This document shows, piece by piece, positions 1 to 39,829 of a stretch of DNA of 39,829 nucleotides (positions within the stretch are counted from its first letter, which is position 1; each line of letters begins with the position of its first letter). The notes beneath the pieces are model-generated. The model had not been told where the DNA came from. It was given only the letters and a program-made list of their open reading frames with translations, and did no database searches. The stretch lies in assembly GCA_029247135.1 (NCBI GenBank), contig JAQWLS010000100.1, positions 1 through 39,829 on the forward strand, written 5' to 3'. The stretch is from Dehalococcoidia bacterium (GTDB taxonomy: Bacteria > Chloroflexota > Dehalococcoidia > UBA2979). Both the position numbers and the translations under genes were made by a program.

Positions 1-1
1 C

Positions 2-58
2 CTGGCAAGACGAGAGCTGAACGCCGCAGATTTGAACGATTGGCTCGGAAATAATTGA
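2..58 (+). CDS. possible 3' end of a gene cut by the window edge
   Basis: The first bases read open on the plus strand in two frames. Frame 2 gives an 18-residue tail ending in DLNDWLGNN at a TGA (56-58). Frame 1 gives a basic tail ending in RFERLARK at a TAA (52-54). I cannot decide between them without the upstream sequence. No start codon with a ribosome binding site for a minus-strand gene is visible here. The product is not identifiable. Confidence 0.25.
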   Translation: MARRELNAADLNDWLGNN

Positions 59-95
59 TGGATTGCCAAGATATTAATATTCGTGATGTCTGTCA

Positions 96-506
96 CTAAT
101 CAGGTGCACTTTTTTTACTAAAGGGTGGTAGCTTACCAAGCCATAACGCCACAATAATGAGTAGAAATTGAATCGCTGCGCGCATGACGTGTCCGAATTG
201 CGAAAGTCGCGTATTCCCGATTTCAATATCATTAATCCACATGTTGATATTTGCCCAATAAATACTGATTAACATGACTACGAAACCAACACTTGCATAT
301 TTACGTGTGCGAGGAATCATTATCATTATTCCTAAGAGAATTTCAAACACTCCGCTTACCAACACCCAGAATCTTGGCGATCCGAGGGCTTCAGGGACAA
401 TTGGTTCAAACCATTCGGGATTTCTAAAGTGGTTAATTCCGATAATGACGAACGGAATACCGTATAACGTTGCGAGAAGATGTTTTAGACGTGCACTAGT
501 AAACAT
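96..506 (-). CDS. DoxX-like small integral membrane protein
   Basis: The 136-residue protein has four predicted membrane helices (about residues 10-30, 45-65, 70-90 and 108-125). Its layout is that of DoxX-like proteins: an early GINHF segment, a short polar loop, then an LLGIMIMIPRTR helix end. DoxX relatives are four-helix inner-membrane proteins; some are linked to redox or thiosulfate chemistry, but many have no known role. The ATG at 506 is the only sensible start, with a weak purine stretch upstream. The gene is isolated, facing the same way as the next gene. Family membership is fairly safe; function is unknown. Confidence 0.7.
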   Translation of the reverse strand: MFTSARLKHLLATLYGIPFVIIGINHFRNPEWFEPIVPEALGSPRFWVLVSGVFEILLGIMIMIPRTRKYASVGFVVMLISIYWANINMWINDIEIGNTRLSQFGHVMRAAIQFLLIIVALWLGKLPPFSKKSAPD

Positions 507-544
507 AGATCCAGCCTACCTTGAATTCGCGAAAGGTTTTGGGG

Positions 545-1330
545 TTATAAGGAAATATTCAGATCGGTTTGTGTGAGGCATAAGGACCATATAAAGCCAA
601 TTAGATTTTTAGGTTGGATTAGGTACTGAGATGAGTCGTTGCTGGTGCCATCATTTGTGTGAGTCAGGGTGTTTAAAGGAACTAAATCCACCTCGGCTGA
701 TATATATGTATTGAGAGCTTTTTGGATGCAATTCAATACGGTACGTGAGGATGTATTCCATTCCTTACTAGTCACATGTAAGCCGCTTGTCTGAGCTTTA
801 GCGGCCGGAGCGAATTGATGTTGTTCAGTAACTGTGCGGGGAAACTGATTTCCGTGATGGTCGACTACTGTGTGCGCTATTTCTTTTGATGGTGTGACAT
901 ACTGAAGCGGATTTGGGAAGGCGATTGTGGTATTGATCCAATCTGTATCGCCTGAGTCGATTTTCTGTATTGTTTCAACAAGCGCTGTGCTCTGAGTGAT
1001 CCAGCTAATCATGCCCGCAGTCTCTATAAAAGTACGTGCGTATTTAGTGAACATAGGTCTGGAATCTGTCAGATGATGAAGTAAACCGTAGGATCTTACC
1101 CATTCTTGAACTTCGATGTCGAGACTATTATTTTTGCTCAGAGTGCTGAAGTGCGGTGTGAAAGACCATTTTTCGAATATCTCAGCGAGAGCTAGATGTA
1201 AGTTAATGTTTGTTCTGGTTGGATACCAGGACACCTCGTCAACGAGCGAATTTAGGTCTAGCGCGCCTCCGGTAATTGTTGCCCGTGGATATTTTAGTTG
1301 CTCCCACTTTGTATCAATCTGATAGATCAT
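545..1330 (-). CDS. hypothetical protein, possibly lacking its C-terminal part
   Basis: I do not recognise this protein. It is soluble (no membrane helix or signal peptide), about 261 residues from the ATG at 1330. The ORF track starts four codons earlier at a GTG (1342) with no ribosome binding site, whereas GTGAG precedes the ATG. A GDTDWINTTI segment lies mid-protein. The end, PKNLIGFIWSLCLTQTD, resembles a helix that in some uncharacterised actinobacterial and chloroflexotal proteins precedes a small Cys-rich domain. No such cysteines follow here, so it may be shortened. That comparison is from memory and uncertain. Confidence 0.55.
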   Translation of the reverse strand: MIYQIDTKWEQLKYPRATITGGALDLNSLVDEVSWYPTRTNINLHLALAEIFEKWSFTPHFSTLSKNNSLDIEVQEWVRSYGLLHHLTDSRPMFTKYARTFIETAGMISWITQSTALVETIQKIDSGDTDWINTTIAFPNPLQYVTPSKEIAHTVVDHHGNQFPRTVTEQHQFAPAAKAQTSGLHVTSKEWNTSSRTVLNCIQKALNTYISAEVDLVPLNTLTHTNDGTSNDSSQYLIQPKNLIGFIWSLCLTQTDLNISL

Positions 1331-1396
1331 CCTGAATCTCACTTTATATCGCTAGATCATAGATCGTAAATAGGCTTCCGGTAACATTGTGGTACT

Positions 1397-2959
1397 GTGA
1401 TTTTTGTTAATGAGCTAAGTAAATCGTTCGGCGCAACACCAATTCTACGCGATGTGTCGTTTCACGTTCCTGACGGTGAAAAAATAGGCCTGGTCGGACC
1501 AAACGGTACAGGTAAGTCAACTCTTCTTAAGTTGGTCGCAGGAGTTGAAACACCAGATTCAGGAACTGCTGGTTGTAAAGCTGGCGAATTGAGCTACTTA
1601 AATCAGGATGTACCCTTCGAGAGCGATCGCAGATTACTAGAAGAATTATGGGTTTCATTTGATGATGTGACTTCACTTCAGAGCGAAATTGATAGAGTCT
1701 CTGAATTAATTAGTCAAGGGATGGGCGATATCGATCAACTGATAGAACAACAGGCTTCACTATTTTCAGCGTTTGAGGCGTTGGATGGATACAGAATAGA
1801 AGAGCGCATTGGACGTGTGCTAGACGGACTAGGATTCACAAAAGAAGATAGAGATAAAAAGTGCGGCGACTTTTCTGGTGGTTGGAAAATGCGAATTGGA
1901 CTAGCCAAGATATTGGTGCGTCAGCCGGAGCACTTATTGCTAGATGAGCCCACTAACCATTTGGATGAGCGCGCTAAGGCATGGCTTACCCAATATCTCT
2001 CACAATTTTCGGGAACGGTCGTGTTGGTCACTCACGATCGTGATTTTTTGGATGGTGTAGCAGAGAGAATTGTTGAGCTGCGTGATGGACTGGTGACAAG
2101 TTATGTTGGTAACTATTCGTCTTTTCTCACGCAAAAAGCTGCCAAAATAGCGCAACTTGAGAAGGCAGCCACTCAGGAGAATCGTGAGATTGCTAGGCAA
2201 GAGCGTTTTATTGAACGGTTTCGTAGTAAAGCGACAAAGGCAACACAAGTCGCATCGAGAGAAAAGTCGCTCGAAAAAATTACTAGAACTGTTCTGCCAT
2301 CGAAGGAGAAACATGTTTCATTTCAGTTGGAATCATCAGGTCGAGTAGAGCGTGAAGTGTTGCAGGTGGATGGTCTCGGTCATAACTGGGATGACCAGAC
2401 CGTACTAATCGATGCAAATATGGTTGTGGAACGCGGACAGAAAGTTGTTTTGGTTGGGCCAAATGGAAGTGGAAAGAGTACATTTTTAAGAGCTATTTCG
2501 GGTGAATTTGCTCCAACGGAGGGCAGCATTCTTTGGGCCGACAGAGCTGAACCGACGTATTACGATCAGCACCAGGATGAAGTGTTGGATGTAAGTGTAT
2601 CTGTGCTTGATGAAGTGAAGTCAGTAGCGGCTGGTAAATCCGAGACAGAGATTCGAAGAGCTCTAGGACAATTTTTGTTTCGCGGTGATACCGTACATAA
2701 ATTAATTTCAGTCTTGTCAGGTGGTGAACGAAGTCGGGTCGCCTTGGCAAAATTTCTACTCCAACCTTCAAATGTGTTGCTTCTGGATGAGCCGACGAAC
2801 CATTTGGATGTGACTACTCGTAAGAAACTCATTGAAGCGCTGTCTAATTATGAAGGGACTATCGTGTGCGCGAGTCACGATGACTTGCTAGTTAAAGAGG
2901 TCGCCACTCGAGTTATTCGGGTTGAAGACGGCGAGTGCACCGAGATATTGGATTGGTGA
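1397..2959 (+). CDS. ABC-F family ATP-binding protein (EttA/Uup/Vga-type)
   Basis: This 520-residue protein has two ABC ATPase domains and no membrane segment, the hallmark of ABC-F translation factors that act at the ribosomal E site. Domain 1 shows Walker A GPNGTGKST (about 34-42), signature SGGWK (160-164) and Walker B LLLDEPTNHLD (about 180-190). Domain 2 shows GPNGSGKST (about 354-362), SGGER (441-445) and LLLDEPTNHLD (about 461-471). A charged, coiled-coil-like linker (about 240-300) joins them, as in the P-site tRNA interaction motif. The frame opens with GTG and has only a weak ribosome binding site. Whether it is a housekeeping (EttA, Uup) or antibiotic-protection member cannot be told from the sequence alone. 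Confidence 0.93.
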   Translation: MIFVNELSKSFGATPILRDVSFHVPDGEKIGLVGPNGTGKSTLLKLVAGVETPDSGTAGCKAGELSYLNQDVPFESDRRLLEELWVSFDDVTSLQSEIDRVSELISQGMGDIDQLIEQQASLFSAFEALDGYRIEERIGRVLDGLGFTKEDRDKKCGDFSGGWKMRIGLAKILVRQPEHLLLDEPTNHLDERAKAWLTQYLSQFSGTVVLVTHDRDFLDGVAERIVELRDGLVTSYVGNYSSFLTQKAAKIAQLEKAATQENREIARQERFIERFRSKATKATQVASREKSLEKITRTVLPSKEKHVSFQLESSGRVEREVLQVDGLGHNWDDQTVLIDANMVVERGQKVVLVGPNGSGKSTFLRAISGEFAPTEGSILWADRAEPTYYDQHQDEVLDVSVSVLDEVKSVAAGKSETEIRRALGQFLFRGDTVHKLISVLSGGERSRVALAKFLLQPSNVLLLDEPTNHLDVTTRKKLIEALSNYEGTIVCASHDDLLVKEVATRVIRVEDGECTEILDW

Positions 2960-2972
2960 TTGGATAGTTGTT

Positions 2973-3458
2973 TTAAACCCGTCCTTGGAAGGAAAGCTGC
3001 CGCCAGGCTTCGTAGGTAACTATTGCCACAGAGTTCGATAAGTTGATACTCCGATTTGATGGTCGCATTGGAATTAATAATTTCTGGTCCGTCGGTAGCC
3101 CTTTAAGATATGAGTCGGGCAGACCCGTATCTTCACGACCAAAAAGTAACGAGTCTGAGGTTGTAAATTCTGCATCAGTGTAAGTTTCAGTAGCGCTGGT
3201 TGTGATCGCAAGTATTCGTCTTTCTGGCCACTTTGAAATATATGATTGAAGACTTTCATATTCTGTTATCGAAGCTAAGTCAGAATAATCGAGCGATGCT
3301 CGACGTAAATGTGCCTCATCAAAAGTGAATCCGAGAGGCTTAATCAGGTGCAGTGTGGCTCCGGTATTTGCGCACAGTCGAATGATGTTTCCGGTGTTTC
3401 CAGGTATTAGTGGCTCAAAAAGAACGATATGAAACATTTGGACTAGTTTTTCATTCAT
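2973..3458 (-). CDS. trmL: tRNA (cytidine(34)-2'-O)-methyltransferase TrmL
   Basis: TrmL is a SPOUT-class enzyme that 2'-O-methylates the wobble base of certain leucine tRNAs using S-adenosylmethionine. The opening FHIVLFEPLIPGNTGNIIRL and the C-terminal knot motifs LLFGREDTGLP and IPMRPSNRSINLSNSVAI are diagnostic. Length (161, or 154 from an internal ATG) matches the family. Many homologues begin at MFHIVLFEP, which here is the ATG at 3437; neither start has a clear Shine-Dalgarno, so the start is open. The gene converges on the ABC-F gene with 13 bases between the stop codons and no terminator hairpin. Confidence 0.93.
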   Translation of the reverse strand: MNEKLVQMFHIVLFEPLIPGNTGNIIRLCANTGATLHLIKPLGFTFDEAHLRRASLDYSDLASITEYESLQSYISKWPERRILAITTSATETYTDAEFTTSDSLLFGREDTGLPDSYLKGLPTDQKLLIPMRPSNRSINLSNSVAIVTYEAWRQLSFQGRV

Positions 3459-3561
3459 AAGTATGGGAGTTTACCTCGGAGTTCAAAAGGGTATTGTTTG
3501 ACGTACAGCTATACTCATCGACTTTTCACCTTGTAGCCAAAAATAAACCTATCTTGTCTTT

Positions 3562-4779
3562 ATGAACCTAACTCAAATCTTCTATAGAAAGCAAAGTGTT
3601 GAAAACCAATTATGGATTTTATCGCTACTGATAGTCCTCAGTGCGATAGCGCCACTCGCGGTCGATATGTTTTTGCCAGCGATGCCTTCTATGGCATCTC
3701 AATTAGATATTAGTTCGACTGCACTACAGCTATGCGTCACGTTATTTTTACTTGCATTTGCCAGCTCACAGTTGATTTACGGGCCATGTTCTGATCGGTA
3801 TGGCAGGAGACCGGTGTTGACGGTCGGACTTTTTTTGTTCGTTTTGGGTGGAATAGTTTGCGTCTTGGCAAACAGCTCGACAATGTTAATCGTAGGTAGA
3901 GTTATTCAGGGTTTCGGCGGTGGCGCTGGGGCGGCAATTAGTCGCGCAATCGTGCTCGATCATTACGGTAAGGAAGGCGCGGCTCGAGCGCTTTCCTACA
4001 TCAACGTTGCGACACCTCTGGCTCCGATGCTTGCACCGATTATTGGAGGTCTTCTACTTGAGATATTTGATTGGCAGGCTGTGTTTTTCGCACTCATATT
4101 GCTAGGTGTTCTGTTGTTGATAGGGTATCGAGTTTCCTTTTCTGAGACGAATCGTTATCAGGATTCAACCGCACTGACGTACGACTCAATCGTTAAAAAT
4201 CTAGGCACACTTTTTTCTAACAGAGATTTTGTCGTTTATTCGACCACTATTGGTTTCATGTTTAGTGCGCAATTGATATTTATTTCCTCTTCCTCATTTG
4301 TGCTTATTGATGAGTTTGGACTGTCACCCAGAAACTTCGGATTTTCATTCGGCCTGATGGCATTCGGAATAATGTTGGGTGCATGGACCGCGAGTCGTTC
4401 TATAGGGCGGATCAAAACAAATAAACTTGTGCTTATTGGAACCGGGATTGGAATGCTGGGTGGAGCGACAATGGCTGTCTTTGCTTTGACTGGGATGAGT
4501 AATGTGTGGACTATCGTATTGCCGATGACTGCCACTGCTTTTGGTTTTGGATTTGCAAGGCCTGCAGCGATGGCTGCCGCGATGATCCCATTTCCCCAGA
4601 TCGCTGGTATGGCATCTGCCATATTAGGATTTGTACAAATGCTAGGCGCTTCGTTTTATAATGTGGGCTATGGTTCATTATTTAGTCCAGACTCGGTGAA
4701 TTTATCTGTGGCTATTGCGATTGCGGCTGGTGTCGCATTCATGAACATGTTAATTTTGCGTCCGGATGGCGATTCATAG
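3562..4779 (+). CDS. MFS drug-resistance transporter, Bcr/CflA type
   Basis: This 405-residue protein has about 12 predicted transmembrane helices. The first helix ends in VDMFLPAMP (about 34-42), close to the D-x-YLPA-P signature of Bcr/CflA drug:proton antiporters. MFS motif A follows as GPCSDRYGRRP (74-84) and motif C-like VIQGFGGGAGAA lies near 117-128. These antiporters export compounds such as bicyclomycin, chloramphenicol or sulfonamides; the substrate here is unknown. The ATG has no good ribosome binding site. It may be co-transcribed with the oxidase gene 55 bases downstream, though the two need not be functionally linked. Confidence 0.9.
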   Translation: MNLTQIFYRKQSVENQLWILSLLIVLSAIAPLAVDMFLPAMPSMASQLDISSTALQLCVTLFLLAFASSQLIYGPCSDRYGRRPVLTVGLFLFVLGGIVCVLANSSTMLIVGRVIQGFGGGAGAAISRAIVLDHYGKEGAARALSYINVATPLAPMLAPIIGGLLLEIFDWQAVFFALILLGVLLLIGYRVSFSETNRYQDSTALTYDSIVKNLGTLFSNRDFVVYSTTIGFMFSAQLIFISSSSFVLIDEFGLSPRNFGFSFGLMAFGIMLGAWTASRSIGRIKTNKLVLIGTGIGMLGGATMAVFALTGMSNVWTIVLPMTATAFGFGFARPAAMAAAMIPFPQIAGMASAILGFVQMLGASFYNVGYGSLFSPDSVNLSVAIAIAAGVAFMNMLILRPDGDS

Positions 4780-4834
4780 CGGGATCAATTAACAGACGAA
4801 AAACAAAGACGATCGTGCGAGTAGGAGATCAGCT

Positions 4835-6055
4835 ATGCGTGTTATTTCAACTCTTAGGTCAGTACTGCGTTTCAGAAAATTCGAATGGAATCCTGTCACG
4901 AGGAGGCTTCAGACTGCGGCGAGCATCTCGGACTTGCGAGCAAAAGCTAAGCGACGGCTTCCTGGGGGGGTGTTTGATTACATCGATGGCGCAGCGGAGG
5001 ATGAAGTGACACTTCGGAGAAACAGTGAAGCATATGGGGCGGTTGAATTCAGACCGCGTGTTTTCCGTGATGTCAGCAATATTTCCCTGCAGTCCAAACT
5101 CTTTGGGCGAGATCTCTCATTTCCCCTAATACTCGCACCGACAGGTTTTGGGCGAATAGCGGACTCCCAAGGTGAATTGGCTGTGGCAAGATCTGCGGAT
5201 AGAGCAGGAATTCCTTACACGCTTTCAACTCTCGGAACGCGATCTATTGAAGAGATTGCTGAGGTGTCTTCTGGTAGAAAATGGTTTCAGGTATATGTGT
5301 GGCGTGATCGTGAACTTGTGCGCGAGATGCTCGAGCGGGCGATTGCGGCTGATTATGAGGGGATAATGATTACGGTCGATACTGCGGTGCTTGGACGTAG
5401 GGAACGAGATGTGCGACAGGGTTTCACCTTGCCACCAAAAATCGGGGTGGGTACGATTATCGACGGTATGTTACATCCAGGCTGGACTTGGGATTTTGTG
5501 ACTTCTGATCCGATCTCGTTTGCGAACGTCAAAGGTAAGGGCGTCGGTGATGGGTCAGATCCTGTCACATTGTCAGATTATATTAATTCACAATTCGATC
5601 CGAGTTTGTCTTGGTCAGATGTTGAGTGGTTTCGATCTATTTGGAAAGGCCCGATCATAATCAAAGGAATACAGACTGTAGAAGATGCCAAAATCGCGTC
5701 GGATCTGAATTTGGAAGGAATTGCGCTCTCGAATCATGGCGGACGACAGTTAGATGGAGCACCCGCTCCATTTGAACTCCTTGAGTCGGTAGTTCAGGCA
5801 GTTGGAGGCGAAATCGAAATAATTTGCGATGGTGGAGTCCGTAGAGGAAGCGACATTGCAAAAGCTATTGCGTTGGGTGCTAATGCTTGCATGGCAGGGC
5901 GGGCCTATTTATATGGTTTGGGTGCAGGTGGTGAGCGTGGTGTGGATCATGCTCTTTTGCATTTACGAGAGGGATTAGAGCGCACGATGGCACTAGCTGG
6001 TGCATCATCTCTCGCGGAATTAACTCCAGATTTGGTTCGCATGCGACGGGACTGA
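4835..6055 (+). CDS. FMN-dependent alpha-hydroxy-acid oxidizing protein (LldD/glycolate oxidase family)
   Basis: Members oxidise L-2-hydroxy acids (lactate, glycolate, mandelate) to 2-oxo acids using FMN in a TIM barrel. Visible family marks are GGVFDYIDGAAEDE near residue 45-60, the FMN-contacting LAPTGFGR near 92-99, the catalytic SNHGGRQLDGAPA near 297-309 with the proton-abstracting His and substrate-binding Arg, and the phosphate-binding CDGGVRRGSD and MAGRAYLYGL. Length (406) is normal for the group. An AGGAG sits 8 bases before the ATG at 4835, which settles the start. It ends 9 bases from the end of the convergent amidohydrolase gene. Exact substrate unknown. Confidence 0.93.
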   Translation: MRVISTLRSVLRFRKFEWNPVTRRLQTAASISDLRAKAKRRLPGGVFDYIDGAAEDEVTLRRNSEAYGAVEFRPRVFRDVSNISLQSKLFGRDLSFPLILAPTGFGRIADSQGELAVARSADRAGIPYTLSTLGTRSIEEIAEVSSGRKWFQVYVWRDRELVREMLERAIAADYEGIMITVDTAVLGRRERDVRQGFTLPPKIGVGTIIDGMLHPGWTWDFVTSDPISFANVKGKGVGDGSDPVTLSDYINSQFDPSLSWSDVEWFRSIWKGPIIIKGIQTVEDAKIASDLNLEGIALSNHGGRQLDGAPAPFELLESVVQAVGGEIEIICDGGVRRGSDIAKAIALGANACMAGRAYLYGLGAGGERGVDHALLHLREGLERTMALAGASSLAELTPDLVRMRRD

Positions 6056-6064
6056 AATCTATTT

Positions 6065-7222
6065 TTAAAGAGCTACCAGCTTGCCAGCGCTGATTACATA
6101 TTCAATATCTCGAAGGGCACTTAAATCTTTAGTCGGGTCTGAGCGTAATGCCAAAAGATCGGCCCTGTATCCGGTTTCGATGCGACCCCGGTCATTTAGA
6201 TCGAGTAATTCAGCGCTAGTACTTGTAGCCAGTCGCAAAGTTTCAAGGGCGCTGAGTTCACTCATGTCCTGCATAACTTCAAGGGCGTAACTTAAATCTT
6301 CATGCGGAGTATTGGGAATTCCGCAGTCAGTCGACATCAGGATTCTGGCACCGCTTTCAACTAACTGCTTGGTTAGATCTGCCCGACGTGAGTAGCGTTC
6401 GGTATTTTTTTGCTGACTCAGAGCGCCGACAATCGTCGGCGACACGATTGTTTTGCTACTGACAATATCTGCGATAACCTCCGCGACTGGTTCACTACCG
6501 TTAGGTGTTTGGAACGAGCAGTGTTCGAGCATATCTACGCCACCAGCTAGAGCATGGCGAATTCCCTCAACGCCATGTGCGTGCGCGGTAACGGACGTAC
6601 CTAGTCGATGAGCCTCGTCGACAATTGCACGCATTTCATCGACGGAATATTGGGCACGTTCAACATTAGTACCTGGTGTCATATTGCCCCCTGAAGCCAT
6701 AACTTTGATCCAGTCTGTGCGGGCTTTAACCCGTTCGCGTACTGCTATCCTGACGCCTAGCTCACCATCGGCTTCCCCACCCATAAAATAACAGTGTCCG
6801 CCCGTTGGTGTGACTGGTGCGCCCGCGACTATGAGAGAAGGTCCGCGGGTCACTCCGGTGTCGATTGCATCTCGCAGAGTGACTGCGAGTTCTGTTGGTG
6901 CGCCTAAATCACGCACTGTAGTAATTCCTGACCGCAACATTTTGTGGCCATTTTCTACCATTCTTAACAACATACTTGAAGACGTGTCGTTGTCATATAC
7001 GGTTCTCCAGTCCGCTCCCGCATTGAAGCAAAGATGTGCGTGGGCTTCAATCAGACCAGGAATCAGTGTGAGGCCAGATGCATCAATGTCTACTGAATTT
7101 GTGGATGGCTTGTCTACGAGGATGCCGTCTTGAACGAAAATGTCTCTTTCGATAGGTGACTCTTCAGTTCCTGACCAAACCATCGCATTGAGAATTGAGA
7201 GATGCGTTGATGCGTGTGTCAT
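6065..7222 (-). CDS. metal-dependent amidohydrolase family protein (imidazolonepropionase/prolidase-like)
   Basis: This 385-residue protein has the composite fold of urease-superfamily amidohydrolases: an N-terminal beta segment, then a TIM barrel starting at LIPGLIEAHAHL (metal ligands H61 and H63). A lysine in DWIKVMASGG (about 170) is placed as the carboxylated metal-bridging lysine. Later ligands are the histidines of VTAHAHG and EHCSF, and the Asp of STDCGIPN (about 300). Such subtype proteins hydrolyse cyclic amides or Xaa-Pro dipeptides; the substrate is not predictable. A GGAG 6 bases upstream of the ATG supports the start. There is no signal peptide, so it is probably cytoplasmic. 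Confidence 0.9.
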   Translation of the reverse strand: MTHASTHLSILNAMVWSGTEESPIERDIFVQDGILVDKPSTNSVDIDASGLTLIPGLIEAHAHLCFNAGADWRTVYDNDTSSSMLLRMVENGHKMLRSGITTVRDLGAPTELAVTLRDAIDTGVTRGPSLIVAGAPVTPTGGHCYFMGGEADGELGVRIAVRERVKARTDWIKVMASGGNMTPGTNVERAQYSVDEMRAIVDEAHRLGTSVTAHAHGVEGIRHALAGGVDMLEHCSFQTPNGSEPVAEVIADIVSSKTIVSPTIVGALSQQKNTERYSRRADLTKQLVESGARILMSTDCGIPNTPHEDLSYALEVMQDMSELSALETLRLATSTSAELLDLNDRGRIETGYRADLLALRSDPTKDLSALRDIEYVISAGKLVAL

Positions 7223-7330
7223 GAGTCTCCAAACTAACGGCTAAACAGGTAATGTGATTTTTCTAACAGTCGTGCATCTAGTGTAATGAATTATTGAGGA
7301 GCATAAGAAAATATTGTATAGAGTTAGAGT

Positions 7331-8083
7331 ATGAAAAAAATTAAGTCAAAAATATTTATCTCCTTCGCAATTCTTTCTGGTCTGGTACTAGTTGCTATCG
7401 CGGCATTTTTGTACCTGTTTGTGTTCCGGTCAGTGGAAGCGGAAGTGTCGCTAGAAGCTGCTGTGGCATCTGTAGCCTCGGCCACGCCAACGGCAACTAG
7501 CTTAGTTACCCAACCGGTGGAAACAGCCACCAAGGAGGCTGAGGATGAGCCGACAGCGGGGGATTGGATACTGTCTGACTCGCAAGATTCATTTGTTGGA
7601 TATCGGGTAGACGAGGTCCTCTCCAGGCTAGGTGAGTTCACGGCGGTCGGTAGAACATCAAATATCGACGCGGTTTTGGAATTTGACGGAGCGAAGGTGC
7701 TGTCAGTCACGATAACTGCTGATTTGACGTCGTTAGAGAGTGATAATCAGTACAGGGACAGAGCGCTACGAAGCCAGGCTATTGAGACAGATCTTTTTCC
7801 TCAAGCAGAATTCAAGTTAATAGATGAGATTGAGATAACAGAGGACTATAAAACTGGGATTTCACTGTCCTATGAGATTGCTGGGCTGCTGACCTTGCAC
7901 GGTGTGTCTAGAGAGATAGTGATAACGGTTGAGGGAACATTAGTTGACGATGTGCTTGTAATTATTGGGTCCTACCCTGTCATGTTTGCCGATTATGACA
8001 TTGAGCAGCCATCCTCGCGCTCGGTTGTTTCGATCGAAGATAATGGAATCTTAGAGTTTCAGTTATTTTTTGTGAAATCCTAA
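7331..8083 (+). CDS. YceI-like domain protein with N-terminal membrane anchor
   Basis: Residues 11-33 form a hydrophobic helix after a KKIKSK start, giving a membrane anchor or uncleaved signal. An Ala/Thr/Glu-rich low-complexity linker follows (about 36-75). From about residue 78 the sequence matches the YceI lipocalin-like beta barrel: WILSDSQDSFVGYRV, then DLTSLESDNQYRDRALRSQ and FPQAEFKL, and an LTLHGVSREI turn near the end. YceI proteins bind polyisoprenoids and similar lipids. The domain probably faces outside the cytoplasmic membrane. The ribosome binding site is weak. Neighbours do not suggest a specific role. Confidence 0.88.
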   Translation: MKKIKSKIFISFAILSGLVLVAIAAFLYLFVFRSVEAEVSLEAAVASVASATPTATSLVTQPVETATKEAEDEPTAGDWILSDSQDSFVGYRVDEVLSRLGEFTAVGRTSNIDAVLEFDGAKVLSVTITADLTSLESDNQYRDRALRSQAIETDLFPQAEFKLIDEIEITEDYKTGISLSYEIAGLLTLHGVSREIVITVEGTLVDDVLVIIGSYPVMFADYDIEQPSSRSVVSIEDNGILEFQLFFVKS

Positions 8084-8151
8084 TTTCCTTGAAAACTGAC
8101 TTGCTCATTCAGTGACTGCTATATTTCTTGGGGACTAGGGAAGGATTTAGT

Positions 8152-9123
8152 ATGAATGTAGGCGCACTGCAGTTTTTTTCATGGCCTGGTAGAAGAGTCC
8201 CACTTCCTGAAGTATACGAACGCGCATTATCTCGTGTTGAGATCATGGATCAAACCGGATATGACTGCGTGTGGTTAGCGGAGCATCATTTTTCGACGTA
8301 CTCCGTTTGTCCTTCGGTCCACATGATGGGAGTGCAAGTAGCCTCAAGGACTGAAAATATTCGAATTGGGATGGGGGTTACTCTGGCAGCGATGTATCAT
8401 CCGTTGCGAATTGCAGAAGAAGTCGCTTTGTTAGATCATTTCTCTGGTGGCCGAGTGAACTGGGGTGCTGGGCGTGGTTTTGATCGCAAAGAATATGAGA
8501 TCTTTGGGGTCACACCTGAGACTGGTGGTGAGCAATTTAGAGAAAATTTTCAAATTGTGGTTGAAGCCTGGAAGAATGAAAAACTGACGTATCATGGAAA
8601 ATATTGGGATTTTGAGGATGTCGAGGTCCTTCCCAAGCCACTTCAAGATCCACACCCACCGGTGTGGATGGCTGCAACATCACGAGAATCTATCGAAGCT
8701 GCTGCGAAACTAGGGTTTTCTATTCTTATGGATCCACATTCAAGCCATGAAGAAATTGGCGAGAAGAGACAGTTCTTTTTTGATACGTTAGAGGAACACG
8801 GTCATTCGACCGAAAATCGGATACTTCCGACTGCACGACTGATTGCTGTAGCTGATACTGATGCCGAGGCTGAGGCGATAGCGAGTCAGGGCGCAAAGTG
8901 GATGCTTGGGAGTTATATCAATCGCCCAGATGAAGATATGGATCCGGTTGATCGGTACGTGCAGAAGGTGATGATCCACGGAACAAAGGAGAAGGTAGTC
9001 GATGAAATTCTGCGCTTGCAGGAGGAAATCGGGCTCGATTATTTGATGTGTGCACCGCTCAGCCACGATAGTTTTGTTCGCTTTACGAATGATGTGTTGC
9101 CAAATTTGCCTATCAAAAATTAG
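8152..9123 (+). CDS. LLM-class flavin-dependent oxidoreductase (bacterial luciferase-like)
   Basis: This is a luciferase-family TIM-barrel monooxygenase that would use reduced FMN or F420. Marks are the opening GALQFFSWPG, the AEHHFSTYSVCPS loop, GVTLAAMYHPLRIAEEVA, DHFSGGRVNWGAGRGFD and PVWMAATS. The ORF track begins at a TTG (8128), but GGGAAGGA lies just before the ATG at 8152, giving 323 residues. Paralogue expansions of this family are reported for SAR202 Chloroflexota, where they are thought to attack recalcitrant organic matter. The substrate is unknown. The gene is followed 183 bases later by a TPP enzyme with its own promoter-like signal. Confidence 0.92.
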   Translation: MNVGALQFFSWPGRRVPLPEVYERALSRVEIMDQTGYDCVWLAEHHFSTYSVCPSVHMMGVQVASRTENIRIGMGVTLAAMYHPLRIAEEVALLDHFSGGRVNWGAGRGFDRKEYEIFGVTPETGGEQFRENFQIVVEAWKNEKLTYHGKYWDFEDVEVLPKPLQDPHPPVWMAATSRESIEAAAKLGFSILMDPHSSHEEIGEKRQFFFDTLEEHGHSTENRILPTARLIAVADTDAEAEAIASQGAKWMLGSYINRPDEDMDPVDRYVQKVMIHGTKEKVVDEILRLQEEIGLDYLMCAPLSHDSFVRFTNDVLPNLPIKN

Positions 9124-9182
9124 AAAGATAAATCGTCGTTGAGGTTGGATGGTGTCGATCAGATTAGATCGCGCGTCTGGCC

Positions 9183-9209
9183 TTGTAAACACCTACTACT
9201 TGGTATAAC
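9183..9209 (+). promoter_or_regulatory. candidate sigma-70-type promoter for the TPP enzyme gene
   Basis: TTGTAA (9183-9188) and an extended -10 element TGG-TATAAC (9201-9209) are separated by 15 bases. Spacing is short, but the TG extension compensates in known promoters. It lies about 100 bases upstream of the GTG start of the TPP enzyme. Prediction by eye only. Confidence 0.45.
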
Positions 9210-9234
9210 TTGAGGCTAATAACAAAACGTTTAG

Positions 9235-9258
9235 CTTGTAGAATTTTTAAGCTACAAG
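9235..9258 (+). repeat. 7-bp inverted repeat in the TPP enzyme leader
   Basis: CTTGTAG and CTACAAG flank a 10-base AT-rich loop, about 26 bases downstream of the candidate -10 element. It could be an operator or a leader hairpin. It is not a convincing terminator because no T tract follows. Confidence 0.45.
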
Positions 9259-9306
9259 ACTGTCAAAGAAGCTCCGTGTTGTGGGCTAATTAGGGGGATA
9301 TGTACT

Positions 9307-10941
9307 GTGTTAGTTTCTGATGCTATAGCTGAAATATTAAAGCGAGAGGGTGTTGAATTTATAGTTGGATATCCAGTGAATCCGATTATTGAGGCTGCCG
9401 CTCGGGCAGATATTCGAACGATTATCGTGCGACAAGAGCGAACTGGTATTCATATGGCTGACGCGTTTAGTCGTATCAATTCTGGCGATGAAATCGGTGT
9501 TTTTGTGATGCAACATGGTCCAGGGAGTGAGAATGCGTTTGGAGGAGTCGCTCAAGCGTATGGCGACTCAGTACCGATCATTATAATTCCTGCCGGTTAC
9601 GATCGAAAACTTACGAATGTCACTCCTAATTTCAGTAGTCTTTTAAACTTCCAGCACGTTGCGAAGTCAGTCGAGCAGGTTACTGTGTCGTCTGCAATCC
9701 CAGATGCTATGCGTAGGGCATTTAGTGCTGTGAGAAATGGTCGACCACGTCCGGCAGTAATTGAAATCCCAACTGACGTGTTTCCTGAAGAGATTGAGTC
9801 ACTGTCTTATACAGCGGTAAAGGTCGCACGATCAGCTCCTGATCCAGCTGATGTCTCGAAGGCCGCAGAAATTCTGGTAAACGCTGCCAGTCCAGTGATT
9901 TATGCGGGACAGGGAGTGCATTATGCCAAGGCATGGGAAGAGCTGAAAGAGCTGGCCGAGCTGCTTGAGGTGCCTGTTACAACAAGTCTTGAAGGAAAGA
10001 GTGCATTTCCGGAAACCCATCCATTGGCCCTCGGTTCGGGCGGACGGGCACTACCCAAGCCGGTCCATCACTTCATTCAGAACGCAGACGTTATCTTTGG
10101 TATTGGTTGTTCATTTTTCGCAACTGGATTTGGAATTCAAATTCCAAAAGGCAAAACCGTGATTCATTCAACTTTGGACCCGCTGGACCTCGACAATACA
10201 GTTGAAGTAACTCAGCCGTTAGTCGGCGACGCAAAATTAACCCTTGCTGCTCTTATTCCCGAGGTTCGCGCACTGGTAGGTGATGGTGGACGGGGACGAG
10301 CAGACGGTGTCGCAGCAGAAATTGCTTCTATCCGCGACGAGTGGATAACTGACTGGCGGCCGCGACTTGATGACAACAGCGCTCCGCTATCACCCTACAG
10401 AGTTATTCGGGATTTACATGCAACGGTGGATGTAGATAACACGATCATCACGCATGATGCTGGCAGTCCCAGAGATCAGTTGTCGCCATTTTGGACTACA
10501 GATGTACCACTAAGTTACATTGGCTGGGGAAAAACTACACAGCTGGGGTACGGACTTGGTCTGGCTATGGGTGCGAAATTAGCTCGCCCCGATAAGCTCT
10601 GTATAAACGTGTGGGGTGACGCGGCTATTGGATTTACAGGAATGGATTTTGAGACAGCCGTTCGTGAGAATATTCCAATTTTATCTATTCTGTTCAATAA
10701 TTTTTCAATGGCAATTGAGTTACCGATTATGCAAGTGGCTCGTGAGAAATACGGATCTACCGATATTTCAGGTAATTACGCAGATATGGCTAAAGCTTTT
10801 GGTGGTTACGGTGAGCGTATTGAACGACCAGAGGATATCATTCCAGCAATTGAACGAGGTATACAAAAGACTCAGGAGGGTACTGCGGTACTTCTTGAGT
10901 TTATTACTCAACAGGACCACACCTATTCGGTATTCAAGTAG
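9307..10941 (+). CDS. thiamine-pyrophosphate-requiring enzyme, acetolactate synthase-like
   Basis: This 544-residue protein has the three-domain plan of the acetolactate synthase/benzoylformate decarboxylase family. The N-terminal domain carries the cofactor-activating Glu in VRQERTGIHMADAFSR (about 41-56). The middle domain (about 185-315) corresponds to the FAD/ADP-fold domain. The C-terminal domain carries the TPP-Mg motif as GDAAIGF followed about 20 residues later by NN. The start is GTG, preceded by a G-rich stretch (AGGGGG). No regulatory small subunit (ilvN-like) is adjacent, and an isolated catalytic subunit is more often a catabolic carboligase or decarboxylase than biosynthetic AHAS. 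The reaction is not predictable. Confidence 0.88.
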   Translation: MLVSDAIAEILKREGVEFIVGYPVNPIIEAAARADIRTIIVRQERTGIHMADAFSRINSGDEIGVFVMQHGPGSENAFGGVAQAYGDSVPIIIIPAGYDRKLTNVTPNFSSLLNFQHVAKSVEQVTVSSAIPDAMRRAFSAVRNGRPRPAVIEIPTDVFPEEIESLSYTAVKVARSAPDPADVSKAAEILVNAASPVIYAGQGVHYAKAWEELKELAELLEVPVTTSLEGKSAFPETHPLALGSGGRALPKPVHHFIQNADVIFGIGCSFFATGFGIQIPKGKTVIHSTLDPLDLDNTVEVTQPLVGDAKLTLAALIPEVRALVGDGGRGRADGVAAEIASIRDEWITDWRPRLDDNSAPLSPYRVIRDLHATVDVDNTIITHDAGSPRDQLSPFWTTDVPLSYIGWGKTTQLGYGLGLAMGAKLARPDKLCINVWGDAAIGFTGMDFETAVRENIPILSILFNNFSMAIELPIMQVAREKYGSTDISGNYADMAKAFGGYGERIERPEDIIPAIERGIQKTQEGTAVLLEFITQQDHTYSVFK

Positions 10942-11249
10942 TATCTTGCGCTATCAGGGTTATCTTATTTCCCTTATGTAGCAAGGCCTTCTGTCTCATC
11001 GTTGATCTGCGTTGATCTAGGTCTATCTGGAGTTATGTGCCCAAATTGTGCCCCGTGCGGGTCAAAGGATCGGCAGGTCTTCTCTTATAGGTGGGGAGTG
11101 GCCATTGATATTTTCCCGAGTTCTCGAAGTGGTGCATGGGAGGGCAAGAGGTGGCACCTCCGTCCAATGTATGACATGGACTTTATAGCCAAAAGGTACA
11201 TACAAATTTTTAAAAAATAGCTACGATCGGTTCGTGGGAGGAGTCACAA
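10942..11249. other. 308-base stretch without a convincing gene
   Basis: The ORF track offers a 72-residue plus-strand frame (11002-11220). Its internal ATG at 11035 would give a protein starting MCPNCAPCGSKDRQ, faintly like a zinc ribbon, but no properly spaced ribosome binding site is present and the rest shows no family pattern. Its stop lies 29 bases before the small membrane protein gene, so the stretch may simply hold the promoter and leader of that gene. I see no terminator for the TPP enzyme. Confidence 0.4.
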
Positions 11250-11342
11250 ATGGGTATTGGATTGTCTTTTTGGGACATGATTATGTTGGTAGCGGTGTTT
11301 GGAATCGGATATTCCGTTTTCAAGAAATATATAGGCAAGTAA
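11250..11342 (+). CDS. 30-residue single-helix membrane protein (too short for the ORF track)
   Basis: A GGGAGGAG Shine-Dalgarno (11236-11243) lies 6 bases before an ATG that opens a 30-codon frame ending in TAA. The peptide starts MGIGLSFWDM, continues with a hydrophobic stretch (IMLVAVFGIGYSVF) and ends in the basic tail KKYIGK. That is the layout of a small one-pass inner-membrane protein with its C-terminus inside. The ribosome binding site is among the best in the window, which argues for translation. Function is unknown; known proteins of this type often modulate larger membrane complexes. Confidence 0.65.
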   Translation: MGIGLSFWDMIMLVAVFGIGYSVFKKYIGK

Positions 11343-11367
11343 AAAAAGTGCTAAGGAAAATATTGAA

Positions 11368-11394
11368 CAAAAACAAAGCGCCCCGTAAGGCGCT
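11368..11394 (-). terminator. rho-independent terminator of the DMFase-like gene
   Basis: On the minus strand AGCGCC and GGCGCT pair around a TTACGG loop, followed by TTTGTTTTTGTT. It sits about 140 bases beyond the stop of the DMFase-like gene. The plus-strand side lacks a T tract, so it acts mainly in the minus direction. Confidence 0.7.
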
Positions 11395-11532
11395 CTGATG
11401 TTGGAATAGAATTCGTCAATTATAATACAAATTGAAGTCCGTATGTGGATTTAAGAGAGACCTGAAGAACTCCCTTACTGACCTACGGGATGGTTGTTGA
11501 TACTTTTAGTGCAGAGTCCAGTAGTGCTTGGT

Positions 11533-13737
11533 TTATAAAGAAGCGAATTGACGAATAACATTTTCGAGCATTTGTGAAATGCCATTATCTCCATCATTGT
11601 GATTCAGGCTGCCACAAAAGCAAATGGATCCGACAGAGAATATTGCGCCACCATTGGGCTTGGGGCAGTAGACGATTTCCGCTCGAACTAGATCTTCAGG
11701 GCGTTCTCCTGTTTCTGTATTAATGTGAGTTAGTAACTCTTCGGGTACCGCTATGAAGCTATCACTATGATTTTCGCTTACGGCGAGAATGATTGTTTCT
11801 GGCGGGGTGCCAAGTTCCAGATCTGCCCGATCCAGTTCAAATCCTGCAGCACCGCCCCCACTCAACCCATAATTACCTAATTTCTCTTCGTTGACGTTCT
11901 TGAAAATCCAAGCGACATTTTCTTGGTAACTTTCGCGCGTCCGTTTGTAGTAAGAACTTTCAAAAAGCCCCTGAGCTGAAAATCCCACGCCGACAAGTTT
12001 TTGTGGTGGGCGGCCATTACGTCTCCATAACCCACCGTATCCACCATCCAGTTGGTGGTGAGACTCACCAGGCTTAGGTGACCAAGCGCGTATACCACCT
12101 TCTGCCCGCCGTAGTTCGATAACACCAGGGAGGGTGGGGAGACGCGTTATTTTCCAGTAAAAGCCATTACCCCCAAGATATACCAAATGCCCGCCCGAAT
12201 CGACGTAACTTTGAAGGGAATCCAGCATCTTGCCAGTATGATATTCCGGATGTGAACTAGTAAGAATCGTGTCGTAGCTCGCTAGTAATTCCGGGCCCTC
12301 GTTGTCGAGATCCTCGTCAGTAACTACATCGAACGGGATTCCTTTTTTCTCTAACCAATACAAAAGATGGGTATCGGCTGAAAAGTGTCTTAAACCAGAC
12401 CCGGCTTTATCAGTGAAGGTGATATAGCCCGGACGAACGGTTAGTGCTGGCCGAAGTCGAGATGAAATTGATATACCTGTTCCATCTGGATGAAAATTAT
12501 ATGTGGAACGCCCGTAGATTGGATAATCGTCAGGATTGAAAGGACTAGCGTTCCATTCTTTCATTCGAGTTCGCATTTCACTATCACAATTACCACGTGC
12601 ATGATTTGTGTAGGCTTGATGAGTAAATGTAGATGCTAAGAAGCATATTTTGTTTTTTGGACCACTTTTGGCAGGCAGCACGTAAAAGGGGAGAATATCA
12701 GTGGAGTCATCTTTTTGAAGCCTGACACCATAAACACCACTTGGAGTGTCCGATGGAATCGTGATTTGAAAATCAGTCTCCCAATCGCAGTCGTAGAGAT
12801 CGTCCTCATGAAAGTGAATTGCTGCATACTCACGCGGGGCCTTTTGCCAATCCATTTCGTTGCCTGACCAACGCGAGCCTGACATTCCTCGGTAGGGGAT
12901 ATTGATTAATCTCCCAGACAGGCCAAATGGACCTTTATCAACAATGCTTTGAGTTTCGATGCCAATGGCAAAGTCCCACCAGGCTAGGATGGCACCTGAG
13001 GGTGCTTCGTGCGGAGATGGTAACGTTTCTGGTTCTAAATATGACTCATTATAAAAAGCAGGATCCTCCAAACGACCGTTGAAATGATCCTCAGAAATTG
13101 ATTCGGTTTTACGAGCTGCGAAGACAAGATCAATTTTATTTGGAAGTGGTGCAAGGTCCTTTGACTCTGATAGGCTTTTTATCTTCTCATCTTTAAGGTC
13201 TCGGACACCGAGAATCAGGTGATTCTTGGAAATATCATAGCCAGCCCAAACGTGATGCCAATTTTTGTATGTGAGCACGTCTGGTAATTCGACTTGATGC
13301 AATTCTGATCCATTTGCTTGATAAGAGAATGCGAGCGTTCCTTGTCTGGCACTCAGTTGCCACCCGGCGCCTGAACTATCGAGTGCACTGGCGATTACCG
13401 AGGTCTCTTCTTTAAGAAGCCATGGTTGAACTAATACTGTGAATAACATTCTCTCTGCAGTGAAATAATTATTACCAGGCACGACTGCATATGAACCAAT
13501 GTTGATGTCTTGAAATCGTGCCTGATAGCTTGGTTCGAGGCCGAAAGCACGCGGCTCGTATAGTACATCGGGGCCCGCAGGATTTGGATCTCCGGAGATA
13601 ATTCTGACAGTATCGACGTCAAATGTTCCCTGAAAATCGGCACTGACTTTAACGGAAATCGATTCTCCTGGGCGGGCAGACATTGGATCAAGATAGCCGG
13701 TGATTGGGAGGACAGCTCTTTTCAAATGCTTTGTCAC
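11533..13737 (-). CDS. N,N-dimethylformamidase large (beta) subunit-like protein
   Basis: The protein resembles the large subunit of N,N-dimethylformamidase, which hydrolyses DMF to dimethylamine and formate at a mononuclear iron. After an N-terminal beta domain (ITGYLDPMSARPGESISV) comes a LamG/concanavalin-like region (about residues 85-235), then a C-terminal Rossmann-like catalytic domain. SSHPEYHTG (His496, Glu498) fits the H-x-E iron ligands recalled for Paracoccus DMFase; Tyr413 in RSTYNFH is the likely tyrosine ligand. The ORF track starts at TTG (13785). I prefer GTG at 13737, with AAAGGA 6 bases upstream and a start near the conserved GYLD region, giving 734 residues. No small subunit gene is adjacent. 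A different amide or nitrile-derived substrate is quite possible. Confidence 0.82.
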   Translation of the reverse strand: MTKHLKRAVLPITGYLDPMSARPGESISVKVSADFQGTFDVDTVRIISGDPNPAGPDVLYEPRAFGLEPSYQARFQDINIGSYAVVPGNNYFTAERMLFTVLVQPWLLKEETSVIASALDSSGAGWQLSARQGTLAFSYQANGSELHQVELPDVLTYKNWHHVWAGYDISKNHLILGVRDLKDEKIKSLSESKDLAPLPNKIDLVFAARKTESISEDHFNGRLEDPAFYNESYLEPETLPSPHEAPSGAILAWWDFAIGIETQSIVDKGPFGLSGRLINIPYRGMSGSRWSGNEMDWQKAPREYAAIHFHEDDLYDCDWETDFQITIPSDTPSGVYGVRLQKDDSTDILPFYVLPAKSGPKNKICFLASTFTHQAYTNHARGNCDSEMRTRMKEWNASPFNPDDYPIYGRSTYNFHPDGTGISISSRLRPALTVRPGYITFTDKAGSGLRHFSADTHLLYWLEKKGIPFDVVTDEDLDNEGPELLASYDTILTSSHPEYHTGKMLDSLQSYVDSGGHLVYLGGNGFYWKITRLPTLPGVIELRRAEGGIRAWSPKPGESHHQLDGGYGGLWRRNGRPPQKLVGVGFSAQGLFESSYYKRTRESYQENVAWIFKNVNEEKLGNYGLSGGGAAGFELDRADLELGTPPETIILAVSENHSDSFIAVPEELLTHINTETGERPEDLVRAEIVYCPKPNGGAIFSVGSICFCGSLNHNDGDNGISQMLENVIRQFASL

Positions 13738-13808
13738 GTTGAAGTCCTTTCGACTCAAATCAACTTCGCTTTTTAGGAACGGCAAGTTAACTCTTTGTTG
13801 TTGTTAAT

Positions 13809-13828
13809 TTGAGACTGTGCAGTCTCAA
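13809..13828. promoter_or_regulatory. 20-nt palindrome, candidate operator of the DMFase-like gene
   Basis: TTGAGACTG-TG-CAGTCTCAA is a perfect 9+2+9 inverted repeat in the 278-base interval between the divergent DMFase-like and MBL-fold genes. It lies 72 bases upstream of the preferred GTG start. On the minus strand TTGTTG and ATTAAC flank it with a 17-base gap, a weak -35/-10 pair, so a bound regulator would block RNA polymerase. No T tract follows, so it is unlikely to be a terminator. Confidence 0.55.
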
Positions 13829-14015
13829 CAACCTGTTCCTTTAGGGAATTCTCATATGATAGTCAATCTGACTACGATTAGATCCAACTTCAGGCGCTTA
13901 TTTGTGTTTTTCGGTGGCGCATTAAGATGGAACGCATGTAAATATTATTTTTTTGCTTAGATGGTTTTTTTCTCCAGCAAAGAGTTAGAATCTTACCACT
14001 AAGAATGGAGAAAAT

Positions 14016-14888
14016 ATGAGACTCTCAGCGACCTTTAAAGTGGGCAATATTTCGGTTGCAGCACTTTCTGATGCTGCCGCAGAAATGCCGCTTCCAAAAT
14101 TTTTTAATCAAGTTCCAGATGAAGACTGGACCACTGCTCTTTCGATTGCCACTCCAGATGACTCAGTACCGTTTAATTTCGGTTCGTTTTTACTTCGGGG
14201 AAGCGGCCGAACGGTACTTCTTGATACTGGTTTTGGCGAACAGGGACCATATGCTGCGGCTGAGGGTGCAGCGGGATTATTGGACCGAATTCGTGATTTA
14301 GGGGTAGGTTTGGATGAAATTGACGCCGTAATTCACACACATCTTCACTTTGATCATGTGGGTTGGAATACTGTGGCGGAGGGTGACGAGCGAGTTCCAA
14401 CATTTCGAAATGCTGTGTGGCGTGTGTCTGAGGAAGAAATTAGTTGGTGGAATGACGGGGCTGTGCAGCCACATCCGGATTATGAACACATACTAAGAGA
14501 CGTTTTTGATCCGATCGTCGGACAGGGAAAAGTCGAGACATTTTCTGGCGAGACATTAGTTGAACCCTTTCTTACATCGATTCCTACACCCGGTCATACA
14601 CCTGGACATACCTCATTTTTGCTTTCTTCTGCTGGTGAACATTTGCTCTTGGTTGGTGACGCAGCTCATCATCCAGAACATCTTATTCACCATGATTGGG
14701 TTCCCGCGGTGGATAACAATCCGTCAGAAACGACACGTTCACGTAGACGTATTGTTAATCTTGCGATCGAAAAAGATGCGATGGTTACTGGCGGACATTT
14801 CCCAATTTTGACTGTGGGGAAACTATCTGAAATTGACGAAGAGATTAGTTTTTTGGAAGTTGATATCCATGAAACCGATCAATTTTAG
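14016..14888 (+). CDS. metallo-beta-lactamase-fold hydrolase (lactonase-like)
   Basis: This 290-residue protein has the MBL zinc-binding signature HTHLHFDHVGW (His109, His111, Asp113, His114). The further ligands are supplied by TPGHTPGHTS, LLLVGDAAHHPE and GGHFP. The spacing and the FNFGSFLLRG start region resemble AHL-lactonase-like or other soluble MBL hydrolases rather than beta-lactamases; there is no signal peptide. It probably binds two metals and hydrolyses an ester, lactone or similar. A TGGAG stands 7 bases before the ATG. It is divergent from the DMFase-like gene. Confidence 0.9.
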   Translation: MRLSATFKVGNISVAALSDAAAEMPLPKFFNQVPDEDWTTALSIATPDDSVPFNFGSFLLRGSGRTVLLDTGFGEQGPYAAAEGAAGLLDRIRDLGVGLDEIDAVIHTHLHFDHVGWNTVAEGDERVPTFRNAVWRVSEEEISWWNDGAVQPHPDYEHILRDVFDPIVGQGKVETFSGETLVEPFLTSIPTPGHTPGHTSFLLSSAGEHLLLVGDAAHHPEHLIHHDWVPAVDNNPSETTRSRRRIVNLAIEKDAMVTGGHFPILTVGKLSEIDEEISFLEVDIHETDQF

Positions 14889-14978
14889 GTGACTCATTAA
14901 ATAGATTGAATTCAATGTGCATTAGCACCTATCGTCTATTATGGATAACAAACATATGTACATTAGTAGGAGGCAGTG

Positions 14979-15293
14979 ATGGCTAAATTTTTACTTGTTG
15001 GGTCGTACGGTCCTGAGGCGCTAGCAGCTGCGACCAACCAAGGTTTTGAAGGTCGTGTGAAGTACATAGAAGAGCTGGCAGAATCACTCGGAATGACCAT
15101 CGAAACTGCTTATTTCGCATATGGCGATGATGATATCGTACTTATCGGTGACGGTACCTCTGAGGCTGCATTAGCCTTTTCCCTAGCAGTTAACTCCTCC
15201 GGTGCTGTGGCAGCAACGATTACTCCACTGATTACTGCTGCCGAAATGGATGCTGCTGCGGCCAAAGTTCCTAACTATCAGCCACCACAATAG
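14979..15293 (+). CDS. GYD-domain protein
   Basis: This 104-residue protein matches GYD-domain proteins along its length: an opening AKFLLVGSYGPEA, a central ESLGMTIETAYFAYGDDDIVLI, and LAVNSSGAVAATITPLITAAEMD near the end. They are small ferredoxin-like dimeric proteins, common in bacteria, without a settled function. The ORF track starts one codon early at GTG; AGGAGG (14968-14973) is 5 bases before the ATG at 14979, which I take as the start. It lies 90 bases after the MBL gene and could be co-transcribed. Confidence 0.9.
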   Translation: MAKFLLVGSYGPEALAAATNQGFEGRVKYIEELAESLGMTIETAYFAYGDDDIVLIGDGTSEAALAFSLAVNSSGAVAATITPLITAAEMDAAAAKVPNYQPPQ

Positions 15294-15317
15294 AAATAGC
15301 TAAATCAGGCCCAAGAT

Positions 15318-15348
15318 TACATCTCTGATTATTGTTATGAGAGATGTA
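15318..15348. repeat. 9-bp inverted repeat at convergent gene ends
   Basis: TACATCTCT and AGAGATGTA pair around a 13-base loop that contains the TAA stop of the deacetylase gene. It lies between the converging GYD and deacetylase genes. It is AT-rich and has no T tract on either side, so it is at best a weak terminator or a 3'-end stabilising hairpin. Confidence 0.35.
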
Positions 15349-16411
15349 GTGAGGCAGCTATCTCCTCTATTAGAGCTTTCTGTGCAGGAGTGAGTTCTTG
15401 GCCGGGCATATCATCCCTGCCAGCTTGGTCACTAATTTCAGTTCTAAAACCACTTAACGCTTCAATTGTGGCAAGTCCACAAAATGGCACGTATCGCTTG
15501 GAATAGCCTCCTTCATGTGAAAGTACTAGTTTACTGTCACAGGCATCCGCGGCAATCGCCATTAGTTCTTTTGTGAGATCTCGGTATGCCTCGGCCGTAA
15601 GTAACATTCTTCCTAATGGGTCATAGACGCTCGCATCAAATCCGCATGGTACCAGAATTAGTTCGGGCTGAAAGGCCTTAACTGCCGGACCAATGATGCG
15701 TCTGAATACGGTTTCATAGGCGCCTCGACCCGAACCAGCCGGTAGAGGAATGTTTATGTTGTAATTTGCTCCAGAATTTACACCACGCTCTATAAATTTT
15801 CCCGACTCTGCTGGGAATAGCCCATCTTGATGAATTGAAATAGTTAATACGCTCGGGTCTTCGTAGAAGGCTTGTTGCGTGCCGTTTCCATGGTGAACAT
15901 CCCAGTCAATGGTGGCAATCCGTTCGATTCCCCATACTTCTTTGGCATGCATCGCAGCAAGCGCAACGTTAGCAAATATGCAGAAGCCTCTGCCTAAATC
16001 TCGTTCAGCGTGATGTCCAGGCGGCCGTACCAACGCGTATGCATTGGTGACTTCACCTTTAAGTACAGCATCAGTTGCAACTATGGTTCCACCTGCTGCT
16101 AGCTTCGCTATTTCGTACGAACCCGCACCAAATGGTGTACCTGGTCCGGCGAACCCACCATGCGCGTCACTCAAGGTACGTATTTCTGTTACATAATCCT
16201 CGGTGTGAAATCGCAGGAGTTCTTGTTCGGTAGCCATTCTCGGTTTGAGTTGCATTAATTCATCACTTAAGCCAGAAAGGTCGAGTAAATTTTTAAGTCT
16301 TCGCTTAGTATCGGCATTTTCAAAGTGTTCATCGGGTTCAATATTTGAGGTCGCACCACTCCCAGTATCGTGCCACATATATTTTTCGTGCCAAACAAAA
16401 CCAGTAGACAT
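15335..16411 (-). CDS. histone deacetylase family protein (acetylpolyamine amidohydrolase/AcuC-like)
   Basis: The 358-residue length and motifs match bacterial class II HDAC-like zinc amidohydrolases. The catalytic histidine pair is in RPPGHHAE (133-134). Zinc ligands are Asp171 and His173 in IDWDVHHGNGTQ and the Asp of VPCGFDAS (about 257). The C-terminal LSHEGGYS loop is typical. Such enzymes remove acetyl groups from polyamines, small amides or proteins in the cytoplasm. An AGGAG 10 bases upstream supports the ATG at 16411. An SDR gene ends 68 bases upstream on the same strand. Substrate unknown. Confidence 0.93.
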   Translation of the reverse strand: MSTGFVWHEKYMWHDTGSGATSNIEPDEHFENADTKRRLKNLLDLSGLSDELMQLKPRMATEQELLRFHTEDYVTEIRTLSDAHGGFAGPGTPFGAGSYEIAKLAAGGTIVATDAVLKGEVTNAYALVRPPGHHAERDLGRGFCIFANVALAAMHAKEVWGIERIATIDWDVHHGNGTQQAFYEDPSVLTISIHQDGLFPAESGKFIERGVNSGANYNINIPLPAGSGRGAYETVFRRIIGPAVKAFQPELILVPCGFDASVYDPLGRMLLTAEAYRDLTKELMAIAADACDSKLVLSHEGGYSKRYVPFCGLATIEALSGFRTEISDQAGRDDMPGQELTPAQKALIEEIAASLHLS

Positions 16412-16479
16412 CTTGGCCTGCTCCTATTCCATTGTGTTAGGAGTCTAACAAGCCTCCGGTATTTTTTGTGATGACCGTT

Positions 16480-17283
16480 TTAACTACTTGCAGACCGCCC
16501 GCCATCGACGCGGAGTGCTACACCACTAATAAACTTAGCTTCTTCTGAATGCAGGAATAACGATGCATTAGCAATATCCCAGCCTGTTCCCATTTTTCCA
16601 CCTAAAGGTACCTGGCTATCTCTTTGTGCTACTAATTCGGCTCGGTCTGCGCCTGCGTTGACACGTGCTTCTATAGCCATCGGTGTATTGATCAGTCCAG
16701 GTAGGATCGTATTGGCACGAATCGAATATTGAGCGTTTGCGGACGCCAGATTTTCAGTGAGGGCTATGATCGCAGCCTTGGTGGTTTTGTATCCTATAAA
16801 TGGATACGACCCTGAGAATACAGCCATAGATGAAATATTAATAATAGATCCATGTTGCTGTTTTCTCATATGTGGAAGGGCATGTTTTGTTGGTAGCCAT
16901 ACCCCTCTGAGATTAACCTTATATATCTGATCGAATGCGTCCGCTTCCAGATCTGTGGCCGATCCATCTTTAAGAGCTACGCTGGCTCCGACATTGTTAT
17001 GTAGAATATCGATTCGTCCGAATTCACTCATACAGGTGTCTATCGCAGCGGCTATTTGTGATTCATCGGTAACGTCGGCCTTGCACGAGATGGAGATGCC
17101 GTCGTCATCTTTGATCATTTGACTCGTTTCCGAGGCAGATTCAAGATCTCGATCAACCACTACGACTCGCGCGCCTTCACGAGCTAACACAAGAGCTGTT
17201 GCTCTACCGTTACCAACGGTTCCTCCAGAAGTTTGTCCACCACCTATTACAATTGCGACTTTATCTTGAACTCTCCCTGACAT
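16480..17283 (-). CDS. short-chain dehydrogenase/reductase (SDR)
   Basis: Classical SDR of 267 residues using NAD(P)H. The nucleotide-binding glycine motif is slightly unusual (GGGQTSGGTVGNGRA, with extra residues), followed by VVVDRD, where the acidic residue favours NAD. NVGAS is the variant of NNAG, and the catalytic set is Ser in NISSMAV and the pair in YKTTK. The C-terminal LRVDGG motif is present. The ORF track starts at TTG (17292); the ATG at 17283 is preceded by GGAGG and is preferred. The substrate alcohol is unknown. Together with the permease and deacetylase genes it may form a minus-strand operon. Confidence 0.92.
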   Translation of the reverse strand: MSGRVQDKVAIVIGGGQTSGGTVGNGRATALVLAREGARVVVVDRDLESASETSQMIKDDDGISISCKADVTDESQIAAAIDTCMSEFGRIDILHNNVGASVALKDGSATDLEADAFDQIYKVNLRGVWLPTKHALPHMRKQQHGSIINISSMAVFSGSYPFIGYKTTKAAIIALTENLASANAQYSIRANTILPGLINTPMAIEARVNAGADRAELVAQRDSQVPLGGKMGTGWDIANASLFLHSEEAKFISGVALRVDGGRSASS

Positions 17284-17363
17284 GAGCGTCAATTCCTCCG
17301 TAACGATTCATGGTTGAAATTCGATCATTGCACGAGACTAGTGTACGTCAATTTAGATTCAGA

Positions 17364-18125
17364 TCAGTTTGTTCCGGTGAATCCTCGAATAATCAGAACA
17401 GTTGCAGAGACAATAAGCAAAGCTATGGATAGGGATTTGAATATTTGTTCAGTCATGAGATTTCTGGTTTTCTGAGAAATATAATTTCCCGCGAATACGG
17501 CTAGCAGTCCTGGGACGGCGTAGTAAATTATTTGCCAGGAAAACACGCCCATAATCAGAAGAATTATTGTCGTAGGGAGTGCCATCGCAATCATGTATGC
17601 AAACATTCTTGATCTGATTTGATCAGCGCCTCCACCAATCCAATGCTGATAAATAATGACGGGTGGTCCAGGCATTGAGACTGATCCGCGAAGTAATCCT
17701 GAGACGGTACCCGCGAGAATTTGTAATTTTATTGTTTCGATGTGACTGTCTGTGCTCATTCTCGAACGAATCAAGGTGCCCATCGCACTGATTGCAATCC
17801 CCAATCCAACACAAATTAGAATGGTTTGTTCACTGCCGGCTAATAACACCCAGGCTCCGAGTGGAGTCGCAACCGTCGCTGCTAAGGCAATGGGTCCGAT
17901 TGATCTAATTTTTGTTCGTGGCGTGTATTCTGCATAGCTTATCGCTGAAACTCCGAGACCAACTAATTGCGTAAGTGCGATCGCTGATTTAGGGTCAATA
18001 AATAACGTGAGCAACGGAACGAGAAGTACAGCATAGCCAAAACCGAGAGTTGACTGAGTGTAGGCCGAAAGGCCAATGCAAAAAAATACAACGACAGCTT
18101 CTGCGACTAAATTAAACTCAAACAT
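17364..18125 (-). CDS. TauE/SafE-family membrane permease
   Basis: This 253-residue protein has about eight hydrophobic helices with the paired-repeat layout of TauE/SafE proteins: an early AYTQSTLGFGYAVLLVPLL segment and the mid-protein SGLLRGSVSMPGPPVIIY. Family members move sulfite, sulfoacetate or other organic anions across the inner membrane. It lies 80 bases upstream of an SDR gene on the same strand. There is another TauE/SafE gene at 34823-35638, clearly different in sequence. No ribosome binding site stands out. Confidence 0.88.
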   Translation of the reverse strand: MFEFNLVAEAVVVFFCIGLSAYTQSTLGFGYAVLLVPLLTLFIDPKSAIALTQLVGLGVSAISYAEYTPRTKIRSIGPIALAATVATPLGAWVLLAGSEQTILICVGLGIAISAMGTLIRSRMSTDSHIETIKLQILAGTVSGLLRGSVSMPGPPVIIYQHWIGGGADQIRSRMFAYMIAMALPTTIILLIMGVFSWQIIYYAVPGLLAVFAGNYISQKTRNLMTEQIFKSLSIALLIVSATVLIIRGFTGTN

Positions 18126-18241
18126 GTAGTGCCTTATTTGGAATATTAAAGAGTCAGTGTACTAAGCATTTTCAATGACGTATCAATTATGGTGTGCCGC
18201 ATCTAGTATTTATCATGAACCGACCGAGTATGGAGATGAAT

Positions 18242-19552
18242 ATGCAGACCGAAGAGTTGATTTGGAAGAACTGGGCTGAGAACCAGTCATGCGTTCCACA
18301 GCTAATTGAATCTCCGACCACTGAGGAGGAGTTGTCGACTGTTATCAGAAAGGCCGCTCAGGCCGATCTAAAAATCAAGGCTGTGGGTACAGGTCATTCC
18401 TTTACCGGTACGGCTTTGACTAACGGAGTATTAATTGATTTATCTAACTACAAGAATATTCTTGATGTCGATGTCTTAAAAAAGCAAGTCACGGTTCAGG
18501 TTGGCAAAAAACTGGAACATTTGAGCCCAGAACTTTGGGAGCACGGGTTAGCGATGTCTGATCTAGGAGATATTGCGTACCAATCGGTAGCGGGTGCAAT
18601 TTCCACTGGTACACATGGCACGGGCCTGGGGTATGGCTGCTTGGCTACCCAGGTAGTGTCAGCCCGCGTGATTACTGGTGAAGGTGAAATAATCGAGTGC
18701 TCTTTAGAAAAAGATGTCGAGTTATTTCGTGCAGCAGTGGTCGGAGTGGGCGCAGCAGGAATATTGTCGACGGTCACGTTGCAACTCGAGTCCGCATTTA
18801 ATTTGCACGCGCTTGAGATGATGATGCCACTTGAGGAGGTCCTCTCCAAGCAAGAAGACTTCATTCACGACAACGAGCACTTCGAATATTTCTGCCATCC
18901 CAGTATGGATGCTGCTTTTACTAAACGAAATAATAGGACAGACCAAAGTATCTCAGAGTTTTCTAGATGGCGAAGATGGTACGAGGAAGAATTTTCGTAT
19001 AATTACCTTAGGCGAGCAGCTATGGTGGCGACTAAAGTATCCCCACGTCTTGGTGCTCTTATTGGCAACTCTCTACCTTCTGGTACCAGAGAGGATTACG
19101 TAGATCGTTCCTATGCGGTGTTTACTTCAGAACGCAAATTAAAATTCGTCGAAATGGAATATTTTATTCCTAGGGAGTTTGCTCGGGAGGCTCTAGAACG
19201 AACACTAGGCTTTGTACAGAACTCTGGTTTAGAGATATCGATGCCGATTGAGGTACGTTGGGCGAGAGCTGATAACTTACCTCTTAGTATGTGTTTCGGA
19301 CGAGAGACTGCATCGATCGCAATTCACGTCAGGCAGAATGAGTCGTTTGAGCCTTATTTCGTTCCAGTTGAGACCATTATGCGCGATTATGGCGGTCGAC
19401 CGCACTGGGGTAAAATGCACTTTCAAACGGCCGCGACCCTAAGAGATCTGTATCCAGAATGGCAGTCTTTCCAGAGAGCTCGAAAGATATTGGATCCAAA
19501 CGGCCGACTTGCCAATGCATACACTGATCGCGTGCTAGGTCCTATCGAATAG
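18242..19552 (+). CDS. FAD-dependent sugar-1,4-lactone oxidase (D-arabinono/L-gulonolactone oxidase family)
   Basis: The N-terminal half is a VAO-type FAD domain: VGTGHSFTGTALTNG contains the His that in this family can carry FAD covalently, followed by GAISTGTHGTGLGYGCLATQ. The C-terminal ALO domain ends with the family motif RPHWGKMH near residue 400. These oxidases convert aldonolactones to ascorbate-like products, reducing oxygen or another acceptor. The ORF track begins at GTG (18194). A GGAG 6 bases before the ATG at 18242 makes this the best start (436 residues). No signal peptide is seen. It converges on an SDR gene. Confidence 0.9.
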   Translation: MQTEELIWKNWAENQSCVPQLIESPTTEEELSTVIRKAAQADLKIKAVGTGHSFTGTALTNGVLIDLSNYKNILDVDVLKKQVTVQVGKKLEHLSPELWEHGLAMSDLGDIAYQSVAGAISTGTHGTGLGYGCLATQVVSARVITGEGEIIECSLEKDVELFRAAVVGVGAAGILSTVTLQLESAFNLHALEMMMPLEEVLSKQEDFIHDNEHFEYFCHPSMDAAFTKRNNRTDQSISEFSRWRRWYEEEFSYNYLRRAAMVATKVSPRLGALIGNSLPSGTREDYVDRSYAVFTSERKLKFVEMEYFIPREFAREALERTLGFVQNSGLEISMPIEVRWARADNLPLSMCFGRETASIAIHVRQNESFEPYFVPVETIMRDYGGRPHWGKMHFQTAATLRDLYPEWQSFQRARKILDPNGRLANAYTDRVLGPIE

Positions 19553-19573
19553 AGCAAAGCTGTCCGACTAAAT

Positions 19574-20341
19574 CTAGAATCTGTAGTATCCGCCATCAAT
19601 TACGAAGTCTTCACCTGTTTGGTAGGATGAGGCGTCACTTGCAAGATATACCGCGATGCCCGCAAAATCCTCAGGTTGTCCCCAGCGTCGTACTGGAACT
19701 CTCTTAATAACTCTGTCTTCGAAGGTGTCGTCACCCACTCGTGGCGCTGTCATCGCTGTTTCAATCCATCCTGGAATAATGGTATTCGCTGTGATGCCGT
19801 ATCTCGCCAACTCAACGGAAAGCCCCCGCGTCATGGAAATCATGGCACCTTTTGTAGCCGCATACGCTTCGTTTCTTGCCGCACCATCCAAAGCGGAGAG
19901 ACTTGACGTGCCAATTAGGCGTCCTCCCTCTCCGCGCTCGATCATGTGTTTTGCAGCTGCCCGAAACGTAAAGAATGTACCATCAAGGTTGATGCCCATA
20001 ACTCGATTCCACACGTCGGTTGGGAATTCTTGAAATGGTGCGCCCCCACCGGCGCCTGCATTAGCAAAGCATGAATCAACTTTTCCAAATAAATTTAACG
20101 TCTCAGCGAATGCTGCTTCTACTTCGTTTTCCTGCGACACATCGCATCGAAGCGCTGCGGCCTTGCCACCAACCGCAAGTATTTCTTTTTCAGCCGCGGC
20201 GTTTTTTTCTGGATTTGTGCCCCAGATGCACACGTTCGCTCCAGCCTGTGCCAGACCAATTGCCATACCAAGGCCGATGCCACTATTGCCACCGGTGATT
20301 AGGGCTACTTTTCCTGTGAGATCAAAAGGTGCAAATGCCAT
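19574..20341 (-). CDS. short-chain dehydrogenase/reductase (SDR), gluconate-dehydrogenase-like
   Basis: Classical 255-residue SDR. TGGNSGIGLGMA (about 16-27) is the nucleotide loop, NAGAG the structural motif, and Ser in GTSSLSAL with YAATK the catalytic residues; IIPGWIETAM and VIDGGYY close the protein. The pattern resembles FabG/gluconate 5-dehydrogenase relatives. CGTAAAGGAAT precedes the ATG, supporting the start. An inverted repeat 45-83 bases upstream may control it. It converges with the lactone oxidase; oxidation of a sugar acid in the same pathway is conceivable but unproven. Confidence 0.92.
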   Translation of the reverse strand: MAFAPFDLTGKVALITGGNSGIGLGMAIGLAQAGANVCIWGTNPEKNAAAEKEILAVGGKAAALRCDVSQENEVEAAFAETLNLFGKVDSCFANAGAGGGAPFQEFPTDVWNRVMGINLDGTFFTFRAAAKHMIERGEGGRLIGTSSLSALDGAARNEAYAATKGAMISMTRGLSVELARYGITANTIIPGWIETAMTAPRVGDDTFEDRVIKRVPVRRWGQPEDFAGIAVYLASDASSYQTGEDFVIDGGYYRF

Positions 20342-20385
20342 GAGTATTCCTTTACGTTATAAGCCTGAGGCTTCCTAGTTTTTAT

Positions 20386-20424
20386 CTGTCACGATGACTG
20401 TAGTGTTAATTTTGCTCGTGACAG
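20386..20424. promoter_or_regulatory. spaced inverted repeat, candidate operator of the SDR gene
   Basis: CTGTCACGA (20386-20394) and TCGTGACAG (20416-20424) are exact inverted copies. Their starts are 30 bases apart, about three helical turns, so both half-sites face the same side of the DNA. The repeat sits in the 143-base gap between the SDR gene and the DUF805 gene, just upstream of the SDR start. No T tract follows. Confidence 0.5.
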
Positions 20425-20484
20425 TGACGATTGTATGTGAGTTGCCGTCGAAAGTCTTCTGTTAGCTGATTTTCAAGTTAGCTA

Positions 20485-21081
20485 TCACAATCCAACCACT
20501 GTAATAACAAAAAAAATACCTAGAATGAATACAATACCGAAGGCCATCCAAAGCGATAGTGTGTTGGAGAAGAAGTTATTAGATATATTGCTTTCTTCCA
20601 AGCTAGTATTCCTGCTTTCCCTAATAGATCTGGCTGATTCGCCATACCGATTAGGTTCCTTATCTCCAGGCAGAGATAGCCAAAACAAATTAAGCACCAC
20701 CGATGTAAAAAATGCTATCAGGAAGGGGATGAGTAACGCGAAATGCCAAAATTTCCCTCCACCCGAGAACAGAATTAGCCAAAAACCACCGATAAGTAAG
20801 ATCAGAACACCAACTGGCCAAAAAAATCTTGAACCTGGCCGTCCGGTATCGTGTAGTCGACGCACTCCGACCGCCAAGGTAGGAAAAAAAAGAGCTAGCT
20901 GAATTAATATGAGAATTGGTTCAGGAATGAAATCGGGTAACCATGAATCGATGATGATGATAGATACTAGCCAATAGAGCGAGATAAAAAGGATCCAAAA
21001 CCAATATTCGGATCTGGACGCGCGGCCTTTGAATACAAAGTATTTGGTCAGCACGGTACGAATTGCTTCAAAAAAGGTCAT
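20485..21081 (-). CDS. DUF805 family membrane protein
   Basis: The N-terminal half carries the DUF805 signature: KYFVFKGRASRSEYWFW (about 13-29), then helices, then LAVGVRRLHDTGRPGS (about 69-84) and a further pair of helices. After about residue 120 comes an extra hydrophilic stretch (PGDKEPNRYGESAR) and one more C-terminal helix, making it longer (198) than most members (110-150). DUF805 proteins are inner-membrane proteins without known function. It is divergent from the membrane protein gene at 21205. Confidence 0.88.
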   Translation of the reverse strand: MTFFEAIRTVLTKYFVFKGRASRSEYWFWILFISLYWLVSIIIIDSWLPDFIPEPILILIQLALFFPTLAVGVRRLHDTGRPGSRFFWPVGVLILLIGGFWLILFSGGGKFWHFALLIPFLIAFFTSVVLNLFWLSLPGDKEPNRYGESARSIRESRNTSLEESNISNNFFSNTLSLWMAFGIVFILGIFFVITVVGL

Positions 21082-21204
21082 CTATAGCTCGATATGTAGA
21101 TGTGTCGCATGTATCAACTTATAGTACAGCAGTGATTACGTTGGTAAGAAAGCTCGAATTATCTTTATACTTTGTATGGCGGGATTATTAGGAGACATGA
21201 CAGC

Positions 21205-22071
21205 ATGAAGAATGAGTCTGATCGAATAACAGATTTTATGCCGAAAGCTGGCTGGCCACGTGTAATGGCAGGATTTCTACTTCTAGTTCTTGGTTCATGG
21301 GTAGTCATGGGTTTGGCTGCAGCACGAGTATCGTTCGACAGTGGCGTACTCTCTGATATCTTTTGGACGGAGATTCTCGTTGTGTTTTGGATAGGACTTG
21401 CAGTTATTAGCTTGCAAATATCTAATACTGCGAAAGACAACCCATCTAGATCACCGGTCGCACCGTACTTGCCTCCTTTATGTTCTGCCATCACTCTCCC
21501 GGGAATCGCCCTGCTGATTGTATTTCTTTGGGTCGGATTCGATGAGGCAAGTCAGACAATTTTGAGAATGACCTACAGCTTTTTAGCTTTGGGATTAGCA
21601 GGCGCGTATTGTTCGGTTATTGGGCTTGGCAGGATTCCGGCGAGGTGGAGGCCTCTCAGATGGTTTCTTTATGCGATAGCTGCTGTTGGGGCAATAGAGT
21701 CACTCGAAGCACTGTGGCTGCATGGTGAGATCAGTACGGAAGGAACCCTAACGGAAGGTTTTGGGCAGGTTGGAGTTGCATTTATTGTTGCACTGCTCGC
21801 GTATTTTATTTTGGCTGGAATTTTGTATAGCATTCTTAAGGAAACACAGGCCCGTCAGCAGATATTTGTAGTGATGGTTTACTTAATCGCGGCGTTGATT
21901 GGTTTTACATTTGGTGTAATTGCACTTTCTGACGAATTTGATCCAGGACCATTTAGGTTAATTTTGGCATCTACTGTGTTGCTCGCAACAGTGACTCCTC
22001 TTCTTGTCGTCTTTCACTGGTGGCCTGAAACTGTCTACACTAGGCAGTCAGATCACAGTGCGGAAGGTTAG
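21205..22071 (+). CDS. multi-pass membrane protein of unknown function
   Basis: I do not recognise the family. The 288-residue protein shows eight hydrophobic helices (starting near residues 17, 47, 87, 115, 145, 178, 206 and 234) with short loops, so it is an integral inner-membrane protein. The ORF track begins at TTG (21172); the ATG at 21205 is favoured, with AGGAG 10 bases upstream. A three-codon frame ATG-ACA-GCA-TGA lies between them and its stop overlaps the start as ATGA. It lies 6 bases from the RDD gene, so the two are almost certainly co-transcribed and may function together. Confidence 0.75.
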   Translation: MKNESDRITDFMPKAGWPRVMAGFLLLVLGSWVVMGLAAARVSFDSGVLSDIFWTEILVVFWIGLAVISLQISNTAKDNPSRSPVAPYLPPLCSAITLPGIALLIVFLWVGFDEASQTILRMTYSFLALGLAGAYCSVIGLGRIPARWRPLRWFLYAIAAVGAIESLEALWLHGEISTEGTLTEGFGQVGVAFIVALLAYFILAGILYSILKETQARQQIFVVMVYLIAALIGFTFGVIALSDEFDPGPFRLILASTVLLATVTPLLVVFHWWPETVYTRQSDHSAEG

Positions 22072-22077
22072 GAATAC

Positions 22078-22605
22078 GTGTCTGACGCACTGATTAAATC
22101 TCATCAAGGCGATGAACTGCAACTTGCTACGCCGCTGCGCAGGCTGGCTGCTGCAGGCATTGACGCACTAATTGATATTGCACTCGTGGTTTTTCCAATC
22201 ATTATTTTTGTAATCGGCGCGTTTTCGGGCGGGGCGCTACTAGGTCTTTTTATAATTCTTGGTTTCGCTGTGTTTGCTGGAATTGTTGTCTGGAGAATTA
22301 TTTGTTTAGGACATGGACAAACACCTGGTAAGCAATTTTTGCGTGTGTTTGTGATGCGTGAGGATGGTTCTCGTTCAGGTGGTTGGTATACGTTTTTACG
22401 TGAGTGGGTAATTAAGTGGTTTTTATTTTTTGTTTTATTATCTTCATTCAGTATCGGTCTAGTACCAATAATCGCGGCTGCTTGGTTGCTATGGGATCGC
22501 AGACGCCAGACGCTTTGGGATAAAATCGTATCTACTCAGATTGTGTATATTCCCGATGGGAAACGACCCTTAACAGACGGAGAGACAATTCGATCGGATG
22601 ATTGA
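22078..22605 (+). CDS. RDD-family membrane protein
   Basis: The 175-residue protein matches RDD proteins: RRLAAAGIDALIDIAL (about 22-37) contains the conserved Arg and Asp residues of the family name, followed by two helices, then GQTPGKQFLRVFVM (about 81-94), and a C-terminal WDRRRQTLWDKIVSTQIVY. RDD proteins have two or three helices; some are implicated in ion or sodium transport, most are uncharacterised. Start is GTG with a GGAAGG-type site overlapping the stop of the upstream gene. A bidirectional terminator follows. Confidence 0.9.
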   Translation: MSDALIKSHQGDELQLATPLRRLAAAGIDALIDIALVVFPIIIFVIGAFSGGALLGLFIILGFAVFAGIVVWRIICLGHGQTPGKQFLRVFVMREDGSRSGGWYTFLREWVIKWFLFFVLLSSFSIGLVPIIAAAWLLWDRRRQTLWDKIVSTQIVYIPDGKRPLTDGETIRSDD

Positions 22606-22630
22606 CGATTGTAAATACGGAGTGAAAAGC

Positions 22631-22657
22631 AAAGCCCCGGTGTTTAGCCGGGGCTTT
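22631..22657. terminator. bidirectional rho-independent terminator
   Basis: AAAGCCCCGG and CCGGGGCTTT form a perfect 10-bp, GC-rich stem around a 7-base loop (TGTTTAG). T-rich tails exist on both strands. It separates the end of the plus-strand RDD gene from the end of minus-strand groEL and should serve both. Confidence 0.9.
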
Positions 22658-22689
22658 GTATTTGTATATTTAGTCTGAATAATTCGTGG

Positions 22690-23043
22690 CTAGAAGCCCA
22701 TGCCACCCATATCCATACCACCCATACCACCCATACCACCCATACCACCCATACCACCCATGTCACCTCCGGGAGGCCCCATCGGAGCAGGTGGCTCTGG
22801 AATTTCACCTACAGCTACTTCGGTCGTAAGCATAAGACTTGCGATTGACGTAGCATTTTCAAGAGCAACTCGGGATACTTTGACTGGATCAAGGATGCCA
22901 AGATCAAACATATCTCCCATTTCGTCTGTTGCAGCGTTATATCCGACAGTATCTGGACTAGCATCACGGACGTTTTCAACAACGACACTCGGCTCCTGAC
23001 CAGCATTTTCAACAATCTGTCTAAGTGGTGATTCTAGTGCACG
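22690..23043 (-). pseudogene. groEL: groEL, 3' part beyond an in-frame stop
   Basis: This segment continues the groEL frame without any shift. Directly after the TAA at 23044-23046 the same frame reads [20 protein letters not shown], then the [20 protein letters not shown] region that closes the ATP-binding equatorial domain, and finally the glycine/methionine tail (five GGM repeats, ending MGGMGF). All of this is well-conserved GroEL sequence of normal length (117 residues). Codon choice looks like that of the upstream part. As written it would not be translated from the groEL start. The ORF track shows only a piece from an internal ATG (22920). Confidence 0.9.
22715..22759. repeat. 9-bp tandem repeat encoding the GroEL GGM tail
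   Basis: Five perfect copies of ATACCACCC (plus strand) encode GGM on the minus strand. Such tails are usual in GroEL and line the chaperonin cavity. Perfect nucleotide identity between units suggests slippage-driven change of copy number. Confidence 0.85.
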
Positions 23044-24375
23044 TTATACGAGCACGGCACCTGTTTTTTCATCTCCTGATAGAGATTCAATCACAGCATC
23101 AATCGCGCTTTGTGCTCTAATAAAGGCGACACCGCCGCCTGGTACGACACCTTCTTCAACGGCTGCTCGGGTTGCAGATAGCGCATCCTCCAGCCTGAAT
23201 TTCTTTTCACGAACTTCGACCTCAGTCGCTCCACCAGCTTTTATAACAGCGACTCCTCCAACAAGTTTGGCTAGTCTCTCCTGCATTTTTTCCCGATCGA
23301 AGTCAGAGTTTGCATCCTGAATTTGAGCGCGAATCTGCCGGATACGTTGCTGAATACTTTCGTCTGAGCCAGCACCCTCAATAATAGTGGTCATGCTTGA
23401 GTCGGATACGACTCGATGTGCATGTCCCAAGTCCGCTAGCTGTGTGTCAGCAAGCTTACGACCCATGTCATTGGTGATGTAAGTGGCTCCTGTCAGAATC
23501 GCTAGATCCTCGAGCATTGCCTTTCTTCTGTCACCGAACGAAGGAGCCTTAATGATTAAAGGATTTACTGCACCTTTCATTTTGTTCACAATTAATGTCT
23601 GCAGTGCTTCACCTTCTAAATCTTCACAGATTATGAAGAAGTTCTTAGAGACTGCGAGCACCTTTTCAAGAAGTGGTAGAAAGTCTTGCAGTGAATTAAT
23701 TGCATGGTCCGTGATTAGTATGTAAGGATCGTCAAGTTGTGCTTCCATTCGATCATTATTGGTTACAAAATAAGGAGATATATACCCTCGATCAATTTGT
23801 AATCCGTCGACAACTTCGATTTCATCATCGAGTCCTCGTCCATCTTCAATGGTGATGACCCCGTCTTTTCCAACTTGTTCCATCACGTCACCGATGAGAT
23901 CGCCGATTCGTTTTTCATTCGCTGAAATCGAAGCAACGGCTACAATCATTTCTTTTTCTTCAACGGGCACGGACTGGCTCACTAGGTCTTGGATAGCTGC
24001 TTTCGTGGCGGCATCCATACCACGCCTGAGGTACATTGGATTGGCTCCGGCCGCTATATTTCGCAAGCCTTCGTGGAACATCGCCTGAGCAAAGACTGTC
24101 GCGGTAGTCGTGCCATCACCAGCAATATCATTTGTGCGGACGGCTACCGTTTTTACTAATTGAGCACCCATGTTATGGAAACGATCGGTGAGTTCAATTT
24201 CGCGAGCCACTGTCACGCCATCCTTAGTGATGACTGCCGGCCCATAGTTTTTGTCGAGTACAACATTTCGACCTTTTGGTCCAAGTGTCGCACGCACTGA
24301 ATTAGCAAGAATATCTACCCCATGACGTAGTTCACGTCGGGCAGCTTCGTCGAAGCGAAGTCGCTTAGCAGTCAT
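23044..24375 (-). CDS. groEL: chaperonin GroEL, N-terminal 443 residues (premature stop)
   Basis: GroEL forms the double-ring ATP-driven folding chamber in the cytoplasm. The frame opens with [20 protein letters not shown] and contains the nucleotide-binding [14 protein letters not shown] and [12 protein letters not shown] (Asp of GDGTT), the apical [19 protein letters not shown], and the returning equatorial [13 protein letters not shown]. It stops at GAVLV-TAA, where homologues continue IV-x-RALE-P-RQI; the rest is intact in the same frame downstream. The start ATG at 24375 has AGGAG 6-7 bases upstream. groES lies 53 bases upstream in the same operon. A product ending here would lack about 117 residues of the equatorial domain and should not work. 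Confidence 0.95.
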
Positions 24376-24428
24376 TTAGTGCTCCTAAATTTTCAGATTT
24401 ATAAATATATATAGACGTCGAGCGACTT

Positions 24429-24728
24429 TTAGTCTTCTAACTTAGCTAGTACGTCTTGGTATCGAATGATGATGTAATCTTCTGAATCCACAGATACATC
24501 TTGACCTGTGTATTTCTGATAGAGAACTCGGTCACCAGCCTTTATGTCATCCATACTCTGAACCTCGCCGTTTTCAAGCGGTCGACCTGGCCCTACAGCC
24601 ACGACATGTCCGTGCTGTGGCGCTTCTTTAGCTGAATCCGGAATAACTAATCCACTAGTTGTAATCTCCTCGGCCTCAACAGCCTTAAGAATAATGTGGT
24701 CTGTAACTGGAACTACACCTGTTGCCAT
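24429..24728 (-). CDS. groES: co-chaperonin GroES
   Basis: The 99-residue GroES forms the heptameric lid of the GroEL chamber. Visible features are the GroEL-binding mobile loop (EEITTSGLVIPDSAKEAPQ, with the conserved GLVIPD), HGHVVAVGPGRP, AGDRVLYQKYTGQDV and the closing YIIIRYQDVLA. The ORF track extends 22 codons upstream to 24794, but GAGAGGAC lies just before the ATG at 24728 and the family length fits this start. The gene is first in groES-groEL, about 200 bases downstream of a CIRCE element, so heat-shock control by HrcA is expected. Confidence 0.95.
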   Translation of the reverse strand: MATGVVPVTDHIILKAVEAEEITTSGLVIPDSAKEAPQHGHVVAVGPGRPLENGEVQSMDDIKAGDRVLYQKYTGQDVSVDSEDYIIIRYQDVLAKLED

Positions 24729-24929
24729 ATCTTTCAGTCCTCTCCCATACTTTATTTTCGCTATCTTTACTACGCGGCAAAAAACTTTTGCCATGTATTT
24801 ACCAGATCTGATTGACGTCGGAAAACCGACTTAGTCTCCATTCTGGTTTTTTGCTTTTGAGTCGCGTCGACCCCGTCGCCCATGTTTAGACGACGAATAA
24901 GTTGAAACCCACCGCAAGCAGAAATCATG

Positions 24930-24956
24930 TTAGCACTCTCCTGCCGAGAGTGCTAG
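24930..24956 (-). promoter_or_regulatory. CIRCE element (HrcA operator)
   Basis: TTAGCACTC-N9-GAGTGCTAG matches the CIRCE consensus TTAGCACTC-N9-GAGTGCTAA at 17 of 18 arm positions. HrcA binds CIRCE and represses groESL at normal temperature. It stands about 200 bases upstream of groES. I could not place a strong -35/-10 pair on the minus strand. Confidence 0.95.
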
Positions 24957-24976
24957 GTCCTTATCAAAACTATTTT

Positions 24977-25005
24977 TTGGCATAGATTTATGGTGTGTTT
25001 ATGAC
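24977..25005 (+). promoter_or_regulatory. candidate promoter of the dienelactone hydrolase gene
   Basis: TTGGCA (24977-24982) and TATGAC (25000-25005) are separated by an ideal 17 bases, about 70 bases before the hydrolase ATG. It is divergent from the CIRCE-controlled groES promoter region; HrcA influence is conceivable but unproven. Confidence 0.4.
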
Positions 25006-25077
25006 AGATGCGCGTGAACTCGTTTACGATGACGTCACATAGGTCGGTGCGACTAGTAAGATTTAGGGAGTCAAACA

Positions 25078-25839
25078 ATGTGTTTTCCGTATGATGCAGA
25101 ACCGCCAGTTCCTCAGATATTGGGGGCCGCTGTAGAAAATGAAAATTTAACACTTAGAGCTGCGGATGGAAATGAATTTTCTGCGTTCTCGGCCAAGGGC
25201 GATGGTTCTGAGCACGCAACCGTTTTGATCCTGCCAGATGTACGTGGTTTATTTCACTTTTACGAAGAGTTGGCTCTGAGATTTGCGGAGAGAAATATAA
25301 ACTCGTTAGCGATTGACTACTTTGGAAGAACTGCAGGTCTTGGCGCCCGTGGAGAGGAGTTTCCTTGGCAAGAGCATGTTGCGCAGTCAACCTTCGATGG
25401 CGTTAAGAACGACGTTGCTGCCGCCGTGAAATATCTCCGGGAGCAAGACTCCTCTCGCTCAATTTTCACATTAGGTTTTTGTTTTGGCGGTTCAAATTCT
25501 TGGCATCAGGCAGCAAATGGTCATGGGCTGGCTGGGGTTATTGGTTTTTATGGGCATCCAGATAGACCTGATTTTCCTCAAGGTGCAACAGGTGTAATCG
25601 AGAGAGTTAGAGATATTTCGTGTCCTGTACTCGGACTAATGGGTGGAGCGGACCAAGGTATACCCAGCGATATTGTTAGCAAGTTTGATCAAGAACTAAG
25701 TGCGAGTAATATCGAACATCAAATAGTTACCTATCCAGATGCTCCACATTCCTTTTTTGACAGACACTTTGAGGAATTTGCTAGTGAATCGGCTGACGCC
25801 TGGGAAAAAGTTCTAGGTTTTATTGCAGAAAATTCTTAA
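25078..25839 (+). CDS. dienelactone hydrolase family protein
   Basis: Alpha/beta hydrolase of 253 residues, cytoplasmic. The catalytic triad fits dienelactone hydrolase: nucleophile Cys135 in GFCFGGS, Asp192 in GGADQGIP, and His224 in DAPHSFFD. LILPDVRGL (about 50-58) forms the oxyanion region. The classical enzyme opens dienelactone to maleylacetate in chloroaromatic degradation, but family members act on many lactones and esters. AGGGAG lies 7 bases before the ATG. A luciferase-like oxidoreductase follows 49 bases later and is probably co-transcribed. Confidence 0.92.
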   Translation: MCFPYDAEPPVPQILGAAVENENLTLRAADGNEFSAFSAKGDGSEHATVLILPDVRGLFHFYEELALRFAERNINSLAIDYFGRTAGLGARGEEFPWQEHVAQSTFDGVKNDVAAAVKYLREQDSSRSIFTLGFCFGGSNSWHQAANGHGLAGVIGFYGHPDRPDFPQGATGVIERVRDISCPVLGLMGGADQGIPSDIVSKFDQELSASNIEHQIVTYPDAPHSFFDRHFEEFASESADAWEKVLGFIAENS

Positions 25840-25888
25840 CTGGCTAACGTTTAATTTAAAGTTCCTAGTTATTAGATTGGTGTTGTAG

Positions 25889-26797
25889 ATGAAATTTAGT
25901 ATTTGGCCCCATTTAAGTGGAAAATTTAGCGATCTTATTGATATCTGTTCGAAGGCAGAAACATCTGGCTGGGATGGAATTTGGGTAGCCGATCACTTTA
26001 TGCCGAATACAGGAGATCAGTCTACAACGTCAGGCCCCACATCTGAGGCATGGACGACTTTGGCAGCAGTTTCGGCCTTAGTACCAAGAGTGCGTATCGG
26101 AACATTGGTGACTGGAAACACTTATCGGAATCCTGCTGTACTTGCAAAAATGGCGGCAGAGGTCGATGTAATAAGTAATGGTCGCCTGGTGCTCGGTTTG
26201 GGAGCTGGCTGGCAGCAAAACGAACATTTGTCTTACGGTATTGAATTTTCGACGGTTGGGGGCAGACTTGCTCGACTCCGAGAAAGTATTCAAATAATTA
26301 GATCACTCCTAGATGAGGAATTTACAAGCTTTTCAGGTAAGTATTACGAAATAGCGAACGCGCCGCTCAGCCCGAAGCCTGTTCAGAGTCATCTTCCGAT
26401 TCTCGTGGGTGGCGGTGGTGAGAAAGTCACATTAAAAATCACAGCTATGTTCGCCGACGAATGGAATGTTTGGGGCAGTCCTGAAGTGTTGAAACAAAAA
26501 GGACGTATTTTAGACCAACACTGTGATGCAATCGACCGAGATCCGCTAGAGATTAGGCGGTCAGCTCAGGCGTTATTTTTTCTTTCAAAAGATTCAGTGG
26601 CTGTTGAGCGGGCAAAGGAGAATGCGACAGATCGGTTAATAGCCGGGAGCCCAGATGAAATAGTGGAGGTTATTGCGCAGTATGCTGAGGCTGGAGTCAA
26701 TGAACTAATTGTGCCCAACTTCAATATGGGTAATACAGACAAAGTCAATGAAACCTATGACTTTTGGATGCACGACGTTATACGCCAGTTAAGCTAG
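25889..26797 (+). CDS. LLM-class F420-dependent oxidoreductase
   Basis: Luciferase-like TIM barrel of 302 residues. GWDGIWVADHFMP (about 32-44), VRIGTLVTGNTYRNPAVLAKMAAEVD and NGRLVLGLGAGWQQNEH (about 98-114) are typical of F420-dependent members such as the MSMEG-type reductases; PILVGGGGEKVTLKI follows. The F420 preference is inferred from these motifs. It would reduce or oxygenate an unknown organic substrate. It follows the hydrolase gene closely in the same direction, suggesting a two-step degradation unit. The ribosome binding site is weak. Confidence 0.9.
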   Translation: MKFSIWPHLSGKFSDLIDICSKAETSGWDGIWVADHFMPNTGDQSTTSGPTSEAWTTLAAVSALVPRVRIGTLVTGNTYRNPAVLAKMAAEVDVISNGRLVLGLGAGWQQNEHLSYGIEFSTVGGRLARLRESIQIIRSLLDEEFTSFSGKYYEIANAPLSPKPVQSHLPILVGGGGEKVTLKITAMFADEWNVWGSPEVLKQKGRILDQHCDAIDRDPLEIRRSAQALFFLSKDSVAVERAKENATDRLIAGSPDEIVEVIAQYAEAGVNELIVPNFNMGNTDKVNETYDFWMHDVIRQLS

Positions 26798-26827
26798 CTA
26801 GTAATTTCCAGAGAGTGTGTAGCGGTT

Positions 26828-27397
26828 TTATATACGTTCTTCTAGTAGAGACCAAACCATATTCTCGGTTTGAGTTGTTGCATGGCCCTCTCTAAGAATT
26901 CTTACCAATAATCTGCTGTCGTACCCAAATTCAGAGAGATACTGCTGTATCTCTTCTACACGATTGTTTGCTTGGAGAATCACTGCAAGCACTAACTCCC
27001 ATTCAGGGGGAGTACAGGGAATGCGATGTCCATCCAGTGAACCATGGTTCAAGGCGTTCCAGAGAGATGGAATTTGCACAGGAGAAAATCTCTCTTCAGT
27101 ACCTTGAAATATTGGATCACCAATCACGAAAATAGGTATATCTTCTCGGGTGAGGTGGAGACGTGTACCAGACACTACTGCCGATGATATTTGGTCAGGT
27201 GTTTCTCCAAGCATTTTACCTATAGTTGCAACGATTTTATCGGTAGTCATAAATTCGATAGTGTCATATTCAGTGTTCAGGCCTTGTAGTTGCAGAGAAC
27301 CGCTACCGATCAAGGCCCAATCAGTGGGTTCCGGCGTGGCTTCTTCCAACACACTAACAAGGGTTCTGAGTACTGTTTTATAAGTTTGCGTCAGCAT
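26828..27397 (-). CDS. nucleotidyltransferase-fold protein, function unknown
   Basis: The 189-residue protein starts with a helix followed by WALIGSGSLQLQGLNTEYDTIEFMTTD (split here only by the pattern: glycine-serine loop about residue 30-38, then DTIEF about 45-50). That resembles the GS...DxD core of small nucleotidyltransferases such as the MNT and AbiEii groups, but the acidic pair appears as D-x-x-E, so activity is uncertain. The C-terminal half (after about 130) is helical. AAGGAAAATC precedes the ATG. No toxin or antitoxin partner gene lies beside it. Confidence 0.55.
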   Translation of the reverse strand: MLTQTYKTVLRTLVSVLEEATPEPTDWALIGSGSLQLQGLNTEYDTIEFMTTDKIVATIGKMLGETPDQISSAVVSGTRLHLTREDIPIFVIGDPIFQGTEERFSPVQIPSLWNALNHGSLDGHRIPCTPPEWELVLAVILQANNRVEEIQQYLSEFGYDSRLLVRILREGHATTQTENMVWSLLEERI

Positions 27398-27503
27398 GAT
27401 TTTCCTTATTAGTCGACCCAGTTAAGGGTCTTGAATGATATCCCTAAACAGTCTCAATGGCGAGAATGAATCGCTTAATGAAGTTTTTCGGTATTATCAT
27501 TGT

Positions 27504-27578
27504 GGGCCTGTAGCTCAGTGGTAGAGCAATCGGCTTTTAACCGATTGGCCGTGGGTTCGATCCCCACCGGGCCCACCA
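27504..27578 (+). tRNA. tRNA-Lys (anticodon UUU)
   Basis: A complete cloverleaf is visible. The 7-bp acceptor stem pairs GGGCCTG with CGGGCCC (one T-G wobble); the D arm is AGCTCAGTGGTAGAGC; the anticodon stem ATCGG/CCGAT encloses the loop CTTTTAA with anticodon TTT; the T arm is GTGGGTTCGATCCCCAC. The 3' end ACCA is encoded. A TATTAT at 27492-27497 is a possible -10 element. Confidence 0.97.
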
Positions 27579-27614
27579 ATCTTTCACTCTTCGTTCCTTC
27601 TTTTAAATGTTGAA

Positions 27615-27646
27615 ACGGCCGTGGTTCTGCCAAGCCGTCTTGTTTT
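27615..27646 (+). terminator. probable terminator after tRNA-Lys
   Basis: ACGGC pairs with GCCGT, with an inner TGG/CCA pair around a TTCTG loop, followed by CTTGTTTTAG. It lies 37 bases after the tRNA and before the dehydrogenase gene. Confidence 0.6.
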
Positions 27647-27749
27647 AGACCTGCTGGGAAATGGATGTTGTGATCAGGCCCGCCACTTCTACACCGAGTG
27701 AATGTTTTTTGATCAAGTTATATTAGTTGGGAATGTGGAGGTTTGAAAT

Positions 27750-28817
27750 ATGAAAACGGCCGTTACTACTTTGGATCCAATGGTTTTTGAGATTATCGAA
27801 TCGGATGTGAAGTCACCAGATCCGACGGAAGTTTTGATCCGAGTTAAAGCGTGTGGCATTTGTGGCTCAGATCTGCATGCATACAGAGATCCAAGCCATT
27901 GGCTCTCGCCCGATGCCAGTTGGAAAGCTGACCGAGTTCTCGGTCACGAGATAGCTGGTGAAGTTGTTGAACTGGGTGAAAACGCTGGACGTTTTGAGAT
28001 TGGTGATCATGTAACTTTGCAACCTAGGTTGTTTTGTGGGGAGTGTGCTGAATGTCGAACCGGACGCACAGAGATTTGCCAGCAATCTAGCGGATTGTTT
28101 GGCGGTGAACTTCCTGGTGGTTTCTCAGAATACCTAGCTGTTCCACAAGAAAACTTATTTCGAATTTCTGGCTCTGTAGATTTCGCTGTGGCAGCATTAG
28201 CTGAGCCATTGGCAGTGGCGGTTCATGGCCACAGAGTGGCAGCACAGCTTGATAGTAGTCGGCCAACGTATGGTGAACGGGTTCTCGTTCTTGGATCTGG
28301 GCCAATAGGATTAATGTCTACATTTTATGCCAAGCAATCGGGCGCAAGCGAAGTTATCGCTACTTATCGTTATCCGCAGCAACGGGATGCCGCATTGCGC
28401 CTAGGAGCGACCCAAGTGTTTCATTCTGAAGATGAGGAAGGTTTGCAATCTTTTTGTGATTCAATACCGGTAGATTCAGTTATCGAGACGGTTGGGGGAA
28501 GCGCAGACACGGCGGCACTTGCCTGCAGGTTAGTCAGGCGAGGGGGACGCGTTGTTATTTTGGGAGTATTTTCCAGAAGTGTGATGATGCCGGCACACGT
28601 CATCCTCTCTAAGCAATTGCGTGTGGCGGGAACAGTGTTTTATAGCTATGTGGGGTTTAAACATGACTATGAACTGGCAGTAGAGCTTTTGGAAAATAAT
28701 ACTGATCTTATGTCGACGTTGATTACACATCGAGTCTCACTGCAAGATGCGGGGACCGGAATAAAACTTGCTGGCGACAAGGCCAGTGGAGCAATTAAGG
28801 TCACCGTTCAGCCCTAG
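27750..28817 (+). CDS. zinc-dependent medium-chain alcohol dehydrogenase (threonine/sorbitol dehydrogenase-like)
   Basis: This 355-residue MDR-family enzyme has the catalytic-zinc site CGICGSDLHAY (about 36-46) and GHEIAGEVVE (about 66-75). The four-cysteine structural zinc lobe is FCGECAECRTGRTEIC (about 95-110). The Rossmann domain holds the NAD(P) motif LVLGSGPIGLM (about 179-189). These enzymes oxidise secondary alcohols of polyols, threonine and similar compounds; the substrate is not predictable. GGAGG lies 8 bases before the ATG. It is separated from the tRNA by a terminator. Confidence 0.93.
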   Translation: MKTAVTTLDPMVFEIIESDVKSPDPTEVLIRVKACGICGSDLHAYRDPSHWLSPDASWKADRVLGHEIAGEVVELGENAGRFEIGDHVTLQPRLFCGECAECRTGRTEICQQSSGLFGGELPGGFSEYLAVPQENLFRISGSVDFAVAALAEPLAVAVHGHRVAAQLDSSRPTYGERVLVLGSGPIGLMSTFYAKQSGASEVIATYRYPQQRDAALRLGATQVFHSEDEEGLQSFCDSIPVDSVIETVGGSADTAALACRLVRRGGRVVILGVFSRSVMMPAHVILSKQLRVAGTVFYSYVGFKHDYELAVELLENNTDLMSTLITHRVSLQDAGTGIKLAGDKASGAIKVTVQP

Positions 28818-28896
28818 AGATGTCAAATATGAAGATATTGCCGCAGAAATTATGTATTTGTCAGATGTGATCAGAATTGTGAGGTAAAATAACACT

Positions 28897-29664
28897 ATGT
28901 TAGTTTTGCTATCGCCAGCTAAGGGCCAGAATTTCGACCCTCGTCAGACTGAAGTCCGGGTGTCGGAGCCGCGTTTACTTTCAAAAAGCAATGAATTGGT
29001 TGAGATACTTCGGTTATACAGCCCGGATGAGCTTATGGCATTGATGAATGTAAGTGAGAAAATCGGAAATTTGACGGCGGAACGATTTGCGTCTTTTACG
29101 ACCCCGTTTAATGAATTAAATGCTAAACCAGCTGCATTTGCATTCTCCGGTGATGTGTACAAGGGTCTAGCGATTGATGATTTTACCGAGAATGACCTTG
29201 AATTTGCTCAAAATCATATAAGAATTCTTTCGGGGTTGTATGGCGTGTTGAGACCTCTTGATCTTATACAACCGTACCGACTAGAAATGGGAACTCGACT
29301 GGATACCAAGGCTGGCTCAGATTTATATCAATATTGGGGCTCGTCTATTTCAGAGTGCTTGATGGAAGATCTAGAGGAACATGAAGACGATTTGGTGATT
29401 AACCTGGCATCTAATGAATATTTCAAAGCTGTGAATGGTCAAGATATTCAGGCTAATGTCAGTACACCTGTGTTCAAAGACTTTAAGAATGGTAAATACA
29501 AGATTATTTCGTTTTTTGCGAAAAATGCTCGAGGTGCTATGGCTCGGTGGATTGTTAAAGAACAGGCACAGAAAGCTTCGGATTTGTTTGATTTTAGAGA
29601 GAGCGGGTACGAATATAGCGAAGAACTTTCTGAGGCAAACAGTCCTGTTTTTCTTCGTGGTTAG
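28897..29664 (+). CDS. yaaA: peroxide stress protein YaaA
   Basis: The protein matches YaaA (DUF328/UPF0246) along its whole 255 residues: the opening LVLLSPAKGQNFDP, SGDVYKGLAIDDF (about 85-97), LSGLYGVLRPLDLIQPYRLEMGT (about 111-133, quoted in part by pattern), NLASNEYFKAV and FFAKNARGAMARWIV. In E. coli YaaA limits intracellular iron and DNA damage during peroxide stress. It stands alone before nrdJ; both relate to DNA protection or synthesis, but no operon is evident. Confidence 0.93.
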   Translation: MLVLLSPAKGQNFDPRQTEVRVSEPRLLSKSNELVEILRLYSPDELMALMNVSEKIGNLTAERFASFTTPFNELNAKPAAFAFSGDVYKGLAIDDFTENDLEFAQNHIRILSGLYGVLRPLDLIQPYRLEMGTRLDTKAGSDLYQYWGSSISECLMEDLEEHEDDLVINLASNEYFKAVNGQDIQANVSTPVFKDFKNGKYKIISFFAKNARGAMARWIVKEQAQKASDLFDFRESGYEYSEELSEANSPVFLRG

Positions 29665-29762
29665 AATGTGGAAATCTAATAAATTAGATTGTTTAGTTTT
29701 GTTAAATTGTTGAAATGTACAGATTTATCGGTACTAATGTATAAGCGCCTATCCATTTGATA

Positions 29763-29790
29763 TTGACAGGTCACTATAAAAAATTATACA
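29763..29790 (+). promoter_or_regulatory. candidate sigma-70 promoter of nrdJ
   Basis: A consensus TTGACA (29763-29768) and TATACA (29785-29790) are separated by 16 bases, about 158 bases before the nrdJ ATG. It predicts a long leader of about 150 bases. It is the best -35 element noticed in the window. Confidence 0.55.
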
Positions 29791-29843
29791 GTTCAGTACC
29801 CAGTAATTTTTACGCTTAAACGCTTGGGCAAGTGATCATTTAA

Positions 29844-29891
29844 AAGCCAGACGTTTGAGTACGAGGTTGGCTTAGTTGTTTCTCAAGCCAA
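29844..29891 (+). promoter_or_regulatory. nrdJ leader with mutually exclusive hairpins
   Basis: TTGGCTT (29867-29873) can pair either with the upstream AAGCCA (29844-29849, 6 bp, 17-18 base loop) or with the downstream AAGCCAA (29885-29891, 7 bp, 11-base loop). Both cannot form together. Such switching pairs are found in riboswitches and attenuators. No B12-box or cobalamin riboswitch core is recognisable, and no T tract follows. Confidence 0.35.
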
Positions 29892-29947
29892 AGAGTAACC
29901 GAGGCATATTAACAGTTTGCCGATTAGTAACTAAGTAGGAGTACTTG

Positions 29948-30622
29948 ATGAAGATCAATCGTCGTTTTACAAAATCAGGTCAAAGTCCTTACGAGGGAGT
30001 TTCTTTTGTAAAGAGAGATTCTCGTATAACTGAATTTGATGGGACTATGGTGTTTGAGGCAAAAGATATATCAATACCAGAATCCTTTTCTCAAGTTGCT
30101 ACTGATGTAATGGCTCAGAAGTATTTTAGAAGAGCTGGGGTTCCGAGTGAGACAACACCTATTGCTGAGGAAGGAATCCCGGAATGGGCTCAGCGTCGTG
30201 AACCGGTAGACGGTAGTACGTTTGGTGGCGAAACGGATGCACGACAGTCATTCGATCGCTTGGGTTTAACTTGGGCTTACTGGGGATTGAAGAATAATTA
30301 TTTCGACAGCAATGAGGATGCTTTGGCATTTGCGGATGAGGTACGTCACATGATGGCTCGTCAAATGGTTGCACCAAATTCGCCTCAATGGTTTAACACA
30401 GGTTTGCATTGGGCGTATGGAATCGAAGGTCCTTCCCAAGGTCACTGGTTTGTTGATCCAGAGTCTGCAGAGATGCGGCCATCAACATCAGCATATGAAC
30501 GCCCTCAACCACATGCATGTTTTATTCAGTCGGTAGCGGATGACCTTGTTAATCAAGGTGGAATTATGGATTTATGGACTCGAGAGGCTCGAGTTTTTAA
30601 GTATGGATCTGGTACAGGTTAA
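29948..30622 (+). CDS. nrdJ: class II (B12-dependent) ribonucleotide reductase, N-terminal fragment
   Basis: NrdJ makes deoxyribonucleotides with an adenosylcobalamin radical. This part opens with [15 protein letters not shown] and contains [18 protein letters not shown] and PHACFIQSV, whose Cys belongs to the redox-active set. It breaks off at [11 protein letters not shown]. The ORF track uses TTG (29945); the ATG at 29948 is better, 6 bases after AGGAG. The reading continues in another frame immediately downstream: one base is missing in the codon after GSGTG. Without it the product would be only 224 residues of about 1,184. Confidence 0.93.
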
Positions 30623-33501
30623 ATTTTTCTTCTATCAGGGGTGATAGTGAAGGATTATCTGGCGGCGGACAGTCCTCAGGATTGATGTCATTTTTGAAGA
30701 TTGGAGATAGATCTGCTGGAGCTATCAAATCAGGTGGCACGACACGTCGAGCGGCGAAGATGGTTATTTTGGATGCCGACCATCCAGATATTGAAGAATT
30801 TATTGAGTGGAAAGTAAAAGAGGAGCAGAAAGTAGCGGCTTTAGTTACTGGGTCAAAAATCACACGCAGACATTTAGCCGATATTTTCAGACTCGCTTCA
30901 GATGAGGAGATCGGTGGCAGCAATGTTACTGAGAATAAAGCTCTTCGAAAGGCCATCAGATCAGCGCGAGCTGATAGCGTAGTTGAGTCAGTCATATCAC
31001 GAGTTCTTGATTTTGTTCAGCAAGGTTATGTGGATGTTGATTTTGACGAATTTGATCTGGATTGGCAAGGTGAGGCATATCAGACTGTTTCGGGACAAAA
31101 CTCGAATAACTCCATTCGAGTTACGGCTGAATTTTTGGATGCGGTCCGAAAGGATGATTCATGGGATTTGATTCGAAGAACAGATGGAGAAGTTAGTAAA
31201 ACAATTCGGGCGAGAGATCTCTGGTCAAAGGTTGCATTAGCAGCATGGCAGAGTGCTGATCCTGGAGTTCAGTATGATTCCACAATTAACGAGTGGCATA
31301 CTACACCAGCGGGTGGACGAATCAATGGATCAAATCCTTGTTCTGAATATATGTTTCTTGATGATACTGCTTGCAATTTAGCATCACTTAACTTGGCGTC
31401 TTTTTATGATGCTGATACGAAGGACTTTGATATACCTGCTTATGAACATGGAATCCGATTGTGGACGATTGTTCTCGAAATTTCGGTGCTCATGGCTCAA
31501 TTTCCTTCGGAAGCGATTGCTCGGCGTTCGTATGACTACCGTACCTTAGGGCTTGGATATGCCAATCTTGGAGCTTTGTTAATGCAGAAGGGTGTTGCGT
31601 ATGATTCGCCCGAAGCCTTGGCATTTGCAGGAACATTAACGGCTATTATGACTGGGTGTTCATATGCAACATCAGCTGAGATGGCTGGTGAACTAGGGGC
31701 TTTCCCTCGATATGAGCAGAATGATGGCGCCATGTTACGAGTTATGCGCAATCATCGACGAGCTGCATATTCTTCTCCAGCTGATGATTATGAAGAGTTG
31801 AGCGTACTTCCAGTTGCCATAAATGAAACCCACGCGAACACACAACTTCTTGAGGCATCGAGAAAATGGTGGGACGATGCAGTCGAGTTAGGCGAGAAGC
31901 ATGGTTATAGAAATGCTCAAACAACTCTTATTGCTCCAACTGGGACGATAGGTCTGCTGATGGACTGCGATACGACTGGAGTTGAGCCAGACTTTGCATT
32001 AATTAAATTTAAGAAATTAGCTGGTGGTGGATTTTTTAGAATTATTAACGAATCTGTACCGGCTGCTCTAAAGGAATTGGGCTATACCGAGATCGAAGTT
32101 GATGACATTGTGCAGTACGCAATCGGGTCGCATTCGATTAATAATTCTCCTCACGTTAATCGGCAGGCACTAAGTGAATTAGGTCTGTCAGAGTTTGATT
32201 TGGGTAAAGTAGAAGAGGCTTTAGTTTGGGCTCCTCACGTCTCAGTCGCGGTAAATACGCTAGTGACTGAAAGTGAATTAATGAATGCTTTAGGGATATC
32301 ATCAGATGATTCGAGTGTTCCAGGCTTTGATTTGCTCACGGCTCTAGGTTTTGATGCTGCAGAGATTGCACAAGCGAACGATTATATAAACGGGCGAATG
32401 ACTGTAGAAGGTGCTCCTCATCTGCGTGACGAGCATTTGGCCGTCTTTGATTGCGCAAATAAATGTGGTGATTATGGAACAAGATATATTGAAGCAATGG
32501 CACACCTCAGGATGTTGGCTGCTGCACAACCATTTCTGTCAGGAGCTATTTCAAAAACTATTAACATGCCAACCGAGGCTACTGTTGGAGAGGTGACCGA
32601 GGTTTATGACGAGGCTGCGCGATTAGGTGTCAAAGCACTAGCGTTATATCGTGATGGATCTAAATTATCCCAACCGTTGTCTTCTGATAAGAGCATGTTG
32701 TTGTCGGGTGGCGAGGAATTTGAGGATACTGAGGAGTTTACACAAGCGATTGTTGAATCCGCTGAACGATTGATTGGATTACGCCGTGGCCACCGAGAAG
32801 ATTTGCCTAGTCGCAGACCTGGTGGGTATACCCAAAAAGCTATGGTTGGCGGACACACTATTTATTTACGAACTGGTGAATATCCAGAGACTGGTGATGA
32901 TGGTCGGCCACGTTTAGGTGAGATATTTATTGATACGGCCAAGGATGGTGCGGCTTTTCGTAGTTTGATGAATTGTTTTGCAACTGCAGTTTCGGTGGGT
33001 TTGCAATATGGAGTTCCTCTTGAAACGTTTGTTGATAAGTTTACGTTTAGAGCATTCGAGCCAGCTGGTTTGGTGCAAGGGCATGATCGAATTAAGAATG
33101 CACGATCAATTATTGACTACATATTCCGAGATCTTGGTGTGACATATCTTGGGATGGAGAATTTAGCACATGTTCCTGAGATTGAGACAGAGGAGCAGAG
33201 TACTTCAATTCATGCCGAATCAGAGGTGCTTTCGTCTGATTTAATAGATGAGCCAGATAATATTTCGGTTTTGGAATTTCCTGCGCGAATGCCGGTAGTA
33301 GAGGAACCAGTAACTCCAGTAATTAGTGGTGGTGGAACTGATCTTTCCACGACAGAGTCAACGCTCTTAGCACAGCAAACAGAGGCAAAGAGATACGGGT
33401 TTGAGGGTGACGCCTGTGCTATGTGTGGTGAATTTAAGATGGTAAGGTCTGGCACCTGTTTGAAGTGCATGGTGTGTGGTGAAACTACAGGCTGTAGCTA
33501 G
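30622..33501 (+). pseudogene. nrdJ: class II ribonucleotide reductase, catalytic remainder in shifted frame
   Basis: From base 30622 this frame reads [20 protein letters not shown], the exact continuation of the upstream fragment. It holds the active-site [40 protein letters not shown], the C-terminal TSCPD-type domain ([20 protein letters not shown] to [19 protein letters not shown]) and a Cys-rich tail ([22 protein letters not shown]) that relays electrons in long NrdJ proteins. The ORF track starts at an internal ATG (30682). Apart from the one-base lesion the gene appears intact, with about 960 residues here. Its TAG stop overlaps the stop of convergent pepP. Confidence 0.92.
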
Positions 33502-34811
33502 TCTGATATTTCGTCAATGTTAGAAGGAATTGCTGCGGATAAATTTCGTCGACTAGTTTTTGTGACAAGAACATCGTCTTCAATTCGTATGCCGATTCCC
33601 TTCAACTCTTTGGGTACACCCTCGATATTTTTAGGGAAGTAAAGACCTGGTTCAATTGTGAGTACCATTCCGGCTTTGAGTGTTACAGGTGTTTGGTTTG
33701 GGTCACTATAATTACCCGCATCATGGACATCAAGGCCCAGCCAGTGACTGGTTCCATGCATATAAAAGGGCCGATATAAAAAAGATTTTTCAATACTTTT
33801 ATTAGTACCTTTGAGAACCTTGAGATCCTTTAGTCCATCTATTAGGACACGAACAGCAGCATGATGAGGTTCATAAAAGGTTGTACCAGGTCTTACCGAT
33901 TCAATAGCAGTTTGCTGAGCTGACAAGACCACTTCATATACGTCCTTTTGCGCCGATGTGAATTTTCCATTAGCTGGATATGTTCGACTAACATCGGCAG
34001 AGTACAGATCCCATTCGGCACCAGTGTCGAGTAAAAGGAGGTCTCCATTTTTAATACGTGCGCGATTAGCGGTGTAATGAAGGGTGCAGGAATTATTACC
34101 TGCTGCGACGATAGATGGGAAACCATCACGCACTGATCCGAGTCGTCGATATTCGGACTCGAGAATTGCTTGAACCTCGTATTCAGTTCTTCCAGGCTTG
34201 TCGAGTTGTTCGATGTTGGCTAGTCCAGCCGCAGTGATATTTATTGCTTCTTGTAAAGCATTAACTTCATTGTTCGATTTAATTACTCTCAAACTGTCAA
34301 TTATTTCTTGAGGATCGCGTACCGCATTAAGTGGTGACCCACCTCTCTGTCGCCCATCTCGTCTTTCAGCGATTTGATTTGTGACCAGTTGATCTATCGT
34401 TGAATTTGTGCCGATGCTATACCAAACACTGTCACTCTTTTTGATCAGTTTCGGCAATTCTGAGGAGAGTTCGTCGATATCGAATGTCTGATTGGCATCG
34501 TACCGACTAATTGCTTTTCTAAGGCCTATTCGCGGACCTACCCATGTTTCCATTACAGGATCATGCTTTCTGACAAACAGCGTGTATGGCTTGCTACTAC
34601 CAGGCACAAATACAGCTACAGAACTTGGTTCTGGGAATCCAGTCAGATAGTGGAACGACGAGTTTTGGCGAAATGGATAGTAGACGTCGCCATTTCGAAT
34701 TATTTCCTCACCTGAAACCAATATGGCAATGTTTCCATCACCTATTTTTTTCATAAAACGATTTCTGCGGTTAATGAAGTCTTGGCGAGGGATCGTGTTG
34801 TTTGAACTCAT
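33498..34811 (-). CDS. pepP: Xaa-Pro aminopeptidase (PepP, M24B)
   Basis: PepP removes N-terminal residues preceding proline. The N-terminal AMP_N domain (about 8-140) shows [19 protein letters not shown]. The pita-bread catalytic domain has the metal ligands in order: Asp in LLDTGAEW and [10 protein letters not shown], His in [12 protein letters not shown], Glu in LTIEPGLY and Glu in IGIRIEDDV. Length (437) is normal. The ATG at 34811 lacks a clear ribosome binding site, and 11 bases separate it from the upstream permease gene, so it is probably last in the operon that begins at 39137. Confidence 0.94.
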
Positions 34812-34822
34812 AAGGCAAAATA

Positions 34823-35638
34823 CTATCTGAAAATATCGCAGGCTGCACTTATTCCAATAATAATCAGACCGACTGCCAGAGCTCGCATCAGGTTACCTTC
34901 ACCCGTTCGCTGTCGAACCTTTATGGCAATTGGCCCTGCTATTAGGACGCCAGCCGCGAGCCAAGGAATATCGTCGAGTGGCGAACCACCTACGTTATTC
35001 AAGAAATGTACACCTGTGACGCTGAGAGATTGGATCAATATTAACAAATGCATACTCGGCACAGCTATGTCATGTGGTACTCGCTGTATACGAGTCATTA
35101 CTGGTATACCAATTGGGCCACCTCCAATACCTGCTAAGGCTGAAAAAAATGCGGTTCCAACTTGCGCGATTCCAGTCCGAGCTAAGGGGACGGTGTAGTT
35201 ATAGAGGTTTCCTTGCTGGTCTTTAATATTTCGAGACCATCCTTGGCTAGGTGTAAAATCTTCAACCGTGGTTGGGCGCAATATTATATATATACCAATC
35301 AGGACCAGGAACAGCCCAAAAGCAAACGAAAAATAGACACGCTCGATAAGTTCCGTGGTGAGACCTCCAAGAATGGCGGCAGGTATTCCTATCATCGCAA
35401 GCAAGAGGATTAGTTTTCCATCAATCCTTTGTTCACGAATGGAGAGTAAAACTTGAATAGCTGAGTTGATGACCACATAAATCAGTGCTGCGGCAGTAAT
35501 CTCGGTCGGAGTAGCGTCAGGATGTCGCATTAGCAGAATTGGAGCGATTAAGAACCCCCCGCCTGCTCCAATGGCTCCGGCATAAATCCCTGTTGCTGCT
35601 CCAAGGATTATGAGAAAAACTGGATCAGTAAATTCCAT
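34823..35638 (-). CDS. TauE/SafE-family membrane permease
   Basis: This 271-residue protein has about eight helices. GAATGIYAGAIGAGGGFLIAP (shortened pattern: glycine-rich first helix, about residues 13-33) and ALAGIGGGPIGIPVM (about 165-180) are the two repeat motifs of TauE/SafE proteins. Probable substrates are sulfite, sulfonates or carboxylates. The ORF track starts at TTG (35641); ATG at 35638 is the next codon and preferred. It lies between CoA-transferase and pepP genes with 21- and 11-base gaps, suggesting transport of a substrate or product of this operon. Confidence 0.9.
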   Translation of the reverse strand: MEFTDPVFLIILGAATGIYAGAIGAGGGFLIAPILLMRHPDATPTEITAAALIYVVINSAIQVLLSIREQRIDGKLILLLAMIGIPAAILGGLTTELIERVYFSFAFGLFLVLIGIYIILRPTTVEDFTPSQGWSRNIKDQQGNLYNYTVPLARTGIAQVGTAFFSALAGIGGGPIGIPVMTRIQRVPHDIAVPSMHLLILIQSLSVTGVHFLNNVGGSPLDDIPWLAAGVLIAGPIAIKVRQRTGEGNLMRALAVGLIIIGISAACDIFR

Positions 35639-35659
35639 CAATTTGTTGATGCGTTCCTG

Positions 35660-37021
35660 TTATTGGGGGGCGCGAAGAAATTCCGGTAAAAGATGATCTG
35701 GATATCTGTCCCCTACATGACCTTGCTCAAATAACTCTTTATATTCTAAGTCACTATAGCCAAGCAATTCCTTATATATCTCTTCACTATGCTCACCAAG
35801 CCTTGGGGGAGCCGTGCGGAGTGTATTTGGTGTATTAATCCATTTAGTCATTATTCCGGGGTATCGATAGTTTCCAATTACTGGGGAATCTAGTTCTTCA
35901 AAAAAACCGCGATTAATTAGTTGGGGTGAACTGAGGAGTTCGACATCATCCATGACGGGACCGGCACAAACTCCGGCTACTTGAAGTTGTTGAAATAGTT
36001 CGTTCTTGTCATATTCGACCGTGAATTTTGCAAGTTCTTTATGAAGTGCGTCACGATTATTAAATCGTGATAACTGCGTTGCGAATTTCGTATCGTTCTG
36101 TAGCAAGTCAGCATGTAGTACCTCACATAAGGTCTGCCACTCACTATCTTCAGATACATCTATTGCAATCCATTGATCTACTCCGTGGGTCGGGAATAGG
36201 CCGTGGGGGGCATGTGAGTGATGAGTATTTCCTTGTGGCCCTGCAACCCGATCATTCATTTCAAAGTCTAGAATAAACTCTCCTAGGTTAGACAGAAATC
36301 CCTCTGCTAGCGGCATTTCTATCTGCTGACCTTCACCTGTTAGATCACGATAACGGAGCGCAGCCGTGATAACAGTAGCGCCAAGTAATCCCGCAAAGGC
36401 ATCTGCCGTGAATGCCTCCCCAGTTTGATCTGGAGTTCCATCAGGATAGCCACGTAGATAATGGTGGCCTATCATCGCTTCCACGTGTGTACCGAAGGCA
36501 CGATAACCTTTGTATGGGCCTGATAGGCCGTATGCTGGCATTCGAAGCATAATAAGACGGGGGTTTATTTCCTTGAGCGTATCGTAGGTGATGCCTGCCT
36601 TTTCTATTGTTGTCGGAACATTGTTCTCAACAAGAACATCGACTTCTTTTATAAGTTTTAGAAAGGCTTGTTTGCCCTCGCTTGTCATTATGTTGCATGC
36701 CATCGATTTCTTGTTTCGGCTATGCGAATTAAATCCAGGGTTTCTATTCCAGGGCTCATCCCCAGGTTCGAAGTCAGGATACGCACTCAGTGTGATTCCA
36801 TTATTCGCCATTTCAATGAGTTGCTCGCGAGGGGCAATGCGTTCAGCTCCTCTTGAATAGGGTTGGATTGCATCTACGGGTTCCACTCGAATAACCTCTG
36901 CACCCCATTCGGCGAGAACTTGAGTGCAGTGTGGTCCGGCCCAAACAACCGTGATTGCAGCCACTTTAACTCCATCTAACGGCAAATCTGATTTGGTTGG
37001 GGTCTCTTGTTTAGTTTCCAT
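35660..37021 (-). CDS. CaiB/BaiF (family III) CoA-transferase, divergent member
   Basis: Family III CoA-transferases move CoA between carboxylic acids through an aspartyl-CoA thioester and form interlocked dimers. This 453-residue copy is recognised by VVWAGPHCTQVLAEWGAEVIRVEP (about residues 25-48, pattern shortened), the NNKKSM-like NKKSMACN, LVENNVPTTIEKAG and the late RTAPPRLGEHSEEI. It has an unusually long N-terminal insertion of about 40 residues (EQLIEMANNGITLSAYPDFE region, about 65-105). The ATG at 37021 is 13 bases after the upstream CaiB/BaiF stop. Possibly it forms a heteromer with that protein. Confidence 0.92.
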   Translation of the reverse strand: METKQETPTKSDLPLDGVKVAAITVVWAGPHCTQVLAEWGAEVIRVEPVDAIQPYSRGAERIAPREQLIEMANNGITLSAYPDFEPGDEPWNRNPGFNSHSRNKKSMACNIMTSEGKQAFLKLIKEVDVLVENNVPTTIEKAGITYDTLKEINPRLIMLRMPAYGLSGPYKGYRAFGTHVEAMIGHHYLRGYPDGTPDQTGEAFTADAFAGLLGATVITAALRYRDLTGEGQQIEMPLAEGFLSNLGEFILDFEMNDRVAGPQGNTHHSHAPHGLFPTHGVDQWIAIDVSEDSEWQTLCEVLHADLLQNDTKFATQLSRFNNRDALHKELAKFTVEYDKNELFQQLQVAGVCAGPVMDDVELLSSPQLINRGFFEELDSPVIGNYRYPGIMTKWINTPNTLRTAPPRLGEHSEEIYKELLGYSDLEYKELFEQGHVGDRYPDHLLPEFLRAPQ

Positions 37022-37034
37022 GATCAGTTAACCT

Positions 37035-38243
37035 TCATACTACTTTTGTCCGACGCAGTTGAACTATGTCGGAATTCGTGTAGCCCATATCTGTAAGAAC
37101 ACTAAAGGTATGTTCACCCAGTAGCGGCGCACGTTTCATTTGTTTTCGAGTCGCGCCCGAGGTGACAAAATGTCGTCCTGGGTAGCGAATACTACCCGTT
37201 TCGGGATGCTCAACTTCCTCCCACACATTTCTTTCCTGATAATGAGGGTCATTTAAAAGATCTTCTACGGTCAATATTGCGCCACCTAAAATTCCGATCG
37301 ATTGGGTGGCTGCGACAGCCTCTCGCTTGGTGCGCTCGATCAGCCAAATGGCATATGATGCTTCCATTTCTTCGATAAACGTCGTTGACATTTGTGGGGC
37401 CGGTTTTTTTGCATCAGGATGTTCTGCTAAATCTTCGCGACCGATGAGTCGCAGAAATGCGGGAACATGTTTGCTGGTGCCGGCCATTATATTTGCGTAC
37501 CCGTCTTGTGCTGGCCGAGGGCCGGAGGCAGTCCTGCCTAGCGAACCACCTCGCTTATTACTTCTGCCCGTATAGGATGCAGACGTGAGGCCAGGAGCTC
37601 TTCTATCCCGAAATCCAGCTTGAGCTTCGTAGACAGACTGATCAATATGATCGCCAGATCCACCCCGCTCAACTCGCAAACGGGCGAGTATGCACGCATA
37701 TGTCAGAGACAGGCCTGCATGGTAATGCGCTAGATTTCCGCCAAGCTTGATAGGCTCCTTAGTCGGATCGCCATTCATATGCATTGGACCTGCCATTGCT
37801 TGAAGAACTAGCTCAGACCCTTTGTAATCTTTCCAAGGTCCAGTTTGTCCAAACGAAGTGAGGGATCCCATTACCAGATCCGTTCGATCGGAAGTGACCG
37901 CTTCGTAATCCAAACCAAGCGATTCAAGGGTGCCCGGATTGAAATTTTCGATCACTATGTCGTAGGAATCTATTAGGGAGCGGACTATATCTTTTCCGCT
38001 TGCTGTAGATAAGTCACAAGTGATGGATCGTTTGTTTGTATTTAAATGCAAAAAAAGTGCTGACGTTTCTTTGTTTGGAATGTCTTTTAGAAAAGGTCCC
38101 TCTGAACGAGAAGGATCCCCTTCTAGTGGCTCAACTTTGAGAACATCAGCACCGTAGTCGGCGAAAATTTTTCCTGCGTATGGAACACCAACCATAGTAC
38201 CCAGTTCGAGTACCTTGATGCCTTCAAATAGTTGCCTCGTCAT
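37035..38243 (-). CDS. CaiB/BaiF (family III) CoA-transferase
   Basis: This 402-residue copy is closer to the family norm: LFEGIKVLELGTMVGVPYAGKI (start pattern), FADYGADVLKVEPLEGDPSR (about 28-47), LNTNKRSITCDL, VIENFNPGTLESLGLDYE (about 97-114), and RAPLLGEHTFSVL near the end. Likely reactions are CoA transfer from succinyl-CoA or a similar donor to an organic acid. AAAGG lies 9 bases before the ATG. The gene is second in the operon, 33 bases after the crotonase gene and 13 before the second CaiB/BaiF gene. Confidence 0.94.
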   Translation of the reverse strand: MTRQLFEGIKVLELGTMVGVPYAGKIFADYGADVLKVEPLEGDPSRSEGPFLKDIPNKETSALFLHLNTNKRSITCDLSTASGKDIVRSLIDSYDIVIENFNPGTLESLGLDYEAVTSDRTDLVMGSLTSFGQTGPWKDYKGSELVLQAMAGPMHMNGDPTKEPIKLGGNLAHYHAGLSLTYACILARLRVERGGSGDHIDQSVYEAQAGFRDRRAPGLTSASYTGRSNKRGGSLGRTASGPRPAQDGYANIMAGTSKHVPAFLRLIGREDLAEHPDAKKPAPQMSTTFIEEMEASYAIWLIERTKREAVAATQSIGILGGAILTVEDLLNDPHYQERNVWEEVEHPETGSIRYPGRHFVTSGATRKQMKRAPLLGEHTFSVLTDMGYTNSDIVQLRRTKVV

Positions 38244-38276
38244 TTATTAAACCTTTATCCATTCGTAAAGTGGCTA

Positions 38277-39137
38277 TTAATAACCTTTGAACTCCGGAGG
38301 TCTACGCTCAACAAAAGACCGGAAACCCTCCTTTGCGTCACTCGTTTTCAGTAATCCGGCCTGAGCATTCCATTCATGGATGAGCCATTGCTCGGCGGAT
38401 CCTGATGTATCTAATGACGAGTGCAAGAGGCGCCGAATCTCCGCCGCCGCTAGTGGTGGACCAGCTGCAATTTTCCGCGCATAGTCAACAGCCTCTGATA
38501 GGAGATTTTCATCTTCGACTACCCTATTTACTAGGCCGAGTTCGAGTAATTTGTCCGACGGCATTACGTCACTGTGATACATGACTTCGAAAGCACGAGC
38601 TGATCCAACTACCCGGGGAAGAAACCAGAGAACGCCATAATCTGAGACTATTCCGCGCTTAAAAAAAATTGGTCCCATTCGCGCTGATTTCGCTGCAATT
38701 CGAATGTCACAAGCCATTGCCATACCGAATCCAGCACCTGCTGTGGCTCCGTTGATCGCACCGATAATAGGGACATCAGATTTAATGAAACTTAACGCTG
38801 TTGCAACTGATCGGTTGTGATGTGGAAGGCGTTCGTAGCGTGGGAGGCTGGGAACAGCATCACCTGACTCTTGGCTCGAATCAGCTGGTGTACGATCAGG
38901 CGTGATTTCGGCTCCTGCACAGAAGGCTCGACCACTGCCTGTTAACACCATAGCCCTGACTGAATCTTCTTTTGAAGCGAACGCTAAGGCTTCCCCCAAG
39001 CCCTGTCCGAGTGTTGCGTTCAACGAGTTCATCTGTTCCGGGCGGTTAAATGTTGTGACGAGCACTCCCTCATCATCAAGTTCTGCTATGACGTCACCCC
39101 TTGAAATATCTTGGATACTATCTATTATTTTACTCAT
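38277..39137 (-). CDS. enoyl-CoA hydratase/isomerase (crotonase) family protein, atypical active site
   Basis: This 286-residue crotonase has the CoA-binding/oxyanion segments FNRPEQMNSLNATL, GSGRAFCAGAEI and GAINGATAGAGFGMAMACDI. Both classical hydratase glutamates are absent: aligned to rat ECH by eye, Glu144 falls at Gly in FGMAMACD and Glu164 at Phe in MGPIFFK. An Asp in RGIVSDYGVLWFLPRVVG matches the Asp of PaaG-type isomerases. So isomerase or other CoA chemistry is likelier than plain hydration. GGAGGAGGGG precedes the ATG. It is first in a five-gene minus-strand operon, divergent from a biotin carboxylase gene. Confidence 0.92.
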   Translation of the reverse strand: MSKIIDSIQDISRGDVIAELDDEGVLVTTFNRPEQMNSLNATLGQGLGEALAFASKEDSVRAMVLTGSGRAFCAGAEITPDRTPADSSQESGDAVPSLPRYERLPHHNRSVATALSFIKSDVPIIGAINGATAGAGFGMAMACDIRIAAKSARMGPIFFKRGIVSDYGVLWFLPRVVGSARAFEVMYHSDVMPSDKLLELGLVNRVVEDENLLSEAVDYARKIAAGPPLAAAEIRRLLHSSLDTSGSAEQWLIHEWNAQAGLLKTSDAKEGFRSFVERRPPEFKGY

Positions 39138-39295
39138 GGGCTCCCCTCCTCCAGTGTCTTATAGTTGACCGGTCTTTGTGTTGTGAGAGTGTAGCGTGTC
39201 TGAGCTACATTCGTGAGTTTTTGGGAGCTTAAATAGTATGGAATAGTTGCTTTTTCTTATTTTTAAGGCGATGCTAATGAATTATTGGAGTGATT

Positions 39296-39829
39296 ATGAA
39301 ACTTAACAAATTGCTTGTGGCGAATCGAGGTGAAATAGCAGTTCGAATTATTCGGGCTGCATCTGAGCTCGGCATAAAGACCTGCTCCATATATTCTGAA
39401 GCAGATATTAATTCGATTCATTGGCGGAGGGCTGACGAGTCATTCTTACTTGAAGGTCACGGTGCTCAACCGTATTTAGACATAGAGCAAATCGTAAATG
39501 TAGCGGCTGATGCTGGGTGTGATGCGATTCATCCGGGATATGGCTTCCTAAGCGAAAATCCTGATTTCGCCATCGAATGTGAATCTGCTGGCATGCAATT
39601 TGTCGGTCCGGAATCTTCCTCACTAAACATTTTCGGTGACAAAGTATTGGCTAGACGATTGGCCGTCGAGCACGAAGTACCGGTTTTGCCAGGACTCGAC
39701 CACTCCATAACTGTGGCTGAAGCCAAGGACTTTATGCAATCTTTGGAACAGGGTCAGTCAGCGATTCTTAAGGCTGTGCACGGCGGCGGTGGGCGTGGTG
39801 TTCGTGTACTTCAAGAGGACAGTGATGTT
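39296..39829 (+). CDS. biotin carboxylase (acyl-CoA or pyruvate carboxylase alpha), 5' part cut by window end
   Basis: The open frame runs from ATG (39296), 5 bases after GGAG, to the window end (178 codons, no stop), which is why the ORF track misses it. It opens with NKLLVANRGEIAVRIIRAA and continues with IHPGYGFLSENPDFA and the ATP-grasp glycine loop KAVHGGGGRGVRV. These enzymes carboxylate biotin with bicarbonate and ATP. Acetyl/propionyl-CoA, methylcrotonyl-CoA or pyruvate carboxylase are all possible because only the N-terminal third is present. The divergent crotonase/CoA-transferase operon makes an acyl-CoA carboxylase attractive. Confidence 0.93.
   Translation, partial: MKLNKLLVANRGEIAVRIIRAASELGIKTCSIYSEADINSIHWRRADESFLLEGHGAQPYLDIEQIVNVAADAGCDAIHPGYGFLSENPDFAIECESAGMQFVGPESSSLNIFGDKVLARRLAVEHEVPVLPGLDHSITVAEAKDFMQSLEQGQSAILKAVHGGGGRGVRVLQEDSDV

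Follow-up and report, generated by a model that had tools for sequence, protein, structure and literature searches.

A 30-codon open reading frame of a Dehalococcoidia bacterium is very probably a gene for a small, fast-evolving membrane protein

We analyzed a stretch of 39,829 nucleotides from a Dehalococcoidia bacterium (the window; its genome is G000) and focused on the intergenic gap at 10942-11532, which is bounded by a gene for a thiamine pyrophosphate (TPP) enzyme (+ strand, ending at 10941) and by a convergent DMFase-like gene (- strand, ending at 11533). The first-pass annotation had placed an unlisted open reading frame (ORF) of 30 residues alone between these two genes, and this is what the gap contains: the ORF (MGIGLSFWDMIMLVAVFGIGYSVFKKYIGK) occupies 11250-11342 on the + strand, starts with ATG, runs for 30 codons, and ends with TAA. 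The strong Shine-Dalgarno sequence claimed for it is also there (GGGAGGAG, 11236-11243, +), separated by the 6 bases TCACAA from the ATG, which is the sole ATG/GTG/TTG start in its frame 3' of the upstream stop. Can such an ORF arise by chance? When we counted ATG-started ORFs of 20 to 60 codons with a GGAGG-type Shine-Dalgarno sequence and a hydrophobic stretch, 11250-11342 was the only one in the window, and order-2 Markov sequence gave 0.16 comparable ORFs per 39.8 kb. Judged on the sequence alone, a chance origin is possible but not likely, so that conservation has to decide whether 11250-11342 is a gene. No promoter-like site for the small gene was seen on the + strand of the gap, an Rfam scan of the gap returned nothing above cutoffs, and the leader RNA folded with an energy no better than that of shuffled sequences (z -0.79).

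An operon with the TPP enzyme was rejected on the basis of the 308-base gap between the two genes and of the TPP locus in three other genomes (G001, G002, and G003), where no small gene of this kind follows the TPP gene; for the same reasons, we do not propose a functional link to the enzyme. On the other side of the ORF, a terminator-like hairpin (11374-11397, -; a 10-pair stem and then TTTTTG) belongs to the convergent DMFase-like gene and not to the small gene, and a matching hairpin lies downstream of the DMFase orthologue on contig C1 of G001. A recurrent element was also observed at 11366-11450 (-), consisting of a TATAAT-like box, ∼20 to 40 bases, GCGCCTTACGGGGCGC, and a T run. The same element occurs after the DMFase orthologue of G001 (C1:899-955) and at an unrelated place in that genome (C22:19596 onward), with a similar form on C71 of G002; it could represent either a tiny RNA gene or a terminator that these sites share. 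The TPP and DMFase-like genes of G001 are separated by ∼10 kb (L063 1973-11870; window counterpart, 11049-11126) with genes that, from their sequences, we take to be lipA, lipB, pyruvate dehydrogenase-like E1/E2/E3, an MFS transporter, and another enzyme. Because window positions 11049-11095 match DNA at both ends of this segment, recombination between direct repeats may have removed it from the window. Elsewhere, the window encodes a histone-deacetylase-superfamily protein (15335-16411, -; PF00850, E 2.2e-88). The gene content, with luciferase-like monooxygenases and CoA-transferase-like proteins, hints that the lineage may be SAR202-like.

The single hydrophobic helix and basic C-terminal tail noted in the first-pass annotation were borne out by the predicted peptide. 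Its most hydrophobic 19-residue stretch has a mean hydropathy of 1.9, and an AlphaFold2 model gave one helix at residues 3 to 28 (codons at 11256-11333, +; mean pLDDT 83), the hydrophobic stretch being followed by the basic tail KKYIGK. A single-helix model is expected for any such sequence and is no proof of function. As no residue upstream of position 25 is positively charged and three lysines follow, the topology expected for the window peptide by the positive-inside rule is N-out/C-in. With fewer than 50 codons, its own ribosome-binding site, and a single hydrophobic helix, it would fall among the bacterial small membrane proteins, which are a descriptive class and not a homologous family.

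A protein search of 44 genomes of the family revealed one clear homologue, in a member of the same genus (G001, Dehalococcoidia bacterium PW3.metabat2.132; C3:105780-105866). The G001 peptide (MFELSVFNLIITVAVFGLLYSVYKKYVGK) is identical to the window peptide at 17 of 29 positions and was found with a single-sequence E value of 6.8e-6; this is the independent value, as the profile that gave 2.7e-19 already includes the G001 sequence. The two copies have the same ribosome-binding site (GGAGGAGTCAC in G001) and share the position of the stop. Their DNA is 77% similar over a block of 111 bp (11237-11347, +) that covers the Shine-Dalgarno sequence, the ORF, and 5 bases beyond, and the flanks of the block are unrelated. 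Similarity bounded in this way by Shine-Dalgarno sequence and stop is the pattern expected of a gene. A 1-base indel between the Shine-Dalgarno sequence and codon 5 separates the copies, and despite it both have an in-frame ATG, 6 and 8 bases from the Shine-Dalgarno sequence. We regard the retention of an ATG in the right frame and at a workable spacing across this indel as the strongest coding evidence. The first-pass annotation had made its case depend on whether frame, start, and Shine-Dalgarno sequence persist in close relatives; all three are kept in G001, but the genomic position of the gene is not.

How strong is the sign of selection on the peptide? The invariant positions of the two clear members are concentrated in the C-terminal half (residues 14 to 30, VAVFG..YSV.KKY.GK), which in the predicted topology corresponds to the cytoplasmic tail and the half of the helix nearest to it. 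The 23 base changes between the copies are distributed as 8, 6, and 9 over codon positions 1, 2, and 3, and dN/dS is ∼0.53 over 29 codons. In a neutral simulation with the same 23 changes, the frame stayed open and the BLOSUM score was at least as good in 3% of runs. The preference for synonymous change that the first-pass annotation had proposed to look for is thus indicated weakly, because there are only two clear members. The neighboring TPP enzyme is 96% identical between G000 and G001, compared with 17 of 29 positions for the peptide, so the peptide evolves fast.

The G001 homologue sits between yggS and nrdR, at a locus unrelated to that of the window. On its 5' side is a decayed stretch in which two proteins, A and B, survive as remains that both look frameshifted; between this stretch and the small gene lies a perfect inverted repeat. 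On its 3' side and on the same strand is a gene for a 91-residue two-helix protein, which has a look-alike in the corresponding gap of G003; ftsZ is also among the neighbors. In G000 these pieces have counterparts on four contigs: C34 carries A, C28 carries B next to a ctaB-like gene, C47 carries the inverted repeat, and the contig of the window carries the small gene. The inverted repeat (GGTGACCCGTCAYTGGTGGACCAATGACGGGTC) is near-identical in G001 (L029 9717-9765, just before the small gene) and on C47 of G000 (L095 1501-1546, where it stands alone), and these are the only two places in the genus with the exact pattern. The remnant of gene A in G001 (L029 ∼9020-9540) lies between copies of a 20-base direct repeat (GGGGAAATTGGTTACACTCT), which suggests a duplication or an insertion.

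This patchwork of decayed genes and a dispersed hairpin, together with a dN/dS that is not low, is what could be expected if the conserved 111 bp were a non-coding or mobile DNA fragment in which the ORF is incidental. We consider this quite unlikely, since the conserved limits are the Shine-Dalgarno sequence and the stop, the in-frame ATG persists across the indel, many of the replacements are conservative (I/V, F/Y, M/I, and D/N), and the hydrophobic profile and the KKYxGK tail are kept. The leader fold no better than shuffles also speaks against it, as does the search for further copies of the small gene in G000 and G001, which found none; a second copy in G000 is possible, since the nrdR of that genome is at the end of a contig and no match to yggS was found there. 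Taken together, we judge the ORF very probably to be a real gene.

A probable, not proven, third family member lies in G002, where a hairpin-like half repeat comes after gene B and precedes a 23-residue hydrophobic ORF (MWKFSLLLIPVVAYGIYNAFRIF) with AAGGA before it. The position of this ORF matches that of the G001 copy, and it aligns above shuffled sequences with the G001 peptide (P 0.0024) and less clearly with the window peptide (P 0.015). G003 yielded no member and G002 this doubtful one only, both being metagenome-assembled genomes that are ∼75% complete. Protein B itself is an unannotated, small, charged protein of 51 to 57 aa with a GFNYWETVTQAELKAW core, found at different loci in three genomes of the genus (L093 on G000 C28; L098 on G002 C71; L029 9540-9720 in G001, where the copy looks frameshifted), and neither Pfam nor NCBIfam places it in a family above cutoff. 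One could read the small gene as half of a genus-specific two-gene cassette composed of a soluble B with its GFNYWETVTQAELKAW core, a hairpin, and the membrane peptide, which would move as a whole or in parts between intergenic sites and be kept by a selfish or stress function; we think this unlikely.

Wider searches added no members. Among the 41 other genomes of the family there was none beyond the window, G001, and the G002 candidate, and a class-wide sample of 393 genomes gave no further one; four weak class-level profile matches (E 0.005 to 0.009) were inspected and dismissed as apparent segments of longer ORFs or frames with no relation to the peptide. GTDB contigs held no member apart from the record of G001 itself. 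As tblastn confirmation at E 1e-3 is a strict demand on a 30-residue peptide, we added a scan of GTDB with a degenerate DNA pattern, which returned 16 stretches; only the G001 record contained a short ORF of this type, the rest being unrelated frames. Viral contigs, phages, and plasmids had no match to the peptide, and Pfam, NCBIfam, and PHROGs had nothing above cutoffs (sub-threshold matches in Pfam only; none in NCBIfam). Matches in the PDB to Cox3 (E 3.6) were dismissed as noise. The best Pfam match of the window peptide, Phage_coatGP8 (PF19199; residues 8 to 28, E 0.027), would suit a relic of a Gp8-like coat protein of a filamentous phage. However, the match scored 15.1 bits against a gathering cutoff of 24.6, it is absent for the G001 homologue, the phage-directed searches gave nothing, and there are no phage genes among the Pfam-scanned neighbors. 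Moreover, filamentous-phage coat proteins have an N-terminal amphipathic part for which the window peptide has no room, and we hold this origin to be highly improbable. As far as we searched, the gene is confined to one genus.

What might the product do? By analogy, it probably serves a larger membrane protein as an accessory helix. It would insert as one helix, with the short N terminus outside and the lysine-rich C terminus in the cytoplasm, and this helix with its conserved inner face (VAVFGxxYSVxKKYxGK) would dock on a larger membrane protein, as CydX and AcrZ do. These small peptides bind and tune larger membrane proteins, a well-documented role (PMC4325964, PMC7267776). The neighboring genes do not give the partner because the two genomes carry the gene at different loci: the window and G001 loci have nothing in common that suggests a complex, and no syntenic partner. 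We give even chances to the proposition as a whole, namely a stand-alone, fast-evolving, genus-restricted small membrane protein gene whose product acts as an accessory helix.

In the main rival to the accessory helix, the product would be a type I toxin-like or stress/dormancy peptide whose translation disturbs the membrane and which an antisense RNA or weak transcription normally keeps in check. The length, single helix, and lysine-rich cytoplasmic C terminus are common in such toxins (PMC8309996), the patchy occurrence, change of locus, and rapid divergence are in keeping with this reading, and metabolic silencing by a small membrane protein has a precedent in YohP (PMC12719787). Nevertheless, no antitoxin RNA was found: the Rfam scan of the gap gave nothing above cutoffs, promoter-like sites on the - strand were at chance level, and no 5' untranslated region or antisense promoter is kept between the loci, since the similarity ends at the Shine-Dalgarno sequence and just past the stop. 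No toxin family in Pfam or NCBIfam was matched either, and we regard the toxin-like peptide as a doubtful but serious possibility.

An accessory helix or not, the locus very probably contributes a real gene, and with it a small new protein family, to a mostly uncultivated lineage in which ORFs this short go unannotated. It also indicates that a 30-codon gene can be validated without synteny, by DNA shared with an unrelated locus over no more than a Shine-Dalgarno sequence and an ORF. The general picture is unchanged until a partner or a phenotype is found.

Compared with known systems, the gene is of an ordinary kind, common in bacteria, and its family is new. The type I toxins TisB (29 aa), Fst/Ldr, and DinQ resemble the peptide in size, in helix, and in a positive C terminus expected to be cytoplasmic (PMC8309996, PMC11449926), and the peptide has their hallmark of a short hydrophobic sequence with a basic C terminus (PMC8309996). 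It differs in that the searches made revealed neither an antisense RNA nor a conserved leader, and the PXXXGC motif of Fst/Ldr is absent from a peptide that contains no proline or cysteine. YohP likewise has fewer than 50 residues, a membrane location (predicted here for the window peptide), and no expected catalytic activity (PMC12719787), although no family-level match between the two was found. CydX is encoded with cydAB, whereas the neighbors here are the TPP enzyme and DMFase-like protein in the window and nrdR, ftsZ, and the two-helix protein in G001. The window peptide also differs from CydX and AcrZ in lacking Pfam or NCBIfam similarity above cutoff and in being encoded at different loci in different species. 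With CydX (37 aa) and AcrZ it nevertheless shares a length of fewer than 50 residues, a single hydrophobic helix, and a tendency to be missed by annotation (PMC4325964, PMC7267776).

Follow-up and report, generated by a model that had tools for sequence, protein, structure and literature searches.

According to one report (PMC11978752), bacteria that possess several chaperonins never lack one whose tail is rich in Gly and Met. Myxococcus xanthus has two groELs and tolerates the deletion of either, but not that of its one groES (PMC5406781). In programmed recoding, of which the prfB frameshift and selenocysteine TGA codons are examples, conserved frames also contain a stop codon, and single-base lesions and consensus errors are known from MAGs. 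The literature on groEL in SAR202-type Chloroflexi, when searched, yielded nothing useful. The case described here resembles M. xanthus in having a pair of groELs, of which one belongs to a groESL operon and the other stands alone, with a single groES detected; loss of one groEL was brought about there by laboratory deletion, whereas here a single base is concerned, in the copy with the GGM tail.

The window, the whole stretch of 39,829 bases that was analysed, is one complete contig (C13) of a Dehalococcoidia (Chloroflexota) draft genome, G000 (1.60 Mb in 115 contigs, 72% complete, 2.2% contaminated). It was compared with its congeners Dehalococcoidia bacterium PW3.metabat2.132 (JAPYRK01; G001), the nearest relative, with a 92% complete genome, UBA2979 (G002), and Chloroflexi bacterium RS381 from Tara Red Sea (G003), from the last of which we infer that the organism is marine. 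G001 is syntenic with positions 12284-39829 of the window (27.5 kb) at 85.5% DNA identity.

The interrupted gene, groEL1, occupies positions 22690..24375 on the minus strand, comprises 561 codons when read through the stop, and ends in a GGM-rich C-terminal tail. The first-pass annotation had described a groEL broken by a single in-frame TAA and otherwise in register to the GGM tail, and translation of 22690-24375 (minus) agrees on both points: there is one internal stop, with the frame open on both sides of it. The stop is codon 444, at 23044..23046 (TAA on the gene strand, minus; TTA on the plus strand), in the codon triplet GTA-TAA-CGT at 23041-23049, and the part upstream of it appears in the list of open reading frames as a 443 aa product at 23044..24375. 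The Cpn60_TCP1 profile (PF00118) matches the read-through frame with 237 bits over profile positions 1-483 of 490, with the one TAA inside the match. Compared with the intact 560-aa groEL of the nearest relative (G001:C6), the frame has 96% protein identity with the stop as its sole interruption, and is thus not a chance reading. Of the features of a GroEL/Cpn60 gene, groEL1 shows the full-length profile match and a groES directly upstream, and departs from them in its interrupted frame.

This groES lies at 24429..24794 (minus), with a Cpn10 match (PF00166) at 24441-24716, and is separated from the groEL1 start by 53 bases. Each of the four genus members scanned has a single PF00166 match, and this is the only groES detected in G000. 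Upstream of groES, at 24930..24956 (minus), an inverted repeat resembling CIRCE, the HrcA operator type, was read in the sequence as CTAGCACTC-N9-GAGTGCTAA; the 54-base stretch that contains it is 87% conserved in G002 and G003. The repeat suggests that the groES-groEL1 operon may be under heat-shock control of the HrcA type.

Selection on groEL1 was estimated from the comparison with G001, for which the NG86 values of dN/dS are 0.018/0.722 (about 0.025) in the part preceding the stop and 0.024/0.835 (about 0.029) in the part following it; constraint is undiminished on both sides. When G003 was used as outgroup, three of the placeable amino-acid changes fell on the branch of the window groEL1 and more than threefold that number on the G001 branch. 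Likewise, in a tree of 28 groELs the terminal branch of the window groEL1 measures 0.0068, against 0.036 for its intact sister. We therefore rejected an old pseudogene, given the low dN/dS on both sides of the stop and the short branch. Of the marks of a pseudogene, groEL1 carries a disabling lesion, with neither relaxed selection nor further lesions, a state that would also fit a very recent lesion. By these sequence comparisons, the gene is either intact in nature or was broken very recently.

At the position equivalent to codon 444, G001 has CAA (Gln) and G003 has CGA (Arg), while the rest of the family has mostly Arg, with a few members carrying Lys, Gln or Tyr. All aligned relatives that cover the codon have a sense codon there, none a stop, and in a scan of 60 genomes groEL1 of G000 was the only groEL match with an internal stop. 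The comparison of close relatives that the first-pass annotation had proposed thus gives a sense codon throughout. Its expectation of Arg, Leu or Lys at this codon holds for Arg, found in most of the family and in G003, and fails in near relatives for Leu and Lys, the nearest one having Gln. Since that relative has CAA, the lesion amounts to one C-to-T difference. G002 gave no usable codon here, its groEL being cut off where a contig ends: at 18787-19879 of G002:C17 the gene breaks, a stretch is inserted, and the two pieces overlap by 23 bases, which looks like an assembly artefact. To find another sequence of the species, the exact pattern around the groEL1 stop was sought in viral contigs and the 5' 300 bases in plasmids, in both cases with no match.

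In-frame TAG codons were seen in one of the two groELs of each of two genomes that belong to one genus in another family of the class (G179:C1:996273-997772, minus; G208:C78:6845-8344, plus). The positions differ, the TAG lying in the first half of the gene in G179 and in the later part in G208. Because the ABC-transporter genes of both genomes are free of internal stops and no PylS passed the cut-off, a genome-wide reassignment of TAG is not indicated in them.

A search of the genome for another groEL, also put forward in the first-pass annotation, found groEL2, which is complete and intact on G000:C99 (612-2225, 537 aa). It lacks both a neighbouring groES and a GGM tail, its C-terminus being NAAPAMPGGEMY; the GGM tail and the groES operon belong to groEL1. 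Contamination as the source of groEL2 was rejected, as in the tree it clusters on a short branch with the second groELs of G001, G002 and G003. At least two groEL matches, some of them partial, were found in 29 of 35 genus and family relatives. A second groEL is thus usual in the family and by itself no argument for decay, though its presence makes a real decay of groEL1 possible. In some family members, paralogs of either kind, operon copies included, have no clear GGM tail, so that an argument from the Gly-Met tail is mild and the reported rule perhaps not strict here.

Further lesions were sought in a census of 303 G001 genes against G000, which covered 659 kb of G000 (1604 kb total) and 1.27 Mb of G001. 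Of these genes, 280 were intact and 17 differed near an end only, leaving six interior flags. Three of the flags are clear lesions, namely the groEL TAA and two single-base deletions; the other three, at residue 161 of 172 and at residues 52 and 61 of about 487, lie close to the terminal cut-offs and look like differences in start or end annotation. In the reverse comparison one gene of 293 was flagged, again near its start. One of the deletions is on the same contig, 7.6 kb from groEL1, in a ribonucleotide reductase (RNR) large-subunit gene at 29945..33501 (plus) that we read as adenosylcobalamin-dependent. In pairwise alignment with the intact gene of G001 it lacks one base at about 30620; a TAA is met in frame 0 at 30620..30622 (plus), and both parts of the gene are about 95% identical to the G001 gene. 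No other Ribonuc_red_lgC gene was detected in G000, and the gene is intact in G001, G002 and G003; G001, at its 92% completeness, has just one reductase gene. A real null of this gene should be lethal, unless the missing 28% of G000 holds another reductase. The other deletion, of one base in a GGG run, affects a CaiB/BaiF-like CoA-transferase gene (L172, G000:C34, 9964-12473, minus) that is intact in G001:C19. The load of single-base lesions in G000 is thus small yet real, and strongly constrained genes account for two of the three clear cases; that two lesions fall within 7.6 kb may hint, weakly with three clear lesions in all, at thin coverage of the contig.

Error, a recent nonsense mutation accompanied by a second groEL, and readthrough had been listed as options in the first-pass annotation; our results favour the error, leave the nonsense mutation possible in view of groEL2, and speak against readthrough. 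In the explanation that we consider probable, the TAA belongs to the assembly and does not represent the living population. The MAG consensus would have a T for the C of a CAA (Gln) codon, either through a consensus or sequencing error or because a defective minor allele entered a contig whose coverage is probably thin; the organism would make full-length GroEL1 from an intact groES-groEL operon. Support comes from the fragmented and incomplete state of the draft, the sense codon in relatives, the other clear single-base lesions, that in RNR among them, and the undiminished constraint on groEL1, and also from the interrupted copy being the one with the tail that is reported always to be kept (PMC11978752). 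An error would account at once for the absent decay, for the hit on the operon-borne GGM-tailed copy and for the neighbouring RNR lesion. As in other MAGs with such errors, one substitution and two 1-base deletions lie in otherwise constrained genes; groEL1 differs in that its lesion, as read in the consensus, is a substitution and the other clear ones are deletions. Against an error stand the complete groEL2, the low rate of three lesions in 303 genes, which is within ordinary pseudogene reach, the second reductase that the missing part of the genome could hold, and the possible laxity of the tail rule. The change of CAA to TAA by C-to-T is moreover a common natural nonsense mutation, which also counts against an artefact. 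That this particular base is wrong is what we infer from the whole.

A very recent, real nonsense mutation of the lineage or strain is unlikely, though the likeliest of the alternatives. The protein would then end after residue 443, short of the final part of the equatorial domain, and groEL2, perhaps with the surviving groES, would cover the chaperonin function. The intact groEL2 with its congeneric cluster, the normality of paralogous groELs among the relatives and the nature of the change, a single transition, all agree with it, and the M. xanthus precedent, in which deletion of either groEL is tolerated (PMC5406781), means together with the complete groEL2 that loss of groEL1 could be survivable. 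The undecayed sequence does not agree with it, dN/dS being equally low on both sides of the stop and the branch shorter than that of the intact sister, nor do the conserved groES and CIRCE-like element upstream, nor the position of the lesion in the copy that has the operon and the tail; and an equally damaging lesion nearby affects the one reductase detected, where a real loss is difficult to believe. The stronger claim would be that groEL1, with its operon and its GGM tail, has just disappeared from a free-living marine Chloroflexota lineage that now depends on groEL2, which lacks a groES, as its only GroEL; this would break the reported tail rule, and we regard it as quite improbable. Readthrough of the TAA, by leaky termination or a suppressor tRNA with full-length GroEL1 as the product, is very improbable, although the part downstream of the stop is in frame and constrained and the base after the stop is C, a weak termination context. 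Unlike in programmed recoding, the stop is conserved in no relative, and neither another clear in-frame stop by substitution among the 303 genes nor a matching tRNA in the 659 kb was found; the abundant GroEL would also be an unlikely target of inefficient readthrough. Reassignment of TAA was rejected, as it is the commonest terminator (114 of 296 comparable genes; TAG 113, TGA 69) and groEL is the only gene of the 303 with a clear interior stop by substitution. A suppressor tRNA was rejected as well: ARAGORN, run over about 659 of the 1604 kb, found none with the anticodon UUA; the only stop-reading tRNA found is a selenocysteine tRNA with anticodon TCA, which reads TGA (L164, G000:C26, 3816-3912, minus). 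A split chaperonin, made of the 443-residue fragment and a C-terminal one produced by re-initiation, has a negligible chance of being correct: both parts are intact coding sequence, but the break lies inside the equatorial domain, no start codon follows closely 3' of the stop, and no relative has a split groEL. The break would also precede what we take, by homology to E. coli GroEL, to be ATP-site residues, around N479 and D495.

The case is mainly a caution: a single-base lesion in a core gene of an environmental draft genome needs to be weighed against relatives, the lesion rate of that genome and the reads before readthrough or the loss of an essential gene is claimed. Were the mutation real, it would be a natural loss of an operon-borne, Gly-Met-tailed chaperonin with the stand-alone paralog kept, and would bear on why bacteria keep several groELs.

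Adjoining groEL2, at 2560-3540 (minus) of the same contig (L002, G000:C99), a SelD-like gene was recognized by reading of the sequence. Together with the selenocysteine tRNA, it indicates that the lineage probably makes selenoproteins.
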